From the NCBI RefSeq assembly GCF_030845995.1, contig NZ_CP132719.1:372001-436000 (forward strand): a stretch of DNA of 64,000 bases, read 5' to 3'. Source of the DNA: Geothrix sp. 21YS21S-4 (lineage in GTDB: Bacteria; Acidobacteriota; Holophagae; Holophagales; Holophagaceae). The notes under the pieces were generated by a model. It saw nothing but the letters and a program-made list of their open reading frames with translations. It was not told where the DNA came from and did not search any database. The position numbers and the translations under genes are program-made. Below are positions 1 to 64,000 of this stretch, in pieces; the first letter of the stretch is position 1; every line of letters starts with the position of its first letter.

Positions 1-1791
1 GAGTCGGTGCCCGAGGAACGTGCGCTCCGAGCGGATGGGCGTGAGGCCGTTCCGGTAGCGGCGGTTCAACCTCCAGTGCCTCTCACGCTCACGGAGCGGG
101 CCGCATTGGAAGATCGTCTTTTCGTGCTCAAGCGGCAGCTTGCCACGCTGCAGGAACCCCCCATCGGGGACTATCGCCTGCGGATCAATCCCGAGACCAA
201 CGAGCCCGTCTTCTCGCTCGAGGGAGAGGAAGCCGCTCCCGATTGGCTTCGTCGGTGGGAGCGGACCGGGGTCGCTCCCCGTATGCAGTTCGATCTCCGT
301 GAGGGTGAGACGGCGGCGGATCTCCTCCGTTTCGCGGGTGGCTTCGCGCCTGAGGCGGGCCCAGGCACGTTGACGTTGCGGCGGCGGGAGGCCTCCGGCG
401 CCCTCAGCGGGCGGGACGTGGCTTTGGCTTCGGCGGCGCGGACGGCCCTGCAGCGGGGGGACGTGCTTTCGGCCCTGCCCGAGCGGGATCGGCAGGGCGC
501 CCTGGTCCAGATCGCTGGGTGGGTCCGGGTTCCCGGGATGTTCGCCCGCACGGAAGGGCTGAGGATAGGCGATCTGCTCCGCCGCGATTCCCAGGTCCTG
601 CCCGACACCTATCGCCTGCGAGGCGAGGTGGTACGGACGGGCGTGGATGGGGTCACCCGCTTCCTTTCCTTCGACCTGGACAAGGCCTTGGCGGGAGATT
701 CGACCCACAACCTCCTCCTGGAGGACCGGGACCGGATTGAATTGTTCCGGATGGAAGCGCTCCGTCTTCCCCGGACAGTCACCGTGATGGGTCCGGTGGC
801 GCGGCCTGGCACCTATGCCTTCCACGAGGGCATGCGGGCCTCGGATCTCCTGTTCCGGGCCGGCGTTCCCGCCAAGTCCTCGGACCGCCTCGTGGCGGAA
901 TTGGCCCGGACCCGGGAGGGCCGCCCCAGCGAGGTCATCCGCCTGGACCTGACGAAACTGCTGTTCACGGAAGCCGCTAGTCCCGTCGCGCTGCTGGATG
1001 ACGCGGTCAACCCCCGGGTCCAGGAGGACGATCAGCTGAGTGTCTTCGAGAAGCCCGACTACAAGCCCCACCGCACGGTGCGGATCTCGGGCCAGGTCCT
1101 GCGGCCCGGCTCCTACGCCCTCGATTCCGCCAAGCCCTCCCTCAGCGCACTCATCCAGCGGGCCGGCGGGTTGACCGCGGAAGCGATGCCCCACGCCGGG
1201 ATCTTCCTCCGCCGTCTGAGCACCCAGGACGCCTCCCTCCAGCGGGCGGCGGAGGAATCCGGGCTGGCCGGGAAGGATCCCACCGCCAAGGGCGTCAACG
1301 AGATCCTGGAGCGCCTGAACGAGACCAAGCGCCAGCCCACCACGGGTCAGCTCCTGAAGAACCCGCTCCTCCACGGGCTGCTGGCGGGCAACCTGAACCG
1401 GATGGTGGTGGACTTCGGCGGTGCGCTCAAGGGCGACGCGCAGGCTGACGTGGAACTCCAGGATGGGGACGAGATCATCATTCCCCGGGCGACGGAGGCG
1501 GCGTACGTCGTCGGCGAGGCCGCGAGTCCCTTCGCCACCTACAAGGTTCGGAAGGGGATGAAGGTCTCCGACCTGATCAAGCTGGCCGGCGGGACGACCC
1601 GCAACGCCGACACCTCGAACATCCGTCTCCTGAAGGCCGACGGCCGCATCCTCGACAGCTGGGTGGGCAGCAAGGACGTGGATCCCGGGGACACCGTCCT
1701 CGTGCCCCAGCGCTTCCGCCGCGACGTGAGCTGGCAGGAGAACCTGCAGGCGCTGACGCCCCTGGCGCTGATCCTGAACGCCATCAAATAG
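1..1791 (+). CDS. SLBB-domain polysaccharide export protein (5' end outside window)
   Basis: The frame is open from base 1, so the gene probably begins upstream; an internal GTG at 7 is the first possible start inside the window. At least 594 residues are visible. Repeated beta-grasp SLBB-type units can be recognised by recurring patterns such as 'GWVRVPGMF', 'GPVARPGTYAFHEG', 'GQVLRPGSYAL' and 'GEAASPFATYKVRKGM', each followed by a 'DLLxxAGG'-like helix. Tandem SLBB domains of this kind occur in Wza/KpsD-type outer-membrane export proteins, where they line the periplasmic part of the channel. The C-terminus ends in a short hydrophobic stretch. The Poly_export domain and signal peptide would lie upstream, so assignment to capsule or exopolysaccharide export rests on the SLBB repeats alone. 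A strong terminator follows. Confidence 0.8.
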   Translation, partial: ESVPEERALRADGREAVPVAAVQPPVPLTLTERAALEDRLFVLKRQLATLQEPPIGDYRLRINPETNEPVFSLEGEEAAPDWLRRWERTGVAPRMQFDLREGETAADLLRFAGGFAPEAGPGTLTLRRREASGALSGRDVALASAARTALQRGDVLSALPERDRQGALVQIAGWVRVPGMFARTEGLRIGDLLRRDSQVLPDTYRLRGEVVRTGVDGVTRFLSFDLDKALAGDSTHNLLLEDRDRIELFRMEALRLPRTVTVMGPVARPGTYAFHEGMRASDLLFRAGVPAKSSDRLVAELARTREGRPSEVIRLDLTKLLFTEAASPVALLDDAVNPRVQEDDQLSVFEKPDYKPHRTVRISGQVLRPGSYALDSAKPSLSALIQRAGGLTAEAMPHAGIFLRRLSTQDASLQRAAEESGLAGKDPTAKGVNEILERLNETKRQPTTGQLLKNPLLHGLLAGNLNRMVVDFGGALKGDAQADVELQDGDEIIIPRATEAAYVVGEAASPFATYKVRKGMKVSDLIKLAGGTTRNADTSNIRLLKADGRILDSWVGSKDVDPGDTVLVPQRFRRDVSWQENLQALTPLALILNAIK

Positions 1792-1814
1792 CCGACGGAA
1801 AGCGTAGAATGAAG

Positions 1815-1842
1815 GGCCCCGCTTCCGCGGGGCCTTTTCTTC
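1815..1842 (+). terminator. Intrinsic terminator after the SLBB gene
   Basis: A perfect 8-bp GC stem (1815-1822 with 1827-1834) closes a TTCC tetraloop and is followed by TTTTCTT. It lies 24 nt after the SLBB stop and ends only about 10 nt before the queD ATG, on the same strand. Confidence 0.85.
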
Positions 1843-1851
1843 GTGAGTGCC

Positions 1852-2199
1852 ATGATCCTGCGCAAAGAGTACTGGTTCGAAGCCGCCCATTTCATCTACA
1901 ACCATCCGGGCAAGTGCCGGAACCTGCATGGCCACAGCTACAAGCTGTTCGTGTCGCTGGAAGGGGCGGTGAACCCGGAGACGGGGATGATCATCGACTT
2001 CGACGATCTGTCTAAAGTGGTGGTGGAGAAGGTGATCTCCAAGCTGGACCATCGCTTCCTCAACGACTTGATCCCCCTCTCCACCGCGGAAAACATCTCC
2101 GTCTGGATCTGGGAGCAGCTGAAACCGGCACTGCCCCAGCTCTGCCAGATCGAGGTCTTCGAAACCACCGACAACTGCGTGATCTATCGGGGCATCTGA
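1852..2199 (+). CDS. queD: 6-carboxytetrahydropterin synthase (QueD / PTPS family)
   Basis: This 115-aa protein converts 7,8-dihydroneopterin triphosphate to 6-carboxy-5,6,7,8-tetrahydropterin, an early step of queuosine (7-deazaguanine) synthesis. The family signature is complete: the zinc-binding His in 'EAAHF', the catalytic Cys plus HGH in 'CRNLHGHSY', 'LDHRFLND', 'STAENIS' and the C-terminal 'FETTDNC'. The Cys-x3-His-Gly-His spacing fits QueD. ATG 1852 was chosen; a GTG at 1843 in the same frame would add three residues. Neither has a clear Shine-Dalgarno, because the preceding terminator occupies that space. The stop overlaps the next ATG (TGATG). No other queuosine gene is in the window. 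Confidence 0.93.
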   Translation: MILRKEYWFEAAHFIYNHPGKCRNLHGHSYKLFVSLEGAVNPETGMIIDFDDLSKVVVEKVISKLDHRFLNDLIPLSTAENISVWIWEQLKPALPQLCQIEVFETTDNCVIYRGI

Positions 2200-2702
2200 T
2201 GGGACGACTCGTGGCGGTACCGGCGACGCTGCTGCTCCTGGGAGGGTGCGGGACGCTCAATCCGGCCCTGCGCTACGAGGAAGCCGCCCGCCAGTTGCGC
2301 TTTTCCCTTGATCGAGTCGAGCCCCGGGTGGAGCTGGCGTTCCCCCTGGAGCGCTCGCGGATCCGCGTCCTGGTGGACGTGGGCGTGGACAATCCCTCGG
2401 CCCAGCGGATCCGGACCCGTCGCGTGGCGGGGGAGCTCCGCCTTCGGGCCCGCGGGACGGACTACGCCATCGGGTCGGTGGGTTTTCCCGAAGGGGTGGA
2501 GGTGGCGGCCAGCGGCCGCAGCACCCTGTGGGCCGAGATCGATCTGGGCTACGCGGATCTGCGCAGCGCCTGGGAACCCCTTTCCGGCGCGATTCTCCGG
2601 GGCGAGGCGGCGGAATGGAGCTTGGCCGGCGACGCGCGCCTGGAGGTATGGGGTGTGGAGTTCGGCGTTCCGTTCCGGACGCGGAAAGAGAGCGGCCGAT
2701 GA
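2199..2702 (+). CDS. LEA14-like lipoprotein, function unknown
   Basis: The 167-aa product has a short hydrophobic N-terminus ending in the lipobox 'LLLGGCG', so Cys17 is the probable lipidation site. The remainder is beta-rich, with the pattern 'LERSRIRVLVDVGVDNPSA' and a later 'VEFGVPF'. This resembles the WHy/LEA14 domain, in which a paired strand carries 'vxNPs'. LEA14-like bacterial lipoproteins are usually of unknown role, sometimes linked to desiccation or envelope stress. It is translationally coupled to queD by a 1-bp overlap and followed 13 nt later by the HAD gene, so the three probably form one transcript. Confidence 0.7.
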   Translation: MGRLVAVPATLLLLGGCGTLNPALRYEEAARQLRFSLDRVEPRVELAFPLERSRIRVLVDVGVDNPSAQRIRTRRVAGELRLRARGTDYAIGSVGFPEGVEVAASGRSTLWAEIDLGYADLRSAWEPLSGAILRGEAAEWSLAGDARLEVWGVEFGVPFRTRKESGR

Positions 2703-2715
2703 GGGGTGGGCCTCG

Positions 2716-3396
2716 ATGATCCGCGCCGTCGTCTTCGACCTGTGGAACACCCTGGTCTTCAGTCCCGACGGCAGCCCTTTCCAGCGGTTGAAGGCCCTAT
2801 TGAAGCCGGACCAGTCCCCCTTCTATCCGGCGCTGGTGCGAGATGGGATGATTCGGGCCCACGCCTCCGTGGAGGCCTTCCTGGAACCGTGGCGGGAACG
2901 CGCGGGGTTGGACGATGCCCAGGTGGAAGCCATGGCCCAGGCCTTCCGGCAGGCCGGAGAGCGGGCCGAGTGCTTTCCCGGGGCGCCGGAGGCGGTGGGC
3001 GCGGTGCGGGACCTGGCGCGGGTGGCGCTGCTGTCCAACACCCAGAGCTTCGGCCTGGAGTTGCTGGACCGGCTGGGGATCTCCGAGCGCATCCGGATCC
3101 GCCACACCAGCGCCACGCTGGGCGCGCTCAAGCCGGAAGCCGCCGCGTTCGAGGCGGTCCAGCGGCACATGGGCCTGTTTCCGGGCAACCTCGCGATGGT
3201 GGGGGACAGCTGGACGGACGACGTGGAAGGGGCCCTCGCCGCCGGATGGACCGCCATCTGGGTGAACCGGGAAGCTCGGCCGCGGCCCGCCCACGATCCG
3301 GACGCGCCCCTCTACGAGCTCCGGTCCCTGGATCGCCTCCCTGAACTCATCGAAGGGCTCCAGGCCGGAATGCGCTGTCCGACCTGCTTGGGATAG
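2716..3396 (+). CDS. HAD-family hydrolase (haloacid dehalogenase / phosphatase type)
   Basis: This 226-aa protein carries all four HAD motifs: motif I 'VVFDLWNTLVF' near residue 8 (nucleophile Asp), motif II 'LLSNTQ', the motif III Lys in 'LGALKPEAAAF', and motif IV 'MVGDSWTDDVEGA'. The second Asp of the usual DxDxT is Trp here. That substitution occurs in several HAD branches, so phosphatase activity is not certain. A C1 cap lies between motifs I and II. The C-terminus has an isolated 'CPTC', which could bind metal. ATG 2716 is chosen because motif I is then N-terminal as expected; the frame is open further upstream through the lipoprotein gene. The substrate cannot be told. Confidence 0.85.
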   Translation: MIRAVVFDLWNTLVFSPDGSPFQRLKALLKPDQSPFYPALVRDGMIRAHASVEAFLEPWRERAGLDDAQVEAMAQAFRQAGERAECFPGAPEAVGAVRDLARVALLSNTQSFGLELLDRLGISERIRIRHTSATLGALKPEAAAFEAVQRHMGLFPGNLAMVGDSWTDDVEGALAAGWTAIWVNREARPRPAHDPDAPLYELRSLDRLPELIEGLQAGMRCPTCLG

Positions 3397-3397
3397 G

Positions 3398-4924
3398 TCA
3401 GGCGCTGGCGGAGGCGGAGTCCGGGAGCTGGAGGTCCATGACCACCGCGTGCCGCGGGGTGTCGGCGCGTTCGATCCACTGGACGCGGGCCCCCAGCAGG
3501 CGGGCAAGCTGCATCAGCCCTTCTCGGGCTTCCTGGTGGAGGGAGCCGGCGAGGTCAGGGTGGAGCGTCAGGCGGACGTCGGCGCCCCGCAGGCGGTCGC
3601 CCAGGCGGACCAGCTCGCGGTAGGCCTTCAGAAGCGAGGTCTCGGGGCTCTGGAGGCGGCCGGTGCCGGCGCAGGTGGGGCAGGGGGTGGTGAGCAGCCG
3701 CTCCAGCGAGGGGCCCGTGCGCTTCCGGGTGAGCTCCACCAGGCCGAATTCGGAGATCCCGCCGGCCCGGGCGTGGTTGCGGTCGCGCTTCAGCTCCTCC
3801 TGGAGCCGCGCCAGGACTTCCTCCCGGTGGAGGGGATCCACCATGTCGATGAAGTCGATGACGACGATCCCCCCGAGGTTCCTCAACCGGAGCTGGCGCA
3901 CGATCTCCGGAATGGCCTCGAGGTTGGTCAGGTAGACAGTCTCCTCCAGGTCCTTCTTCCCCACGAACTTGCCGGTGTTCACGTCGACGCTGACGAGGGC
4001 CTCGGTCTGGTTGAGGACGATGGAGCCGCCGTGCTTGAGGAAGACCTTGGGCTGGCGGGCGGATTCGATCTCGGCCTCGATCCCGAAGGCCTCGAAGATG
4101 GGCAGGTCCGACGTGAACCGCTTCACCCGCGGCGCCCAGTCGGGATGGAGCTTCTCGACGAAGGCCAGGACATCGCGATGGGCGTCGGCGTCGTCCACCC
4201 AGAAGGTGGAGACCTCCTCCCGGAAGATGTCGCGCATGACCTTCTGGAGCAGGCGCAGGTCCTGCCACACGAGGCCCGGGGCGGGGACGAGGTCGGCCTT
4301 GGCCTGGATTTCCTGCCACATCTGGCGGAGGAAGGCCACGTCGCCCACCAGGTCCTCGTCCTTCTCCCCGATGGCGGCGGTACGGACGATGAACCCCTCG
4401 CCCGGTTGGGCGTGGCTGCGGATCAGCTCCCGGAGGCGCTCCCGCTCCTCGGGATCGGTGATCTTGCGGGAGATGCCGATGTGGTCGATGCCCGGCATGA
4501 AGACCAGGAAGCGGCCGGGGAAGCTGAGGTGGCGGGAAAGGCGGGGGCCCTTGGACCCGATGGGATCCTTCACCACCTGGACCAGGGTCTCCTCGCCCTC
4601 CTTCAGGGGAGGAAGGGGCGGTGGCGGGGGCGGCAGGTCCTCGGCGGGCTCCTCGCCCTCCTCCTCGGAGGACAGCTCGGCGCCCAGGCGCTGGGTCATG
4701 GGGTCGTCCAAGTAGAGGAACCCGTCCTTGGGGCCCCCGATCCCGACGAAGGCGCTCTGCATGCCCGGCAGCAACTTGGCCACCCGGCCCTTGTAGACAT
4801 CCCCCACCTGGCTCTTGTTCATCGTCCGCTCGAGGAACAGCTCGCAGAGCTGGCCGTTCTCAAGCAGGGCAATGCGCGTCTCCAGCGGGGTCGCGTTGAC
4901 CACCAGGGACTTGCGGACTTCCAT
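3398..4924 (-). CDS. rng: Ribonuclease G/E family endoribonuclease
   Basis: The 508-aa product fits RNase G (about 490 aa) rather than full-length RNase E, since there is no long C-terminal scaffold. An S1 RNA-binding domain spans roughly residues 36-135 and is interrupted by an acidic, proline-rich insert (about 80-105). The catalytic DNase I-like domain has the metal-binding aspartates in 'VSVDVNTGKFVG' (about 313) and 'VVIDFIDM' (about 356). The zinc-link cysteines follow in 'CPTCAGTG' (about 417). The enzyme cleaves single-stranded AU-rich RNA, matures 16S rRNA 5' ends and starts mRNA decay. The start ATG has AAGG 8 nt upstream. It is convergent with the HAD gene, one base apart, with no obvious terminator. 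Confidence 0.93.
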   Translation of the reverse strand: MEVRKSLVVNATPLETRIALLENGQLCELFLERTMNKSQVGDVYKGRVAKLLPGMQSAFVGIGGPKDGFLYLDDPMTQRLGAELSSEEEGEEPAEDLPPPPPPLPPLKEGEETLVQVVKDPIGSKGPRLSRHLSFPGRFLVFMPGIDHIGISRKITDPEERERLRELIRSHAQPGEGFIVRTAAIGEKDEDLVGDVAFLRQMWQEIQAKADLVPAPGLVWQDLRLLQKVMRDIFREEVSTFWVDDADAHRDVLAFVEKLHPDWAPRVKRFTSDLPIFEAFGIEAEIESARQPKVFLKHGGSIVLNQTEALVSVDVNTGKFVGKKDLEETVYLTNLEAIPEIVRQLRLRNLGGIVVIDFIDMVDPLHREEVLARLQEELKRDRNHARAGGISEFGLVELTRKRTGPSLERLLTTPCPTCAGTGRLQSPETSLLKAYRELVRLGDRLRGADVRLTLHPDLAGSLHQEAREGLMQLARLLGARVQWIERADTPRHAVVMDLQLPDSASASA

Positions 4925-5114
4925 GGAACCAACCTTTCAGAACCGTGCGGAAGGTCGCCATGCCCTTGCCGCGGGCCCCGGGGTCGTGCCAGACCGCAGG
5001 GTGAGTCCTTTCTACCATGACCCTTGGATGCCGCACCGGGGGCGGAAGGTTCCGGGGCCGAAAGGATCCCTTTTCCTGCCGCCAGGAAGGATGCCCTTGA
5101 CGGTACGGAAACGC

Positions 5115-5513
5115 TCAGTCCGTGAAAGCCGCTGCGCAGAGGGGGGTGCGCTCCTGCCGGCGGCGCTCGGTGATCCGGTTCCGGTCGTCCACGAAGACCA
5201 CCTTGGGGGCGAGGGCCTCGGCCTCCTCGGCGGTCATCCAGCCGTAGGCCGCGATGATCACCAGGTCGCCCTTGCGGACCAGGTGGGCGGCCGCGCCGTT
5301 GATGCCGACCTCCCCCGATCCGGGGGTGCCGGGAATGACGTAGGTGGACAGGCGCGACCCGTTGGTCACGTCGTAGATGTCCACTTTCTCGTTCTCCATG
5401 AAGCCCGCGGCTTCGATGAGAAGGGGATCCAGGGTGATGGATCCCACGTAGTCCAGGTCCGCGCGGGTGACGGTGGCGCGGTGGATCTTTCCGAGCAGGA
5501 AGTGGCGCAGCAT
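5115..5513 (-). CDS. panD: Aspartate 1-decarboxylase proenzyme
   Basis: PanD makes beta-alanine from L-aspartate for pantothenate. The 132-aa protein aligns residue for residue with the classical enzyme: Gly24-Ser25 in 'YVGSITLD' is the self-cleavage site that yields the pyruvoyl cofactor on Ser25, and Lys9 and Tyr58-region residues are preserved. The start at 5513 is fixed by GGAGG 5 nt upstream. A longer open frame runs upstream without homology. Together with panB and panC nearby on the same strand it completes the beta-alanine and pantoate branches. The 190-bp stretch between it and rng holds no gene I can support, only short imperfect hairpins. Confidence 0.95.
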
Positions 5514-5560
5514 GCATCCTCCGGTCCAGGCTCCAAAGGGGGAGTCCCGGCCAACGGATA

Positions 5561-5600
5561 AGGATGGACCCAGGGCTACCCTGGGTCCATCCTCGATTTT
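5561..5600. terminator. Strong 15-bp hairpin between panD and the secreted-protein gene
   Basis: A perfect 15-bp stem (5561-5575 with 5579-5593) has a 3-nt loop and a run of six T on the + strand side. The gene it should terminate is on the - strand (stop at 5609), where the U-tract is poor (TTATCC) but an A-tract precedes the stem. It probably ends that transcript and also blocks antisense transcription from the left. Confidence 0.7.
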
Positions 5601-5608
5601 TTGCGGCT

Positions 5609-6073
5609 TCAATCGAACAGGACCACGTGTAAATTGAGGCCCACAGGCGGGGGTATTGGCGGGGGAGCCACCGGCAACGCGAAGGCGCCCTCCACATCCA
5701 GGCGCGCGCGGCGGTCCCGGACCTCCCTCAGGACCCACCGGTTGCCGAGGAAGACGTACATCCGGGAAGGATCCCCGGGTACCAGCGCCACATACCGGCG
5801 CTCGCCGGGGCGCCAGTAGCCCTCCATCCACGCGGGGGGGCGGTAGTGGTGGGGAGAGACTTCATAGCGGTGGCGCTCGTAGTGGCGGGCATCCCGACCG
5901 TGCTCCTGCCAGTAGCGGCGTTCGGCCTGATCGCGATCGCGCCAGAAGGTCTTGTCCTCGCGGCGATCCTCCCGCCGGTCCCCGCGATGATCGGGGCCCG
6001 GCTGGGCGGAAGCGGAAAGGGTGCACAGGGCAAGGGCCGTGATGAGACCGGCCTTCAGCAGTCCTTGGGGCAT
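5609..6073 (-). CDS. Secreted His/Arg/Asp-rich protein, function unknown
   Basis: This 154-aa protein has a clear signal peptide (residues 1-24, ending 'TLSASAQ'). A strongly charged segment follows (about 26-75) with repeated Asp-Arg pairs and many His and Tyr. The C-terminal half contains '[14 protein letters not shown]' and a proline-rich tail. The middle resembles small periplasmic proteins with 'YxxxPPxWxxGxW' patterns (RcnB or YXWGXW-like); this is only a resemblance. GGAGG lies 4 nt before the ATG. It splits panC from panD but shows no functional link to them. A TACATT box with GAGGCG 17 bp further upstream lies about 46 nt before the start. Confidence 0.6.
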
Positions 6074-6118
6074 GGAACCTCCAGAAACGGCCCGAAGCGG
6101 ATCCGCCGGGGCCGTTCC

Positions 6119-6147
6119 AATGTAAGGTTCGAGGCTAAATCCGCCTC
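6119..6147 (-). promoter_or_regulatory. Candidate promoter GAGGCG-N17-TACATT
   Basis: Reading the - strand, GAGGCG (6147-6142) and TACATT (6124-6119) are separated by 17 bp, 46 nt upstream of the secreted-protein start. The TACATT box and GGCG upstream element match the two stress-module promoters at 31149 and 47176. No other support. Confidence 0.35.
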
Positions 6148-6179
6148 ATGCGAAAGGCCTATGATGGGATAAAAGCGGC

Positions 6180-7070
6180 CTAAACCCGTTGGGGGCTGAG
6201 GCTCACGTTCAGGCCCGTTTCCACCGCCGAGGGAGCAAGGACGACGTTGTCGATCAGACGCGTTCCGCCCACGAAGACCGCGGCGCACAGCGCGGCGGTG
6301 CGGTCGACGGCGCCGGCGAGGGGTTCCAGCGCCTGGGCATCGACCAGCTCGAGGTACTGGATCGAATCCACGTCCGCGAGGCTCCTGCGGGCGATCTCGA
6401 CCAGCTTCGCGGCCTGGCGCTCCCCGGCGTCGAAGGCGGCCTTGGCGGCCAGGAGGCCGTGGCTCAGTCCCTGGGCCCGCTTGCGGGCATCCTCGTCCAG
6501 GTAGGTGTTCCGGCTGCTGAGGGCCACGCCGTCCGTTTCGCGGATGGTGGGCACGACCACCACGTCCACCGGCAGGTTCAGGTCCCGCACCATCCGGCGG
6601 ATGACCACGGTCTGTTGGAAGTCCTTCTGGCCGAAGAAGGCCACGTCGGGCTGGACGATGTTGAACAGCTTCGCCACGACGGTGGCCACGCCGCGGAAGT
6701 GGCCGGGTCGGAACTGCCCGCAGAGAGGCTCCGCCAAGCGGCCGGGTTCCACGTGGGTCTGGAAGCCGGTGGGGTAGATCTCCGCGACTTCGGGGAGGAA
6801 CAACACGGTCGTGCCCGTCTCCAGGCACAGGTTCTGGTCCCGCTCCAGGTCTCGGGGGTAGCTGGCGAGATCCTCGCCGGGGCCGAACTGGTTGGGGTTC
6901 ACGAAGATGGAAACCACGGTGGCATCGCAGCGCGCGGCGCTCTGGCGGATCAGGGCCCCATGGCCGTCGTGCAGGAACCCCATGGTGGGGACGAAGCCGA
7001 TCCGCTTCCCCTCGTCCCGCAGGGGGCGAAGAAGGGCACGGAGATCGGCGATGGTTCGGACAACTCGCAT
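6180..7070 (-). CDS. panC: Pantothenate synthetase
   Basis: PanC joins pantoate and beta-alanine with ATP, via pantoyl-adenylate, to give pantothenate. The roughly 296-aa protein shows the nucleotidyltransferase signature 'VPTMGFLHDGH' near residue 30, 'VNPNQFGPGEDL', 'FFGQKDFQQ' (pantoate/ATP binding) and the KMSKS-equivalent 'LSSRNTYL'. Length is normal for the family. ATG 7070 matches the usual N-terminus; a TTG at 7076 has better spacing (9 nt) from AAGGA and would add two residues. It lies 51 bp downstream of panB and is probably co-transcribed with it. Confidence 0.96.
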   Translation of the reverse strand: MRVVRTIADLRALLRPLRDEGKRIGFVPTMGFLHDGHGALIRQSAARCDATVVSIFVNPNQFGPGEDLASYPRDLERDQNLCLETGTTVLFLPEVAEIYPTGFQTHVEPGRLAEPLCGQFRPGHFRGVATVVAKLFNIVQPDVAFFGQKDFQQTVVIRRMVRDLNLPVDVVVVPTIRETDGVALSSRNTYLDEDARKRAQGLSHGLLAAKAAFDAGERQAAKLVEIARRSLADVDSIQYLELVDAQALEPLAGAVDRTAALCAAVFVGGTRLIDNVVLAPSAVETGLNVSLSPQRV

Positions 7071-7121
7071 GGACAAAAGCGGAATCCTTCAGAAGCGCCT
7101 GTCAGTTTACCGAGGGCGCGA

Positions 7122-7985
7122 TCAGGGATGCCACTGGGTCAGAACCGGACGAACGGCTTCTGGAAGGGTATAGGATTCCCGGCTATCCGGGAACCCTCCC
7201 GCCCGCACGTCCTCCGCCCAGACGGCCATTCCGTCGCGGAGAACCTGGAATCCATCGACATAGCGCCGGACGAATTTGGGGGAGGAGCCGGGCAGCAGAC
7301 CGAGGAGGTCGTGGAAGACGAGGACCTGCCCGGAGCACCCGGGTCCCGCTCCGATCCCGATGGTGGGAATCTCCAGGGTCTCGGTGATCCGGGCGGCCAG
7401 ATCCGCGGGGATGCCCTCCAGCACCAAGCTGAAACATCCCGCCTCCTGGAGCTTGTGGGCGTCTTCCAGCAGGCGGACAGCGTCTTCGGCCTGCCGGCCC
7501 TGCACCTTGTAGCCGCCCATGGGGTTGACGCTCTGGGGCGTGAGCCCCAGATGCCCCATCACCGGGATCTCCGCGTCCAGCAGCGCGTGGATCATGGGCA
7601 GCCGCTTGGCGCCGCCCTCCAGCTTCACCGCCTGGGCGCCGCGCTGGAGGAAGCCCCCCGCGTTCCGGAGGGTGTCCTCCACGCTGAGGTGGAAGCTCAG
7701 ATAGGGCATGTCCGCCACCAGCAGGGCCGCGGGCCGGGTCCGGGCCACCGCTTCCAGGTGGTGGTTCATCATCGCCATGCTCACCGGCAGGGTGGTCTCG
7801 AACCCCAGGCAGACGTTCCCGACGCTGTCGCCCACGAGGATGACGTCCACGCCGGCGGCATCGGCAATCTGGGCGGTGACGGCGTCGTAGGCGGTGGTCA
7901 TCACCACCTTCCGGCCCTCCAGCCGCCAGGTCTGGAGCTGGGGGAGGGTGACGCGGGCGCGCGATTCGGCGGGCTGGTGGCTCAT
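7122..7985 (-). CDS. panB: 3-methyl-2-oxobutanoate hydroxymethyltransferase
   Basis: PanB transfers a hydroxymethyl group from 5,10-methylene-THF to 2-oxoisovalerate, giving ketopantoate. This 287-aa TIM-barrel protein has the metal-binding 'VGDSVGNVCLG', 'VKLEGG', 'MGHLGLTPQS' and the catalytic Glu in 'LVLEGIP', all in the expected order, and 'IGIGAGPGCSGQVLV' near the end. It lies 61 bp downstream of the large ATPase-repeat gene. The ketopantoate reductase step (panE or ilvC) is not in the window. Confidence 0.96.
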   Translation of the reverse strand: MSHQPAESRARVTLPQLQTWRLEGRKVVMTTAYDAVTAQIADAAGVDVILVGDSVGNVCLGFETTLPVSMAMMNHHLEAVARTRPAALLVADMPYLSFHLSVEDTLRNAGGFLQRGAQAVKLEGGAKRLPMIHALLDAEIPVMGHLGLTPQSVNPMGGYKVQGRQAEDAVRLLEDAHKLQEAGCFSLVLEGIPADLAARITETLEIPTIGIGAGPGCSGQVLVFHDLLGLLPGSSPKFVRRYVDGFQVLRDGMAVWAEDVRAGGFPDSRESYTLPEAVRPVLTQWHP

Positions 7986-8046
7986 GGGGTCTCCGCTGGA
8001 AGGTCGAAGCCGTGGGCCTCCATCAAACCACCGAAGGGAAAGCCCG

Positions 8047-11000
8047 TCACTCCAGGTCGGCCAGCCTCGCGGTCAGGACCTGGGTGGGAGTCCAGTCCAT
8101 CAAGGGGGCGACCCGCTCCGGGAGGACGAACTGCAGACCGGCCGCTTCGACCGTGCGGCGGAACCGACGGAGGTCCTCCCGGCCCAGGAAGGACGTTTCG
8201 TACGCGGGCGGAACGCGGCTCCACATCTGCTGGAAGCTGGGGAACGCGTCCTGCAGCCGGGCCCGGGCGCCCAGTTTCTCCCCGCGCTGGAGCAGGAGCA
8301 GGGCTCCCTCCGCGCTGGCCTCCAGGATGGGGGCGGGGAACTGGAGGTCCCGGGCGGCGGCCAGGACCTCGCCCCAGGCCCGCAGTCCCTCCTCCGCCAC
8401 GGGCTCCGACGCCGGGACCGTGGTCAGGAGCAGGGCGTGGGCGCGGTGCCACTCCAGGTCCAGCCAGCGGGAACCTGACCCCTCCACGGGGCCTTTGAGG
8501 CTCTCGAGGATCGTCCATCCCTCTCCGGGAGCTGTCCCACCCGCGCCCTGAACCTCCCGCGCCAGGGCCTGGCACAAGTGGAGCTGGGCCAGACGGTGGC
8601 GCCACAGCATCCCCGCCGCCTCGAAGTGATCGGCCGCGGCCTTGAAGCACCGCGCGGCCTCTTTCCAGGCTCCCCGGAACCGGGCGATGTCCCCTTCCAA
8701 AATGCTGAAATCGCCCCGCTCCTCCGGCGACAGCAGGGCGGGCGCGACGGACGCCTGGAACAGGGCGTGGTCCGCCGCCACCGGATCGCCGAGGGCGGCC
8801 AGGGTCCGGGCTCGCCACAGGCGCGCGACGGCGGCGCGGGGCGCGTCCCCCACCCGCTGAGCCCGCTCGAGGGCGCGATCCAGGTGGACGAGGGCGGGCT
8901 CCAGGAGCTGCTGGAGGCTGCGCGCCATGCCCAGGGCGAGGTGCGCTTCGGCCTGGAGGGCTGGGTCCCCCTCCAGCCGGGCGGTATGGAGGGCCTCCCG
9001 GAGGAGGGCCACGCAGGCGTCCCCTTCGCCCCGCACGAGGTGGACCTGCGCCAGCGCGACCTGGACGGGCACCAGGGCGCGGAAATCCCGGGCGTGTTCG
9101 AGAGCCCGCCGCAGGGACTGGAGGTGGGCGGCGGCGCGCTGGAACTGGCCCTGGGCGATGAGCGCCCGCCCGAGCGTGGTGAGGAGGGCGGTTTCGTCCG
9201 GATCCGGGACAGCCTCGCCGCGAGGTCGCAGCCCTTCCTCCAGGGCGCGGATCCCTTTGGCCAAGTGCCCCTGAAAGAGGTGAAGGCGGCCGCAGGCGAG
9301 GCGCAGGCGGGCCTGCTCGGGATGGAGAGGGTGATCCGCGAGGCGCTCCGCCGCGGTGCCCAGGGCTTGCTGGGCTTCGCCCACCCGGCGGAGGTGGAGC
9401 AGCAGGAGCGCGCGCTTGCGGTGGATCCGGGCTTCCGCCAGCCGGGCACCCCCGTGGGCCTCCGCCTGCGACAGGGCCGCCAGGGCCCGATCCAGAGATT
9501 CCAGAGCCCCCGCCTGGGGAGGGCCGATCAGAGCCTCCATCGGTGGGGTCCCCCGGGCCCACGCCTCCGCCAGATGCTCGTGCAGCCGGGCCTCGTCCCA
9601 GGGGCGGGGATGCAGGCGCAGGGCCTGTTCCACCATGCGAGTCGCCACCTCGATGGGGGGCGGCGCTTCGTCGTCGAGGGAGGCCATCAGCGCGGCCAGG
9701 GCGGCGGAGTCGCCCACGGCCAGGGCATGCAGGGCGACGGCGCGGGCTGGAGTGCCGTCCAGCCGCTGGATCACCGGAAGGAGGACGAGGGCCAGCCCCT
9801 TGAGGGTGGAGGATGGCACCCCCGCGAGGACCAGGTCCCGCCACGCGGGATCCGAAAGGCTCGCTTCGCCCCGCCGCAGCCGCACCAGCCGCGAGGCGAA
9901 GGCTTCTTCCATCGCGTCCTCCAGGCTCTCTTCCCCCAAACCCACGAGGGAGGCGAGGGTATCCAGCGGAAGGGGGCGCTCCGCGAGGGCGAGGAGGCGG
10001 ATCAGGGTCGCCGGCGCGGGGCTCAGCCGCTGGAGGCGGCCCCGGAATACCTGGCCGAGCAGATCCTCCGCCACCTGGGGCGGCGCGGCCCCCGGGTGCA
10101 GGCGCCACCGGTCGTCGTCCCACGCGAGGGCGCCCTCCTGTTGGGCCAGTTCCAGGAGGTTGCGGAGGAGCCCGGGATTCCCGAGGCTCCGGGCCACCAG
10201 TCCGTCCACGTAATCCTGGGGCAGCTCGTGGGAGACGAGGAGGTCATCCAGGACGCGGGCGAGTTCCGGGTCCTCCAGGCGGTCCACCCCGACCAGGGCC
10301 GCGGAGGCTTCTCCCCGCAAATCCGCCACGAGGGGCCGGAGCCCGGCGGGAGCGTCTCCCGTCGTGAGGGAGAGGAGCCAGGGGAGATCCGAAGCGCGGA
10401 TCAGTTCCCGCAGGAGGGCCAGGACTTCCGGCGCGGCCTGCTCCAGTCCCGACAGGCGGATCAGCCGGGGATGCTGGAGCCGCGCGGCCTCCAGCGCCGC
10501 CGCCGCGGCTTCCACTTCCTCCGGGTCCGGGGAGCTGTCCGTGGGATGCAGGGGCCGGCCGTCGGCGAGAAAGGCGAAGGCCGGGAGGCGGGGAGCCAAC
10601 AGACGCGCGGCTTCCGGGTTGCGGGCATAGAACTCCGCCTCGCCGCCGGCAAGCAGGCTCTCCAGCAGGCGCCTCAGGAACCGCCCCGCCGATTCGCCGG
10701 GGGAGATCCCCAGGGAATGGACCCACGTCCCCTCGCTCTCCGCCACCGCGCAGCCCCACGCCGCCAGATGGCCCTTGCCCACGCCTTCCTCTCCCTGAAG
10801 GAGGACGATCCGTTCGGTGGAGGCGGGGGCGCTGAGGCCCAGCATCAACGACTTGAGGTAGGTCATCTCCCGCCCGCGCCCGCGGAGGGGGCGGATCACG
10901 GGCGCCGACAGGGCCCGGGTCTGCCGCCAGGGAGGATCTTCCGGTGCGAGGGGGCCCGGGGGAAGGGCGGCGAGCGCCGCGGACAGCGGGATCAAAGGCT

Positions 11001-11436
11001 GGGCGGGTTCACCGAGGAGGCGCGGGATCTGGATGAGGCCCGGAAGGAAGGTGATCGCGTCGGGATGGAGGAAGCGGGGGTGGGGATTCCCGACGAGGCT
11101 CGCGTCCACGCGGCGGAGGGCTTCGTCGCGGGTTTCGGGATCCCAGCCCGGCCACAGGCGGGACAGGGGCGCGCCGTGGAGGGCCTGGAGGTGCCAGGCG
11201 TGGTGGTCGTCAAACCCCAAGTGGGCCGCCTCGGGATCCACCGGCGCAGCGTCCAGGAACCGCGCGAGGAAGGCTTCCCGGAGCTGGTCCAGATCGCGGT
11301 CCGATGGGCGGGGCGTCCAGATCTGGGCCACGAAGCGCCCGCCGTCGGATTCGCGCCGGAGCAGGTGGAAGGACGCCGCTTCATCGCCGCCGAGGTCCGC
11401 CAGGACGGCGAACCGGTGGGCGCCGAAAAAGCGCAT
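8047..11436 (-). CDS. Large pseudokinase-like / P-loop ATPase / helical-repeat signalling protein
   Basis: This is a protein of about 1,129 residues. Residues 1 to about 150 look like a degenerate Ser/Thr kinase fold: a Gly-containing strand pair, a beta3-like 'FVAQIW' lacking the Lys, a hinge-like segment, and 'NPHPRFLHPDAITFLPG' where a kinase has HRD...N. Residues about 190-450 form a STAND/AAA_16-type NTPase with Walker A 'GEEGVGKG' (215-222) and a probable Walker B 'RLIRLSG'. From about 560 on the sequence is Leu/Ala-rich helical pairs typical of TPRs. No HTH, GGDEF or other output domain is visible, so the mechanism is probably scaffolding or protein sensing. The architecture resembles the PknK/MalT-like families, but kinase catalytic residues are missing. 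Starts ATG 11436, or GTG 11445 (GGAAG 8 nt upstream), are both possible. The upstream gene is ctaB, 77 bp away. Confidence 0.72.
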   Translation of the reverse strand: MRFFGAHRFAVLADLGGDEAASFHLLRRESDGGRFVAQIWTPRPSDRDLDQLREAFLARFLDAAPVDPEAAHLGFDDHHAWHLQALHGAPLSRLWPGWDPETRDEALRRVDASLVGNPHPRFLHPDAITFLPGLIQIPRLLGEPAQPLIPLSAALAALPPGPLAPEDPPWRQTRALSAPVIRPLRGRGREMTYLKSLMLGLSAPASTERIVLLQGEEGVGKGHLAAWGCAVAESEGTWVHSLGISPGESAGRFLRRLLESLLAGGEAEFYARNPEAARLLAPRLPAFAFLADGRPLHPTDSSPDPEEVEAAAAALEAARLQHPRLIRLSGLEQAAPEVLALLRELIRASDLPWLLSLTTGDAPAGLRPLVADLRGEASAALVGVDRLEDPELARVLDDLLVSHELPQDYVDGLVARSLGNPGLLRNLLELAQQEGALAWDDDRWRLHPGAAPPQVAEDLLGQVFRGRLQRLSPAPATLIRLLALAERPLPLDTLASLVGLGEESLEDAMEEAFASRLVRLRRGEASLSDPAWRDLVLAGVPSSTLKGLALVLLPVIQRLDGTPARAVALHALAVGDSAALAALMASLDDEAPPPIEVATRMVEQALRLHPRPWDEARLHEHLAEAWARGTPPMEALIGPPQAGALESLDRALAALSQAEAHGGARLAEARIHRKRALLLLHLRRVGEAQQALGTAAERLADHPLHPEQARLRLACGRLHLFQGHLAKGIRALEEGLRPRGEAVPDPDETALLTTLGRALIAQGQFQRAAAHLQSLRRALEHARDFRALVPVQVALAQVHLVRGEGDACVALLREALHTARLEGDPALQAEAHLALGMARSLQQLLEPALVHLDRALERAQRVGDAPRAAVARLWRARTLAALGDPVAADHALFQASVAPALLSPEERGDFSILEGDIARFRGAWKEAARCFKAAADHFEAAGMLWRHRLAQLHLCQALAREVQGAGGTAPGEGWTILESLKGPVEGSGSRWLDLEWHRAHALLLTTVPASEPVAEEGLRAWGEVLAAARDLQFPAPILEASAEGALLLLQRGEKLGARARLQDAFPSFQQMWSRVPPAYETSFLGREDLRRFRRTVEAAGLQFVLPERVAPLMDWTPTQVLTARLADLE

Positions 11437-11513
11437 CACCGCCACGGAAGCGGCTTCCGCGCGGGAGCGGGGACGGAGGGGAACATGCCGGGAAGTGTAA
11501 CCCCGGCGGGCGT

Positions 11514-12407
11514 TCAGCGGCTGAAGAAGGGGTCCAGGATGACCGCCGCGGTGAGCACCAGCGCGAAGAGGTTGATGTTCATGAACACGCGGCGATAGAG
11601 CGGCGCGTCCTGGCCCGGCCGGAGAAGGGGGATCGAGCCCACGATCAGCCAGATCGCGCCCAGGCCGAGCATGATCTCCGCGGGGCGGGACGCGAGCACC
11701 CGGAACAGAGGGAGGAGCCCGCAGGCCGCGGCGGTGCCGCAGGTCCAGGTGAAGGTCAGCCGCGACAGCCGGGGCCGGCCGAAGACGGAGACCAGGGTGG
11801 GGAATCCGGCCTTCTCGTAGCCCTCGGCGTGGAGGCCCACCAGCAGCCAGAAGTGGGGCACCTGCCAGATGAAGAAGACGAAGGCGAGGGCCAGGATCGA
11901 GGGATCCGTGGCGCTTCCGCCCGCGGCGGTCCAGCCGATCGCCGGAGGCAGGGCGCCGATCAGCGAGCCGGGCACCACCGCGAAAGCGCTCACCCGCTTG
12001 AGGGGCGTGTAGAACCCGTTGTACCAGCCGAGGGCCAGGGCTCCCAGAAGGGCGGAGGTGAGGTTGTGGGCGGCGAGCAGGACGATGAAACCCGCGATGG
12101 CGAGCCCCACGGCGAACACCGTGGCCGCGGCGGGAGACACGTCGCCCCGCGGAATCGGCCGCTGGGCGGTGCGGGGCATCAGCGCGTCGAAGCGGCGCTC
12201 CTGGACCTCGTTGAGGGCGCTCGATCCCATCGCCAGCAGCAGGATGCCGATCAGGGTGGTGATCAGCCCCGCGTCCACGCCCCGCAGGCACGCGACGTAG
12301 CCCGCGGCCGCGGTGAAGGTGGACGCGCCGGAGATGCGGAGCTTCGTCAGTTCCAGGAGGGTGGAGAGGGGGTGGGGCTTGGAGGCCGGGATCGCGGCGA
12401 CGGTCAA
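11514..12407 (-). CDS. ctaB: Protohaem IX farnesyltransferase (haem O synthase)
   Basis: CtaB adds a farnesyl group to haem b to give haem O, the precursor of haem A. This 297-aa UbiA-family membrane protein has about nine hydrophobic segments. The prenyl-diphosphate site is 'NEVQERRFDALMPRT', matching the NxxxDxxxDxxMxRT-type motif of COX10/CyoE. The start is TTG at 12407; AGGAG 7 nt upstream overlaps the ctaC stop codon (TAGGAG), so translation is coupled to ctaC. It is the last gene of the respiratory operon. Haem A synthase (ctaA) is not in the window. Confidence 0.95.
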   Translation of the reverse strand: MTVAAIPASKPHPLSTLLELTKLRISGASTFTAAAGYVACLRGVDAGLITTLIGILLLAMGSSALNEVQERRFDALMPRTAQRPIPRGDVSPAAATVFAVGLAIAGFIVLLAAHNLTSALLGALALGWYNGFYTPLKRVSAFAVVPGSLIGALPPAIGWTAAGGSATDPSILALAFVFFIWQVPHFWLLVGLHAEGYEKAGFPTLVSVFGRPRLSRLTFTWTCGTAAACGLLPLFRVLASRPAEIMLGLGAIWLIVGSIPLLRPGQDAPLYRRVFMNINLFALVLTAAVILDPFFSR

Positions 12408-12417
12408 AGCGGAGCTC

Positions 12418-13374
12418 CTAGTTCAGGGTCTTGATGTAGCTCACGACCTCGGACACTTCCTGGTCGGTGAGGGGCAGCTTGGGCATCGCGGGGGGATAGC
12501 CGCGGACCACCTGATCCATCGGATCGGTGATGGCGCGGCGGACGTGGGCCTCGTCCACCACCACCGCGCGGTAGGAGCCGGCCATGAGGACCTCCTCCTG
12601 GCGGCCGTAGAGGGCCCGCAGGGTGGGCCCGACCTTGGGCTTGCCGTCTACGGAATGGCAGGCCAGGCAACCCTTCGAGGCCAGGACAGCGAAGCCCGGA
12701 TGTACGTTCGCCAGGTCGGGATGGGCCTCGGCGGTGCGGATCCCCTTCCCGGGCTCCGGCGCGTCCTCCCCGCCGAAGTACCACGCCTTGAACTCATCCT
12801 CGGGCACCACCACGACCTTGCTGAGCATCACGCTGTGGTCCACGCCGCAGATGACGGTGCATTCGATGTCATAGGAGCCGGGCTTGGTGGCCTGGAACCA
12901 GGTGGTGTTGGTCCGCGAGGGCACGGCGTCGATCTTGAGGCGGAAGGACGGGACGAAGAATCCGTGGACCACGTCCGTGCTGCGGACCTCCAGCTTCATG
13001 GGCTTGTGGATGGGCGCGAACAGAACCTTGGTCTTCTTGCCGTTGGGGTATTCGAAGGACCAGCTCCACTGGCGGCCCATGACCTTCACGGCCATGGCGT
13101 CGCGGGGCGCCTGGCTCATGTACTCGTAGTTGGTCCAGCCGTAGTAGAAGATCGACAGGAACAGCACCAGGGGAATGACCGTCCACAGGATCTCCAGGCC
13201 CACGTGCCCCTCGATCTGCTCCGCTTTCGGATGGCGCTTGCGGCTGTAGCGGATCACGAAGTAGATCATCAGCACGGTGATGAAGATCAGGAACGCCACC
13301 GATAGGCCGAACACGTAGAAGAAGACCGCGTCGGACTTCTGGGCTGAAATGGCGGCTTGGTTCATCCAATCCAT
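12418..13374 (-). CDS. ctaC: Cytochrome c oxidase subunit II with fused cytochrome c domain (caa3 type)
   Basis: The 318-aa protein has two N-terminal membrane helices (about 18-45 and 60-85), a cupredoxin CuA domain and a C-terminal class I cytochrome c. CuA ligands are His in 'VVHGFFVPSF' and 'CTVICGVDHSVM' (about residue 175). The residue between the two Cys that is usually Glu is Val here; its backbone, not side chain, ligates copper, but the Glu side chain normally also holds Mg. The haem site is 'CLACH', with a probable Met ligand in 'YPPAMPKL'. The domain fusion marks a caa3 oxidase that takes electrons directly from a membrane-bound donor. ATG 13374 has GAGG 6 nt upstream. No signal peptide or lipobox is obvious. 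Confidence 0.94.
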   Translation of the reverse strand: MDWMNQAAISAQKSDAVFFYVFGLSVAFLIFITVLMIYFVIRYSRKRHPKAEQIEGHVGLEILWTVIPLVLFLSIFYYGWTNYEYMSQAPRDAMAVKVMGRQWSWSFEYPNGKKTKVLFAPIHKPMKLEVRSTDVVHGFFVPSFRLKIDAVPSRTNTTWFQATKPGSYDIECTVICGVDHSVMLSKVVVVPEDEFKAWYFGGEDAPEPGKGIRTAEAHPDLANVHPGFAVLASKGCLACHSVDGKPKVGPTLRALYGRQEEVLMAGSYRAVVVDEAHVRRAITDPMDQVVRGYPPAMPKLPLTDQEVSEVVSYIKTLN

Positions 13375-13382
13375 GGGAAGCC

Positions 13383-13679
13383 TCAGCGGAATGCGACGTC
13401 GGAGAACAGCAGGGCGAAGGAGATCAGCAGGCTCGCGAGTGTCACGAGGACCACGATCTTGAACAGCGCTCCTTCGTACTTCAGGTGCATGAAGAAGTAG
13501 AAGACCAGCCCGGCCTTCAGGGGGGTCAGGGTCAGCAGCCCCCACACGGCGTAGGTCTGGCCGAGGTGGCTGACGCCCACCAGGGCGGCCGTGAGGATCA
13601 GCAGGGCCACCCAGACCTTGATGAAGGTCCCGTAGCCGGGATGGGCGTGGGCCTCGGGAGAATGGAGGGTTTCACTCAT
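13383..13679 (-). CDS. ctaF: Cytochrome c oxidase subunit IV family protein
   Basis: A 98-aa membrane protein with three hydrophobic segments (about 20-40, 45-65 and 72-95) and 'KAGLVFYFFMHLKYE', the signature of the bacterial CtaF/CoxD (COX4_pro-like) subunit. It lies between ctaE and ctaC in the usual order and is thought to stabilise the subunit I/CuB region. The 87 bp between it and ctaE contain no gene. Confidence 0.88.
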   Translation of the reverse strand: MSETLHSPEAHAHPGYGTFIKVWVALLILTAALVGVSHLGQTYAVWGLLTLTPLKAGLVFYFFMHLKYEGALFKIVVLVTLASLLISFALLFSDVAFR

Positions 13680-13766
13680 GAGGTTCCTCGGACCGAGCGT
13701 CCAGCTTCGCTGGAGGCGAGGTGGGGGACCGGGGGTGGGCGCGCAGCGCGGAACCCCCGGAGGAGG

Positions 13767-14369
13767 TCAGGCAGCCAGGTAGAACAGCGGGAGGAGGAAG
13801 ATCCAGATGACGTCCACCAGGTGCCAGTAGAGGCCGCCGTTCTCCAGGTGGATGTAGCGGTCCGCGCGGATGCGGTCCGTGGCGACCCACCACAGCATGA
13901 CGCTCAGCACGCCCAGCCCGATGATCACGTGCAGCCCGTGCAGGCCCGTCATCGTGAAGTAGAGCCCGAAGAACACCTGCTGTCCGTGGGGGAGCGTGGC
14001 GAGGTGGGGGGAGCTGGGATAGAGGCCGTGATGGAACTTGGCGCCCCACTCGAAGGACTTGATGACGAGGAAGACCAGCCCCAGCACCAGCGTGGTGCCG
14101 AGCAAGAGCATCGCCCGCATCTTCTCCGCGCGCTGGACGGCGACGATGGCCAGGACCACCGTCAGGCTGCTGGTGAGCAGCACCACGGTGTTGACGATGC
14201 CCAGGACGGCGTTCAGCTCGGCGCCCGCGTGATGGAAATCCGCGGGGTAGAGGTAGCGCATCGAGGAATAGGAGATGAAAAGGCCCCCGAAAAGGACGAT
14301 CTCCGTGACCAGGAACAGCCACATGCCGAGCCGGGCGCCGAAGTCGTCGCGGTGGACGTGCTCGCTCAT
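13767..14369 (-). CDS. ctaE: Cytochrome c oxidase subunit III
   Basis: This 200-aa membrane protein has five hydrophobic segments, as in the short bacterial subunit III that lacks the first two helices of the mitochondrial protein. Recognisable parts are 'RLGMWLFLVTEIVLFGGLF', 'FGLYFTMTGLHGLHVIIG' and 'HLENGGLYWHLVDVIWIFL'. Its ATG overlaps the ctaD stop by one base (TGATG), indicating translational coupling. Confidence 0.95.
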   Translation of the reverse strand: MSEHVHRDDFGARLGMWLFLVTEIVLFGGLFISYSSMRYLYPADFHHAGAELNAVLGIVNTVVLLTSSLTVVLAIVAVQRAEKMRAMLLLGTTLVLGLVFLVIKSFEWGAKFHHGLYPSSPHLATLPHGQQVFFGLYFTMTGLHGLHVIIGLGVLSVMLWWVATDRIRADRYIHLENGGLYWHLVDVIWIFLLPLFYLAA

Positions 14370-15985
14370 CAGGACTCCTGCGGGAAGTGGTAGGCCCCGT
14401 GGGTGACGGTGGGAATGACTTCGAAGTTCTCCTGGGGGGGCGGGCTGGGGATGGTCCACTCCAGGGTGACGCCGCCCCAGGGATTGGCCTCCGCTTTCGG
14501 TCCGCGGAAGATGGCGTAGAGCAGGGTCGCGAAGAAGCCCAGGAGCCCGAGAATCAGCAGCCAACTGCCGACGGTCGCCACGACGTGCATGGTGTGGAAC
14601 TGGGGCAGGTGGACGTAGTAGCGCCGGGGCATGCCCATCACGCCGAGGATCAGCATCCCGAAATAGAGCATGTTGAACCCGATGAACAGGGGGACCCAGG
14701 ACGCGTAGATGGCCTTCTTGGAATACATCTTCCCGAACATCTTGGGGAACCAGTAGAGCAGCGCCGCGAACAGCGCCATGCCGGTGCCGCCGAACATCAC
14801 GTAGTGGAAGTGGCCCACGATGAAGTAGGTGTCGTGGATGTGGACGTTCACGGCCAAGGCGCCCTGCATGACGCCCGTCAGGCCGCCGATGCAGAACAGG
14901 AAGATGAAGGTCAGGGCGAACAGGAGGGGCGGCTGGAAGTCGATGCTCCCCTTGTAGAGGGTGCTCACCCAGTTGAAGACCTTGATGGCGCTGGGCACGG
15001 CCACGATCATCGTCAGGAGGGAGAAGAGCATCGTGGCCAGGCTGCTCATCCCGGACGTGAACATGTGGTGGGCCCACACCAGGCTGCCGACGCCCGCGAT
15101 GGATAGGGAGCTGAAGGCGATGGCCTTGTAGCCGAAGATGGAGCGCTTGGCGAAAGTGGGGAGGATCTCCGTGATGGCGCCCATGGCGGGCAGGATCATG
15201 ATGTAGACCGCCGGGTGGGAGTAGATCCAGAACAGGTGCTGGTAGAGCAGCGGATCGCCGCCCTTGGAGGGATCGAAGATGCCGATGCCGAAGGCGCGCT
15301 CCAGGATCACCAGCACCAGGGTGATGGCCACGATGGGCGTCGCCAGGATCTGGATCCACGACGTGGAATAGAGGGCCCAGCACATGAGGGGCATCCGGAA
15401 CCACGTCATCCCCGGGGCGCGGAGGCGATGGATGGTGGTGATGAAGTTGATGCCCGTCAGCATCGACGAGAAGCCCAGCACGAACGCCGCGAAGACCGCC
15501 AGGCTCACGTTGGTGCCGGTCTTCAAGCTGAAGGGCGCGTAGAAGGTCCAGCCCGTGTCGGGCGCGCCGCCGCCGGTGAACAGCGACAGCACCGCGAGGA
15601 TGGCGCCGGCCATGAAGAAGTACCAGGAGGTCAGGTTCAGCCGGGGGAAGGCCACGTCCTTGGCGCCGATGAAGATGGGCAGGAAGAAGTTCCCGAAGAT
15701 GGCGGGAAGGCCCGGCACCACGAACAGGAAGATCATGATCACGCCGTGGACCGTGAACAGGGCGTTGTAGGTCTGCGCGGTGATGAGCTTCTGGAAGCCC
15801 GCCAGCTGCACCAGGCGCATGACGAAGCCGATGCCCGCGCCGATCAGGAAGAAGCTGACCATGGAGTAGAGGTAGAGCAGCCCGATGCGCTTGTGGTCCG
15901 TGGTGGTGAGCCAAGCGAGGAGGCCCTTGCGCGTGCCGGTGTCCACCAGGTAGCTGGGCTGTGCCGGGATCGACTGTGCGCTCAT
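14369..15985 (-). CDS. ctaD: Cytochrome c oxidase subunit I, A2-type (YSHP motif)
   Basis: The catalytic subunit, 538 aa with twelve predicted helices, holds low-spin haem a, haem a3 and CuB and reduces O2 to water while pumping protons. The key stretch near residue 257 reads 'YSHPAVYIMILP'. The D-channel Glu of A1 oxidases (HPEVY) is Ala here, and Tyr-Ser precede the His, which is the hallmark of A2-type oxidases such as the Rhodothermus caa3 enzyme. CuB and haem His are present in 'VWAHHMFTSGM' and 'GHFHYVMFGG'. It overlaps the sco stop and is overlapped by ctaE. The A2 type fits the ACIII donor encoded upstream. Confidence 0.97.
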   Translation of the reverse strand: MSAQSIPAQPSYLVDTGTRKGLLAWLTTTDHKRIGLLYLYSMVSFFLIGAGIGFVMRLVQLAGFQKLITAQTYNALFTVHGVIMIFLFVVPGLPAIFGNFFLPIFIGAKDVAFPRLNLTSWYFFMAGAILAVLSLFTGGGAPDTGWTFYAPFSLKTGTNVSLAVFAAFVLGFSSMLTGINFITTIHRLRAPGMTWFRMPLMCWALYSTSWIQILATPIVAITLVLVILERAFGIGIFDPSKGGDPLLYQHLFWIYSHPAVYIMILPAMGAITEILPTFAKRSIFGYKAIAFSSLSIAGVGSLVWAHHMFTSGMSSLATMLFSLLTMIVAVPSAIKVFNWVSTLYKGSIDFQPPLLFALTFIFLFCIGGLTGVMQGALAVNVHIHDTYFIVGHFHYVMFGGTGMALFAALLYWFPKMFGKMYSKKAIYASWVPLFIGFNMLYFGMLILGVMGMPRRYYVHLPQFHTMHVVATVGSWLLILGLLGFFATLLYAIFRGPKAEANPWGGVTLEWTIPSPPPQENFEVIPTVTHGAYHFPQES

Positions 15986-16812
15986 GCGCCCTCCTCTGCC
16001 TTGACTTTGGGGCTCCGGCCCCGGCGGGTCACCAGGACCACGAATACCGCCGCGGCCAGGAGGGTCACGATGGCGCCGAGGGTGGTGGTGTTCAGGACGT
16101 ACCGCCGCCCCGCCGGGTCATAGCTGAAACAGAACTTCAGGAACTTGTTGATGGTGGGCTGAGCCTCGCCGCGGGCCGCCTCCTGGGCGGCCATCTGGAG
16201 ATCCGCGGGCAGGTAGGTGGTGCCGTACATGTAGCGGGTCACCTTGCCGCTGGGGCTGAGGAAGATGATCGCGCCCGCATGGACGAAGTCGTCGTTCACG
16301 CGCTTGAACTTGAAGCCCACGGAGTCGGCCAGGGCCTTGGTGGTGGCCGCGGGGCCGGTCAGGAAGCGCCAGGCCGCCGGAGGGAAGGGCCGGGTGATCT
16401 CGCCCAGGTAGTTGGTGCGCTTCTGGGCGGCGACCTCGGGCTCGTCCCGCTCGTCGAAGCTGACGGTGAGCACCTGGAAGTCCTTCCCGGGCGCGGCCAG
16501 CGTGCGGTTCAGGACTTCGGCCACGCCGTTGAGCTGGGGCGTGCAGATCCCCGCGCAACGGAAGTAGTTGAGGGTGAGGATCGTGGGCTTGTCGATGAGC
16601 GAGCGGAGCGTGACGGGCTGGCCGTCTTCGGCCTTCAGGACGAGATCAAGGGGAATCGAGGCTCCGAGCTTCTCGTCCACCCCCACTTCCTCGGGCGTGA
16701 ACGTGGGCACCGCCGTCGGGGGAGGCGCGGCCGGCGCCTGGGCGAAGGCGGACGCGCGCAGGCACAGGGCGACGGCCAGCGCGAAAGCGGATCGGGAAAG
16801 GAACGGGCGCAT
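15982..16812 (-). CDS. SCO1/SenC-family copper chaperone for the CuA site
   Basis: The 276-aa precursor has an N-terminal signal peptide (ending 'RASAFAQ'), a thioredoxin-fold SCO domain and a C-terminal membrane helix (about 245-265) followed by a basic tail, so it is held at the membrane from its C-terminus. Copper-binding residues are 'CAGICTPQ' (CxxxC, about residue 92) and a distal His in 'DDFVHAGAII'. SCO proteins load or reduce the CuA centre of subunit II. GAGG lies 6 nt before ATG 16812. It sits between the cytochrome c gene and ctaD and overlaps ctaD by 4 bp. Confidence 0.93.
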   Translation of the reverse strand: MRPFLSRSAFALAVALCLRASAFAQAPAAPPPTAVPTFTPEEVGVDEKLGASIPLDLVLKAEDGQPVTLRSLIDKPTILTLNYFRCAGICTPQLNGVAEVLNRTLAAPGKDFQVLTVSFDERDEPEVAAQKRTNYLGEITRPFPPAAWRFLTGPAATTKALADSVGFKFKRVNDDFVHAGAIIFLSPSGKVTRYMYGTTYLPADLQMAAQEAARGEAQPTINKFLKFCFSYDPAGRRYVLNTTTLGAIVTLLAAAVFVVLVTRRGRSPKVKAEEGA

Positions 16813-16820
16813 GGAAAGCC

Positions 16821-17534
16821 TCAGGGAACGCTGGGAGAAGAGGACTGCGGCGCGCCGGCGGAATGGGCTTCGGCGTATTCGCGGGAGAGGGCGTTCACGG
16901 CCTGGGATACGGGGATCTTGTTGGGAATGACTTCCCCCGCGCTGGCGAACAGCTTCTCCAGGGCCGCCAGGGCCTTGGGATCGCTGGCGCCGTGGGTGAA
17001 CGGGCCCATGCTCTGGACCAGGTGGGCCAGGGCCATCCGGTCCTTCTTGGAGAGGTAGTTGTAGGAGACCATCGAGCTGCCCTTGATCCCCTCGTCCAGG
17101 GTCTTGTAGATGTCCTCCAGGCGCGTGCCGTTCTTCCAATCGGCTGCGGCGGTGAAGTTGCGGGGCTTGGGGTTGAGGCCCGCGCCGCCGGGTCCGTCAC
17201 CCTTGCCTTCCAGCCCGTGGCAGGTGGCGCAGGTCTGGACGTAGACCGTCCGGCCGCGCTCCATCAGGGCGGGATTGGGCTTCATCACGGTCTGGGGATC
17301 GATGGGAGGGATGACCTTGCGGACGGTGGCGGGGTACTCGGTGGGATCCAGCCAGCCGGTCTCGCCCTGGACGGGCTGCACCGGCGTTTCGTTGGTGGTG
17401 TGGGCCTGGTAGCGCAGGCCGGGCACGACGGTGAAGCCGAAGAAGGCGGCGATGAGGATGAAGCAGATCACCACCAGCAGCGCGGATCCCAGCCGCTTCC
17501 GCTCTTCGGGGGAGAGGTAGTCGTTGAGCTTCAT
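16821..17534 (-). CDS. Membrane-anchored monohaem cytochrome c of the ACIII-oxidase operon
   Basis: A 237-aa protein with one N-terminal membrane helix (about 15-40) and a periplasmic class I cytochrome c domain: 'CATCH' near residue 105 and a likely axial Met in 'KGSSMVSY'. The Ala/Ser/Pro-rich tail is probably disordered. Its ATG overlaps the actF stop by 4 bp and sco follows 8 bp later. In Rhodothermus-type clusters a monohaem subunit (ActE) belongs to ACIII. Here actD already carries a fused cytochrome, so this one may be a second haem subunit or the carrier between ACIII and CtaC. Confidence 0.88.
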   Translation of the reverse strand: MKLNDYLSPEERKRLGSALLVVICFILIAAFFGFTVVPGLRYQAHTTNETPVQPVQGETGWLDPTEYPATVRKVIPPIDPQTVMKPNPALMERGRTVYVQTCATCHGLEGKGDGPGGAGLNPKPRNFTAAADWKNGTRLEDIYKTLDEGIKGSSMVSYNYLSKKDRMALAHLVQSMGPFTHGASDPKALAALEKLFASAGEVIPNKIPVSQAVNALSREYAEAHSAGAPQSSSPSVP

Positions 17535-18679
17535 AGGCGGAACTCCAGGCCCTCGCGGAGGAAGGGATCGCCGGCCGGCATGTCCTCGCCCTTCTGCATC
17601 GCCCCGCGGACCCACAGCAGGATTCCGCCGACGAAGAAGAGGGCGAAGCTGATCTCGGGCCACGAGAAGTGGGGCTTGGCGCCGAGCACGGGGAAAATGA
17701 GCCAGTAGATGTCCAGGACGTGCGCGCCCAGCATGAGCACGGCCACCCGCCTCAGGCGCCTGGGATCCTTCTTCGCGTCCCGGGTCACCAGGGCGAAGAA
17801 GGGCAGAATGAAGTGGAGCGTGGCCAGGGCGATGGTGACGGCGCGCCAGGCTCCGGTCAGGCGGATCCGGTAGTAGATCACCTCGTCCGGCAGGTTGGCG
17901 TACCACATCAGCATGTACTGGGCGAATCCGATGTAGGACCAGAACACCGTGAAGGCGAACAGGAATCCGCCCAGGTTGTAGAGGTGGTCGCCCCGCACGC
18001 CGCCCAGGCGGTCCTGGTCCTGGAGGTAGAGGACGGACAGGACCGTGGCGGCCAGTCCGCTGAGGAAGGCGCCCGCGAAGACGTAGACGCCGAAGATGTC
18101 GCTGTACCACTCCGGCGTGAGTCCCGAGATCCAGTCGAAGGCCACGAGGGTGATCACCAGGGCGAAGATCGCCATGAAGCCTGGGGCGAATTTCCGGGCG
18201 CGGAAATTGAAGGCGGGATCCCGCGTCGTGTCCTGCTTCAGCGAGCCGCCCACCAGCACCCATAGGCCCAGGAGGCAGAGGCCGAAGGCGATGAGCGTGC
18301 GGACGGAAAAGAAGGGCAGGCTCAGCCAGAACGCTTTTCCCGCGAGGATCGGATGGTGGGCCGCCTCCGGCCGGGCGCCGGGGTAGAGCACGGGAATGGC
18401 GCCCAGGGCGATGAGCCCCACGGGAATGGCCGGAATCAGGAGGGTGGCGATGCGCTCGGGGATCCGGCGCACGGGGACGCTCCACTTGGCGTTGACGAGG
18501 TGCTCCAGGGCGACGATGAACAGCGCGCCCAGCCCCAGGATGAACACCAGGACGAACCACATCACCCAGTTGGCCCAGAAGCGCTCGGCGCCGGCGGCCA
18601 CGTAGGTGCCGGCCACGCCCAGCGCCCCGAGGACCACGGCGCCCCACAACAGATTGGAGGTGTTCTTGGTCCCGGTCAT
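17531..18679 (-). CDS. actF: Alternative complex III, membrane subunit ActF
   Basis: The 382-aa protein has about ten hydrophobic segments and resembles the NrfD/PsrC-like second quinol-binding subunit of ACIII. Typical pieces are 'VMWFVLVFILGLGALFIV', 'FWLSLPFFSVRTLIAFG', 'DWISGLTPEWYSDIFGVY' and 'YMLMWYANLPDEVIYYR'. ActF sits beside ActC in the membrane half of the complex. Its ATG at 18679 overlaps the actDE stop (ATGA). Confidence 0.9.
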   Translation of the reverse strand: MTGTKNTSNLLWGAVVLGALGVAGTYVAAGAERFWANWVMWFVLVFILGLGALFIVALEHLVNAKWSVPVRRIPERIATLLIPAIPVGLIALGAIPVLYPGARPEAAHHPILAGKAFWLSLPFFSVRTLIAFGLCLLGLWVLVGGSLKQDTTRDPAFNFRARKFAPGFMAIFALVITLVAFDWISGLTPEWYSDIFGVYVFAGAFLSGLAATVLSVLYLQDQDRLGGVRGDHLYNLGGFLFAFTVFWSYIGFAQYMLMWYANLPDEVIYYRIRLTGAWRAVTIALATLHFILPFFALVTRDAKKDPRRLRRVAVLMLGAHVLDIYWLIFPVLGAKPHFSWPEISFALFFVGGILLWVRGAMQKGEDMPAGDPFLREGLEFRL

Positions 18680-19836
18680 CGCGCGCCCACCTTCAGGTCT
18701 TCGTCCTTGGCGTTCTGGGCGCGCTGGAGGGCGCGCACGTAGTGCACCACGGCCCACCGCTGGGTCTCGCCCAGTTCCGCGGCGTGGGAGGGCATGGCGT
18801 TCTTGCCGTTCACGATGGTCCAGTAGATCTTGCCGTCCGGGTAGTCGCGGAACTGCTGGCTCTGGAGGTTGGCGGGCTTGCCGCCGTAGGCGGCCGTGAG
18901 GCTGCCCTGGCCGTCGGCCACGGGACCGTGGCAGACCTCGCAGCGGTTCTTGTAGGCCTGCCGCCCCGCGGCGAAGACCTCCTTGGTGCGAGGAAGCGGG
19001 TTCACCAGGCTGGCGGCTTCTTCCTGCGTGCCCGCCGCGGTGGGCAGGTGCCCGCGGGCCACGGTGCCGGCCACCGGGCGCTGCATGCCGTGACCGTCCT
19101 TGAAGAAGACGGACGGCTTCTGGGCGTTCAGCCGGGGCTGCTCCTGCATGTGCTTCATGGGGGGAAGGAGCGGGAACCACTTGATGGCGGTGAATATCGC
19201 GAGGCCAGCCACGGTGCAGGCGATCAGGATTCCGCCGCCGACGCGGAGGATGTAGTCGCTGGTGAGGAAGGGGCTCCGGTCCGGCGCGGGCAGGATTTCG
19301 ACATCGGCGGCGCCGGCTTCCCGCAGGGCCTGGGCCGCTGCGGCGCTGTCGAAGAAGTCGTTTTCCGCTTCAAGGGCCAGGACGTAGCGGTCCCGCGTGA
19401 TGCCCTTGATGGCCCGGGAGGACAGCATCGGATGCCCGAAGAAGGGCAGCTTGTTCAATAGCAGGAGCATCCCCAGCCCGGCCGTGAAGGTGGCGAACAG
19501 GACCGTTACCTCGAACATGATGGGGATGAAGGCTTCCCATGAATCGGGCGGCTTGCCGCCGGTCACGATGGGATAGTCGATGGCGCTGATCCAGTACTGG
19601 AACCCGAAGGCCGTCAGCGCGCCGAGGACGCCCATGACGAGGACCATCCCGCCCAGGGGGGAGCGGCGGAGGCCCAGGGCGTCGTCGATTCCGTGAATGG
19701 CGTAGGGCGTGTAGGCCTCCACGGTGCCGAGGCCCCCGCCGCGCACCTTGGGGATGGCCGTCATGAGGGCGTCGGGCGTGGCGAAGACGCCGAGCACGGC
19801 GTAGGACCGCCCGGGCGTGAGGGGCGTCTCAGGCAT
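18676..19836 (-). CDS. ActD-ActE fusion: DUF3341 membrane protein with C-terminal cytochrome c
   Basis: Of about 386 residues, 1 to about 200 are the DUF3341 (ActD) domain: a ferredoxin-like start 'YAVLGVFATPDALM', two membrane helices (about 60-85 and 100-130) and 'FFGHPML'. A third helix (about 205-225) then leads into a periplasmic monohaem cytochrome c with 'CEVCH' near residue 300 and a possible Met ligand in 'NAMPSHAAEL'. ActD and ActE are separate genes in the best-studied ACIII complexes, so this is a natural fusion. ATG 19836 is preferred because GGAG lies 9 nt upstream; ATG 19851 has no such site. It overlaps actC by 8 bp. Confidence 0.88.
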   Translation of the reverse strand: MPETPLTPGRSYAVLGVFATPDALMTAIPKVRGGGLGTVEAYTPYAIHGIDDALGLRRSPLGGMVLVMGVLGALTAFGFQYWISAIDYPIVTGGKPPDSWEAFIPIMFEVTVLFATFTAGLGMLLLLNKLPFFGHPMLSSRAIKGITRDRYVLALEAENDFFDSAAAAQALREAGAADVEILPAPDRSPFLTSDYILRVGGGILIACTVAGLAIFTAIKWFPLLPPMKHMQEQPRLNAQKPSVFFKDGHGMQRPVAGTVARGHLPTAAGTQEEAASLVNPLPRTKEVFAAGRQAYKNRCEVCHGPVADGQGSLTAAYGGKPANLQSQQFRDYPDGKIYWTIVNGKNAMPSHAAELGETQRWAVVHYVRALQRAQNAKDEDLKVGAR

Positions 19837-21232
19837 GGTGGTCGTCTCCATGGTGGGAGGGCTGCGCGTCCGGCAGGATCGCCTTCACTTCCGTGGTGGC
19901 GATCACGGGCAGGACCCGCGCGAAGATCAGGACCAGGGTGAAGAACAGCCCGAAGGTGCCCAGGAGGATCCCGAAGTCCGTCATGGTCGGCTTGTAGATC
20001 CGCCACGCGGAGGGCAGGTAGTCCTGGTGGAGCGAGATCACGATGATCACGAAGCGCTCGAACCACATCCCGATCGTCACGCCGATGGCCACCAGGATCA
20101 TCCAGAAGTAGCTGGCGCGGGCCTTCTTGAACCACAGGATCTGGGGGATGAGGATGTTGCAGCTGATGGTCACCCAGCCCGCCCAGCCGTAGGTGCCCGT
20201 GATGATGTTCATGAACCCGTGGTGCAGGAATTCGTTCATGGAGTACCAGGCGGTGAAGCCTTCCATCATGTAGCTGTAGCCCATGATGCAGCTCATGGCG
20301 AGGATCACCTTGTTCATCACGTCCAGGTGACGCATGGTGATGAGGTTCTTCAGCTGCATGGTCTCGCGCACCACCACCAGCACGATCACCACCATGGAGA
20401 ACCCGGCGAAGATGGCGCCCGCCACGAAGTAGGGCGGGAAGATGGTCATGTGCCAGCCGGGCACCACGGAGGTGGCGAAGTCGAAGCTCACCACCGAGTG
20501 GACGGAGAGCACGAGGCCCGTGGCGAGTCCCGCCAGCAGGAGGTAGGCCTTCTCGTAGTGCTGCCAGTGCGAGGCCGCGCCGCGCCAGCCCATGGCCAGC
20601 ACCGTGTAGATCGTTTTCCGGATCTTGCTGGTGGTGCGGTCGCGCATGGAGGCGATGTCGGGGATGAGCCCCAGGTACCAGAACATCAGCGACACGGAGA
20701 AGTAGGTGTTCACCGCGAACACGTCCCACAGCAGGGGCGACCGGAAGTTGGTCCAGACGGCGCGCTCGTTGGGGTAGGGGAACAGCCAGAAGGCGAGCCA
20801 GGGCCGCCCCACGTGGATCAGGGGGAAGATCACCGCGCACATGACGGCGAAGATCGTCATGGCCTCCGCGAAGCGGGCGATGGCGTTGCGCCAGCGCTTG
20901 CGGAACAGGAAGAGGATGGCGGAGATGAGCGTCCCCGCGTGGCCGATGCCCACCCAGAAGACGAAGTTGATGATGTCGAAGGCCCAGAACACGGGGCTGT
21001 TGTTGCCCCAGGCGCCGATGCCGTGGAAGAAGGTCCACCCGATGAACCCCACGCCGATCATCAGGGCGGTGAGGGTGACGGCGAGGCCGATGTACCACTG
21101 CTTGGGCGGCTTGGTCTCGGGGAAGGCGAGGACCTGATCGTCGAGGCTGCCGGGTGTGACCGGGCCCACGGTGAGCGCGGGCTCGATCAGGCCTTTGGGG
21201 ATCGCGCCGGGGAGGGCGGCCTCAGTGCGCAT
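19829..21232 (-). CDS. actC: Alternative complex III, NrfD-like quinol-binding subunit ActC
   Basis: This 467-aa polytopic membrane protein of the NrfD/PsrC (polysulphide reductase C) family has about ten helices. Diagnostic stretches include 'INFVFWVGIGHAGTLISAIL', 'VIFPLIHVGRPW', 'FRSPLLWDVFAVNTYFSV' and 'HSVVSFDFATSVVPGWH'. ActC is thought to oxidise menaquinol at the periplasmic face and pass electrons to the ActB iron-sulphur clusters. The C-terminus is His/Asp-rich. Its start overlaps actB by 11 bp. Confidence 0.95.
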   Translation of the reverse strand: MRTEAALPGAIPKGLIEPALTVGPVTPGSLDDQVLAFPETKPPKQWYIGLAVTLTALMIGVGFIGWTFFHGIGAWGNNSPVFWAFDIINFVFWVGIGHAGTLISAILFLFRKRWRNAIARFAEAMTIFAVMCAVIFPLIHVGRPWLAFWLFPYPNERAVWTNFRSPLLWDVFAVNTYFSVSLMFWYLGLIPDIASMRDRTTSKIRKTIYTVLAMGWRGAASHWQHYEKAYLLLAGLATGLVLSVHSVVSFDFATSVVPGWHMTIFPPYFVAGAIFAGFSMVVIVLVVVRETMQLKNLITMRHLDVMNKVILAMSCIMGYSYMMEGFTAWYSMNEFLHHGFMNIITGTYGWAGWVTISCNILIPQILWFKKARASYFWMILVAIGVTIGMWFERFVIIVISLHQDYLPSAWRIYKPTMTDFGILLGTFGLFFTLVLIFARVLPVIATTEVKAILPDAQPSHHGDDHHA

Positions 21233-24218
21233 GGGAGCCTCCCAGGGTGGCCTCGGCGGCGGGGTTCTTCAGGTCGGCCAGGTAGGTGATGGCGGGCCGG
21301 GCGCCGATCTCCTCCAGCACGCGGTAGGCGCGGCTGGCGCTGGCGAGCTGGGAGATGCGGCTATTGGGATCCCGCAGGTCGCCGAACACGATGGCGTCCG
21401 AGGGGCACCCGGCCATGCAGGCGGTGGTCACCTCGCCGTCGCGGACCGAGCGGCCCTCGCCCTTGGCGCGGATCTTCACGTCGTTGATCCGCTGCACGCA
21501 GAAGGAGCACTTCTCCATGACGCCGCGGGGCCGCACCGTGACCTCCGGGTTGTTCACCAGGATCTCGGGCTCCGTCTTGTAGGCGGTGTATTCCAGGAAG
21601 TTGAACCGGCGGACCTTGTAGGGGCAGTTGTTGGCGCAGTAGCGGGTGCCGACGCAGCGGTTGTAGGCCATCTGGTTGAGGCCGTCGGGGCTGTGGTTCG
21701 TGGCGTTCACGGGGCACACGTTCTCGCAGGGCGCGTGGTCGCAGTGCTGGCAGAGCATGGGCTGGTGGACGACCTTGGGGTTCTCCAGCTCGCCCTCGTA
21801 GTAGCGGTCGATGCGGATCCAGTGCATCTCGCGACCCCGGGCCACCTGCTCGGGCCCCACCACCGGGACGTTGTTCTCGGACTGGCAGGCCACCACGCAG
21901 GCGGAGCAGCCCGTGCAGGCGGCGAGGTCGATGACCATGCCCCACTTGTGTTCCGCGGAGGCACCCGCTTCCTTGTAGAGGGTCACCAGCTCCGGCATGT
22001 GGTGGTGGCCCTGGGGATTGTGGGCGAACTCGTCCAGGGTGAGGGAGCGGACCAGGTCGCGGCCTTCCATCCGGTGGTGGCTCTGGGTCCGGGCCAGCTC
22101 CTTCCGGCCGCCGGCCTTGGCCAGGCGCGCGCCGGGGCGGACGTTGGCGGTGGCGGGATCCAGGCCCATCAGGGGGAACGCGTTGACGCCCACGCCCTTG
22201 GCCACGCCGCCGGTCCCGCGACCGTAGCCGAGGGCCAGCGCGAGGACGCCCTGGGCCTGGCCGGGCTGGATCACGGCCGGCAGGCGGAGGCTGGTCCCCT
22301 CCACGGAGAGGCTGACCCAGTCCCCTTCTTGGATGCCCAGGGCCTTGGCGTCCTGGACGGACACGGCCACCGGATTGTCCCAGGTCATCTTGGTGATGGG
22401 ATCGGGGGTCTCCTGGAGCCAGCTGTTGTTGGCGTGGCGCCCGTCGTGGGTGGCGAACCCGGGGAAGAGCACCAGTTCCAGGCCCGCCGCCTTCGTCTCG
22501 GCGGCCTTTTTCGCCGCGGCGGCCACGGACGCCCCCTTGAAGGCGAGGGGTGCTTTCGCCTCAGTCTTCACCAGACCGTCGTGAAGGGCCTGCTCGAAGC
22601 TGCCGGACCCGAGCACCGCGCGCTTCCATCGGGCCTGAAGGTAGGCGTGGTAGGTGTCCGGCGCGGCGGCGCCCAGGGCCTTCAGCGCGCCGAGGAGGAT
22701 CTCTTCGCCCTGGCGGGTGTCGTAGAGGGTGCCGATGGCGGGCTGCTGCAGGACCGCGGCGCCGGGGGTGTCGAAGTCGCCCCAGCTCTCCAGCCAATGG
22801 CTCTCGGCCAGCAGGACCTGGCACTGGACGGCGGTCTCGTCCTCCACTTCGCCGATCCAGGCGCGGAAGGGCACCTTGGCGACGGCGTCCTTCCATGCGG
22901 CGGCGCGGGGGAAGGCGAAGGCGGGATTGCCGCCCCAGAAGACGACGGCGGCGTAGCGACCGGCGGCCATGCCGTCGACGGCGGCCTGGAGCTCCCTCAC
23001 GGTGGCGAGGGGCTCGGCGGGCTGCGCCGCCACGGCCTCGGAGCCCAGCAGGGCGTTCAGCAGGTGGGCGGCCTGGTGGACCTCCGCGGGCATGTGGGCG
23101 CCGCAGAGGACGACGGCCCGGCGGCCCGCGCGGTGGAGATCCCTCACCAGCTTCGACCAGACCTGGGCGGGGATTTCCTTCGGCGCGCCGGCCGGAATGG
23201 CCGACAGGTCGGTGCCCGCGGGAAGGCCGCCCAGCTCGCGCGCCAGGGCGAAGGCCACGGCCGCGAGGCGCGACGGCGCGACGGGTACGCGCTGGTCGGC
23301 GTTCGTCCCCGTCAGAGTGAGGGGCCCTTCCAGGACCCACAGCCGGTTGATGGAGTCGTGGGCGGTCTTCAGGCGGCGGCGCGCGCCCCAGGCGGCCTGG
23401 GCTTCCGGATCCTCGCCGCTCAGGAAATCCGCGCCGAGCGACAGGATGACGTCGGCGCGGTCGAGGCGGGGCTGAATCACCACGGACTGGCCGTAGCTGG
23501 CCTGGGCGGCCACTTCCGCGGCGTCCCCGGCGGCGGGCTCGAAGGCCAGGTACTCCAGCGTGGGAAGCGCGGCCTTCAGATCCGCAAGCAGCGCCTTCCG
23601 CGTGGGCGAGGCGACGGCGCCGGAGATCAGCAGCACGGGCCGGCCGGCGGCCTTGGCGTCCTTCAGGGCGCCATGGAGGCGGGCTTCCGCCTGGGCCCAG
23701 CCGGTGGTGCGGCCGTCGGCCTTCGGCGCCCGCAGGCGGTCGGGATCGTAGAGGCGCAGGACATCAGCCATGGTCCGGGGACTGGTCTTGCCCTTCACGC
23801 CGGGGTGCTCGTCGTTGCCTGTGATGTGGATGGGGCGCCCTTCCCGCGTCTTCACCAGGACGGGATAGACGCGGCGGCCCTCCTGGGCGGCGCTGGCGTA
23901 GTAGTTGGCGATGCCCGGAACGACTTCCGGCGGGCGCTTGGTATAGGGCACGACGGTCCCCTGGCCCTTGCGGTCGCAGGCGACGGTGGCGGCCAGCGCC
24001 GCAGCGGCGCTCACGAGCCCGAAGAAGTCGCGGCGGGTCACGCCGTCCTGGAAGGGCAGGCCGTGGACGTCGTTCTGGCCCGGGCCCGCGGGCACAGCGC
24101 CCGGCAGGAACTCGTCGTGGGCCGCCTGCTGGGCCTCCAGCGTTTCGGCGCGCTCGTCGAGGGTGCGCCAGAACCGCGGGCGTTCGAGGGGGCCATGTTC
24201 GGGGAGTCGAGTCTTCAT
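21222..24218 (-). CDS. actB: Alternative complex III iron-sulphur / molybdopterin-like subunit ActB
   Basis: A 998-aa fusion protein. The N-terminus carries a Tat-like signal (residues about 60-82, 'TRRDFFGLVSAAAALAATVA'). Residues about 85-700 are a molybdopterin-oxidoreductase-like domain that in ACIII has no cofactor. The C-terminal FeS domain has four Cys clusters of the PsrB/HybA type: 'CTGCSACVVAC', 'CQHCDHAPCENVCP', 'CVGTRYCANNCP' and 'CSFC...CMAGCPSDAIVFG', enough for three [4Fe-4S] and one [3Fe-4S] or four cubanes. It links the quinol site in ActC to the haems of ActA. It starts 4 nt after the small ORF ends. Confidence 0.95.
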   Translation of the reverse strand: MKTRLPEHGPLERPRFWRTLDERAETLEAQQAAHDEFLPGAVPAGPGQNDVHGLPFQDGVTRRDFFGLVSAAAALAATVACDRKGQGTVVPYTKRPPEVVPGIANYYASAAQEGRRVYPVLVKTREGRPIHITGNDEHPGVKGKTSPRTMADVLRLYDPDRLRAPKADGRTTGWAQAEARLHGALKDAKAAGRPVLLISGAVASPTRKALLADLKAALPTLEYLAFEPAAGDAAEVAAQASYGQSVVIQPRLDRADVILSLGADFLSGEDPEAQAAWGARRRLKTAHDSINRLWVLEGPLTLTGTNADQRVPVAPSRLAAVAFALARELGGLPAGTDLSAIPAGAPKEIPAQVWSKLVRDLHRAGRRAVVLCGAHMPAEVHQAAHLLNALLGSEAVAAQPAEPLATVRELQAAVDGMAAGRYAAVVFWGGNPAFAFPRAAAWKDAVAKVPFRAWIGEVEDETAVQCQVLLAESHWLESWGDFDTPGAAVLQQPAIGTLYDTRQGEEILLGALKALGAAAPDTYHAYLQARWKRAVLGSGSFEQALHDGLVKTEAKAPLAFKGASVAAAAKKAAETKAAGLELVLFPGFATHDGRHANNSWLQETPDPITKMTWDNPVAVSVQDAKALGIQEGDWVSLSVEGTSLRLPAVIQPGQAQGVLALALGYGRGTGGVAKGVGVNAFPLMGLDPATANVRPGARLAKAGGRKELARTQSHHRMEGRDLVRSLTLDEFAHNPQGHHHMPELVTLYKEAGASAEHKWGMVIDLAACTGCSACVVACQSENNVPVVGPEQVARGREMHWIRIDRYYEGELENPKVVHQPMLCQHCDHAPCENVCPVNATNHSPDGLNQMAYNRCVGTRYCANNCPYKVRRFNFLEYTAYKTEPEILVNNPEVTVRPRGVMEKCSFCVQRINDVKIRAKGEGRSVRDGEVTTACMAGCPSDAIVFGDLRDPNSRISQLASASRAYRVLEEIGARPAITYLADLKNPAAEATLGGSHAH

Positions 24219-24222
24219 CGGG

Positions 24223-24408
24223 TCATCCGCGGCGCTTGATGGCGTGTTCGGGGGACGTGACGGTCAGGCGGGGAGCGGCTTCAGGCGCCGCGGGCGGCCC
24301 GTCCTTGTCCGGCAGGAAGACGAGGTCGAGGGCCCTCCGGCCGAGGAGGAAGGGCCCGGCCACCAGGGCGGCGGCCCGATCCAGGAGCGGCTTGCGGTCG
24401 TCGGCCAT
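24223..24408 (-). CDS. Small conserved-position ORF between actA and actB, function unknown
   Basis: A 61-aa ORF fills the gap between actA and actB exactly. It starts 9 nt after the actA stop with an ideal AGGAG (overlapping that TAG stop) 6 nt before the ATG, and stops 4 nt before the actB ATG. The peptide has an amphipathic or weakly hydrophobic stretch 'ALVAGPFLLGRRALDLVFL' (about 14-32), then a Pro/Ala linker and a basic end. I do not recognise it. Signals and spacing say it is translated; it could be a small accessory subunit of ACIII. Confidence 0.65.
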   Translation of the reverse strand: MADDRKPLLDRAAALVAGPFLLGRRALDLVFLPDKDGPPAAPEAAPRLTVTSPEHAIKRRG

Positions 24409-24417
24409 CGTCGGCTC

Positions 24418-24981
24418 CTAGCGGTGGCAGGCGGCGCAGTGTTCGGGGCCCTTGGCGATCTTCGAGCCCGGGGGCAGGGCGGCGTGGGGATCGCGGTGGC
24501 AGGCGAGGCAGTTGCCCATGCGCATGCCCATCTCGCGGCGGACGACCTGCATGGTCTGCACCTCGCCGTGGCAGCTCTGGCAGGCGATCCCGGCGTTGAC
24601 GTGGGGCCGGTGGTCGAAGAAGACGTGGTCGGGCAGGGTGTGGACCCGCTTCCAGGGCAGGGGTTCGCCCGAAGCCGCGATCCGGGCCAGCTTCTGGATG
24701 TCGGGCCGGTCGGTCCGGGTCACCTTGTGGCAGCCCATGCAGAGGTCCACGCTCGGGATGCCCGCGATGCGGGACTTGTCGACGCCCGAATGGCAGTACT
24801 GGCACTGCATCCGCAGCGTGCCGGCGTGGAGCTGATGGGAGAAGGCGATGGGCTGCTCGGGCGCGTAGCCCTTGGCGAAGCGGTCCGGCTCCGCGATCCA
24901 GCCCACGGCGAGAACCGTGATCAGGACCGCCGCGGCCCCGGCGGGCAGGACGAAGCGGAACGCTCGGTCGAATGGGTGCAT
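24418..24981 (-). CDS. actA: Alternative complex III pentahaem cytochrome c subunit ActA
   Basis: This 187-aa protein has an N-terminal membrane anchor or uncleaved signal (about 12-34) and five CxxCH haem sites: 'CQYCH', 'CMGCH', 'CQSCH', 'CLACH' and 'CAACH'. Five haems and this length match ActA, the first gene of ACIII clusters. ATG 24981 is supported by AGAGG 6 nt upstream; an in-frame extension to 25065 lacks a ribosome site. It is the first gene of the 13.5-kb respiratory locus, so the main promoter should lie in the gap upstream. Confidence 0.95.
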   Translation of the reverse strand: MHPFDRAFRFVLPAGAAAVLITVLAVGWIAEPDRFAKGYAPEQPIAFSHQLHAGTLRMQCQYCHSGVDKSRIAGIPSVDLCMGCHKVTRTDRPDIQKLARIAASGEPLPWKRVHTLPDHVFFDHRPHVNAGIACQSCHGEVQTMQVVRREMGMRMGNCLACHRDPHAALPPGSKIAKGPEHCAACHR

Positions 24982-25356
24982 GCACAACCTCTGCAAAAGG
25001 CTGGAAAGCGGAAACGGCGGGGAACTGGGGGAGGAAACAGGACGGGTCGCCGGAGAGTTTGGCACACGGTGCGGGCGTGGGAAGGAATTCCCGCACGCTG
25101 GGCGCCCCCCTCGGGGGAAAAATCAGTGCGATATTGCCCGTGATAAAGGTTCGACAACATCAAAGGCCTGGGCATGGGTCACGCCGGCGCTCAATTTGGC
25201 AGGTTGTGCCGCAAGTCACGATGATAGAACAGTGTCACCGAATTGTTTACCTATTTTTTCTGAGACAGATGCGGCGACTAAGCGGATTTTCGGGTGGTCT
25301 ATCTTTAGGCTGTTTGGACACCCGAGTCCCCTTTGCCACGGCAGGGCTTTTTAGGG
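24982..25356 (-). promoter_or_regulatory. Intergenic region upstream of the respiratory operon
   Basis: About 375 bp without a gene, between maf and actA, both on the - strand, with AT content well above the flanks in 25100-25290. It must hold the promoter of the actA-ctaB operon. The best - strand candidate is TTGTCG (25157-25152), 18 bp, TATCGC (25133-25128), which is weak. I see no clear FNR or ArcA palindrome and no maf terminator. Confidence 0.4.
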
Positions 25357-25980
25357 CTACGCGGGAAAACCCACCCACGGACGCAGCAGGCCGAGGTGGA
25401 GAAAGAGGGCTCCCATCCGCTCCACGGGCAGGCCCATGACGGTGGAGAAGCTGCCTTCCACGCCTTCGATGAACAGGGCGCCGATTCCCTGGATGGCGTA
25501 GGAGCCGGCCTTGTCCATGGGCTCGCGAGTTCCCACGTACCAGCGGATCTGCGCCTCCGTGAGGGGGCGGAAGCGGACCTGGGCCGTGTCCACGAAGCTG
25601 TGGACCGCGGCGTCCTTCTGGAGGCAGAAGCCGGTGTGGACCTGGTGGGCGCGGCCCTGGAGGAGGGTCAGCATCCGGACAGCGTCCTCCACGTCCACGG
25701 GCTTGTTCAGCGTGTGGTGGTCCACCGCCACGGTGGTGTCCGCCGCCATCACCCAGCGCCCGGGATTGCGGCCGGCCACGACTTCAGCCTTCAGCTCCGC
25801 CAGCCGCAGCACGAGGTCGCCGGGCTCCTCTTCCAGGAGGGGCGTCTCGTCCACGTGGGGAACCTGCAGCTCGAAGGGGATGCGCATGGCCTCCATCCAG
25901 TGCCGGCGGCGGGGGCTCCCGCTGGCGAGGATGACGGGCTGGAGGGCCGCGCCGGGCAGTCCGGGAAGGGTGTCGCTCAG
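25357..25980 (-). CDS. Maf-family nucleotide pyrophosphatase
   Basis: Maf proteins hydrolyse dTTP/UTP or modified nucleotides to monophosphates. The signature 'ILASGSPRRRHWMEAM' lies near the N-terminus, with 'VPHVDETP', 'AADTTVAVD' (catalytic Asp) and 'DKAGSYAIQGIGALFIEGVEGSF' -like elements following in order (the last split as 'DKAGSYAIQG' and 'FIEGVEGSF'). No ATG, GTG or TTG exists in frame close to the conserved start. The most plausible start is CTG at 25980, overlapping the GNAT stop as CTGA with a G-rich run 5 nt upstream, giving 207 aa. The gene ends about 375 bp before actA. Confidence 0.88.
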   Translation of the reverse strand: MSDTLPGLPGAALQPVILASGSPRRRHWMEAMRIPFELQVPHVDETPLLEEEPGDLVLRLAELKAEVVAGRNPGRWVMAADTTVAVDHHTLNKPVDVEDAVRMLTLLQGRAHQVHTGFCLQKDAAVHSFVDTAQVRFRPLTEAQIRWYVGTREPMDKAGSYAIQGIGALFIEGVEGSFSTVMGLPVERMGALFLHLGLLRPWVGFPA

Positions 25981-26477
25981 CGGAGCCCCCGTGTCTGAAG
26001 GTCGTGGGTGGCCACGCGCATGTGGAAGCTGTCCACGTCCGGGCCCGCACGGAACCCGAAGCGGGGGTAGAAGTCGGCGGCGTCGCGGGTCTCCAGCACG
26101 AACCGCTGGACCTCGCCCACCCAGGGATGCCGCAGCGCCCACTTCACCAGCTCCGAGGCGATGCCCTCCCTCATCAGGTCGCGGGCCGTCACCACGTCGT
26201 AGAGCTTGGCTTCGTAGGCGTGATCGGACCACAGCCGCGTGGCGCCCACCAGCCGGCCGCCGCGGTGGCCCTCGGGCACCAGGCGCGCGGTGAGCAGCCG
26301 GGAGCAGGCCAGGAGCCGCCGCCACTGCTCGATGGTGCGGTCCGCCGTCCAGTAGACCTCTTCCGCCTGGAAGAAGATCTGCAGCTCGCGGGGGTCCACG
26401 GTCCAGGTCTCATCGAAGAAGGCGACGGTCCCGTGGGGCGTCGACAGGGGCTGCGGTACGAAGAAATCGCGGTCCAT
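25977..26477 (-). CDS. GNAT-family acetyltransferase
   Basis: A 166-aa protein with the GNAT fold: beta4 'LVGATRLWSD', the acetyl-CoA pyrophosphate loop region 'TARDLMREGIASELVKWAL' and the C-terminal 'DAADFYPRFGF', a common ending of this family. The Gly-rich loop is unusual (REGIAS instead of RGxGxG/A). The start overlaps the lnt stop (TGATG) with GGAAGG 4 nt before. The acceptor is unknown; the context (lnt, maf) gives no hint. Confidence 0.82.
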   Translation of the reverse strand: MDRDFFVPQPLSTPHGTVAFFDETWTVDPRELQIFFQAEEVYWTADRTIEQWRRLLACSRLLTARLVPEGHRGGRLVGATRLWSDHAYEAKLYDVVTARDLMREGIASELVKWALRHPWVGEVQRFVLETRDAADFYPRFGFRAGPDVDSFHMRVATHDLQTRGLR

Positions 26478-27985
26478 CAGGCCTTCCTGGATAGGGCCCT
26501 CCATCCTATCAGCAGGGCTCCCGCCGCCAGCCCGCCCGCGAGGAGCGGCAGCAGCCAGGCCGAGCGCGCGGGCGTCCGGATGGGCCGCCAGGTCAGGTTC
26601 ACCGCGTAGGCGCCTTCGGTGAGGGGCGCTCCCCACAGCTCGAAGCGGCCATCCTGCCGGAAGATCCCGGACTTTCCCGTGAGCGTGGCCCGCAGCAGCG
26701 GAACGCCCAGCTCCGGGGCGCGCAGGCGGATCTGCGCGGCGTGGAGGTCCGTGGCGACGCTCCGGTCGAACCAGCCGTCGTTGGTGTGGTTGCTGAGGAG
26801 ATCCGCCCGCCCCAGCGCGAGCCCGCGCCGCGCCCGCTCGGGGAGAAGCGCCTCGCTGCAGATGAGCGGGTGGACGCGGATCATCCCGCCGGGCGAAGGC
26901 ACCTCGAAGGCGCAGCCCGGCGCGAGCTGGCCGGGCTCTTCGGAAATGAAGCCCATCCGCTCGTCCAGCCAGCGGCGGACGGGCGCGGGACCGGGCATCC
27001 GCTCGCCGAAGGGCATGGGCTCGATTTTGGCGAAGACGAACGGCGCGCGTCCGGGCGCCTCGCCGCGCACGAGATTTTGGAAGCCGCCTTCGGTTCCGAA
27101 CAGCCACGCCACGCCCCGGGAAGCCGCCTCCCCGGACAGGCGCGGCTCGGCCGAGCGGGCGTCGCGGCCCATCACCGAACTCTCCGGCCACAGGAGGAGG
27201 GTGGAGCGCCCGGCGCGGGGCCAGCCCTTGGAGCTCAGCAGCGCGTCGCTGCGCTGCCACATCTCCAGTTCCATCCCCGCCCACCGTTGCCCGGGCGGGA
27301 AATTGGGCTGGATCATCGCCACGTCGAGGGTGCGCTCCGCGTCCCGGGGAAGGAGGAACCAGGCGCCGCCCAGCCCCGCGAGCAGAGCGACGGCGAAGGC
27401 CGGTCCCGCCAGCACGCGGCGCGCGGGGGCGCCCCCGGCGCGGGCCGATGCCGCCCAGGCGCCGGCGCCCCACGCGAGGGCCGACAGCCCGCGGGTTCCG
27501 AGGAAGGCCGCGGACCGCGCCGTCCAGGGCAGGGCGCCGAAGGGCGCGCCCCAGCTCCAGGTGTAGATGTGGAAGCCCCACGATTCCCACACGAGGATTC
27601 CGAGAGCCGCCACGACAGCGGCGCCCAAGGCCCCGCTCCGGCGGTGCATCCACCGCGCGGCCAGCGCCACCAGCAGGAAGCCCAGGGCTTCCCATGCGTA
27701 GAACAGCCCGCCCCCGAACAGCGCCGCGGCCCAGGGTAGGCCGCCCTTGGTCGCGAGGGTGGCCGGCACCCAGTGGAAGATGAGGACCAGTCCTCCCGTC
27801 AGCGACAGCCAGAGCCACGTCGCGTGCCGCCCCCGGAACGCCGCCTCCAGGAAGAGCAGCGGAAAGGCCAGGGCGGCGACGGGCTCCAGCCAGCCTCCCA
27901 GCGCGCCCGGAAAGCGGAAGGCCAGGGCGAAGATGCCCGCGAGAACAGCGGCTTCGAGGGGGCGCAGGAGCCCGGGGCGCGTCAA
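26477..27985 (-). CDS. lnt: Apolipoprotein N-acyltransferase
   Basis: Lnt adds the third acyl chain to lipoproteins at the outer face of the inner membrane. This 502-aa protein has six to eight N-terminal membrane helices, a nitrilase domain and a C-terminal helix. The Glu-Lys-Cys triad is visible: Glu in 'LLWPESSVMG', Lys in 'FAKIEPMPFGE' and Cys in 'LICSEALLP'. The Lys-containing loop 'PMPFGERMP' matches the family 'lvPFGEyvP'. It is coupled to the SpoU gene upstream by a 4-bp overlap. Confidence 0.94.
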   Translation of the reverse strand: MTRPGLLRPLEAAVLAGIFALAFRFPGALGGWLEPVAALAFPLLFLEAAFRGRHATWLWLSLTGGLVLIFHWVPATLATKGGLPWAAALFGGGLFYAWEALGFLLVALAARWMHRRSGALGAAVVAALGILVWESWGFHIYTWSWGAPFGALPWTARSAAFLGTRGLSALAWGAGAWAASARAGGAPARRVLAGPAFAVALLAGLGGAWFLLPRDAERTLDVAMIQPNFPPGQRWAGMELEMWQRSDALLSSKGWPRAGRSTLLLWPESSVMGRDARSAEPRLSGEAASRGVAWLFGTEGGFQNLVRGEAPGRAPFVFAKIEPMPFGERMPGPAPVRRWLDERMGFISEEPGQLAPGCAFEVPSPGGMIRVHPLICSEALLPERARRGLALGRADLLSNHTNDGWFDRSVATDLHAAQIRLRAPELGVPLLRATLTGKSGIFRQDGRFELWGAPLTEGAYAVNLTWRPIRTPARSAWLLPLLAGGLAAGALLIGWRALSRKA

Positions 27986-28749
27986 CGGCCCGCCCGGCGC
28001 GCCGCTTCGTAGCAGGCGATGCCCGCGGCCACGGCGGCGTTGAGGCTCTCTACGCCCTGGATGGGGATGGCGAGGCGCCGGACCCTGGGCGGCAGGTCCG
28101 CGCCCGCCCAGCCGTGGCCCTCATTCCCCACCCACAGGCGCAGAGGTTCCGACAGGTCGGCCTCGGCCAGGGGCAGGGCGCCGGGTCCGCCGTCGAGGGC
28201 GTACCAGTGGCCCTCATCGGCAGCCAGCGCGGCCGCTTTCCGCAGGGGCAGCAGGAAGGCGGCGCCCATGCTTCCGCGAAGGGCCTTGGGATGGAACGGA
28301 TCGGCGCACCCGGGGCCGAGGAGGGCTTCCTGGAAGCCGAAGGCCGCGGCGCTGCGGAGGATGGCACCCAGGTTACCCGGATCCTGGATGCCCCAGGCGC
28401 CGAGCACGCGGGCGGGCAGCGGGCCGGCGGGTTCGGGTCCCACGTCCATCAGGAGGGCGTGGGCCGGAGGGCTGCCGGCATCCGCCAGCTCCCGCATGAG
28501 CACCTCGCCCAGCTCCTGAACGTCCACGTCCAGTTCCGCTTCCAAAGGATGCGGAGCGGTCTGTTCCAGGCGCAGCCAGAGGGCGGGACGCAGCCGCTTT
28601 CCGGCGGTGGTCTGTCGGGCCGCCGCCCAGGCTTCGATCAGCTTTTCTCCCAGCAGCACCGTGGCCTCGCGCCGGGCGCCGCCCTGCCGGAGGCGCGCGG
28701 CGAGGGCCCGGAAGCGGGGATTGGCTTTGCTGGTGAGGAGGGGCGGCAT
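27982..28749 (-). CDS. TrmH/SpoU-family RNA 2'-O-methyltransferase
   Basis: A 255-aa protein with the trefoil-knot SPOUT domain: motif 1 'NLGAILRSAAAFGF' (about 135), motif 2 'LWVGNEGHGW' and motif 3 'IPIQGVESLNAAVAAGI'. The N-terminal 100 residues are a substrate-binding domain of the RlmB/TrmH kind. It methylates a ribose 2'-OH in rRNA or tRNA; the target cannot be told. There is no Shine-Dalgarno before ATG 28749, and a TACATT box ends about 17 nt upstream, so the mRNA may have a very short leader. It is divergent from the OPT transporter gene. Confidence 0.9.
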   Translation of the reverse strand: MPPLLTSKANPRFRALAARLRQGGARREATVLLGEKLIEAWAAARQTTAGKRLRPALWLRLEQTAPHPLEAELDVDVQELGEVLMRELADAGSPPAHALLMDVGPEPAGPLPARVLGAWGIQDPGNLGAILRSAAAFGFQEALLGPGCADPFHPKALRGSMGAAFLLPLRKAAALAADEGHWYALDGGPGALPLAEADLSEPLRLWVGNEGHGWAGADLPPRVRRLAIPIQGVESLNAAVAAGIACYEAARRAGR

Positions 28750-28766
28750 GGGATGGGGATATCGGC

Positions 28767-28772
28767 AATGTA
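28767..28772 (-). promoter_or_regulatory. Possible -10 box (TACATT) for the SpoU-lnt-GNAT-maf operon
   Basis: On the - strand TACATT lies 18-23 nt before the SpoU ATG, inside an AT-rich patch that separates the divergent SpoU and OPT genes. A matching -35 is not clear. Transcription from here would give a leader of about 10 nt, agreeing with the missing ribosome site. Confidence 0.3.
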
Positions 28773-28832
28773 TTAGACTATCCGCTCCATCAGCCTTTCC
28801 GTTTTCCTTCAGCGTCCTCCCCAGGAGCACCG

Positions 28833-30947
28833 ATGCAACCCTTTGTCCCCTCCGACCAGAACCTGCGGGAGTTCTCCCTGCGGGCGGTGCTCATCGGCCT
28901 GATCATGGCCGTGATCCTCGGCTCCGCCAATGCCTACCTGGGGTTGAAGGCCGGCATGACCATCGCCGCCACCTACCCCGCCGCGGTGATCGGAATGGCC
29001 CTCATCAAGCTGATGAAGGGCACGATCCTCGAAGAGAACATGGCCCGCACGGTGGGCAGCATCGGCGAGTCCGTGGCCGCCGGCGCCATCTTCACCCTGC
29101 CCGCCTTCGTGATCAGCGGGATCTGGCCGAAGTTCTTCACGGCCGGGAACTACGTCACCAGCTCGCTGATCATGTTCGCGGGCGGTGTGCTGGGGATCAT
29201 GTTCGTGGCCCTCCTCCGCCGCGTGATGGTCGAGGACGCCGAGCTGCCCTATCCCGAGAGCGTGGCCGCCGCCGAGATCCACAAGGCCGGCGCGCGGGGC
29301 GGCAGCGGCACGACCTTCCTGTTCGGGGCCATGGGCATCGGCGCCGGCGTCCAGGCCCTGGTCCAGCTTTCGCTCTTCGCCAGCACCTGGGAGAAGTTCA
29401 TCGCCTTCAAGACCTCCGCCATCACCCTCGCCGCCAACTGGAAGGCGAAGGTCATGGGCGGGATGCTGCTCAGCTCCCCCGGCATCAGCCCCGCCTACAT
29501 GGGCGTGGGCTACATCATCGGGCCCAAGCTCGGCGCCCTGAACTTCTCGGGCGGGATCATCGCCTGGGGCCTGCTCGTCCCGATCATCACCTACTTCCTC
29601 GCCCCCGGCGTCCTGCCCGAGGGCGCGGCTGAAGGGGATTGGATCGCCCTCTCCTACGCCGTCTGGAAGTTCATTGTTCGCCCCATCGCCATCGGCGGGA
29701 TGCTCGTGGGCGCCGGCTTCACCCTGTTCAAGATGCGCAAGAGCCTCGGCGCCGGCCTCGCCCGCTCCGTCTCCGACGTGAAGAAGGCCGCCAGCGGCGA
29801 CCAGGTGGTGGACCGCGTCAACAAGGACCTGCCCTTCACCTACGTCCTGGGCGGAATCGGCTTCGCGGCGGTCGTGGCCTTCTTCGTGACGTGGAAGATC
29901 TTCCACCTCAGCGGCATCACCGCCTTCGTGGCGGCCCTCGTGATGGTCATCCTCGGGTTCTTCTTCGCGGCCATCAGCGGCTACCTGGTGGGCATCATGG
30001 GCTCCAGCAACAACCCCATCTCGGGCCTGACGCTCACGGCGCTCGTCGTGACGGCCCTCGTGATGGTGATGCTGGGCGCCAAGGGCCAGGAAGGCGTGGC
30101 GGCCGTGCTCGGCGTGGCGGCCATCGTGTGCGTGAGCGCCGCCGTCGCGGGCGAGATGCTCCAGGACTTGAAGGCCGGCCACATCCTGGGCGGCACCCCC
30201 TGGCGGATGGAGATGGGCGACATCCTGGGCGTGGCCCTGGCGTCCGTCGTGCTGTTCATTCCCCTGATGGTCCTGCACGAGGGCGACATCACCGCCCAGG
30301 GCACCAAGCGGATCGCCGAGCTGACCGCCCAGCAGGTCCAGGTGGTCACCGCCCCCGACGGCAAGACCTACACCCTGGACCAGGTGAAGCAGCTCCCCGC
30401 GGACCAGAAGAAGGCCGTGCTGAACCTGGACGCCGGGTTCGGCTCCAAGCAGCTCGCCGCGCCCCAGGCCGGCCTGATGGCCCTCCTCAGCCGCGGGATC
30501 GTAGAAGGCAAGATGGCCTGGCCCCTGATCATCGTCGGCATGATGATGGGCTTCTCCTTCATCCTCATGCAGGTGAAGAGCCCCATGCTCGTGTCGGTGG
30601 GGATGTACCTACCGCTGGAGACCACCTTCGCCATCTTCCTCGGCGGCCTGATCAAGGGCGCGGTGGAGATGTTCGGCGCCAAGCGCGGGCTGAACGAGGC
30701 CCAGAAGGTGCGCGTGGAGAACAATGGCGTCCTCCTGGCCGCGGGCCTCATCGCCGGCGAGGCGCTGGTGGGCCTGCTCTTCGCGTCGCTGGCCTTCTTC
30801 GAGGTGAACTTCAAGCTCGTCGCGCGGCCGGGCATGTTCTGGATCAGCCTGCTGATCCTGGCCGCGATCGCCGTCTACCTCATCAAGGTCCCCCTCGACA
30901 ACGCCGGCGAAGCCGACGAGCCCGCGCCTCCCAGCGCCAACTTCTAG
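28833..30947 (+). CDS. OPT-family oligopeptide / metal-chelate transporter
   Basis: This 704-aa protein has about 14-16 hydrophobic helices. OPT markers are present: the N-terminal 'TLRA'-like region, here 'EFSLRAVLIGLIMAVILGSA', 'NAYLGLKAGMTIAATYPAAV', and 'GIMGSSNNPISGLT' in the middle. A soluble loop about residues 490-530 ('VVTAPDGKTYTLDQVKQLP') interrupts the second half. Bacterial OPTs import small peptides or siderophore-like metal chelates by proton symport. It stands alone between the divergent SpoU gene and a strong terminator. Confidence 0.93.
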   Translation: MQPFVPSDQNLREFSLRAVLIGLIMAVILGSANAYLGLKAGMTIAATYPAAVIGMALIKLMKGTILEENMARTVGSIGESVAAGAIFTLPAFVISGIWPKFFTAGNYVTSSLIMFAGGVLGIMFVALLRRVMVEDAELPYPESVAAAEIHKAGARGGSGTTFLFGAMGIGAGVQALVQLSLFASTWEKFIAFKTSAITLAANWKAKVMGGMLLSSPGISPAYMGVGYIIGPKLGALNFSGGIIAWGLLVPIITYFLAPGVLPEGAAEGDWIALSYAVWKFIVRPIAIGGMLVGAGFTLFKMRKSLGAGLARSVSDVKKAASGDQVVDRVNKDLPFTYVLGGIGFAAVVAFFVTWKIFHLSGITAFVAALVMVILGFFFAAISGYLVGIMGSSNNPISGLTLTALVVTALVMVMLGAKGQEGVAAVLGVAAIVCVSAAVAGEMLQDLKAGHILGGTPWRMEMGDILGVALASVVLFIPLMVLHEGDITAQGTKRIAELTAQQVQVVTAPDGKTYTLDQVKQLPADQKKAVLNLDAGFGSKQLAAPQAGLMALLSRGIVEGKMAWPLIIVGMMMGFSFILMQVKSPMLVSVGMYLPLETTFAIFLGGLIKGAVEMFGAKRGLNEAQKVRVENNGVLLAAGLIAGEALVGLLFASLAFFEVNFKLVARPGMFWISLLILAAIAVYLIKVPLDNAGEADEPAPPSANF

Positions 30948-30967
30948 CCGATCGGATTTCCACCTCG

Positions 30968-30994
30968 GGGGCGCGGGCGACCGCGCCCCTTTTT
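30968..30994 (+). terminator. Intrinsic terminator of the OPT gene
   Basis: A perfect 9-bp GC stem (30968-30976 with 30981-30989), GCGA loop and five T. It lies 21 nt after the stop codon. Confidence 0.9.
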
Positions 30995-31148
30995 CGTGGC
31001 TCGAGCCGAGAGGGGAGACCTGGATACGAGGAGGTGGGGAAAGGTTCCTCAGAAGGCATTTTTTGAAGACCATACTTCTTTCGATCTATTTTTTAAATAT
31101 TTAAATAATTAAAATTACAAAAAAATGAATAAGAAAATCACGGCAGGG

Positions 31149-31177
31149 GTGGCGCGCCTGGAGGGGGGGGCTACATT
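31149..31177 (+). promoter_or_regulatory. Stress-module promoter copy 1 (GTGGCG-N17-TACATT) with upstream A/T tract
   Basis: GTGGCG (31149-31154), a 17-bp spacer with a run of eight G, then TACATT (31172-31177). It is preceded by a roughly 60-bp A/T tract (about 31072-31138) that could serve as an UP element. The block from the A/T tract through 'TTCACTCGCTGC' just after the box is nearly the same at 47176-47220. The -10/-35 assignment is inferred; the conservation is seen. Confidence 0.55.
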
Positions 31178-31323
31178 GGGTTCACTCGCTGCTCACCTTG
31201 ACGCAGAAGCGCCAAGATTGCCCCACCGGCTGAGCAGCATCGCTTAACGAGCCCAGGCTGGATTTCCAGACGGGGCAGTGGCTTCGGCCACTTCAGCAGC
31301 CATGGCTGCCATCAGGAGTCGTT
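31178..31323 (+). promoter_or_regulatory. Structured 5' leader, copy 1
   Basis: A 146-nt stretch from the TACATT box to the ATG. Three hairpins near the start codon align with those of copy 2 at 47205-47350: (a) CTGG-ATTT-CCAG 31258-31269 nested in GCCC/GGGC, (b) AGTGGC-TTCG-GCCACT 31277-31292, a very stable UUCG loop, and (c) GCAGCC-AT-GGCTGC 31296-31309, then AGGAG 31314-31318. Stems are kept while bases differ between copies, as in a functional RNA. Confidence 0.55.
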
Positions 31324-31608
31324 ATGACCAAGTACGGAACGCACGATCCCAACGAGCAGCGCCCTGTGGGCGACGAGCCTCAGACGGGGCGGATGGAAGC
31401 GGCCAATACCAACAGCGGGTCCGGCAGCGGTTCCGGGTCCATGGGCGGCAGCCACACCGGCGGGAGCGGGCGGAAGCAGGAGCAGGGTTCCGATTCCTCC
31501 AAGGACTCCTTGAAGGACTCCACCAAGAAGAATTCCGGGACCCAGAGCAACCAGCCCGGAAGCCAGGGCGGCAGCCATTCCGGCGGCACCAGCGGCAACA
31601 AGCGCTAG
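31324..31608 (+). CDS. Small disordered Gly/Ser-rich protein (M-x-x-Y-G-T family, copy 1)
   Basis: A 94-aa, very hydrophilic protein without Cys, Trp or hydrophobic segments. It opens 'MTKYGTHDPNEQRP', has Gly-Ser repeats around 32-48, a Lys/Asp/Ser segment (about 50-72) and ends in Gly-Ser-His-rich sequence with a basic tip. It should be intrinsically disordered, like hydrophilins or GsiB-type stress proteins. The opening matches the paralogue at 47351 (Y4-G5-T6, Asn-rich, Arg-Pro), and both follow the same promoter and leader. AGGAG is 5 nt before the ATG. Not recognised as a named family. Confidence 0.7.
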   Translation: MTKYGTHDPNEQRPVGDEPQTGRMEAANTNSGSGSGSGSMGGSHTGGSGRKQEQGSDSSKDSLKDSTKKNSGTQSNQPGSQGGSHSGGTSGNKR

Positions 31609-31663
31609 ACCTTCCTTCCGCGCTGCGGAGAGAAGCCTGAAGAACTGAAGAAGGGGGTCCGGG

Positions 31664-32403
31664 ACCCCAGACGCCGAACACGCTGCGGCGGGGGTAGACG
31701 GTCCGATTCGATCCATCGTCTCGCTGGCTTTTGGGCCAGTCGCCCGGACTCCAGCACGGGGAAGCCCACGGCCTCTCCGCGCGTCCGTGACCCGGGAATG
31801 GACCCCACCGATCCGAGATCTTCACTTACCTCAAGGAGAGCATCATGAAGCCCACTTACCAAAGTCTGCTTGCCCCTGTGGTACTGATGGCCGTGGGGAC
31901 GGCGCCTCTGATGGCGCGGAACAACGATTCGACCATCGAATCCGCGATCAAGAATTCCTACAACTACAAGACCTACCTCAAGGATGACGACATCAAGGTC
32001 GAGGCCAAGAACGGCGTCGTCACGCTGTCCGGCACCCCAGACGCCGAACACGCTGCGGCGGGGGTAGACGGTCCGATTCGATCCATCGTCTCGCTGGCTT
32101 TTGGGCCAGTCGCCCGGACTCCAGCACGGGGAAGCCCACGGCCTCTCCGCGCGTCCGTGACCCGGGAATGGACCCCACCGATCCGAGATCTTCACTTACC
32201 TCAAGGAGAGCATCATGAAGCCCACTTACCAAAGTCTGCTTGCCCCTGTGGTACTGATGGCCGTGGGGACGGCGCCTCTGATGGCGCGGAACAACGATTC
32301 GACCATCGAATCCGCGATCAAGAATTCCTACAACTACAAGACCTACCTCAAGGATGACGACATCAAGGTCGAGGCCAAGAACGGCGTCGTCACGCTGTCC
32401 GGC
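31664..32403 (+). repeat. Perfect 370-bp tandem duplication
   Basis: Bases 31664-32033 recur without visible difference at 32034-32403. The unit holds the upstream region and first 63 codons of the BON gene. The outer junctions share a short near-match (GTCCGGGACC at about 31657 and GTCCGGCACC at about 32397), suggesting slippage or recombination at microhomology. Identity of both copies means it is recent, or an assembly artefact. Confidence 0.9.
31845..32357 (+). pseudogene. Truncated duplicate of the BON-domain gene
   Basis: Copy 1 of the tandem repeat begins with the same start, ribosome site (AAGGAG) and first 63 codons as the intact BON gene, including signal peptide and most of the first BON domain. 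At the repeat junction it then runs into the upstream DNA of copy 2, giving about 107 unrelated residues before a stop inside copy 2. The intact gene is the one at 32215. A secreted one-BON fragment could still be made, but the fused tail looks meaningless. Confidence 0.8.
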
Positions 32404-32979
32404 ACCGTCTCCGAGTCCTTCCACCGCAGCCTGGCGGAACAGACGGCGGCCGATATCCCCGGCGTGTCGAACGTCAACAACCAGCTCACGGTGAAGGGCG
32501 ACCAGCCCTCCGAGAACTCCGACGCGTGGATCACGGCCAAGGTGAAGAGCGCGCTGCTCTTCCACAAGAACGTGAGCGCGACGGGGACCACGGTGGAAAC
32601 CCAGGACGGCGTCGTGACCCTGCGGGGAGAAGCCGACAGCGCCGCCCAGCGCGAACTCACCGCCCAGTACGCCAAGGATGTGAAGGGCGTGCGGAGCGTA
32701 TCCAACCAGATGACCATCGGGAAGAACGGATCGCCCAAGCTCAAGAGCGGGAGCACCGTCGGCGAGAAGATCGACGACGCCTCCATCACCGCCCAGGTGA
32801 AGTCGGCCCTCCTGTTCCATCAGTCCACGTCGGCGGTGAACACCAAGGTCACCACCAACAAGGGCACCGTGACGCTCCAGGGCGAAGCCAAGAACGCCGC
32901 GGAGAAGGATCTTGTCACCAAGATCGTCGAGGACATCCACGGCGTGAAGCGGGTCGACAACAAGATGCGCGTGCAGTAA
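32215..32979 (+). CDS. Periplasmic protein with three BON domains (OsmY-like)
   Basis: A 254-aa protein with a signal peptide (1-24, ending 'PLMARN') and three BON domains at about 27-92, 98-167 and 180-253. Each has the pattern 'V.xxxGxVTLxGxxxSxxxxxxA...xxGVxxVxNxxxV', for example 'NGVVTLSGTVSE', 'DGVVTLRGEADS' and 'KGTVTLQGEAKN'. BON domains bind phospholipid; OsmY-type proteins protect the envelope in osmotic and stationary-phase stress and act as chaperones. AAGGAG lies 7 nt before the ATG. Its upstream 181 bp are duplicated (see the tandem repeat), so both copies of the promoter region may now feed it. Confidence 0.9.
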   Translation: MKPTYQSLLAPVVLMAVGTAPLMARNNDSTIESAIKNSYNYKTYLKDDDIKVEAKNGVVTLSGTVSESFHRSLAEQTAADIPGVSNVNNQLTVKGDQPSENSDAWITAKVKSALLFHKNVSATGTTVETQDGVVTLRGEADSAAQRELTAQYAKDVKGVRSVSNQMTIGKNGSPKLKSGSTVGEKIDDASITAQVKSALLFHQSTSAVNTKVTTNKGTVTLQGEAKNAAEKDLVTKIVEDIHGVKRVDNKMRVQ

Positions 32980-33075
32980 TCCGCGCAGTCGATCCGCATG
33001 GGGCTCATCCCCGGCCGGAAGCTCGCCTGAACAGGAACCACGTCCCGCCTCCGAGGCGGATCAAGGAGACACACC

Positions 33076-33402
33076 ATGAGTCACGAGATGAGCCCTCGCA
33101 GCACCGCCGTCCTCACCTTCCTGGGCGGAGCCGCCATCGGCGCCATACTGGTCGCCCTTACCACCCCCAAGCGCGGTTCCGAGCTGTGCGATGACCTCCG
33201 GTCCCTGGGCCGCCGGCTGCGGGGGAAGGCCAGCGCCCTGCTCGACGAGGCGGAGGACACCTGGGACGACCTGAAGGACGAGGCCGTGGACGAAGTGAAG
33301 TCCGCCAGCCGCAAGGTGCGCAGCAAGGCCCGCGAGATGGCCTCGGGCCGGGAAGACGGCCGCCGGTCCGGGTCGGACGAAGAACTCAGCGGCGCCGTGT
33401 AG
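33076..33402 (+). CDS. YtxH-like membrane-anchored stress protein
   Basis: A 108-aa protein with one N-terminal membrane helix (about 10-30, 'FLGGAAIGAILVALTTP') ending at 'TPKRGSEL', the classic YtxH junction, and a long charged helix (about 40-92) likely to form a coiled coil or amphipathic helix. YtxH/GvpP-type proteins are general stress proteins of unclear mechanism. AAGGAG is 7 nt upstream. It follows the BON gene and ends before a strong terminator. Confidence 0.82.
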   Translation: MSHEMSPRSTAVLTFLGGAAIGAILVALTTPKRGSELCDDLRSLGRRLRGKASALLDEAEDTWDDLKDEAVDEVKSASRKVRSKAREMASGREDGRRSGSDEELSGAV

Positions 33403-33416
33403 CTGCGCCGCCCGTT

Positions 33417-33447
33417 GCCCGGGAACTCCGGTTCCCGGGCCCATTTT
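33417..33447 (+). terminator. Intrinsic terminator after the YtxH-like gene
   Basis: A perfect 10-bp stem (33417-33426 with 33431-33440), loop TCCG, then CCATTTT. It ends the stress transcript before the outer-membrane protein gene. Confidence 0.8.
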
Positions 33448-33475
33448 CCCCATCCGCCTTTTTTCCGGAGCGGAC

Positions 33476-34009
33476 ATGACACGACCCTTCAGCATCCTCG
33501 CCCTTGCCCTTTGCGCCGGCCTTTCCCTCTCCGCCCAGGAGGGCACCCACTGGGTCTTCGTCCATGGGACCCACACCCGCTTCGACTCCGATTTTCCCGC
33601 TTCCAATGAAGGGGGTTACGGCCTGAGCTATGGGGGATGGCTGACCAACGGCTTCGGCGTGGAAGCGAGGGCGGTCCGCACCGATCTTCGCGCGTCCACG
33701 GCCGGCGCCCTCGCCGACGGGGATCAGACGCAGTATTTCGGCAGCGCCCTGTTCAACCTCAATCCGGCCGGCAGCAAGGTTTTCCCGTATGTGGCGGCGG
33801 GCCTGGGCCTCACCCAGACCAGCGCCGAATTCTCCGACAGCGGCCGCCGGACCGCCCGGATCAACTACCACGCCGGTGTTGGCGTCCAGTGGCGGGTGGG
33901 CGAGCTGTTCGCCGTGTCCGCGGATTCCAAGTACGTCCAGACCCAGGCGGCGAGCAACCGCCGGGATTGGGTGAACAGCCTCGGCCTCGGCATGGTGTGG
34001 GGGCGTTGA
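33476..34009 (+). CDS. Outer-membrane beta-barrel protein (OmpW/OmpA-barrel-like)
   Basis: The 177-aa precursor has a signal peptide (1-19, ending 'SLSAQ'). The mature part shows alternating beta-strand patterns with Gly and aromatic residues: 'YGLSYGGWLTNGFGVEARAV', 'VFPYVAAGLGLTQTS', 'INYHAGVGVQWRVG' and a last strand 'NSLGLGMVWGR'. This fits a small eight-stranded barrel of the outer_membrane_bbp / OmpW-like group. The last residue is Arg rather than the usual Phe. GGAG lies 7 nt before the ATG. Function is unknown; its position in the stress region is suggestive only. Confidence 0.75.
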   Translation: MTRPFSILALALCAGLSLSAQEGTHWVFVHGTHTRFDSDFPASNEGGYGLSYGGWLTNGFGVEARAVRTDLRASTAGALADGDQTQYFGSALFNLNPAGSKVFPYVAAGLGLTQTSAEFSDSGRRTARINYHAGVGVQWRVGELFAVSADSKYVQTQAASNRRDWVNSLGLGMVWGR

Positions 34010-34055
34010 ACGGGGCGCGCCACGCCAGGCGCCCACAGCCTATGTTTCGGATTCA

Positions 34056-34087
34056 CCAGGGCCGGATCTTCCGACCCTGGTTTTTAT
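34056..34087 (+). terminator. Intrinsic terminator after the barrel gene
   Basis: An 11-bp stem with one mismatch (34056-34066 with 34070-34080), TCT loop and five T. It ends about 14 nt before the methyltransferase ATG on the same strand. Confidence 0.8.
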
Positions 34088-34100
34088 ATAGGGAGCTGCC

Positions 34101-34847
34101 ATGACCGAACCCCCCTTCGCCGTGGCCTTCCCCCGCACGGCGACCTACGATCCCGACTGGGTGCGGGAGAACGCGCTGGGGGAGAATCCCCTGTGCCAGG
34201 CGGAGCTCCTGGCGCGGCATCTCCCCTTTCATGAAGGGGACCGCGTCCTGGACCTGGGCTGCGGCCGGGCGGCGACCTCGATCTTCCTGGCGCGGGAGTT
34301 CGGGGTCCAGGTGTGGGCCGCGGATCGGGAGGTCTCGCCCACCGACAACTTCCTGCGGGCGGCGGAATGCGGCGTCGGCGACCGCGTGTTTCCGCTGCGG
34401 CTGGACGCCCGCGACCTGCCCTTTCCGGAGGGCTTCTTCGATGCGGTGGTGGCCATCGATTCCTGGCTGTACTACGGGACGGACGAACGCTACCTGTCCT
34501 ACCTGGCGCCCTTCCTGAAGCCCGCCGGATGGCTGGGGGTGGTGGATGTCGCGCTCCTGCACGAGGTGGCCTCGCCGGAGCTGGCGCCGCCCTGCCTGGG
34601 AAGCGAGTATGAGGAGCACTGGTCCTACGTCCACAGCCTCGCCTGGTGGCGCCAGCACTGGGAGAAGACGGGGCTGGTGGACGTGGTGCACGGCGCCTAT
34701 CTGGCCGAGAGCGGCCGCCTGCTCCGCGAGTACGCCCAGTGGCGCGAGCCGGGCCGGGAAGTGGATCCCATCATGCGCGCCGTGATGCGGGACGACGACG
34801 GCGTGGTGTCGCTGTTCAGCCTGGTGGGGCGCAAGCGCGAGGGCTGA
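34101..34847 (+). CDS. Class I SAM-dependent methyltransferase
   Basis: A 248-aa Rossmann-fold methyltransferase: motif I 'VLDLGCGRAATSIFLA' (about 49), the acidic end of beta2 'VWAADREV', motif II 'DARDLPFPEGFFDAVVAID' and a later 'FLKPAGWLGVVDV'. It resembles the UbiE/Methyltransf_11 group acting on small molecules. Family members of this kind with 'W..HW' patterns often annotate as cyclopropane or sarcosine/glycine methyltransferase-like; the substrate is not evident. GGGAG is 5 nt before the start, immediately after a terminator. Confidence 0.85.
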   Translation: MTEPPFAVAFPRTATYDPDWVRENALGENPLCQAELLARHLPFHEGDRVLDLGCGRAATSIFLAREFGVQVWAADREVSPTDNFLRAAECGVGDRVFPLRLDARDLPFPEGFFDAVVAIDSWLYYGTDERYLSYLAPFLKPAGWLGVVDVALLHEVASPELAPPCLGSEYEEHWSYVHSLAWWRQHWEKTGLVDVVHGAYLAESGRLLREYAQWREPGREVDPIMRAVMRDDDGVVSLFSLVGRKREG

Positions 34848-34885
34848 AGCCTCATACCCATGGGCGCTCAAGCCCAACCCTTTTT

Positions 34886-34970
34886 ATCGCCAAGGCTCCA
34901 AGAACTGCATCAAAGACCCTGCTTTTGTCTTTCTTGGGGTCCTTGGCGTCTTGGTGGTGATCCTTATTCT
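34886..34970. repeat. Dispersed inverted repeat, copy 1
   Basis: The left arm CGCCAAGGCTCCAAGAA (34888-34904) pairs with TTCTTGGGGTCCTTGGCG (34931-34948) with one bulge and one mismatch. The right side continues CTTGGTGGTGATC. The same right-arm sequence recurs at 63275-63306. Both copies lie between convergent genes and could act as a two-way terminator. Confidence 0.75.
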
Positions 34971-34987
34971 TCGAATGCAAAGAGGTA

Positions 34988-36709
34988 TCAGGCCGGCGCC
35001 TCCACCTTCGGTTTGGCCTTCGGCGCTTCGGGCTTTTCCGCGGGTTTCTGCTTCTTCGGCGGAGGCTGATCCTTTTCCGCCTTTTTGGGATCGCCCGCGG
35101 GGGCCGGCGCGCCCCGGTCGAAGCCGGGCAGCAGCGCGCGGATGAAGGCGTTCTGCAGCAGCCGGCCGATCACCTGCCAGATGTTCGAATTGGGATCGTT
35201 GAGGGAGCCGCGCAGCTCGACCTTGGTGGCCACTTCGTCGCGGCGGTTCTCCAGGATCCGCGCCGCGAGGCCCACCAGCCGCTCGTACAGCCGGCGGAAG
35301 AACGACTTGTCCTTGTCCATCTGGCGGTCGTAGACATTCACGTCCTTGAAGAAGGGCTTCACGTAGCCGGAGAGCTGCTGGTCCTGCACCCGGACCTGGC
35401 TGTAGACCGAGAACGTGCCCTTGGAGACGTCGAATCCCCCGTGGGCCCGCAGCATGTCGTTGAGCGTCTCCAGGGAGGTGCCTTCCACCTGCAGGTCGAG
35501 GTCGAAATTGGGACCGGCCTTCCCGGGATGGAAGACCGCCTTTCCCCGGGCGGGGCCGCTGCCCATGAACCGGCCCGAGAGCTGGCCGCGGGCGGGCCCG
35601 AGGCCGTTCTGGTTGGTGACGTTGTGCAGGCTGATGCGGGTGTCCGCCATGTAGACGCGGTAGTTGGGCTTGGCGGCGCGGTTCACGAATCCCAGCGTGC
35701 TGCGCGAAACCTCCAGCTCCTCCAGGCTCAGGGCGATCTCCGACTTGGAGGCCTGCTTCGCCGCCGAGACCACCTGGTCCTTCCGCGCCGCCTCGGCGCT
35801 GGCGGTGGCCGCGGTGTGGATGTAATCCAGGTGCAGGTCGCGGACGGTGAGGTTGGCGACGCGGGCGGTCTTCACCTTGGGGGAATACTCCAGGTCCCCG
35901 TTGACGCCGAAGGTGCCGCCGCGGAGGTCCAGGTTGGCCCGGGCGATGACGGCCCGCGCCGCGGCCATGGGCACGTTCTCCACCCGGAAGGCCGTCTGGA
36001 CGCTGGGGATGGGCTTGGCCAGGAAGTCCGCGTGGCCGTCCACCGACGCCCGGCCCGTGTCGAACACGACGCCGGAGGCGTGGAAGGGCGAGGGGTAGTC
36101 GCGGTCCGCCGAGTGGATGTTCCGGATGTTGTTGGCCACCAGCTCCAGGTGGGAGAGGGTCAGGGGGTTCTTCGGATCCTTGTCGATGTAGACCACGTGC
36201 GCGTCGTGGATCCGCACGAGGTTGATCTTCAGGGGATAGATCTGCTCCACCGCGTCCTGCCAGCCCTGGTCCTTCACCGGCGTGGGGTTGGCCTGCTCCT
36301 GCTGGAGCTGGATCAGGTTGATGTGGACCTGGGGCCGCTCCAGGCGGAAATCCGCCACCAGCCGGCCGCTGAGCAGCTCCCGCCACTGCACGCTGGCCTT
36401 GAGGTAGGGGAGCAGCAGGATCGGGGGCTCGGGATTGGCGACCTGGCGGACCTTCAGGTCCCGGAGGGTGATGGAGCCGCCCAGGAGCGACAGGTGCAGG
36501 CGGGGGATCTCCACCTGGTAGCCCTGCAGCTTGTCGTTCATCCGGCGCTCCATCTGCCGGCGGAGGGGCTCGTCGACGAACAGGAGGGCCACGGTGAACA
36601 CCGCGAAGGCGAGGACGATTCCGCCGATGACGCGGACCCACCGCCTGCGGAAGAAGCCCTTCACGCCGGTGCGGGGGGCCGTTTCGTGGGGGCTGGGGGA
36701 ACGCGTCAC
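34988..36709 (-). CDS. DUF748 / AsmA-like envelope protein
   Basis: A protein of about 573 aa with one N-terminal membrane helix and a large periplasmic part rich in beta strands, as in DUF748 members of the AsmA/TamB-like superfamily. Typical parts are 'VEIPRLHLSLLGGSITLRDL', 'RIHDAHVVYIDKDPKNP' and 'LSGYVKPFFKDVNVYD'. The tail (about 535-573) is Lys/Pro/Ala-rich and disordered. Such proteins are implicated in lipid transfer or outer-membrane assembly. GTG 36709 has GGAG 6 nt before it; GTG 36736 would add nine residues. NRAMP-like and AI-2E genes precede it. Confidence 0.82.
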   Translation of the reverse strand: MTRSPSPHETAPRTGVKGFFRRRWVRVIGGIVLAFAVFTVALLFVDEPLRRQMERRMNDKLQGYQVEIPRLHLSLLGGSITLRDLKVRQVANPEPPILLLPYLKASVQWRELLSGRLVADFRLERPQVHINLIQLQQEQANPTPVKDQGWQDAVEQIYPLKINLVRIHDAHVVYIDKDPKNPLTLSHLELVANNIRNIHSADRDYPSPFHASGVVFDTGRASVDGHADFLAKPIPSVQTAFRVENVPMAAARAVIARANLDLRGGTFGVNGDLEYSPKVKTARVANLTVRDLHLDYIHTAATASAEAARKDQVVSAAKQASKSEIALSLEELEVSRSTLGFVNRAAKPNYRVYMADTRISLHNVTNQNGLGPARGQLSGRFMGSGPARGKAVFHPGKAGPNFDLDLQVEGTSLETLNDMLRAHGGFDVSKGTFSVYSQVRVQDQQLSGYVKPFFKDVNVYDRQMDKDKSFFRRLYERLVGLAARILENRRDEVATKVELRGSLNDPNSNIWQVIGRLLQNAFIRALLPGFDRGAPAPAGDPKKAEKDQPPPKKQKPAEKPEAPKAKPKVEAPA

Positions 36710-36760
36710 GGGGGACTCCGGGGAAGGGGCCGGCACGGACCGGCGCAGTTGAGGGGCGGG

Positions 36761-38059
36761 TCAGGGGCGCATGAATGCGAACAGGCCGAGGCTCACCGCC
36801 GCCATCACAGCTGTCGCGGACCACCCCAGCACCTTCAGCCAGGGAGGCAGGGTGAACTCGCCCATCACGTCCGCGCGGGCGGTGAGCAGCATCAGCATCC
36901 CCAGGATCGGCGCGGCGGCCACGCCGTTGACCACGGCGCTGAGGAACAGGCCCTTCATGGGGTCCATCCCAGTGAAGTTCAGCAGCGTGCCTCCCAGGGT
37001 GGTGATCGCGATCACCCCGTAGAAGCGCCGGGCCCGCCCGGCCTTCTTCTCCAGGCCCATGGGCCAGCGGCGGGCCTCGGCCATCGCGTAGGCGCAGGAT
37101 CCCGCCAGGACGGGCACCGACAGGAGCCCGGAGCCGATCACCCCCAGCCCGAACAGCAGGAAAGCGAAGCGGCCGGCCACGGGGCGCAGGGCTTCCGCCG
37201 CCTGGCGCGTCGTCTCGATGTCGCGCACGCCGTGGGCGTTCAGGACCACCGCGCCGGTGAGCAGGATGGCGAAGGCGACGAGAGTGGAAAAGGCCATCCC
37301 GGCCCAGGTCTGCGGCCGCATCCGCCGGAGCTGAATCTCGCCCTGCTCGGGGGCTTCCTTCAGCGGCTGGGCGTTGGGATCCAGCTCCTGTTCCTCCACT
37401 TCTTCGGACGCCTGCCAGAAGAAGAGGTAGGGGCTGATGGTGGTGCCCAGGACCGCCACCACCGCCGTGACGGCGTCCTTCGACCACCGCATCCAGGGGA
37501 GGAAGGAGTACCGGAGCACCCGCAGCCAGGGCACCTTCACCGCGAACAGCACCGCCACGTAGGCGAACAGGCTGACGCACAGCCATTTGAGGATGGCGAC
37601 GTAGCTGTGGTACGGAATGAAGAGCTGCAGCAGCAGGCACACGAGGCCGAACCCGCCCACGTAGACGAGCTGAGGGCCTCCCGCGACCATCTGGAGGGCC
37701 GCCGCCATGGCGCCGATGTTGGCCGCGATGTTGAGGGTGTTGGCCACCATCAGGAGGAGGATCGCCGTGATGAGGATCGGCGAGGGGAACTTGTCGCGGA
37801 TGTTGGCGGCGAGCCCCCGGCCCGTCACCAGGCCCAGGCGGGCGCTGATTTCCTGCACGCCGGCCATCAGCGGATAGGAGAAGACCAGGGTCCACAGCAT
37901 CCCCAGGCCGAACCGGCTGCCCACCTGGGAATAGGTGGCGATGCCGCTGGGATCGTCGTCGGCCGCGCCCGTCACCAGGCCGGGGCCGATCCAGCTCCAG
38001 GGGCCGTCGCCCTTCTTGCGCTCGGCTTCGGAGGGCCGGGAAACGGGGGGTGGGTTCAT
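36761..38059 (-). CDS. NRAMP-related divalent metal transporter
   Basis: This 432-aa, roughly 11-helix protein belongs to the NRAMP/LeuT-fold family. Helix 1 reads 'GAADDDPSGIATYSQVG' and helix 6 'GTTISPYLFFWQASEE'. Canonical Mn/Fe NRAMPs have DPGN in helix 1 and a metal-binding Met (MPH) in helix 6; both differ here. This places it in the divergent NRAMP-related branch, some members of which move Mg2+. The cation is therefore uncertain. A cytosolic loop after helix 6 is acidic ('EEVEEQELDPNAQ'). Its start overlaps the AI-2E gene stop by 4 bp. Confidence 0.86.
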   Translation of the reverse strand: MNPPPVSRPSEAERKKGDGPWSWIGPGLVTGAADDDPSGIATYSQVGSRFGLGMLWTLVFSYPLMAGVQEISARLGLVTGRGLAANIRDKFPSPILITAILLLMVANTLNIAANIGAMAAALQMVAGGPQLVYVGGFGLVCLLLQLFIPYHSYVAILKWLCVSLFAYVAVLFAVKVPWLRVLRYSFLPWMRWSKDAVTAVVAVLGTTISPYLFFWQASEEVEEQELDPNAQPLKEAPEQGEIQLRRMRPQTWAGMAFSTLVAFAILLTGAVVLNAHGVRDIETTRQAAEALRPVAGRFAFLLFGLGVIGSGLLSVPVLAGSCAYAMAEARRWPMGLEKKAGRARRFYGVIAITTLGGTLLNFTGMDPMKGLFLSAVVNGVAAAPILGMLMLLTARADVMGEFTLPPWLKVLGWSATAVMAAVSLGLFAFMRP

Positions 38060-39192
38060 GCGCTCTCCTCGCTGCGATAGCTCCCGGCGAGGGCCAGCGC
38101 GATGGGCGCGGCCTCCGCGGCGCGCATGCCCGCCGTCTTCCGCGCGTATTCCTCTGTGCAGCGGGCTTCCCGTTCCCGCGCCTGGACATCGCGCGGGGTC
38201 TCCGTCTCGCCGGGCATCTCCATCCGCAGTTCGCGGGTCAGCATCCGGATGGCGGCGGCCACTGGGAGGGCCAGGAAGGCGCCCACGATCCCCAGCAGGG
38301 TGCCGCCGGCCAAGAGGGAGAAGAACACCACCGAGGAGGGCAGGCGCAGGGTCCGACTATAGATGCGGGGGAGGAGCAGCCGACTTTCCATCTCCTCGTA
38401 GACCAGCATGAGGACGAGGGCGATAAGCAGGACCACCGGGCCTTTGGAGGCCACCGCCAGGAGGACCGCGCCCACGGCGAAGAAGGGGCCGATGTACGGC
38501 AGCACGTCGGCCACGGCGGCGAAGATCGCCACGGCGATGGACGTGGCGCTGGAGGCGCCGCACCCCACCAGCAGCAGGAAGACGAAGACCGCCATCAGGG
38601 CGGACGTCACCAGCTGCCCGCGGATGTAGCCGCCCACGATGGCTTCGAGGTTGAGCAGGATTCGGGAGAAGCGGATGTGGTGGTTCCGCGGCACCAGCGC
38701 GTAGAGCCCGCCCCGCAGCCGGTCCTGGTCCACCATGATGTACAGGGCCAGGAAGAAGGCGCTGACCACGTAGGCGCCGGCGACGACGATGCGGGTGGAG
38801 AGGTCCACGGCATGGGCCGCGCCCGCCTTCACCAGATCCCCGTAGCGCACCGTCTGGAGGACCTCCGCGAGGGGCAGGGTCAGGCGGGAGCGGCTCAGCC
38901 GTTCCGCCAGCCGCCCGCGCAGGACCGGCTCATGGTCGAAGAACGCCCCGGCCTGGGTGACCAGGGCCGGCGCGGTGAGCAGGCCGAACAGGAGGATTCC
39001 CAGCAGCAGCGCGGAGAACACCACGGCGATGCTGGCGTTGCGCGACAGCCCGCGGTTGCCCAGCCACCGCATGATCGGGCCCAGCGTGCCCACGAGCATC
39101 AGCGCCGCCAGGAGCACCAGGATCACCGGCAGCATCCGGCCCAGGACCCACACGCCCGCCGCGATCAGCCCCGCGCTGACGAGCGTCCGCAT
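38056..39192 (-). CDS. AI-2E family (PerM-type) transporter
   Basis: A 378-aa protein with about eight hydrophobic segments and the family features 'VLPYIGPFFAVGAVLLAVA' and 'LLGIVGAFLALPVAAAIRML'. Members export autoinducer-2 or act as Na+/H+ antiporters; sequence alone does not decide. The last 50 residues are charged and cytosolic. ATG 39192 has GGAG 6 nt upstream. It is followed with overlap by the NRAMP-like gene and lies downstream of the FAD/Rieske gene. Confidence 0.85.
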   Translation of the reverse strand: MRTLVSAGLIAAGVWVLGRMLPVILVLLAALMLVGTLGPIMRWLGNRGLSRNASIAVVFSALLLGILLFGLLTAPALVTQAGAFFDHEPVLRGRLAERLSRSRLTLPLAEVLQTVRYGDLVKAGAAHAVDLSTRIVVAGAYVVSAFFLALYIMVDQDRLRGGLYALVPRNHHIRFSRILLNLEAIVGGYIRGQLVTSALMAVFVFLLLVGCGASSATSIAVAIFAAVADVLPYIGPFFAVGAVLLAVASKGPVVLLIALVLMLVYEEMESRLLLPRIYSRTLRLPSSVVFFSLLAGGTLLGIVGAFLALPVAAAIRMLTRELRMEMPGETETPRDVQAREREARCTEEYARKTAGMRAAEAAPIALALAGSYRSEESA

Positions 39193-39212
39193 CGAACACT
39201 CCAAGCGCACAA

Positions 39213-39249
39213 CCCCCGCGCGAGTCCGTCCGGGCGCCGAGCGCGGGGG
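39213..39249 (-). terminator. Possible terminator after the FAD/Rieske gene
   Basis: A 9-bp perfect stem of alternating and homopolymer G/C (39213-39221 with 39241-39249) with a 19-nt loop. On the - strand only TTGTG follows, so termination would be weak. It lies just upstream of the AI-2E gene start. Confidence 0.45.
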
Positions 39250-39257
39250 CTCCATGG

Positions 39258-40799
39258 CTAGTCCCCCGCTTCTTCGGCCGGCGCGAGATCCGTGATGGCG
39301 GGCCCCGCGATCACCTTGCCCAGCCGATCGAAGCGGGAGCCGTGGCAGGGGCAGTCCCAGGTGCGTTCCGCCGCGTTCCAGCACACGACGCCGCCGAGGT
39401 GGGGACAGGTCGCCGACACCTCGTGGACGAGGCCCTTCTCGTCCCGGTAGGCGGCGACCTTGGCCAGCCCGCGCCGGAGAATGGCGCCCGAGCCGGTGGG
39501 GATCTCGTCGGCGGACGCCACTTCTCCCGGCGTGAGCCAGTCGGTGTACTGCCAGGCCATCTGCGAGGCCTCCTTGGCGAACGTCCCGAGGGCGCGGAGG
39601 GTCTTGCGGGAGGGCTCGTACAGCTTGGCCCAGCCTTCGGTCTCCTTCCGCCCCAGGATCAGGTCGCTGACGAGGATCCCGCCCAGCGTGCCGTGGGTCA
39701 TGCCCATGCCCGAGTCCCCGGTGATGATGAACACGTTGTCGGCGTCCATGGGATTCCGCCCGATGAAGGCCAGGCCGTCGATGGTCTCCAGCACCTGGCC
39801 GGACCAGCGGAACGCCACCTTCCCCATCGTCGGGAAGCGCTCCCGGGCCCAGGCTTCCAGCTTTCCGTAGCGGGCGGTCCCCTCGTCGTCGTGGCCGGTG
39901 TGGTGGTCCTCGCCGCCGACGATCAGGAAGTCCGTCGCGTCGTCGCCGCCGGGCTGCACCCGCACGTAGTGGTAGGCCTCCTGGGTGTCCCAGTAGAGGC
40001 CGAGGGGGACGGAACCCCGCGGGATGGGCGCGCTGATGGCGTAGGTCCGGTAGGCGTACTGCTTGGTGTGCATCGCGAACATGTCGTTGATGGGCGAGTT
40101 GGTGGCCACCACCACCGCCGCGGCGGTGACGGTCTGGCCGCCCCGGGTGGTCACGGCGGCGACCTTCCCGCCCGCGACCTTTTCCACGGGAGCTTCGGAG
40201 AAGATCCGCCCACCCAGCCGCGTGAAGCCCCGGGCCAGGCCCGCCAGGTACTTCAGGGGATGGAACTGGGCCTGGGCGGGAAAGCGGAGGCAAGGGCCGG
40301 TGTCGAAGCCCGCCAGGGGCGCCCGTTCCAGGAGTTCCACCTGGGAGAGGCCCGCCCGCCGCGCGGCCTCCAGCTCGTTCATCAGGAGATCCAGGGGATC
40401 CCCGGGCGACAAGAACAGGTGGCCGTCCACGCGCAGGAAGTCGCAGGCGATCTTCTCCTGCTCCGCGATGTGCTCGATCCACGCGATGGCTTCGGTGTGG
40501 CTCTCCGCCGCCAGCCGCGCGCCCTCCCGCCCGTGGAGCCGCTCGATCTGCACGTAGCGGTCGTCGATGGCGTTCGCCAGATGCGCGGTGGTGCGCTCCG
40601 TCTGCCCGCCGCCGATGGGCCCCTTGTCGAGCACCACCACGGACTTGCCGGCCCGGGCGAGGAGGTAGGCGGTGGTGAGCCCGGCGATGCCGGCCCCCAC
40701 CACGCAGACGTCGGCCTCTACGCTCCGGTCCAAAGCGGGGGGAAGGGGAATGGCCTCCGTCATCCAGAGGGAGCGGCTTTCAGGAAAGGCTTCAGGCAT
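39258..40799 (-). CDS. FAD-dependent oxidoreductase with C-terminal Rieske [2Fe-2S] domain
   Basis: A 513-aa protein in two parts. Residues about 25-390 are a DAO-type flavoprotein with the dinucleotide-binding '[19 protein letters not shown]' and a late '[18 protein letters not shown]'. Residues about 415-505 are a Rieske ferredoxin with 'CPHLGG' and 'CPCHGSRF' ligating the cluster. This architecture (glycine oxidase-like plus Rieske, as in YhfW of Bacillus) is common near stress genes; the substrate is unknown. ATG 40799 is used; an internal Met (residue 13) is also possible. It lies upstream of AI-2E, NRAMP-like and DUF748 on the same strand. Confidence 0.9.
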
Positions 40800-40872
40800 G
40801 GGTTCCTCCCGAAGGCGGCCAGCCGCCGGCGGGCCCCCCGGAGGAGGACCGCTGGCGCCCGGCCGGAAAGCC

Positions 40873-41253
40873 CTATTGGGCGGGGCGGGACTTGAAGAGG
40901 GTCGGCAGCAGGTTCCGGAAGCCGCCCCGCATGCTTTCGACCAGCGAAGAGGCCAGGTCGATGCCCTGCTTCACCCGCCCGTTGACGTCCTTCACCGTGC
41001 GCCCGGCCTCGCCCAGGACGCGGGCGAAGCCGGACACCTCGTCGATGGATTCCCGCAGGGAATCGCTCAGGCCGTCCAGCCGCACCCGCGACGCGTGGAC
41101 GTCGCCGGCGATCTGGGCGAGGTCCCGTTGGGCGCCCTGGAGAAATCTTTCGAAGGTCTGCGCCGTGCGGCGCACTTGCAGGAGCAGGGGGACCGCCGCG
41201 CCCACGAGGAGGACGATGGCCAGAATGAGGACGATCTGGAGGGTCGAGGACAT
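40873..41253 (-). CDS. DUF948-like membrane protein with long amphipathic helix
   Basis: A 126-aa protein with an N-terminal membrane helix (about 5-25) followed by an extended heptad-patterned helix (about 28-105), as in DUF948/YtxG-type general stress proteins. No catalytic motif is present. It follows dps by 25 bp on the same strand and is probably co-transcribed with dps and the 49-aa gene. Confidence 0.68.
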
Positions 41254-41278
41254 GGGAATCTCCCGGGAGCGGGGAAGC

Positions 41279-41758
41279 TCAGGCGACTTCCAGGTGGGCG
41301 CGGAGCATCCACAGGGCCTTGTCCATGGCGCGGCTGACGCTGGTGAACAGGTCGGCGGTGTCCTGGTCCTCCAGTTCCTCCGCCTTGTGGATGGCCTCGC
41401 GCACGTTCTTGGTGTAGCCCTGGAAGCGCGCCACCAGCGCCTTGACGTGGGTGGTGCTGTCCTTGGCGTCGAGGGGGTATTCCTCCAGCCGGGATTTCTG
41501 CCCTGCCACGCGGACGGTTCCCAGCGCCTGCCCGCCCATGGTGACGGTGCGCTCCGCCAGCTCGTCCACGAAGGTGGAGAGCTGCGTGTAGAGGGAGTCG
41601 AACAGCAGGTGCAGGGCGTAGAAGTTCGAGCCCTTCACGTTCCAGTGGGCCTGCTTGGTCTGGTAGGCCAGGTCGATGGTGTCGGCCAGGGCCTGGTTCA
41701 GCAGGTTTACCAGCGTGGTGGTGGTCTTCGCGTCGAAAAGGACGGCTTGAACGGCCAT
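41279..41758 (-). CDS. dps: Dps-family ferritin-like DNA protection protein
   Basis: This 159-aa four-helix protein has the Dps ferroxidase signature 'TKQAHWNVKGSNFYALHLLF' plus 'DSLYTQLSTFVDELAERTVTMGG', with the His, Asp and Glu that bind iron across the dimer interface. Dps forms 12-mers, oxidises Fe2+ with H2O2 and shields DNA in starvation and oxidative stress. The N-terminus is short and not Lys-rich, so direct DNA binding is uncertain. The start has GGAG about 4 nt upstream. Neighbours are other stress-type small genes. Confidence 0.94.
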   Translation of the reverse strand: MAVQAVLFDAKTTTTLVNLLNQALADTIDLAYQTKQAHWNVKGSNFYALHLLFDSLYTQLSTFVDELAERTVTMGGQALGTVRVAGQKSRLEEYPLDAKDSTTHVKALVARFQGYTKNVREAIHKAEELEDQDTADLFTSVSRAMDKALWMLRAHLEVA

Positions 41759-41806
41759 GGAAGCTCCTTGGGAAGGGGGGTCGGAAGGGAGGTCCGCCGG
41801 GGCGCG

Positions 41807-41956
41807 TCAGATGGGGCGCCGTCCCTGGATGATGCGGATGAGGATGAGGATGATGGCGATCACCAGGAGCAGGTGGATGAAGCCGCCGATGGTGTAGGCG
41901 CTCACGAGGCCGAGGGCCCAGAGGACGAGAAGCACGACTGCGATGGTCCAGAGCAT
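41807..41956 (-). CDS. Lmo0937-family small membrane protein (DUF5670)
   Basis: A 49-aa protein made of two membrane helices separated by 'AYTIGGFIH' and ending in a basic 'RIIQGRRPI'. The sequence 'MLWTIAVVLLVLWALGLVS' at the start and the overall pattern match the widespread lmo0937 family, often found in stress regions, of unknown role. AAGGAGG lies 4 nt before the ATG. It is the first gene of the dps operon and is preceded by an AT-rich gap of about 590 bp that should contain the promoter. Confidence 0.85.
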   Translation of the reverse strand: MLWTIAVVLLVLWALGLVSAYTIGGFIHLLLVIAIILILIRIIQGRRPI

Positions 41957-42547
41957 GAATCCTCCTTGGTGGTTAAAAAGGGGTTTTCAACTGCACGAAA
42001 AGGATCGCTATCGTTCCATGGAGCTTTCAAAATCATCCGGGAAAGCCGGAAAGGGCGGCTGGGCATGAAGCACGCGCTGCCCGAAAAGGCGCCAGGAAGC
42101 ACGCATGTTCCGGCAATGCCAACGGTGCCGGGGCTCTTTCGGCCCCTCTGCCGGAAGCGTAGTTAAAAAGAACTATGAGAGATTGCTTCGTAAGTATATT
42201 AAGAATGAACTGTTGTTTGGCACCGATCTCAATCAAAAACCTTCGCGCCTTGACGCCAAGGGGAACGACAAGGGGGAATGTAGGCCACCGGGCTCTCCGC
42301 GCCAGTTCCTGCCTGAATTTTCTTAGTTCTATTTTTCATAAGATTAGTGTTTTCAATTTAAATATTCAAAAAAACTGAAGCCATGAAAAAACGTGATAGG
42401 ATGAGGGGAACCTTTGGCGCCGCTCCCGCAGATTTGGGAATTTTCAATGCTTAAAGAGAAATAAATGCGCGATCAGGCGAAAGGATGGCGAAAATCCATC
42501 CCGCATCCTTGCGCAATTCCGCCCCGGACACCATCCATGGAGCCGTC
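41957..42547. other. AT-rich divergent intergenic region
   Basis: About 590 bp between the dps-operon start (-) and the YihY gene (+). GC drops sharply in 42165-42260 and 42310-42470. It must hold promoters for both sides. I found no copy of the TACATT/leader module, no tRNA and no credible ORF; there is one GC hairpin near 42128-42160. Nothing else supportable. Confidence 0.5.
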
Positions 42548-43387
42548 ATGTGGCTTCTGATGAAAGAGACCGTGCTCGCCTGGATCGAGGACCGCGCCGC
42601 CAGCATGGGCGCGTCGCTGGCGTACTACACCCTGTTCTCCATGGCGCCGCTGCTGCTGATCGCCCTGTCGGTGGCGGGCCTCGTCTTCGGCCAGGAGGCC
42701 GCCCGGGGCGAGATCTTCGGCCAGCTCCGCGGGCTGATCGGGGACAACGGGGCCATGGTCATCCAGGACCTGCTCGACCACGTCCACCGGCCGGGCCGGG
42801 GGGTGTCGTCCATGGTGATCGGCGTCGGCATCCTGCTGATCGGGGCCACGTCGGTCTTCACGGAGCTGAAGGCGGATCTGGATCTCATCTGGAAGACGCC
42901 CAAGTCCCCCCGGAGCGGCCTGTGGAGCCTCATCACGGTCCGGATCATGGCGGTGGGGCTGATCCTGGCGTTCGGGTTCCTGCTGGTCATCAGCCTGGTG
43001 CTCAGCGCGGCCCTGACGGGGCTCGGCTCCCACGTGTGGGGACGCATCCCCTACCTGCTCGAGGTGCTGAATTTCCTGAGTTTCACGTTCCTGGCTACCC
43101 TGCTGTTCGCCCTGATCTACCGCTTCGTGCCCGACGCCCGCACCCCGTGGCCGGACGTATGGGCGGGGGCGATGGTCACGTCCCTCCTGTTCGCCGCCGG
43201 AAAGGCCCTGATCGGGCTCTACATCGGCACCAGCGCCGTCGCCAGCGCCTTCGGCGCGGCCGGCGGGCTCGTGGCGCTGCTGGTGTGGGTCTACTACTCG
43301 GCGATGATCTTCCTGTTCGGCGCCGAGTTCACCAAGAGCTGGGCCCGCCGCCGCCTGCTTCCGGGCCCCGTCCCCCAAGTGAAGTAG
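42548..43387 (+). CDS. YihY/BrkB-family inner-membrane protein
   Basis: A 279-aa protein with six hydrophobic helices and family signatures 'ASLAYYTLFSMAPLLLIALS', 'LIWKTPKSPRSG', 'YRFVPDARTPWPDVWAGA' and 'VALLVWVYYSAMIFLFGAEF'. YihY proteins were once called RNase BN, which is wrong; their role is unknown. ATG 42548 is preferred because GGAG lies 5 nt upstream and the family usually starts here; an in-frame ATG at 42485 would add 21 residues. Confidence 0.88.
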   Translation: MWLLMKETVLAWIEDRAASMGASLAYYTLFSMAPLLLIALSVAGLVFGQEAARGEIFGQLRGLIGDNGAMVIQDLLDHVHRPGRGVSSMVIGVGILLIGATSVFTELKADLDLIWKTPKSPRSGLWSLITVRIMAVGLILAFGFLLVISLVLSAALTGLGSHVWGRIPYLLEVLNFLSFTFLATLLFALIYRFVPDARTPWPDVWAGAMVTSLLFAAGKALIGLYIGTSAVASAFGAAGGLVALLVWVYYSAMIFLFGAEFTKSWARRRLLPGPVPQVK

Positions 43388-43463
43388 GCCCGGCGGGAAA
43401 CAACCCCTATCATTGCCCTCTACCGGTTTTCTCCCGCCCTTTCGTCCGATCCCGGAGTGGTCC

Positions 43464-43796
43464 ATGCAGCCCTTTCCCGATGCGTCCTACCTGGTGCAGG
43501 TCCCCGTGCGGGCCCTGGCCTCCGAGCCCGGCGAAGGGGAAGGCGTGGTCCTGATCCGGCCCAAGATCCTGTCGCCGCGGTGGGCGTGGCTGGTGCGGCT
43601 GATGGGGAAGCCCAACTACCGGGTGAAGCTGGACGCGCGCGGCGCCGCGGTGTGGCGCGCCTGCGACGGGAGCCGGAGCGTGGCGGAGGTGGCCGAAGCC
43701 GTCTCCGCCGCCTTCCCCGAGGATCCCGAGACCCCCCGCCGGACGGCCCTGTTCCTGCGGGAACTGGCCAAGGGCGGCTTCGTGCGTTTCGCCTAG
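43464..43796 (+). CDS. PqqD-like (RiPP recognition element) small protein
   Basis: A 110-aa protein whose C-terminal 75 residues resemble PqqD/RRE folds: 'NYRVKLDARGAAVWRACDGSRSVAEVAEAV' -like, quoted here in parts as 'VKLDARGAAVW' and 'GSRSVAEVAEAV'. This matches the pattern 'hxLnxtaaxIwxlcdGxrTvxEIxxxl'. PqqD-like domains bind precursor peptides in RiPP pathways, but no radical SAM enzyme or precursor is next to it. GGAG is 6 nt before ATG 43464. It sits 24 bp upstream of clpS and is probably co-transcribed with the N-degron genes. Confidence 0.72.
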   Translation: MQPFPDASYLVQVPVRALASEPGEGEGVVLIRPKILSPRWAWLVRLMGKPNYRVKLDARGAAVWRACDGSRSVAEVAEAVSAAFPEDPETPRRTALFLRELAKGGFVRFA

Positions 43797-43820
43797 ACTC
43801 TCTCGCGGAGGACGTCGCCC

Positions 43821-44138
43821 ATGCCCAAGCAGCCCAAGGAAGGGAGCCGGGTCCTCACCCGCCAGCGGGCGAAGGTGGAGACGCCGGGGCTGTGGAAGGT
43901 GATCCTCCACAACGACGACTACACCACCCAGGAATTCGTCGTGTGGCTCCTGCGGACGGTCTTCGGGAAGACCGAACCCGAGGCCACGGTCATCATGCTG
44001 GCGGTCCACCGCGCGGGGATGGGCGTCGCGGGCCTCTACACCAAGGACGTGGCCGAGACCCGCGCCGAGCGCGCCCGCCAATTGGCCGAACGCGAAAGCT
44101 TTCCCCTGCTTCTGACGGTGGAGGCCGACCATGCCTGA
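43821..44138 (+). CDS. clpS: ATP-dependent Clp protease adaptor ClpS
   Basis: This 105-aa protein is the N-recognin that delivers N-degron substrates (N-terminal Leu, Phe, Tyr, Trp) to ClpA. Key features are 'ILHNDDYTTQEFVVWLL', with the Asn-Asp pair that binds the substrate alpha-amino group, and the conserved His in 'LAVHRAGMGVAGLY'. The N-terminal 20 residues are the flexible arm. The stop overlaps the clpA start by 8 bp. Confidence 0.95.
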   Translation: MPKQPKEGSRVLTRQRAKVETPGLWKVILHNDDYTTQEFVVWLLRTVFGKTEPEATVIMLAVHRAGMGVAGLYTKDVAETRAERARQLAERESFPLLLTVEADHA

Positions 44139-46380
44139 TTCGCCGCAACTCAGTCCCGCCCTGAACCTGGGCTTCCAGCGGGCCTTCGACCTCGCCAAGG
44201 CCCGGCGCCACGCGGACGTCGCCCTGGAGCACCTCCTGCTCGCCCTGCTGGACGATCCCCACGCGGCCCGCAGCCTGAAGGAGTGCGGCGTGCGGGTGGA
44301 CGCCCTCCGTCAGGACCTGGAGGCCACCCTCCAGACCGTGTTCCAGCCCGTTCCGGAAGGCGATCCCGTCCAGCCCCACAGCACCCTGGGCTTCGTGCGG
44401 GTCGTGGAGCGCTCCCTGGTCCAGGCCTTCAGCTCGGAGCGGGGCCAGGTGGAGGGCGGCGAGCTGCTGCCGGCCTTCCTGGAGGAAGACGACAGCCACG
44501 CCCGGCACCTGCTGGAGCAGCACGGGCTGAAGCGCCTGACGCTGCTCAAGGTCCTGAGCCACGGGCCGTCGGCTTCCAAGTCGAAGCCCGCGAAGAAGGC
44601 CGACCTCCACGTGGAGGAGGAAGAGGTCGCCGTCGCCGAGAATCCCCTGGAGGCCTACGCCACGGACCTGGTGGCCCGGGCCGCCGCGGGCAGGCTGGAT
44701 CCGCTGATGGGCCGCGACGGCGAGATCACCCGCATGGCCCAGGTGCTGTGCCGCCGCCGGAAGAACAACCCTCTGCTGGTGGGCGAGCCCGGCGTCGGGA
44801 AGACCGCCCTGGTGGAGGGCCTGGCCCGGCGGATCCACGAGCGGAACGTGCCGGCGCCGCTGGAGAACGCCCGGATCTACGCCCTCGACCTGGGCGCGCT
44901 CGTGGCGGGCAGCCGCTACCGGGGCGATTTCGAGGAGCGGCTCAAGGCCGTGCTCAAGGCTCTGGAGAAGGAGCCGGGCGCCATCCTGTTCGTGGACGAG
45001 ATGCACACGCTCATGGGCGCCGGCGCGACGTCGGGCGGCGCCATGGACGCGGCCAACCTCCTGAAGCCCGCGCTCGCGTCGGGCGAACTGCGGTGCATCG
45101 GCGCCAGCACGTTCCAGGACATGAAGGGCTCGCTGGACCGCGACCGAGCCCTGTCGCGGCGCTTCCAGGTGGTGGAGGTCACCGAGCCCACGCCGGAGGA
45201 GGCCCTGACGATCCTGCACGGCCTGAAGGTGTCCTACGAGTCCCACCACGGCGTGAAGTACACGGACGAGGGCCTGGAGGCGGCGGTGCGCCTGGCCTCC
45301 AAGCACCTGCCGGAGCGTAAGCTGCCGGACAGCGCCCTGGATGTCCTGGATGAAGCGGGCGCTTCGCAGAAGCTGCTGCCCAAGAAGGCCCGGGCCAAGC
45401 AGGTGGGCGTCGGCGAGATCGAGACGGTGATCGCCCGGATGGCGCGGGTGCCCGTGGCCTCCGTCACCGCCGACGACCGCGAGACCCTGGCCGGGCTGGA
45501 GACCGCGCTCAAGGCGCAGATCTTCGGCCAGAACCTCGCCTGCGAAACCATCGCGGGCGCCATCAAGCTGGCCCGGTCGGGTCTCCGGGATCCCCAGAAG
45601 CCCATGGGCTCCTTCCTGTTCGCCGGTCCCACCGGCGTGGGCAAGACGGAGCTGTCCAAGCAGCTCGCCAAGGCGCTGGGGATCGCGTTCCTCCGCTTCG
45701 ACATGAGCGAGTACCAGGAGAAGCACGCCGTGGCGCGCCTGATCGGGGCGCCGCCGGGGTACGTAGGCTACGAGGAGGGCGGGCTGCTGACGGACGCCGT
45801 TCGGAAATCCCCCCACGCGGTCCTGCTGCTGGACGAACTGGAGAAGGCCCATCCCGACATCTTCGGGATCCTGCTCCAGGTGATGGACCACGCCTCTCTC
45901 ACGGACAGCCACGGCCGCACCGCCGACTTCCGCCACACGGTCCTGGTGATGACCACCAACGTGGGCGCGCGGGATCTGTCCGCCCGCCAGGTGGGCTTCG
46001 CCGAATCGGGAGCCCGCACGTCCTCCACCGGGGCTATGGAGCGGGCGTTCAGCCCGGAGTTCCGGAATCGCCTGGACGCCATCCTCCAGTTCGCCCCGCT
46101 GGGGTGGGCGGAGATGGGCCGCGTGGCGGACAAGCACCTGGCCGAACTCCAGGCGCAGCTGACGGAGAAGAAGGTCCTCCTCGAGTGCACGCCCGAAGCC
46201 CGGGCCTGGCTGGCGGAGCGCGGCCACGACCCCGCCTTCGGGGCGCGGCCCATGGCCCGCCTCATCGAGCGCGAACTGCGCCGCCCCCTCGCGGAGGCGC
46301 TGCTGTTCGGGCCTCTGGCGAAGGGCGGAAAGGCCACGGCGGACCTCAAGGACGGCCGTCTGTGCCTATCTTTCAGCTGA
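44131..46380 (+). CDS. clpA: ATP-dependent Clp protease ATPase subunit ClpA
   Basis: A 749-aa AAA+ unfoldase: N-terminal Clp_N double repeat (about 1-145), D1 with Walker A 'GEPGVGKTA' and Walker B 'ILFVDEMHT', no ClpB-type middle coil, and D2 with 'GPTGVGKTE' and 'LLLDELEKA'. The ClpP-docking loop that is IGL/IGF in most ClpA is 'VGF' here, preceding '[10 protein letters not shown]'. With ClpP (not in the window) it degrades N-degron substrates handed over by ClpS. Overlaps with clpS and aat indicate one operon. Confidence 0.96.
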
Positions 46381-47033
46381 CCGACCGGCTGACCTTTCCC
46401 GACCCCAACCTGGCCGAGGACGGCCTCCTCGCCGTGGGCGGAGACCTCGGCGTGGCGCGGCTCCTGCTGGCCTACCGCAGCGGGATCTTCCCGTGGTTCG
46501 GGGAGGACGATCCGCTGCTGTGGTGGTCCCCGCCCGAACGCGCGGTCCTGCGGCCGGGCCACCTCCATCTTTCCGCCCGCACCCGCCGCGCGCTCCGCCA
46601 GCGTCCCTTCGAGATCCGGTTCGACACCGCCTTCGACGCGGTGGTGGCGCAGTGTTCCGGCGTGCCCCGTCCCGGCCAGGACGGCACCTGGATCACGCCC
46701 GAGATGCGGGAGGCCTACGGCGATCTCCACCGCGCGGGCCACGCCCACAGCGTGGAGGCGTGGCGCGACGGGAGCCTTTGCGGCGGGCTGTACGGCGTGG
46801 CGCTGGGGGGCGCCTTCTTCGGCGAGAGCATGTTCAGCCTGGAGCCGGAGGCCAGCCGGGCGGCCCTGGCCGCCCTCGACCGGCGCTTGGCGGAATGGGG
46901 CTTCACCCTCCTGGATGGCCAGCTTCCCCACGAGGGGCTTCTCGCCTACGGGTTCCAGCCCACGCCGCGGAAGGTCTTCCTGGCGGAATTGGAGAGGGCC
47001 CTGAAGACCGAGGATCACTCCGGCGCGTGGTAA
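46362..47033 (+). CDS. aat: Leucyl/phenylalanyl-tRNA--protein transferase
   Basis: Aat adds Leu or Phe from aminoacyl-tRNA to proteins starting with Lys or Arg, creating N-degrons read by ClpS. The 223-aa protein has the family order 'LLAVGGDL', 'YRSGIFPWF', 'WWSPPERAVL' and 'GGLYGVALGGAFFGESMFS'. The start is GTG 46362, lying inside the last 19 bp of clpA in another frame; no better start exists. Transferase, adaptor and unfoldase of one pathway are thus encoded together. Confidence 0.95.
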   Translation: MPIFQLTDRLTFPDPNLAEDGLLAVGGDLGVARLLLAYRSGIFPWFGEDDPLLWWSPPERAVLRPGHLHLSARTRRALRQRPFEIRFDTAFDAVVAQCSGVPRPGQDGTWITPEMREAYGDLHRAGHAHSVEAWRDGSLCGGLYGVALGGAFFGESMFSLEPEASRAALAALDRRLAEWGFTLLDGQLPHEGLLAYGFQPTPRKVFLAELERALKTEDHSGAW

Positions 47034-47175
47034 CGCGTGAAAAGGAAGAATTGGAATGCGCGGGAATCAGGAAAGGTTCCGCGTGAATTTTGGATCGATA
47101 TGGATTGATGCTTTGTTTTTTTAAATATTGAAATATTTAATTTTATAAAAAAAATATAAGAAAATGGCGGCAAAG

Positions 47176-47204
47176 CTGGCGCGGTCCGAGGGGGGGATTA
47201 CATT
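47176..47204 (+). promoter_or_regulatory. Stress-module promoter copy 2 (CTGGCG-N17-TACATT) with upstream A/T tract
   Basis: CTGGCG (47176-47181), a 17-bp spacer with a run of seven G, TACATT (47199-47204), then 'TTCACTCGCTGC'. An A/T tract at about 47093-47165 precedes it. Spacing, G-run and flanks match copy 1 at 31149. There is no terminator between aat and this site that I can identify, so aat read-through may also enter. Confidence 0.55.
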
Positions 47205-47350
47205 GGATTCACTCGCTGCCCACCTTGCCGCCTCACGCGCAAGGCCTGCCGGATTCGGCTGGACAGCCCTCACGTAACGAAGCCCAGCCACATTCCTGGC
47301 TGGCGGTGGCCTCGGCCATCCATGCAGCTCACCCTGCAAAAGGAGGCGTT
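47205..47350 (+). promoter_or_regulatory. Structured 5' leader, copy 2
   Basis: A 146-nt leader, the same length as copy 1. Hairpins: (a) CCAGCCA-CATTCC-TGGCTGG 47284-47303, (b) GGTGGC-CTCG-GCCATC 47305-47320 (one G-U pair), (c) TGCAG-CTCACC-CTGCA 47323-47338, then AGGAGG and ATG. Positions relative to the ATG agree with copy 1 within 1-2 nt. 'TAACGA' is shared upstream of hairpin a. Confidence 0.55.
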
Positions 47351-47623
47351 ATGCCTAATTACGGAACCCCCCAGAATCCCAACAGCCGTCCGGAAAGCAA
47401 TCCCCGCCCTGGCGAGCAGCGGCCTGGGGAGCAGCAGCCCGGCATCTCGCCCAACAGCCCGTTCCCGGATCCGGTCCAGGCCACCGGCAACCTGCGCACT
47501 CCGGCCCCGGGTCGCCAGCAGGAGGAGGATCTCTCCAAGCAGAAGAAGGACAAGGACCAGTGGGACGACGCGTCCAAGAAGTCCGGCCAGCTGGGCGATC
47601 CCATGAGGGAAGCTGAAGAGTAG
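47351..47623 (+). CDS. Small disordered Pro/Gln-rich protein (M-x-x-Y-G-T family, copy 2)
   Basis: A 90-aa hydrophilic protein starting 'MPNYGTPQNPNSRPE', with 'RPGEQRPGEQQPG' -like short repeats (about 20-33), a Pro/Thr-rich middle and a charged Lys/Asp/Glu end (about 58-90). It has one Trp, no Cys and no signal peptide, and should be disordered. It shares the first residues and the whole upstream module with the 31324 gene; the bodies have diverged. AGGAGG is 5 nt before the ATG. A GSP39-like dehydrogenase and LigD follow. Confidence 0.7.
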   Translation: MPNYGTPQNPNSRPESNPRPGEQRPGEQQPGISPNSPFPDPVQATGNLRTPAPGRQQEEDLSKQKKDKDQWDDASKKSGQLGDPMREAEE

Positions 47624-47646
47624 TCCGTTCAGATTCCCCCATAGGG

Positions 47647-47705
47647 CATCCGGGATCCGATACCAGCGGAGGAAGGCTTTCCGCGCGTTGGATCCCGGAT
47701 GTTTT
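47647..47705 (+). terminator. Long two-tier hairpin terminator
   Basis: A perfect 12-bp stem (47647-47658 with 47690-47701) encloses a 31-nt loop that itself contains a 5-bp GCGGA/TCCGC hairpin, followed by TTTT. It separates the small-protein gene from the SDR gene. Confidence 0.7.
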
Positions 47706-47740
47706 GCGCTAAAAAATCAACACTTAGCAGCGAGGTGTCC

Positions 47741-48742
47741 ATGGCCACCCGAACCGACGATCCCATCACTTCCCCGGTCGCCAAGCAGCGCGAGATTCAG
47801 GCCCAGCAGGACGCGAAGGATCAGAAGAAGAACGCCGGAAAGGCCGACGCAACGGCTCCTCCCAAGGAAGCGGTGCAGGCGGGAGCGCGGTTCCATCCGG
47901 ACAAGCTGCCCGCCCAGCACATCGACAAGCCTGGCCGCGAATCCGAACTCGATCTGAAGCCCCACTTCGAAGCGCCTGACTACCGCGGCAGCGGAAAGCT
48001 GGAGGGCATGACGGCTCTCATTACCGGCGGGGATTCGGGGATCGGCCGCTCCGTGGCGGTCCTGTTCGCCCGGGAAGGCGCCGACGTCGCGATCGTGTAC
48101 CTGAACGAGCACGAGGATGCGGAAGTCACCCGCGAACACGTCGAGAAGGAAGGCCAGGAGTGCCTGCTGATCCCCGGCGACGTGAAGGATCCGGCCTTCT
48201 GCAGACGGGCCGTCGACAGGACCGTGGACCGTTTCGGGCGCCTGGACGTGCTGGTGAACAACGCGGCGTTCCAGGAGCACGCCGACAGCATCGAGGACAT
48301 CACGGACGAGCGGCTGGAGGAGACCCTCCGCACCAACGTCTTCGGCTATTTTCAGATGGCCCGCGCCGCGATGCCCCACCTCAAGAAGGGCGCGTCGATC
48401 ATCAACACGGGTTCGGTCACGGGGCTCGAAGGCAGCGCCCATCTCCTGGACTACGCCACGTCCAAGGGCGCCATCCACGCCTTCACCAAGGCGCTGGCGC
48501 AGAACGTGCTGTCCAAGGGGATCCGCGTCAACGCGGTGGCCCCCGGCCCCGTGTGGACGCCGCTGAACCCCGCCGATTCACCCGCGGAGAAGGTGGCCCA
48601 GTTCGGCAGCCAGGTGGACATGCACCGCCCCGCGCAACCGGAGGAGATGGCCCCCGCCTACGTGTTCCTGGCGTCGCCCGTGTGCTCCAGCTACATCTCG
48701 GGCATCGTCCTTCCGGCCACGGGCAGCATCGGCGCCGCATAG
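47741..48742 (+). CDS. SDR-family oxidoreductase (general stress protein 39 / YhdG type)
   Basis: This 333-aa protein has a long charged N-terminal extension (1-85) before a classical SDR domain: 'TGGDSGIGRSVAVLF' cofactor motif, 'NNAAFQEH', the catalytic Ser region 'NTGSVTGLEGS' and 'YATSKGA' (YxxxK). The extension with 'FEAPDYRGSGKLEG' is typical of the YhdG/GSP39 group, dehydrogenases induced by general stress and often found with catalases or Ku/LigD. The substrate is unknown. GAGG is 5 nt before ATG 47741. ligD follows 8 bp later. Confidence 0.9.
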   Translation: MATRTDDPITSPVAKQREIQAQQDAKDQKKNAGKADATAPPKEAVQAGARFHPDKLPAQHIDKPGRESELDLKPHFEAPDYRGSGKLEGMTALITGGDSGIGRSVAVLFAREGADVAIVYLNEHEDAEVTREHVEKEGQECLLIPGDVKDPAFCRRAVDRTVDRFGRLDVLVNNAAFQEHADSIEDITDERLEETLRTNVFGYFQMARAAMPHLKKGASIINTGSVTGLEGSAHLLDYATSKGAIHAFTKALAQNVLSKGIRVNAVAPGPVWTPLNPADSPAEKVAQFGSQVDMHRPAQPEEMAPAYVFLASPVCSSYISGIVLPATGSIGAA

Positions 48743-48750
48743 GAGGAGGG

Positions 48751-51234
48751 ATGGCTGCGGGGAATCTCGCGCGCTACCAGGCGAAGCGGAATTTCGCAGT
48801 GACGCCCGAACCGCAGGAGGGAGGCGAGCCCCACCCGGCCGCCCTTCAGTTCGTGATCCAGAAGCACTGGGCCCGACGCCTCCACTACGACTTCCGGCTG
48901 GAGTTGGAAGGCACGATGAAGAGCTGGGCCGTTCCCCGCGGCCCCAGCTACGATCCCGCCGACAAGCGGATGGCGGTCCACGTCGAGGATCATCCGATCT
49001 CCTACAACCGCTTCGAGGGCGTGATCCCTCCCAGGCAGTACGGCGCGGGCCGGGTGATCATCTGGGACAGGGGCGTGTGGGTGCCCGTGGGCGATCCCGC
49101 CGAAGGCTACCGCGCCGGCAAGCTCAAGTTCGAGCTGTGGGGCCACAAGCTGCGCGGCCGCTGGACCCTCGTCCGGATGCGGGCCCGCGACGAACGCCAG
49201 GACGCGTGGCTGCTGATCAAGGAGCGCGACGGGCTTGAACGGAAGGCCGGGGACTTCAGCGTCGTGGACGAACTTCCCGACAGCGTGGCGAGGCTCCCGC
49301 CGCCTCCTTCCCCGACGAAGAGGCCGCATTCGGCCATTGCGGCAGAGGTGCCCACCGCCCCGCGCAAGCGGTTGCCGGAGGCGCTCGCTCCGATGCTCGC
49401 CACCCTGGTGGACCGCCCTCCCGACGATCCCGATGCCTGGATCTTCGAGATCAAGTTCGACGGCTACCGGATCCTGGCCCGGATCAGCGGAGGGAAGGCG
49501 CGGCTGTTCACCCGCCGCGGCCACGACTGGACGGCGCGCCTTCCCCACCTCGTGAAGGCTCTGGAAGCCCTCCGCCTGAAGCCCGGATGGCTGGACGGGG
49601 AGATCGTCATCCAGGACGAGCAGGGCCGCACCGATTTCCAGGCCCTGCAGAACGCCTTCGAAGCGGAGCGCACCGGGCGGATCGCCTATCACCTGTTCGA
49701 CCTCCCGCACTACGACGCCCGCGATCTGACGGGCGTTCCGCTGGCGCAGCGGCGCGAGCTTCTGGGCTCCCTCCTGCGAGACGCGACCTTTCCGCTGGGC
49801 TTCAGCGGGACCTTCGAGGCGCCTCCCGCACAATTGGTGGCGTCCGCCTGCCGCCTCGGGCTGGAGGGCGTGATCGGCAAGCGGCGGGACGGAGCTTACG
49901 TGTCCGGCCGCTCGCGGGAGTGGATCAAGCTGAAGTGCAGCCAGCGGCAGGAATTCGTCATTGGCGGGTGGACGGATCCGCAGGGCTCGCGCCAGGGATT
50001 CGGATCGCTGCTCCTGGGCGTCCACGCGCCCGGCGGCGACCTCACGTACGTGGGCCGCGTGGGCGCGGGCTTCACCGCCGCCAGCCTGGCCCACCTCCGC
50101 ACGGAACTGCAGAAGCTGGCGGTGGCACGGCGGCCCTTCGCCGGTCCCACGGAGCAGGAATCCAGGGCCCACTGGGTGAAGCCCCGGCTCATCGCGGAGG
50201 TGTCCTTCTCCTCCTGGACCCGCACCGGTCGCATCCGCCAGGGCGTTTTCCACGGGCTGCGCGACGACAAGCCGCCCGCGGCCATCGTCCGCGAAGCGCC
50301 GCAGGTGGCGCTGGGGCCCGATGCGGAAGAGCCACTGCCCGCCCGGCTGCGCGTGTCCCATCCGGAGCGGGTGATCGACCGGGCGACCGGGATCACCAAG
50401 CTGGAGGTGGTCCGCCACTACGCCCGGGTGGGCGAGCTGATGATGGCGCACCTCGCCCACCGGCCGGCGGCGATGCTCCGCGCGCCCCAGGGCGTGGGCC
50501 GGCCGACCTTCTTCCAGAAGCACTTCGAGGAGGAGCCCCTCGACGGCTGGATCAAGCTCGATCCCGCCCTGGAGCCGGACCACGCGCCCTGGGCAGAGAT
50601 CGCGGGGCCCGAAGGGCTGCTGTCCGCGGCCCAGATGAACGTCGTGGAATTCCACACCTGGAACGCCCTCAGCACGCGCATCGATCGGCCCGACCGGATG
50701 ACCTTCGACCTGGATCCCGGCGCGGGCGTCGCGTGGGAGGCCATCCGCGAGGGCGCCGTCCTCGTGAAAACCCTCCTCGAAGAACTGGGCCTCGTTCCCT
50801 TCGTGAAGACCAGCGGCGGGAAGGGGCTGCACGTGGTGGTGCCCATCCGGCGGCTGCACGGATGGGAAGCCGTGAAGGGCTTCTCCCGGGCCATCGTCCA
50901 GCACCTCGCGGTGACCCTCCCCGCGCTGTTCGTCGCCAAGAGCGGCGCCAAGAACCGCGTCGGGAAGATCTTCGTGGACTACCTGCGGAACGGATTCGGA
51001 GCCACCACCGTCTGCGCGTGGTCGGCCCGGGCCCGGCCGGGGCTGGGCGTCTCCGTCCCCATCACGTGGGATGAACTTCCGGCCCTGGAGGGGGCGGCGC
51101 ACTGGACCATTCGGAACGTCGATGCGCGGCTGGCGGTGGGCGACGCCCCCTGGAAGGCCTACGGGAGCGCCGCACGCGGCCTTTCGGCGGCCATGAAGCG
51201 CCTGGGCTACCGTCCGCCCGCGGAAGAGGAATAG
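48751..51234 (+). CDS. ligD: Multifunctional non-homologous end-joining DNA ligase LigD
   Basis: An 827-aa protein with all three LigD modules in the Pseudomonas order. The 3'-phosphoesterase (about 10-160) has 'HWARRLHYDFRLE'. The ATP-dependent ligase (about 210-520) has motif I 'EIKFDGYR', where Lys is adenylated, and motif IV 'LEGVIGKRRDGAY'. The primase-type polymerase (about 540-815) has 'TFDLDPGAGVAWE', with the two metal-binding Asp, and 'TSGGKGLHVVVPI'. With Ku it repairs double-strand breaks in non-growing or desiccated cells. GGAGGAGGG precedes the ATG. It is convergent with ku, 4 bp apart. Confidence 0.97.
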   Translation: MAAGNLARYQAKRNFAVTPEPQEGGEPHPAALQFVIQKHWARRLHYDFRLELEGTMKSWAVPRGPSYDPADKRMAVHVEDHPISYNRFEGVIPPRQYGAGRVIIWDRGVWVPVGDPAEGYRAGKLKFELWGHKLRGRWTLVRMRARDERQDAWLLIKERDGLERKAGDFSVVDELPDSVARLPPPPSPTKRPHSAIAAEVPTAPRKRLPEALAPMLATLVDRPPDDPDAWIFEIKFDGYRILARISGGKARLFTRRGHDWTARLPHLVKALEALRLKPGWLDGEIVIQDEQGRTDFQALQNAFEAERTGRIAYHLFDLPHYDARDLTGVPLAQRRELLGSLLRDATFPLGFSGTFEAPPAQLVASACRLGLEGVIGKRRDGAYVSGRSREWIKLKCSQRQEFVIGGWTDPQGSRQGFGSLLLGVHAPGGDLTYVGRVGAGFTAASLAHLRTELQKLAVARRPFAGPTEQESRAHWVKPRLIAEVSFSSWTRTGRIRQGVFHGLRDDKPPAAIVREAPQVALGPDAEEPLPARLRVSHPERVIDRATGITKLEVVRHYARVGELMMAHLAHRPAAMLRAPQGVGRPTFFQKHFEEEPLDGWIKLDPALEPDHAPWAEIAGPEGLLSAAQMNVVEFHTWNALSTRIDRPDRMTFDLDPGAGVAWEAIREGAVLVKTLLEELGLVPFVKTSGGKGLHVVVPIRRLHGWEAVKGFSRAIVQHLAVTLPALFVAKSGAKNRVGKIFVDYLRNGFGATTVCAWSARARPGLGVSVPITWDELPALEGAAHWTIRNVDARLAVGDAPWKAYGSAARGLSAAMKRLGYRPPAEEE

Positions 51235-51238
51235 CGCC

Positions 51239-52099
51239 TCAGGAGGCTTTCCTCTTCACCGGCTTCTTCTCTTTCTTGGCCGGCGCTTTCGCGTCTCGTA
51301 CGCCGAGGCGCGGAAGGCTGCGCTTGAGCAGATCCGCCAGGTCCACGTCGGGGGCTTCCGTTCCCGTCGCAGGTTCCTCCAGGGGCCGCACCTCCGTCAG
51401 CTCGCCCGCGGCGGCCCGCCGGGCGACCAGCGTCTGGACGGCCTCCGCGAAGCGGTCCGTGAAGGCTGCGGGCTTCCAGGGGCCGGTCATGCCCTTGATC
51501 AGCTGCCGGGCCATGGTCAGCTCCGCGGGCTTCAGGCGCGGCGCGCTCTTGGGAGGCGCGGGGAATTCCATCTCCTCCAGGGGCCGAAGCTCCTCCTCCC
51601 ACCGCAGGGTGTTGAGCATCAGCGCCGACCCGTCGGGGATGAGGGCGCAGAGGTGTTCCTTGGTGTGCATCACGATCCGCGCGATCCCGATGACGCCGAG
51701 GGCCGCCATGGAATCCCGCAGGAGGGCGTACACTTTGTCCGCCTTCGCGGCCGGAAGGACGGCGTAGGGCCGTTCCAGGTAGAAGAAGGGGATCTCCTCG
51801 GCCTTCACGAACTGCTCGATGCCGATGGTCTGGGTCGCCCTGGGATAGGCCGCGCGGATCTCCTCGTCGGAGAGGATCACGTAGTCGCCGGCTTCCTGCT
51901 TGACGCCCCGCACCACGTCCGCGGGCTTCACTTCCCTGCCCGTGCGCTTGTTGATCCGCTTGTAGCCCACGGGATCGTGGGAGCGCCGGTCGATCCAGTC
52001 GAAGTCGATCCCCGACTCCCGGGACGCGGGCTGGAGGGAGACGGGAATGTGGACGAGGCCGAAGCTGATCGCGCCCTTCCAGGCTGTGCGTGCGGGCAT
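51239..52099 (-). CDS. ku: Non-homologous end-joining protein Ku
   Basis: A 286-aa bacterial Ku with the core beta-barrel: N-terminal 'WKGAISFGLVHIPV', 'RINKRTGREV' and 'PFFYLERPYAVLP' -type strands, and a Lys-rich C-terminal tail (about 265-286) that in other Ku proteins helps bind DNA and recruit LigD. It forms a ring-shaped homodimer on DNA ends. ATG 52099 has GGAGG 5 nt before. Convergent orientation to ligD means separate promoters. Confidence 0.95.
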   Translation of the reverse strand: MPARTAWKGAISFGLVHIPVSLQPASRESGIDFDWIDRRSHDPVGYKRINKRTGREVKPADVVRGVKQEAGDYVILSDEEIRAAYPRATQTIGIEQFVKAEEIPFFYLERPYAVLPAAKADKVYALLRDSMAALGVIGIARIVMHTKEHLCALIPDGSALMLNTLRWEEELRPLEEMEFPAPPKSAPRLKPAELTMARQLIKGMTGPWKPAAFTDRFAEAVQTLVARRAAAGELTEVRPLEEPATGTEAPDVDLADLLKRSLPRLGVRDAKAPAKKEKKPVKRKAS

Positions 52100-52152
52100 C
52101 GGTCCTCCCTTCGCCGAGGTGCCCACTGTGGGGCGGGGCGGGAGGGCTCGCC

Positions 52153-52178
52153 AGAAAAAGGGGCCCGAGATGGGCCCC
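52153..52178 (-). terminator. Intrinsic terminator of the ftsZ operon
   Basis: On the - strand a 7-bp GGGGCCC/GGGCCCC stem (52160-52166 with 52172-52178) is followed by CTTTTTC. It lies 31 nt after the ftsZ stop and before ku. Confidence 0.85.
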
Positions 52179-52208
52179 TGATGGATCGTGCTGGGCGGAA
52201 CGCGCCCG

Positions 52209-53483
52209 CTATTCGATGGGCAGCCGTCCCTGGCCCAGCCGGATGATGGCGGGAACGTGCAGATCGTCCTGGCCGCCGGGCAGCTCGCCGCTGGGCGTGG
52301 GCGCCTGGGGGAGGAGGCGCGTGGGCGTGGGGCCCTGTTCGCCGCCCGCGGGGACGTCGCCGTAGACCCGCCCGCTCACCACGCCGGTGGGCAGGGGCTG
52401 GGCGGTGGTGGGCGCGGGAACGGTGATGTAGGTGGAAGGGGGCAGCCCTTCCAGGGAAGATGTGCCGCCGCCGAGGTGCAGGCTGTTGCGCCGGTCCTCC
52501 ATCAGCTTGTCCTCCTGGTCGAAGCCGCTGGCGAGGACGGTGATGAGGACGCGATCCTCCATCCCCTCGCCTTCCACCGTGCAGGCCTTGATGTCGGGCC
52601 GGCCGCCGTAGTGGTCCTGGAGGTAGTTCATGGCGGTCTCGATGGCGGAGGCCTCCATCACTTCCCAGTCCGCGGTGATGGACACCATCACGTTGGCGGC
52701 GGCGCCGGTCTGGGCGCGCTCCAGCAGGGGGCAGGCCAGGGCCTTGCGGAGGGCGTCCATGACGGCCTCTTCCCCGCGGCCCGCGCCGGTGCCGATGAGG
52801 GCCTCGCCGCCGTTGCGGAGGACGGCCTCCACGTCGGCGAAGTCGCCGTTGATGATTCCCGGCTTGAGGATGAGGTCCGCGATCCCGCGCACGCCTTGGA
52901 TGAGGACGCCGTCGGCCACGCGGAAGGCCTCCTTCATGGTGACCCGGGCGTCGCAGACGTTCTTCAGGCGCTCATTGCTGACGACGATCACGGTGTCGGC
53001 GGTGTCGCGCAGATTGGAGAGACCGTCCAGGGCCAGGTCGCCCTTCTTGCGGCCCTCCCACGCGAAGGGCGTGAGCACCACGGCCACCGTGAGGGCGCCC
53101 AGCTCCCGGGCGAAGCTGGCCAGGACGGGCGCCGCGCCCGTGCCCGTGCCGCCGCCCATGCCCGCGGTGATGAAGATCATGTCGGCGCCCTGGAGGGCCG
53201 CCAGCACTTCCTCCCGGCTCTCTTCCGCCGCCACCGCGCCGCGCTCGGCGCTGCCGCCGGCGCCCAGCCCGCGACTGCTCTGGGGGCCCAGGGGCAGCTT
53301 CAGGTGGGCCTTGCTCTGGGCGAGGCTCTGCTGGTCAGTGTTCATGGCGATGAACTGCACGCCGGTCACGCCGCTGTCGATCATGCGGTTGATGGCGTTG
53401 CAGCCCGCGCCGCCCACGCCCAGCACCTTGATGTTGGCGCCGGGAAGGCTGTGGGGGCAGGGAAGGAAGGGGATCTCGGACAT
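52209..53483 (-). CDS. ftsZ: Cell division protein FtsZ
   Basis: This 424-aa tubulin-like GTPase forms the Z-ring. GTP-binding parts are 'VLGVGGAGCNAINRM', the tubulin signature 'GGGTGTGAAPV' (about 108) and the synergy loop 'NGDFADVEAVL'. The C-terminal linker (about 325-405) is Pro/Gly/Thr-rich, and the end 'LHVPAIIRLGQGR' looks like the conserved peptide that binds FtsA and ZipA/SepF, though the consensus DIPxFLRxQ is degenerate. A 14-residue extension precedes the core. Last gene of the dcw segment, 34 bp after ftsA. Confidence 0.97.
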   Translation of the reverse strand: MSEIPFLPCPHSLPGANIKVLGVGGAGCNAINRMIDSGVTGVQFIAMNTDQQSLAQSKAHLKLPLGPQSSRGLGAGGSAERGAVAAEESREEVLAALQGADMIFITAGMGGGTGTGAAPVLASFARELGALTVAVVLTPFAWEGRKKGDLALDGLSNLRDTADTVIVVSNERLKNVCDARVTMKEAFRVADGVLIQGVRGIADLILKPGIINGDFADVEAVLRNGGEALIGTGAGRGEEAVMDALRKALACPLLERAQTGAAANVMVSITADWEVMEASAIETAMNYLQDHYGGRPDIKACTVEGEGMEDRVLITVLASGFDQEDKLMEDRRNSLHLGGGTSSLEGLPPSTYITVPAPTTAQPLPTGVVSGRVYGDVPAGGEQGPTPTRLLPQAPTPSGELPGGQDDLHVPAIIRLGQGRLPIE

Positions 53484-53517
53484 CGGGGCTCCCGAATGGA
53501 TCGTGGCTGGGAGGGGA

Positions 53518-54732
53518 CTAGAAGAGCTTCTTGAAGCGGCCGAGGAAGCCGTCGCCCCGGTCCTGCTTGCCCCGGGTCTCGCTCAGGTCCCGGGCCAGGG
53601 ATTTCACCGCGCCCAGGGCGTTGACGAAATAGGGGTTGCCGGTGGCCTGGGGCAGGCCGCCCACGCCGTGGATCCGGCCCAGAACGACGCGGGGCCGGCC
53701 GAGGACGGTCTGGGCGAGGAGGGGCAGGTGGGTGAGGAGGGCGCCGCCGCCCACCAGGTGGACGCCGCCGTGGATCTCGTGCATCAGCCCGGTCCGGCCC
53801 ATTTCCGCCAGCACCAGGTTCAGCAGCTCCGCCGCGCGGGCTTGGAGCACTTCGGCGATCTCGCGCCGGGGCACCAGGCGGCCCTCCTCCTCCAGCTCCA
53901 CGGATTCCTCCGCGGGAACGTGGGGGTGCAGCACCGTCCCGAACCGGATCTTGATCCGCTCCGACGCAGCGATCCCGCCCAGGTGCTTGGTGATCTCCAG
54001 GTCGCGGGTGAAGTGCGCGCCGCCGATGGGGATGACCGCCGAGTGGAAGAGGCTGCCGTGGAGGAAGACGCCCAGGTGGGTGAGGTGCTCGCCGATGTCC
54101 ACCACCACAGCGCCGTTCTCCCGGTCCTCGCGGCTGAGGATGGCTTCGGCGCTGGCGAGAGGCGAATACACCAGCTCGGCGCCGTGCAGCCCGGCGTTCT
54201 TGAGGGCGAGCTGGATGTTCATGATCACGGGGCCGGGGGCCACGATGATCCGGACCTCCGCTTCCAGCGTCTCCCCGAACATGGCGACCGGGTTGCGGAT
54301 GTCGCGCTGGCCCTTGATGTGGAACATCTGCGGAATGCGGTGGAGGACCAGCTCCTCCTTGGCCAGCTTGCATCCGTTGGTGGCCTGCTCCAGCACGCGG
54401 TCCCGGTCCGCGGCGGTGATGATCTTGTCGCCGCTGCTGATGGTGATGGAGTCGCGGAGGTTCTCGCCCTTGAACTGGATCCCGTCGACCGCCACGCGGA
54501 TGCCGTCCACCTTGGTTTGGCCGGCGGTGCTCATGGCCTCTTCCACGGCGCGGACGATGGCGCGGGTGCACAGGTCCATGTCGGTGATCTGGCCCTGGGT
54601 GAACCCGCCCTGGGGCGACGCCTGGCCGGTGCCGGTCACGTTCAGGGTCCCGTCTTCCTCCTGGACGGCGACCACCGCGACAACTTTGCTTGCACCGAGG
54701 TCGAGCCCGAGGAGAACGGCACGCTGAGCCAT
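53518..54732 (-). CDS. ftsA: Cell division protein FtsA
   Basis: A 404-aa actin-like ATPase that tethers FtsZ to the membrane. It has the phosphate-1 motif 'GLDLGASKVVAVVAV', the 1C SHS2 insertion, 'VVVDIGEHLTHLGVF' (phosphate 2; the usual Gly-x-Thr is Gly-x-x-Leu-Thr here), 'HLVGGGALL' (adenosine) and a C-terminal amphipathic helix 'GFLGRFKKLF' as membrane anchor. The 107-bp gap to ftsQ has no gene. ATG 54732 begins just after an AAGGA-rich stretch. Confidence 0.95.
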   Translation of the reverse strand: MAQRAVLLGLDLGASKVVAVVAVQEEDGTLNVTGTGQASPQGGFTQGQITDMDLCTRAIVRAVEEAMSTAGQTKVDGIRVAVDGIQFKGENLRDSITISSGDKIITAADRDRVLEQATNGCKLAKEELVLHRIPQMFHIKGQRDIRNPVAMFGETLEAEVRIIVAPGPVIMNIQLALKNAGLHGAELVYSPLASAEAILSREDRENGAVVVDIGEHLTHLGVFLHGSLFHSAVIPIGGAHFTRDLEITKHLGGIAASERIKIRFGTVLHPHVPAEESVELEEEGRLVPRREIAEVLQARAAELLNLVLAEMGRTGLMHEIHGGVHLVGGGALLTHLPLLAQTVLGRPRVVLGRIHGVGGLPQATGNPYFVNALGAVKSLARDLSETRGKQDRGDGFLGRFKKLF

Positions 54733-54839
54733 GAAGATCCTTTTCCTTGATCTAGATTTACACCAGTTCCGCGCCGGTTTCGAGCATTTGGAGCCCGCCG
54801 TTCCCCCGCGCGGCGCTCCGCGTCTTCGGCCGCGGCCTT

Positions 54840-55628
54840 TCAGTGGGGGGTCTTCGGTGCCGCGGCGGCTTCCTCGGGCTCGCCCACCGCCACCTCGTCG
54901 TCCCACCGCAGATCCACGTACCGCAGCCGGGCCAGATCGGGCCGCTGGGAGAGGTGATCCACGAACAGCCCCTGGAAATTGGGCACGTTTTTCGTCACAT
55001 CCTGGCGCGAAAGGAAGATCGGCGCGGAAAGGCCCTCGATGTAGGCTACGGGCCCCCGCGGGCTCCACCTCAATTCCGTGATGCGCTCGTAAAAGCCCAG
55101 CTGTTTTTCGCGCAAGATCCTGGCGGCACTCACGAGGCGGGCCAACCCTTGATCCGTTTGACTTTCGGGTTCCACCACCACGGGAATGGGATTTAAATTC
55201 GCCGGACTCACCCGATCCAGCAGGATCCCGTCGTCGGACACCAGGAAGACGCCGTTAGGCCGCACCAGCCACAGGACCGGCCGCCGCTCCTCCACCACCA
55301 GGCTGAGGCGGTCCGGGGGATCCTTGCGGATCTGGAGCCCGCGCACCCAGCGCTTGGCCTCGATCCGGGACCGCAGTTCTTCGGCGTCCACCCAGAACAG
55401 CGGCTTGCCCAGGGCCAGCTCCTCGGCCAGCTTCTGGATCTCCGCCTGGCGCTCGCCCCGGCAGCCGCTGACGCTCACCTGCTCGATGATCAGCTTCTGG
55501 AGCCCGAGGTAGCGCGTCCCCAGCTCCATCAGTCCCCAGCCCGCGCCTCCGATCACGGCCAGGGTGATGCCCGCCCGCACCCAGGGAAACCAGGGGCGCT
55601 TGGGGCGGCTGCGGGGAAGCATCGGCAT
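54840..55628 (-). CDS. ftsQ: Cell division protein FtsQ/DivIB
   Basis: A 262-aa bitopic protein with a basic cytosolic N-terminus, one membrane helix (about 18-38), a POTRA domain ('IIEQVSVSGCRGERQAEIQ', about 46-115) and the beta domain containing 'RPVLWLVRPNGVFLVSDDG', the usual 'yLId..G' landmark. It recruits FtsB/FtsL to the divisome. The C-terminus ends in an acidic, Ala-rich tail. It starts 12 bp after murB. Confidence 0.93.
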   Translation of the reverse strand: MPMLPRSRPKRPWFPWVRAGITLAVIGGAGWGLMELGTRYLGLQKLIIEQVSVSGCRGERQAEIQKLAEELALGKPLFWVDAEELRSRIEAKRWVRGLQIRKDPPDRLSLVVEERRPVLWLVRPNGVFLVSDDGILLDRVSPANLNPIPVVVEPESQTDQGLARLVSAARILREKQLGFYERITELRWSPRGPVAYIEGLSAPIFLSRQDVTKNVPNFQGLFVDHLSQRPDLARLRYVDLRWDDEVAVGEPEEAAAAPKTPH

Positions 55629-55640
55629 GGGGACACGCTA

Positions 55641-56552
55641 TCAGGTGTGGACGGAGGGCCGGCCGTCCTCGCGCCAGATCTCCACCTCGGGCTCCAACTC
55701 CACGCCGTGCATCTCCAGGACCTTCGCCTGGACCTGGGCCATCAGGTCGGCGAATTCCGCGGCGGTGGCGCGGCCGTGGTTCACCAGGAAGTTGGCGTGT
55801 TCGGGGCTCACCTCGGCATCCCCCACCCGCAGGCCCTTGAGACCGGCCTGGTCGATGAGGCGGCCCGCGCTCTGCCCCGGCGGGTTCTTGAAGATGCACC
55901 CGGCGTTGCGCTTGGACAGGGGCTGGCTGGTGCCGCGCTTCCCGCGGTACTCCGCCACCTGCGCCCGGATGGCGGCGGGATCGCCCTCCGCGAGCTGGGC
56001 CGTGGCGGACAGCACCACCCGGCCGCCGGTGAGAAAGCTCCAGCGGTAGCGGAATTCGCTGGGTTCCGGGGCCTTCTCCACCAGGTCCCCCTCGGGCGTG
56101 AGGAAGCGGTAGCGAGCGAGGACGTCCACCCACTCGCGCCCGTAGGCGCCGGCGTTCATGCGGAGCGCGCCGCCGGCGGATCCGGGGATCCCGCTGGCGA
56201 ATTCCAGGCCCGACAGGCCCGCGGCGGCGGCGGCTTCCGCCAAGGCCATGTGCCCGTGGCTGGCGGGAGCCGTGAGGCGCGTCCTGTCGCGGTGGACGGT
56301 TTTCGGGAGGGCGAGGCGCAGGACCGGCGCCTCGATGTCGCCCAGCACCACCAGGTTGGAGCCGCCCCCGAGCACGCGCCACGGCAGCTCCTCCCGGGCG
56401 CAGGCGCGGACGAAGGCCTGGGCTTCGGGTTCGGTGGTGGGCTCGAACAGCCAGCGGCACACGCCCCCGACGCCAAGCGTGGTCAGCCGCGCGAAGGGCA
56501 CGTCCCGGCGGTGCGGAACCTTCAGCAGGTCGTCGGGGAGGGGGCGCGGCAT
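55641..56552 (-). CDS. murB: UDP-N-acetylenolpyruvoylglucosamine reductase
   Basis: MurB reduces UDP-GlcNAc-enolpyruvate to UDP-MurNAc with NADPH and FAD. The 303-aa protein has 'TTLGVGG', 'VLGGGSNLVVLG' (FAD), 'EFASGIPGSAGGALRMNAGAYG' in parts ('GIPGSAGGA', 'MNAGAYG'), the Ser/Cys region 'NAGCIFKNP' and a late Glu in 'LEPEVEIW'. The absence of a long C-terminal loop and the sequence 'YRWSFL' suggest a type II enzyme. It is the first dcw gene in the window; murC and ddl are not upstream. Confidence 0.96.
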   Translation of the reverse strand: MPRPLPDDLLKVPHRRDVPFARLTTLGVGGVCRWLFEPTTEPEAQAFVRACAREELPWRVLGGGSNLVVLGDIEAPVLRLALPKTVHRDRTRLTAPASHGHMALAEAAAAAGLSGLEFASGIPGSAGGALRMNAGAYGREWVDVLARYRFLTPEGDLVEKAPEPSEFRYRWSFLTGGRVVLSATAQLAEGDPAAIRAQVAEYRGKRGTSQPLSKRNAGCIFKNPPGQSAGRLIDQAGLKGLRVGDAEVSPEHANFLVNHGRATAAEFADLMAQVQAKVLEMHGVELEPEVEIWREDGRPSVHT

Positions 56553-56574
56553 GGGTTCAGTATGGGGGCGCTGC

Positions 56575-57150
56575 TCAGGTCGAGGATGCCGGGCGCAGGG
56601 AGCCCAGGACCATCTCCACCAGGCCGCTGATCATGGTCCGCAGGTCGTCGGGCGTCGCGGCGGACTCCTTGAAGCCGTGGACGGCGCGGGTGAGGACCCG
56701 GGCGATCTGATCCGGCGGGAGGGAGCGGACGGATGCGGCGGCCCACAGGGGCGCGAGGATGGCCGCCAGTTCCGCCTCGAAGGCCGCGGTGGCTTCTTCC
56801 ACGGTCCCCCGCGCGAAGTCGAACCCGCAGTCCACCAGGTCCTTGGCGTCCGGCGCGGCGGCGAACAGGGTGAAGGGCCGCACGGCCCACAGCTCGAAGG
56901 CGGTCCGCAGCTTTTCCTCCGGGGTGGGGAGGCTCGGAAGGGCCTGCCGCAGGTCGTCCAGGGTGCGGGCGGTGAACGCGCCGAGGACGCCGCGGAACAC
57001 CTCCTCCTTGTTGCAGAAGAGCAGATAGAGGGCGGGCCGGGACAGGCCGGCCGCCGCGGCCAGATCGCCCATGGTGGTCCGCCGGTAGCCGTACCGGAAG
57101 AAGACCCCCTGGGCCGCCTCCAGGACCTTGGCCTTTTTCGCATCCCTCAT
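56575..57150 (-). CDS. TetR/AcrR-family transcriptional repressor
   Basis: A 191-aa regulator with an N-terminal TetR HTH: 'LEAAQGVFFRYGYRRTTMGD' followed by 'LAAAAGLSRPALYLLFCNKE'. The C-terminal ligand-binding domain is all helical with one Cys. ATG 57150 gives the normal family N-terminus; upstream in-frame ATG and other starts extend into the operator region. It is divergent from an SDR operon, with two inverted repeats between them, so it most likely represses that operon and itself. The inducer is unknown. Confidence 0.9.
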   Translation of the reverse strand: MRDAKKAKVLEAAQGVFFRYGYRRTTMGDLAAAAGLSRPALYLLFCNKEEVFRGVLGAFTARTLDDLRQALPSLPTPEEKLRTAFELWAVRPFTLFAAAPDAKDLVDCGFDFARGTVEEATAAFEAELAAILAPLWAAASVRSLPPDQIARVLTRAVHGFKESAATPDDLRTMISGLVEMVLGSLRPASST

Positions 57151-57161
57151 GCAAAGGAGTG

Positions 57162-57220
57162 TTGACAAAAAGTGTCTGAGTGTCAACATGGGCGTATTGA
57201 CATTATTGGTCTGATTGTCA
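57162..57220. promoter_or_regulatory. Two TetR-type operators in the divergent promoter region
   Basis: Operator 1: TTGACA-N13-TGTCA at 57162-57185, with arms extending to 8 bp (TGTTGACA/TGTCAACA). Operator 2: TTGACA-N13-TGTCA at 57197-57220. Both share TCTGA inside the spacer, and centres are 35 bp apart. The TTGACA arms could also serve as -35 boxes, so binding would block RNA polymerase. Confidence 0.75.
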
Positions 57221-57239
57221 GAACGCATGGAGGCAGGAC

Positions 57240-58157
57240 ATGTCGGCTCCCGGCTGGAACGCGAACGCCATTCCCGATCAGACCGGCCGCGTGGCGGTGG
57301 TGACGGGGGCCACCTCCGGAACGGGCTTCCAGGCCGCCCTGGCTCTGGCGGGCAGGGGCGCGCGGGTGATCCTCGCCTGCCGGAACGCCTCCAAGGCGGA
57401 GGAAGCGATCGGGCGCATCCGCGCGGTCCATCCCCGGGCGCAGGTGGAGGTTCAAGCGCTCGACCTGGGCTCCCTCGCCTCCGTGCGGGCCGCCGCCGCG
57501 GTCATCCGGGCGCGGACGGAACGGCTGGATCTCCTGCTCAACAACGCCGGGGTGATGATTCCGCCCCATGGCCGGACCGAGGACGGGTTCGAAACCCAGA
57601 TCGGCACCAACCACTTCGGCCACTTCGCCCTGACCGGCCTGCTCCTGGAGCATCTGCTGGCCACGCCGGGATCGCGGATCGTGACCATGAGCAGCCTGGC
57701 CCACCGCAACGGGCGGATCCAGGCCGACGACCTGAACTTCGAGCGCGGCTACCGCGCCTGGGCGGCCTACAGTCAGTCGAAGCTGGCCAATCTGCTGTTC
57801 GCCTTCGAACTCCACCGCCGGCTGGAAGCCGCGGGCATCTCCACCCTTTCCGTGGCCGCCCATCCGGGGTGGGCCCGGACTGAACTCCAGCGGCACGCCG
57901 GCTGGATCCGGTGGATGCGGGCCCTGGGGCTGGAGGCCCTGCTCAGCCAGGACGCGGCCGGCGGCGCGCTCCCCTTGCTCCGGGCCGCCACGGATCCCAC
58001 CGTGGAAGGCGGCGTGTACTACGGCCCCACGGGCTTCCAGGAATTGAAGGGCGCGCCCGCGCCGGTCGCCCCCATCGCCCTCTCCCGGGATCGCGATCTT
58101 CAGGCGTGGCTGTGGCGGCGTTCCGAGGAGAGCACGGGGGTGGCCTATCCGATCTGA
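57240..58157 (+). CDS. SDR-family oxidoreductase (retinol-dehydrogenase-like)
   Basis: This 305-aa protein is a classical SDR: cofactor motif 'TGATSGTGFQAALAL' (Thr in place of the usual Ile in GxGxxG), 'NNAGVM', catalytic Ser in 'VTMSSLAH' and 'YSQSKLAN' (YxxxK). The 'NHFGHFALT' and 'HPGWARTEL' elements match the WWOX/RDH subgroup that reduces aldehydes or ketones with NADP(H). First gene of the TetR-controlled operon; the MBL-fold gene follows 16 bp later. Confidence 0.9.
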   Translation: MSAPGWNANAIPDQTGRVAVVTGATSGTGFQAALALAGRGARVILACRNASKAEEAIGRIRAVHPRAQVEVQALDLGSLASVRAAAAVIRARTERLDLLLNNAGVMIPPHGRTEDGFETQIGTNHFGHFALTGLLLEHLLATPGSRIVTMSSLAHRNGRIQADDLNFERGYRAWAAYSQSKLANLLFAFELHRRLEAAGISTLSVAAHPGWARTELQRHAGWIRWMRALGLEALLSQDAAGGALPLLRAATDPTVEGGVYYGPTGFQELKGAPAPVAPIALSRDRDLQAWLWRRSEESTGVAYPI

Positions 58158-58173
58158 AACCCGACGACGCGTC

Positions 58174-59313
58174 GTGAAGAGCCTGTTCGCGGCCGGGGTG
58201 TTGGCCCTGGGCTGGTGGGCCTTCGACCTTGCCTCCGGCGACCCCAGGAGTCCCCGCATGGAACATTCCCCCCAATGGCGCGACGGCCGCTTCCGCAATC
58301 CCCAGCCCATGTGGAACGACACCTGGGGCGCCCTCATGGCCATTCGCAAGCGCGATCCCAATTCCCGCCCCACCGGGCCGGTGCCCGCGGTGCAGCCCAC
58401 GCGAGCGGGACTGGAAGCGCCTCCGGCCTCGGGGCTCCGGGCCACGTGGCTGGGGCATTCCACCGTCTACCTGGAGGTGGACGGCGTGCGGATCCTGACG
58501 GATCCCATGTGGAGTGACCGGGCCTCCCCGGTGAGTTGGGCCGGGCCGCGGCGGTTCTACGCGCCGCTCATCTCCTTGGAGGACCTGCCGCGGCCGCAGG
58601 TCGTGGCCATTTCCCACAACCACTACGACCACCTCGACGAAGGCACCCTCAGCCGGATGAAGGACTGGGACGCGCGGTTCATCGTGCCCCTCGGCGTGGG
58701 CGCTCGGCTGGTGCGCTGGGGCATTCCCGTGGCGCGCATCACCGAGCTGGATTGGTGGCAGAGCTTCCGTGTCGGCGAGGTGGACGTGGTCAGCACGCCC
58801 TCCCGCCACGCCTCGGGCAGGGGGCTCCTCGACAAGGACCGCACCCTGTGGACCAGCTACGCGTTCGTCGGTCCGCGGCACCGCGTCTACTTTTCCGGCG
58901 ACACCGGCATGTTTCCGGGCTTTCGGGAGATCGGCGCGCGCCTGGGACCCTTCGACCTGACGATGATCGAAAGCGGCGCCTACAACCGGGCCTGGCCCGA
59001 TTGGCACCTCGGTCCCGAGCAGGCGGTGGAAGCCCATGGCATGCTTCGGGGCCGGACGCTCCTTCCCATCCACTGGGGCCTGTTCGACCTGGCCGCCCAC
59101 GCCTGGACGGAGCCCGTGGAGCGCGTCCTGATCGCGGCGAAGGCGGCGGGAGCCACCGTCGTCGTGCCGCGCCCCGGTCAGAGCGTCGAGCCCGAGGCAC
59201 CGCCGTCCTTCCAGCGCTGGTGGCCGGACCTGCCGTGGCACACCGCCGCCGAAGCGCCCATCCGCGCGACCTCGAACGGACAGCCGCTGGCCGTCCAGGG
59301 GAGCGCCCCATGA
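58174..59313 (+). CDS. Metallo-beta-lactamase-fold hydrolase (NAPE-PLD / UlaG-like)
   Basis: A 379-aa protein with a short N-terminal hydrophobic segment (about 3-20), probably a membrane anchor or signal. The zinc ligands of an MBL fold follow: 'ISHNHYDHLD' (HxHxDH), His in 'PSRHASGRG', Asp in 'FSGDTGMFPGF' and a last His in 'PIHWGLFDL'. The pattern 'LGHSTVYLEVDG...LTDPMWSDRASP' is that of NAPE-phospholipase D-like enzymes acting on phosphodiesters. It starts with GTG; its stop overlaps the next gene (ATGA). Confidence 0.88.
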   Translation: MKSLFAAGVLALGWWAFDLASGDPRSPRMEHSPQWRDGRFRNPQPMWNDTWGALMAIRKRDPNSRPTGPVPAVQPTRAGLEAPPASGLRATWLGHSTVYLEVDGVRILTDPMWSDRASPVSWAGPRRFYAPLISLEDLPRPQVVAISHNHYDHLDEGTLSRMKDWDARFIVPLGVGARLVRWGIPVARITELDWWQSFRVGEVDVVSTPSRHASGRGLLDKDRTLWTSYAFVGPRHRVYFSGDTGMFPGFREIGARLGPFDLTMIESGAYNRAWPDWHLGPEQAVEAHGMLRGRTLLPIHWGLFDLAAHAWTEPVERVLIAAKAAGATVVVPRPGQSVEPEAPPSFQRWWPDLPWHTAAEAPIRATSNGQPLAVQGSAP

Positions 59314-60021
59314 AGGTGATCCTGTTCGGCGCCACGGGCATGATCGGCCAGGGCGCGCTGCGCGAATGCCTTGCGGATCCGCGGGTGACGCGAGTGGTTT
59401 CCCTCGTGCGGGTGCCCACGGGACGGGCGCATTCCAAGCTGAAGGAGATCGTCCACGGGGATTTCTTCGAGTACGGCTCGATCGAGGGAGAACTGACGGG
59501 ACTGGACGCCTGCTTTTTCTGCCTCGGCGCGTCCGCCGCGGGCCTGGACGAAGCGGCGTACCGCCGGGTGAACCACGACCTTCCCCTCGCCGCGGCCAGG
59601 ACCCTGTCCCGCCTCAATCCCGCCATGGCCTTCATCTACGTGTCCGGCGCCGGAACGGACGACACCGGCCAGGGCCGCGTCATGTGGGCCCGGGTGAAAG
59701 GCCAGACCGAACATGCGCTGCGGGAGCTGCCCTTCCGGGCCGTGTATTTTTTCCGCCCGGGGCTCGTCCAGCCCCTGAACGGGATCACCTCGCGAACGGG
59801 CTGGTACCGCCTTATCTACGCCGGATTGGTACCCCTTCTTTCCGCTCTTGAAGATCCTATTTCGGGACAGCTTCACGACCACGGAACAGCTCGGGAAGGC
59901 CATGATCCGCGTGGCCAGCGAGGGTTCACCGACCGTGGTGCTGGAGACTCGGGAGATCAATGGAAAGACGCATCCGGCTTATCGGGATGGCTCCCCGGGC
60001 GCGGACGGCGCGGCCTCCTGA
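59310..60021 (+). pseudogene. NAD(P)-binding Rossmann protein with a 1-nt frameshift
   Basis: The gene reads well from ATG 59310: 'ILFGATGMIGQGALRECL' (NmrA/SDR-like nucleotide site) and 'FIYVSGAGTDDT'. At the C-run 59832-59835 the frame slips: the natural continuation 'PLLKILFRDSFTTTEQLGKA' appears only if one C is skipped, and then ends at TGA 60021 (about 236 aa). In frame without correction the product acquires unrelated sequence. It is either a recent mutation or a homopolymer sequencing error. The intact protein would match the 'epimerase' family of about 220-235 aa that often ends like this. It is third in the TetR operon. Confidence 0.8.
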
Positions 60022-61310
60022 ACCAGCCGCCAGTCCCCTTTTCGGGAATCGGGAACGAGCCTCCAGCCAGGCTTGAGCGTCAACGTCCAACCCCTCCCTC
60101 GGAGCGGGTCGGATATCGGATGTTCCGGCGCAGAAACGCGGAGATCCCCCGGCGTCAGCAGCGCGCCCTCGGTGACGTCGAGGGCACCCCAAATGTCGTT
60201 GGCCTGGAGGGTGGGATATGCGATCGAGCCCTGTTCCAGGGGAAGCAGCTCGTTGGGATTGAAGGAATATTTTATGGCTTCGGTGCGAGGCAGCGTCAGC
60301 ACCGGGCCCTCCACCAGGCTGGCTTGAAAGCGCGCCACCCGGAGCTTCCTCCTGTAGTCCCGCTGCGTCTCGTCTTGGACCAATTCTTCGATTCCGTAAC
60401 CCGCCGCGCGCCCGAGTGCCTGGCTTTTCTCAGGGGCAGCCATCCGGATGGCCAGGGCCTTCAGGAGGAGATCCCCCAGATCTGGGCCTTCCTTCATGTG
60501 ATGGCGCCAGCCAGGGGCCGATCGATCCAAAAGCAGCCCATAGGCTGGTCCCGAGGCATAGGCGAAGGAACGGACGAAGGTCGGCTTCCGGACGCCGAGA
60601 TCGAGTCCTCCCAGCGCATCGGCGATGGCCTGGGCTTCGGATCTCGCGCTCAGTCGGATGCCTGTGTATTCAGCGAGGCCCTCCTTCAGTTCGAGGTTGC
60701 GTTCGAGTTCGGCGGCGCCCGGGAAGAGGCTGCGCCGATAGGCTCTGAAGAGAAGGGCGTCCTGGATGGCCCTACGGCGAGTCGGACCCCGAGCCAGCAG
60801 CGCCTCCCCGAGGGCGCGCCACTCCAGCTGAAGCCAGATCCGGCCTTCCTTCGAATCCAAATGGCCGCAGGGGCGATCGGAAAGGTCCAAACCGAGCTCT
60901 TTTTGAATCCGGTGGAAGCATTCGTGGAGCATCAGGGATGCGCGCGCATGGCGGCTTTCCGGAAGGGGCCATCCCACCATGGTCCAGCGAAGGCCGGACC
61001 ATTCGACGGCCGTGTTGGCGATGAACATCGCCGCGGGGAGTTCGCCCTCCCACATGTCGCCGGATCGCTGGAGCGTTCGATCCGTGTCTGGCCCATTGGC
61101 GATCACTGAGCGGGACGCCCGGTCCACGAACAACATGGGCCCATAGACTGACCTGCCCCACAGCTTGCCGCCGTCGCGGTCGCTGAGGGCCTTTGCCTCC
61201 TGAAAGAACTGGGCCGCCAATCCCCGGTCCATGGAATCGGGCGCGATCTCTCCGGCAACCGCGGCCACGGATAGGAGGCAGCCAAGGAACCAACCGGCGC
61301 GCGGCAACAT
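59979..61310 (-). CDS. Secreted protein with HExxH-type metallopeptidase motif, family not recognised
   Basis: A 443-aa protein with a signal peptide (1-20, ending 'AAVAGE'). The motif 'LMLHECFHRIQKELG' (HECFH, about residue 128) resembles HExxH zinc peptidases, and 'NLELKEGLAEYTGIRL' about 85 residues later supplies the expected downstream Glu (E-G-x-A-E-Y as in gluzincins). No prodomain is seen. The gene overlaps the end of the frameshifted gene by 43 bp on the other strand. Its base composition is less GC-rich than the neighbours, hinting at acquisition. AGGAG lies 5 nt before the ATG. Confidence 0.65.
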   Translation of the reverse strand: MLPRAGWFLGCLLSVAAVAGEIAPDSMDRGLAAQFFQEAKALSDRDGGKLWGRSVYGPMLFVDRASRSVIANGPDTDRTLQRSGDMWEGELPAAMFIANTAVEWSGLRWTMVGWPLPESRHARASLMLHECFHRIQKELGLDLSDRPCGHLDSKEGRIWLQLEWRALGEALLARGPTRRRAIQDALLFRAYRRSLFPGAAELERNLELKEGLAEYTGIRLSARSEAQAIADALGGLDLGVRKPTFVRSFAYASGPAYGLLLDRSAPGWRHHMKEGPDLGDLLLKALAIRMAAPEKSQALGRAAGYGIEELVQDETQRDYRRKLRVARFQASLVEGPVLTLPRTEAIKYSFNPNELLPLEQGSIAYPTLQANDIWGALDVTEGALLTPGDLRVSAPEHPISDPLRGRGWTLTLKPGWRLVPDSRKGDWRLVQEAAPSAPGEPSR

Positions 61311-61367
61311 GGAGACTCCTGGGTCGAGGGTGCAGGAAGCATGTTCGGGCGGAGCCCCGGCCGATGT

Positions 61368-61853
61368 CTATTCATCCCGGTTTTTCAATGTCTCCAGCGC
61401 CAGCAGCCGCGCTTTGACGTCGGGGCTCCCGAAGGCGCTCCAGCCGCCGGGGTCCCGGGCGCCCACCACCCGGTGGCAGGGCACCAGGATCAGGATGGGA
61501 TTGGTCTTCACGGCGCGGCCGACGGCCCGCGCGGCGCCGGGGCGGCCCGCCAGCAATGCCACCTCGCCGTAGCTGAGGGTCTGTCCCGGGCGGGTGGCCC
61601 TCAGGACTTCCGCCACCTGGCGCTGGAAGGGCGTCAGGGCGGACAGGTCCACGGGGATGGCGCTGAGATCCTGGGGGCGGCCCGCCAGATGCGCCATGAT
61701 CCGCCGCACGGCCTCCAGCACCCAGGCCGGGGCCTCGCGGGCTTCCTCCCGATCCAGCGCGTCCGTGAAGCGCAGGAGGCAGATCCCCTCCGCCGTCCAC
61801 GCCAGCCGCAGGCGGCCCAGGGCAGTGGCGAAGGTGAGGCTGCGCGGGAACAT
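61368..61853 (-). CDS. ogt: Methylated-DNA--[protein]-cysteine S-methyltransferase
   Basis: This 161-aa suicide enzyme removes O6-methylguanine. It has the DNA-binding HTH region 'LSYGEVALLAGRPGAARAVG' and the active-site 'ILVPCHRVVGA' (acceptor Cys). The N-terminal domain is short. The start is only 17 bp from the divergent ruvX start, so its promoter must overlap the ruvX coding region, or the true start is slightly further inside. Confidence 0.93.
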   Translation of the reverse strand: MFPRSLTFATALGRLRLAWTAEGICLLRFTDALDREEAREAPAWVLEAVRRIMAHLAGRPQDLSAIPVDLSALTPFQRQVAEVLRATRPGQTLSYGEVALLAGRPGAARAVGRAVKTNPILILVPCHRVVGARDPGGWSAFGSPDVKARLLALETLKNRDE

Positions 61854-61870
61854 CGGGCTAGGATGGCAGG

Positions 61871-62308
61871 ATGCGCTGGCTCGCCATCGATCACGGGACG
61901 AAGAAGATCGGCCTTGCCCTGTCGGACGAGCTGGAGATCCTGGCCTCGCCCTTCGAGGTGTGGCCCCAGGAGGAAGCGCGGACCCTGGACCGCCTGGTGC
62001 GGCTGTGCCGCGAGGAGGGCGTCCAGGCCCTGGCGGTGGGGCTTCCCCGCCACAAGGACGGCGCGGAGAGCGCCACGGCGCCGGCGGCGCGGGCTTTCGG
62101 CGAAGCCCTGGCGGCGCGCACGGACCTGCCGTTGCGCCTGGTGAACGAGCACCTCAGCAGCGCCGAAGCGGAGCGCCTGCTCCGCGAGCGGGGCGTGAAG
62201 CCCGACAAGCGCAAAGCCCTGCTCGATGCCGCCGCCGCGGCCGTCATCCTGAACGAACTGTTGGAGGACCGGCGCGCGAAGGGAATTCCCGCGGGCCGCC
62301 TGGACTGA
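61871..62308 (+). CDS. ruvX: Putative pre-16S rRNA nuclease / Holliday junction resolvase (YqgF)
   Basis: A 145-aa RNase H-fold protein with the YqgF hallmarks 'LAIDHGTKKIGLALSD' (first Asp), 'VGLPRHKDG', 'VNEHLSSAEAERLL' (Glu) and 'LLDAAAAAVILNELLE' (last Asp). It matures the 5' end of 16S rRNA in E. coli. Length is typical. It precedes a dehydrogenase gene by 23 bp on the same strand. Confidence 0.95.
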   Translation: MRWLAIDHGTKKIGLALSDELEILASPFEVWPQEEARTLDRLVRLCREEGVQALAVGLPRHKDGAESATAPAARAFGEALAARTDLPLRLVNEHLSSAEAERLLRERGVKPDKRKALLDAAAAAVILNELLEDRRAKGIPAGRLD

Positions 62309-62331
62309 GCCTGGGGCTGGGAGGAGGAACC

Positions 62332-63207
62332 ATGCGCGTCGCATTCCTGGGTCTGGGGAGGATGGGGGAACCCATGGCGCGGCGGCTGGCCGCGGCCTTC
62401 GACTTATCCGTGTTCAACCGCGACGGGGCCAAGGCCGCGCCGTTCGGAGCGCTGGGCGCGCGCGTGGCGGCCACCGTGCGCGAGGCCGTGAGTGATGCCG
62501 AGGTCGCCGTGACCATGCTGGCGGACGACGCCGCGGAGGAATCCCTCAGCTTGGGCGCCGACGGGTTGATCGCCTCGCTCCCGCCCGGGGCGGTGCACGT
62601 CTGCATGAGCACCATCGGCCTCGCCGCGTCCGACGCCCTGGCGGAGGCCCATGCCGCGGCGGGGCGGGGATTCGTGGCCGCGCCGGTCTTCGGCCGCCCG
62701 CCCGCGGCGGCTGCGGGCCAACTATGGATCCTGGCCGCCGGTCCTGCGGAGCAGGTGGCCCGGTGCGGGCCGCTGTTCGAGGCTCTGGGTCAGGGCGTGT
62801 TCCCGTTGGGCGAGCGGGCCGCCACGGCCCACGCCCTGAAGCTGGCGGGGAACGCGCTGCTCGTCACGGTGGTGGAAGCCCTGAGCGAGGCCTTCGCCTA
62901 CGGGGAGAAGGCGGGCGTGGCGCCGGAGACCACGTTGAAGATCCTCAACACGGCGCTCCTGAAATCGCCCCTGGCGGAAGCCTACGGCGGCGCCGTGGTG
63001 AAGGGCGCCTTCGATCCCGCGGGCTTCGCCCTCCGCCTGGGACTGAAGGACGTGGATCTCGCCCTCCGCGCCGCCGAACTCCTGGGCGCTCCTCTGCCCG
63101 TCGCGGAGGTTCTGCGCGACCGGCTCCGCACTGCCGTGGCCAAGGGCTATGGCGACCAGGACCTGGCGGCCCTCTCCCGCATCAGCCGCGAGGACGCTGG
63201 GCTTTAG
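62332..63207 (+). CDS. NAD(P)-dependent beta-hydroxyacid dehydrogenase
   Basis: A 291-aa protein of the 3-hydroxyisobutyrate / 6-phosphogluconate dehydrogenase superfamily: 'VAFLGLGRMGEPMARRLA' at the N-terminus, substrate loop 'CMSTIG', 'APVFGRPPAA' (usual APVSGG), catalytic Lys in 'LKLAGNALLVT' (GxxGxGxxxKxxxN pattern reduced) and 'LGLKDVDLAL'. Basic residues after beta2 ('FNRD') suggest NADP(H). Substrates could be succinic semialdehyde/glyoxylate or a beta-hydroxyacid. GAGGAGG is 5 nt before ATG 62332. Confidence 0.9.
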   Translation: MRVAFLGLGRMGEPMARRLAAAFDLSVFNRDGAKAAPFGALGARVAATVREAVSDAEVAVTMLADDAAEESLSLGADGLIASLPPGAVHVCMSTIGLAASDALAEAHAAAGRGFVAAPVFGRPPAAAAGQLWILAAGPAEQVARCGPLFEALGQGVFPLGERAATAHALKLAGNALLVTVVEALSEAFAYGEKAGVAPETTLKILNTALLKSPLAEAYGGAVVKGAFDPAGFALRLGLKDVDLALRAAELLGAPLPVAEVLRDRLRTAVAKGYGDQDLAALSRISREDAGL

Positions 63208-63227
63208 CGCTGTCATGCCTGAAAACA

Positions 63228-63308
63228 AAAGGTCACCACCAAGACACCAAGGCACCAAGAAAAGCTTTTTTCAGTTCTTGGCGTTCTTGGCGTCTTGGTG
63301 GTGATCTT
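63228..63308. repeat. Dispersed inverted repeat, copy 2
   Basis: The left arm starting GGTCACCACCAAGACACC (63231) pairs over about 30 nt with the right arm TTCTTGGCGTTCTTGGCGTC... ending GGTGGTGATC (to about 63306), with few mismatches and a small loop at AAAGCTTTTTT. The right arm repeats copy 1 at 34931-34962. It lies between two convergent genes. Confidence 0.8.
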
Positions 63309-63959
63309 TCATCCCAGCCGCACGGTCCGCTCGCACCGCGCGGCGAGGCCGGGGTTGTGGGTGACGAGCAGGGTGGTGGGGCGCAGGTCGGCGTGGAGGC
63401 CCAGGAGGAACCCGAAGACCTCTTCGGCGGTGGCGGGGTCCAGGTTGCCCGTGGGTTCGTCCAGGAGCCACAGCGCGGGTTTCCTGACCAGGGCCCGGGC
63501 CAGCCCGGCGCGGGCGGCCTGGCCTCCGGAGAGCTGGCCCGGAAGGCGCTCGCCGAGATCCCCCAGGCCCACGATGGACAGCAACTGTCCGATCCAGGCC
63601 TCCCCTTCCGGAGACACGTTACCTTCGATGAGGAGGGGCATCCGCAGGTTCTCGCGCACGGTGAACTCGGGCAGGAGGTGGGGCTGCTGGAAGGCCAGGC
63701 CCACGCGGCGGCGGCGGTAGAGGGCCCGGGCCTCGGCGCCTTCGGGAACGGGCGAGTCGCCCACCGTGATCCCGCCCTCCTCCCAGTGGTCCAGGCCCGC
63801 GATGCAGTTGAGGAGGGTGGTCTTCCCCACGCCGGAGACGCCCACGACGGCGCAGAGGCTGCCCGCCTCGATCTCCAGGGAGAACCCGTCGAAGACCGGA
63901 TGCGCGTTCCCGGGATAGGTCTTCCTCAGGTCTCGGATGGAAAGGCTCTGTCCGATCAT
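63309..63959 (-). CDS. ABC transporter ATP-binding protein (LolD/MacB-like)
   Basis: A 216-aa ATPase: Walker A 'GVSGVGKTTLLN' (about 42), Q-loop 'LAFQQPHLLPEFTV', signature 'LSGGQAARAGLARALV', Walker B 'LWLLDEPTGNLD' and H-loop 'LLVTHNPG'. The Q-loop and 'EPTGNLD' place it in the MacB/LolD/FtsE group that works with FtsX-type permeases on lipoproteins or macromolecules. The start overlaps the upstream permease stop (ATGA). Confidence 0.93.
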   Translation of the reverse strand: MIGQSLSIRDLRKTYPGNAHPVFDGFSLEIEAGSLCAVVGVSGVGKTTLLNCIAGLDHWEEGGITVGDSPVPEGAEARALYRRRRVGLAFQQPHLLPEFTVRENLRMPLLIEGNVSPEGEAWIGQLLSIVGLGDLGERLPGQLSGGQAARAGLARALVRKPALWLLDEPTGNLDPATAEEVFGFLLGLHADLRPTTLLVTHNPGLAARCERTVRLG

Positions 63960-64000
63960 TCGGCCCTCAATGCGTCGACGGGATCCAGCGCGGCGGCCTT
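63956..64000 (-). CDS. C-terminus of FtsX/MacB-type ABC permease (partial)
   Basis: Only the last 14 codons are in the window; they read 'KAAALDPVDALRAE' and end in TGA overlapping the ATPase ATG. 'A..LDPvdALR.E' is the standard ending of LolC/LolE/MacB permeases, which agrees with the ATPase type. Confidence 0.8.
   Translation of the reverse strand, partial: KAAALDPVDALRAE

Follow-up and report, generated by a model that had tools for sequence, protein, structure and literature searches.

The window (the whole stretch of DNA analysed, 64,000 nucleotides of Geothrix sp. 21YS21S-4) contains two distant intergenic regions that precede genes for small disordered proteins. They raise the question whether a common promoter is coupled here to a structured, cis-acting RNA leader, or whether the two regions are alike merely by inheritance. 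Their likeness, pointed out in a preliminary description of this DNA, is real: positions 31089-31340 and 47117-47367 share 73.5% identity over ~252 nt (E 7e-28, BLASTN within the window), and the same leader pair was recovered in a whole-genome search with E 8.7e-29. No further copy of the promoter-leader region was found in the 3,078,440-base genome, which holds only these two. The local alignment of the copies runs from the A/T tract to ~17 nt into the coding regions, and the similarity extends, besides this tract, to the block TAAGAAAAT and to AAAGGTTCC further upstream. Read directly, the distance from TACATT to ATG is indeed 152 nt in both copies (31172 to 31324 and 47199 to 47351) and TACATTGGNTTCACTCGCTGC is exact in both, as described earlier. 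At the 5' end of the leader the 12-nt TTCACTCGCTGC is strictly kept in both copies.

The two-copy module is so far known from one genome. A core of 24 specified bases was absent from 76 other genomes of the family when ≤3 mismatches were allowed, and no leader homologue was found at a second BON-Dps locus of the same genome or at the loci of ten relatives. A search of ~85,000 genomes for an exact pattern of 17 bases gave no homologue; the matches that turned up in contigs of GTDB and IMG/VR were attributed to chance, as they had no adjoining G-run or A/T tract and came from scattered hosts. Covariance-model matches in relatives (L087, L088 and L091; 14-21 bits) were also judged to be chance, their alignments being gapped or partial and not leader-like; those in L087 and L088, read in sequence, appear protein-coding.

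The promoter elements of the two copies recur at a third site, on the opposite strand, which the preliminary description had missed and which precedes a DUF5670-Dps-DUF948 operon:

31040..31048, + strand: upstream AAAGGTTCC block of copy 1, a possible activator site, invariant in all three promoters
31074..31132, + strand: A/T tract of copy 1, reaching 92% A+T over 50 nt (the window as a whole has 69% G+C)
31150..31177, + strand: core promoter TGGCGCG-N15-TACATT of copy 1, exact, 0 mismatches
47072..47080, + strand: upstream AAAGGTTCC block of copy 2, invariant in all three promoters
47115..47166, + strand: A/T tract of copy 2, up to 96% A+T per 50 nt
47177..47204, + strand: core promoter TGGCGCG-N15-TACATT of copy 2, exact
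42277..42304, - strand: core promoter of the third copy, exact TGGCGCG-N15-TACATT, without the shared leader
42306..42416, - strand: upstream elements of the third promoter, namely its A/T tract, TAAGAAAAT block and AAAGGTTCC block

In the third promoter the A/T tract, TAAGAAAAT, GGCA and AAAGGTTCC keep the order seen at the other two sites, but the leader that follows, ~320 nt long, is a different one. Among the parts originally listed as shared, the A/T tract, GGCG and TACATT are present at all three sites; because the third copy is without the long G-run, the latter is not a constant part of the promoter. The third leader also holds a CCTTGGCGTCAAGGCGC-type sequence (42225-42275, - strand), possibly a dispersed intergenic repeat. 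A separate 46-bp repeat pair (34921-34965 and 63264-63309, 87% identical) may be of the same dispersed kind.

TGGCGCG-N15-TACATT has three exact matches in the window, where 0.8 would be expected even with 2 mismatches allowed. These three, which fall within 16 kb, are the only exact matches in the 3.08-Mb genome (~0.1 expected by simple arithmetic). A profile of the three promoters scores 87, 83 and 75 bits here and ≤20 bits elsewhere in 77 genomes. TGGCGCG and TACATT are always the same distance apart, while the distance from GGCA to TGGCGCG differs by one between sites; this points to a core promoter made of two parts. On this comparison the promoter module is well supported as a shared element. 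Set against a sigma-70 promoter (TTGACA and TATAAT, 16-18 nt apart), TACATT agrees with TATAAT at 4/6 positions, and the -35 element, at 17 nt, is poor, agreeing at ~3/6. In a sigma-70 scan the threshold was not reached at the candidate sites and nothing was found in the copy 1 region.

Downstream of the core promoter, copies 1 and 2 continue into the leaders:

31178..31323, + strand: structured 5' leader of copy 1, with a P1/P2/P3 domain, hairpins a, b and c and a ribosome-binding site (z -2.6; common structure)
47205..47350, + strand: structured 5' leader of copy 2 (z -2.2; common structure)

Each leader alone folds better than nearly all of its shuffles, the z-scores being modest. Hairpins a, b and c, noted in the preliminary description, are present in both copies, and in hairpin b the pairs of AGUGGC/GCCACU and GGUGGC/GCCAUC differ and still form. 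A 5' domain resembling a three-way junction, which had gone unreported, precedes them. With an automatic alignment the consensus energy was -31.6 against a shuffled mean of -20.2, and 3/1000 column shuffles, which preserved the conservation pattern, were as low. In a structure-guided alignment 31 of the 39 pairs are unchanged and in 6 both partners have changed; a further pair has changed in a single partner and 1 is broken. Four of the six double changes form hairpin a's inner stem (CUGG/CCAG vs GCCA/UGGC), and the other two fall in hairpin b and P1, one each. Substitutions occur in 14/78 paired and 28/61 unpaired columns (P 0.0007) and all 14 gap columns are unpaired, counts that lean towards structure because this alignment was fitted to the structure by hand. 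The automatic alignment yields 3-4 double changes, 3 of which count for that structure, a level that 49/500 shuffles reach. Sliding the partners by 1-3 columns reduced the paired cells from 99% to 21-40%. Since just two leaders can be compared, the covariation hints at a shared structure but does not prove it. Within the window none of the Rfam families reached its gathering threshold (best sub-threshold matches E 1.1-2). Judged from these two sequences, the leader is likely a functional RNA.

The genes behind the leaders, and a hairpin beyond the second of them, are as follows:

31324..31608, + strand: P0001, small disordered hydrophilin-like protein of 94 aa, MTKYGT... (GRAVY -1.60, Gly 21.3%)
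47351..47623, + strand: P0002, small disordered hydrophilin-like protein of 90 aa, MPNYGT... (GRAVY -1.80, Gly 8.9%)
47642..47705, + strand: strong hairpin into UUUU after P0002, a possible terminator (-41 kcal/mol for 47636-47715, z -4.6)

P0001 and P0002 are 29% identical and both begin with MxxYGT. Neither has a Pfam or NCBIfam match, and no relatives of P0002 were found in a GTDB contig search. Matches in relatives to profiles of P0001 and of P0001 plus P0002 were weak and of low complexity, and were rejected. Hydrophilins have been defined by Gly > 6% and GRAVY < -1, in a paper that itself calls this definition insufficient (PMC4190154); further criteria are a mean hydrophilicity > 1, and induction by water or osmotic stress together with protection. 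Both proteins resemble hydrophilins in Gly content, GRAVY value and disordered composition; they belong to no sequence family. The hairpin after P0002 may end the transcript, so that P0002 may be monocistronic; a terminator scan limited to loops of ≤8 did not flag it. No comparable terminator-like site was found after P0001.

Several genes around the three promoters are related to stress:

41807..41956, - strand: small membrane protein of the DUF5670 / lmo0937 family, encoded by the first gene behind the third promoter (PF18919 E 2.6e-16; NF033488)
41279..41758, - strand: Dps, starvation/stationary-phase DNA protection (NF006975 193 bits, cut-off 114)
40873..41253, - strand: DUF948-like membrane protein (PF06103 E 9e-9, narrowly missing the cut-off)
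32215..32979, + strand: OsmY-like protein that carries three BON domains, encoded downstream of P0001 (PF04972 E 1.7e-56; OsmY model below cut-off)

The island as a whole encodes OPT, BON/OsmY-like, YtxH, Nramp, Rieske oxidoreductase, Dps, BrkB, ClpS, ClpA, Aat and SDR proteins. A 380-bp tandem duplication (31657-32036 and 32027-32406, 99.7% identical) has doubled the beginning of the BON gene along with the region upstream of it; the first copy (31657-32036) is a truncated or fused gene. Downstream of SDR a long ORF (~48763-51234, + strand) resembles, by eye, ATP-dependent DNA ligase D.

The best explanation, to which we assign a probability of roughly 0.55, is a local stress-control module in which one promoter is shared by three stress units and two of the mRNAs carry the same folded leader of ~146 nt. 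For this module the analysis shows the shared sequence, the fixed spacing, a predicted common fold maintained while loops drift, and the stress-related neighbour genes. TGGCGCG and TACATT would form a -35/-10-like core for RNA polymerase in an alternative or stress-specific form, possibly assisted by an upstream activator. The shared stress promoter would drive the two mRNAs, and the structured leader would set their translation or stability. Our best guess from the folding models is that the leader acts in cis and not as a temperature switch: it may stabilise the mRNA, or it may keep the ribosome-binding site, which follows hairpin c, ready for translation or under the control of a factor, perhaps one that is bound there. 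The outcome would be strong production of hydrophilin-like proteins under stress.

The 5' UTR of E. coli ompA is the type example of a structured 5' leader that sets mRNA stability or translation. The leaders described here share with ompA-type leaders the hairpins between promoter and ribosome-binding site, a start site that is not concealed and stems conserved better than loops; they differ in having no sequence or Rfam relation and in being known from one genome. Dps and OsmY belong to bacterial stationary-phase/osmotic stress regulons, governed by sigma-S in enterobacteria. The gene types under the shared promoter fit such regulons and (C)TACATT is similar to the -10 region of sigma-S promoters, whereas the TGGCGCG element, the A/T tract and the AAAGGTTCC block fall outside that model.

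Promoter and leader might instead have been copied together not long ago by plain segmental duplication, their likeness being inherited without RNA function. This is possible, if somewhat unlikely: G+C-rich leaders fold anyway, the single-sequence z-scores are modest, the only two copies lie 16 kb apart in one genome, the fresh 380-bp tandem duplication (31657-32406) indicates that local duplication occurs here, and shuffling the automatic alignment can give as many double changes (49/500). However, substitutions avoid the stems, the consensus fold beats 997/1000 column shuffles, the inner stem of hairpin a differs between the copies yet pairs in each, and the leaders are more alike (70% identity) than the coding regions (56%; shuffled coding 49%). 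A trans-acting small RNA made from this promoter, with the coding region secondary, would suit the compact fold, the strong promoter-like region and the strict TTCACTCGCTGC at the 5' end, but is highly improbable given that the terminator scan found no terminator between leader and ATG, that a good ribosome-binding site, AGGAG, stands 4-5 nt before ATG in both copies, and that the N-terminal YGT is kept. The earlier proposal of a promoter and structured leader ahead of small disordered proteins is supported by the threefold exact motif, the column shuffles and the concentration of substitutions in loops. Of the leader types that it suggested, a protein-binding leader and a stress riboregulator are both compatible with these results; a thermosensor is not supported, as the exposure predicted for the ribosome-binding site and AUG is nearly flat from 15 to 60 C. 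A long-range UAACG/CGUUA pairing that includes the A of AUG does exist in both copies, and the helix appears in the consensus fold and in the minimum-energy fold of copy 2 when the RNA is cut at AUG. With 34 more nt of coding sequence, however, its probability falls to 0.00-0.03 at all temperatures from 15 to 60 C, and over this range predicted AUG exposure goes from 0.96 to 0.80 in copy 1 and stays at ~0.55 in copy 2, with no melting. At 15 C the AUG is predicted to be unpaired at 0.96/0.55 and the SD at 0.25/0.46 (copy 1/copy 2), so that pairing is only partial. Located directly 3' of hairpin c, the start site is predicted to be largely exposed in copy 1 and partly exposed in copy 2. As no AUG-covering helix is predicted once coding sequence is included, a thermosensor or other switch hiding the start site is very unlikely, and a leader that stabilises the mRNA or provides ribosome-binding-site context is favoured.

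The promoters, too, allow another reading, namely that they are drifted enhancer-dependent sigma-54 promoters, with the A/T tract for bending, AAAGGTTCC as enhancer site and -24/-12 elements at CGGCA-N5-GGCGCG. BON-DUF5670-Dps operons occur at a second locus of the same genome (L229) and in relatives, some with a small disordered first gene. That of L229 (1258-1300 and 1706-1894) reads BON-DUF5670-Dps-DUF948-YtxH, with a small Pro-rich disordered first gene. Against the consensus TGGCACG-N4-TTGCW with GG-N10-GC, L229 has a sigma-54-like site after an A/T tract with 10/12 positions, and together with four relatives' operons (L230, L232, L233 and L237) it carries TGGC-N7-NTGC directly after the tract (8-10/12); 1.75% of random 125-nt segments reach 9/12. 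L231 has only a weak GG-N10-GC site (7/12), L239 an A/T tract only beside DUF5670, and in L234, L235, L236 and L238 no such tract was found in the stretch read. GG-N10-GC is also present in copies 1 and 2. The spacing of sigma-54 promoters is strict, and agreement with the consensus is only 7/12 and 6/12 in copies 1 and 2, while copy 3, with a spacing one longer, has no GG-N10-GC site. What is constant at all three sites is TGGCGCG-N15-TACATT. The reading as drifted sigma-54 promoters is unlikely. The relatives' promoters resemble those of the window in the A/T tract followed by TGGC, in similar downstream genes and often in a small disordered first gene, but the -12 element is inadequate in all three window copies. 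This cassette is missing downstream of Aat in those relatives of the genus that were examined; judging by its sequence, the next gene in many of them resembles glgC or ftsZ. Conceivably, the island was rebuilt from a BON-DUF5670-Dps operon of this kind and its promoter changed.

It is quite doubtful whether the local stress-control module also represents a new stress-linked class of cis-regulatory leaders (a three-way-junction-like domain plus three hairpins), ligand-sensing or protein-binding and controlling hydrophilin-like proteins, and whether, along with it, TGGCGCG-N15-TACATT preceded by an A/T tract is a stress promoter type not described before. Nothing on this module was found in the literature. 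The sigma-54-like sites in relatives, compared with the promoters of the window, suggest a change of promoter type at the stress island. The exact promoter motif and the RNA fold are directly testable. In a bacterium whose gene regulation is little known, the module points to a small co-regulated set of Dps, an OsmY-like protein, DUF5670 and two hydrophilin-like proteins.
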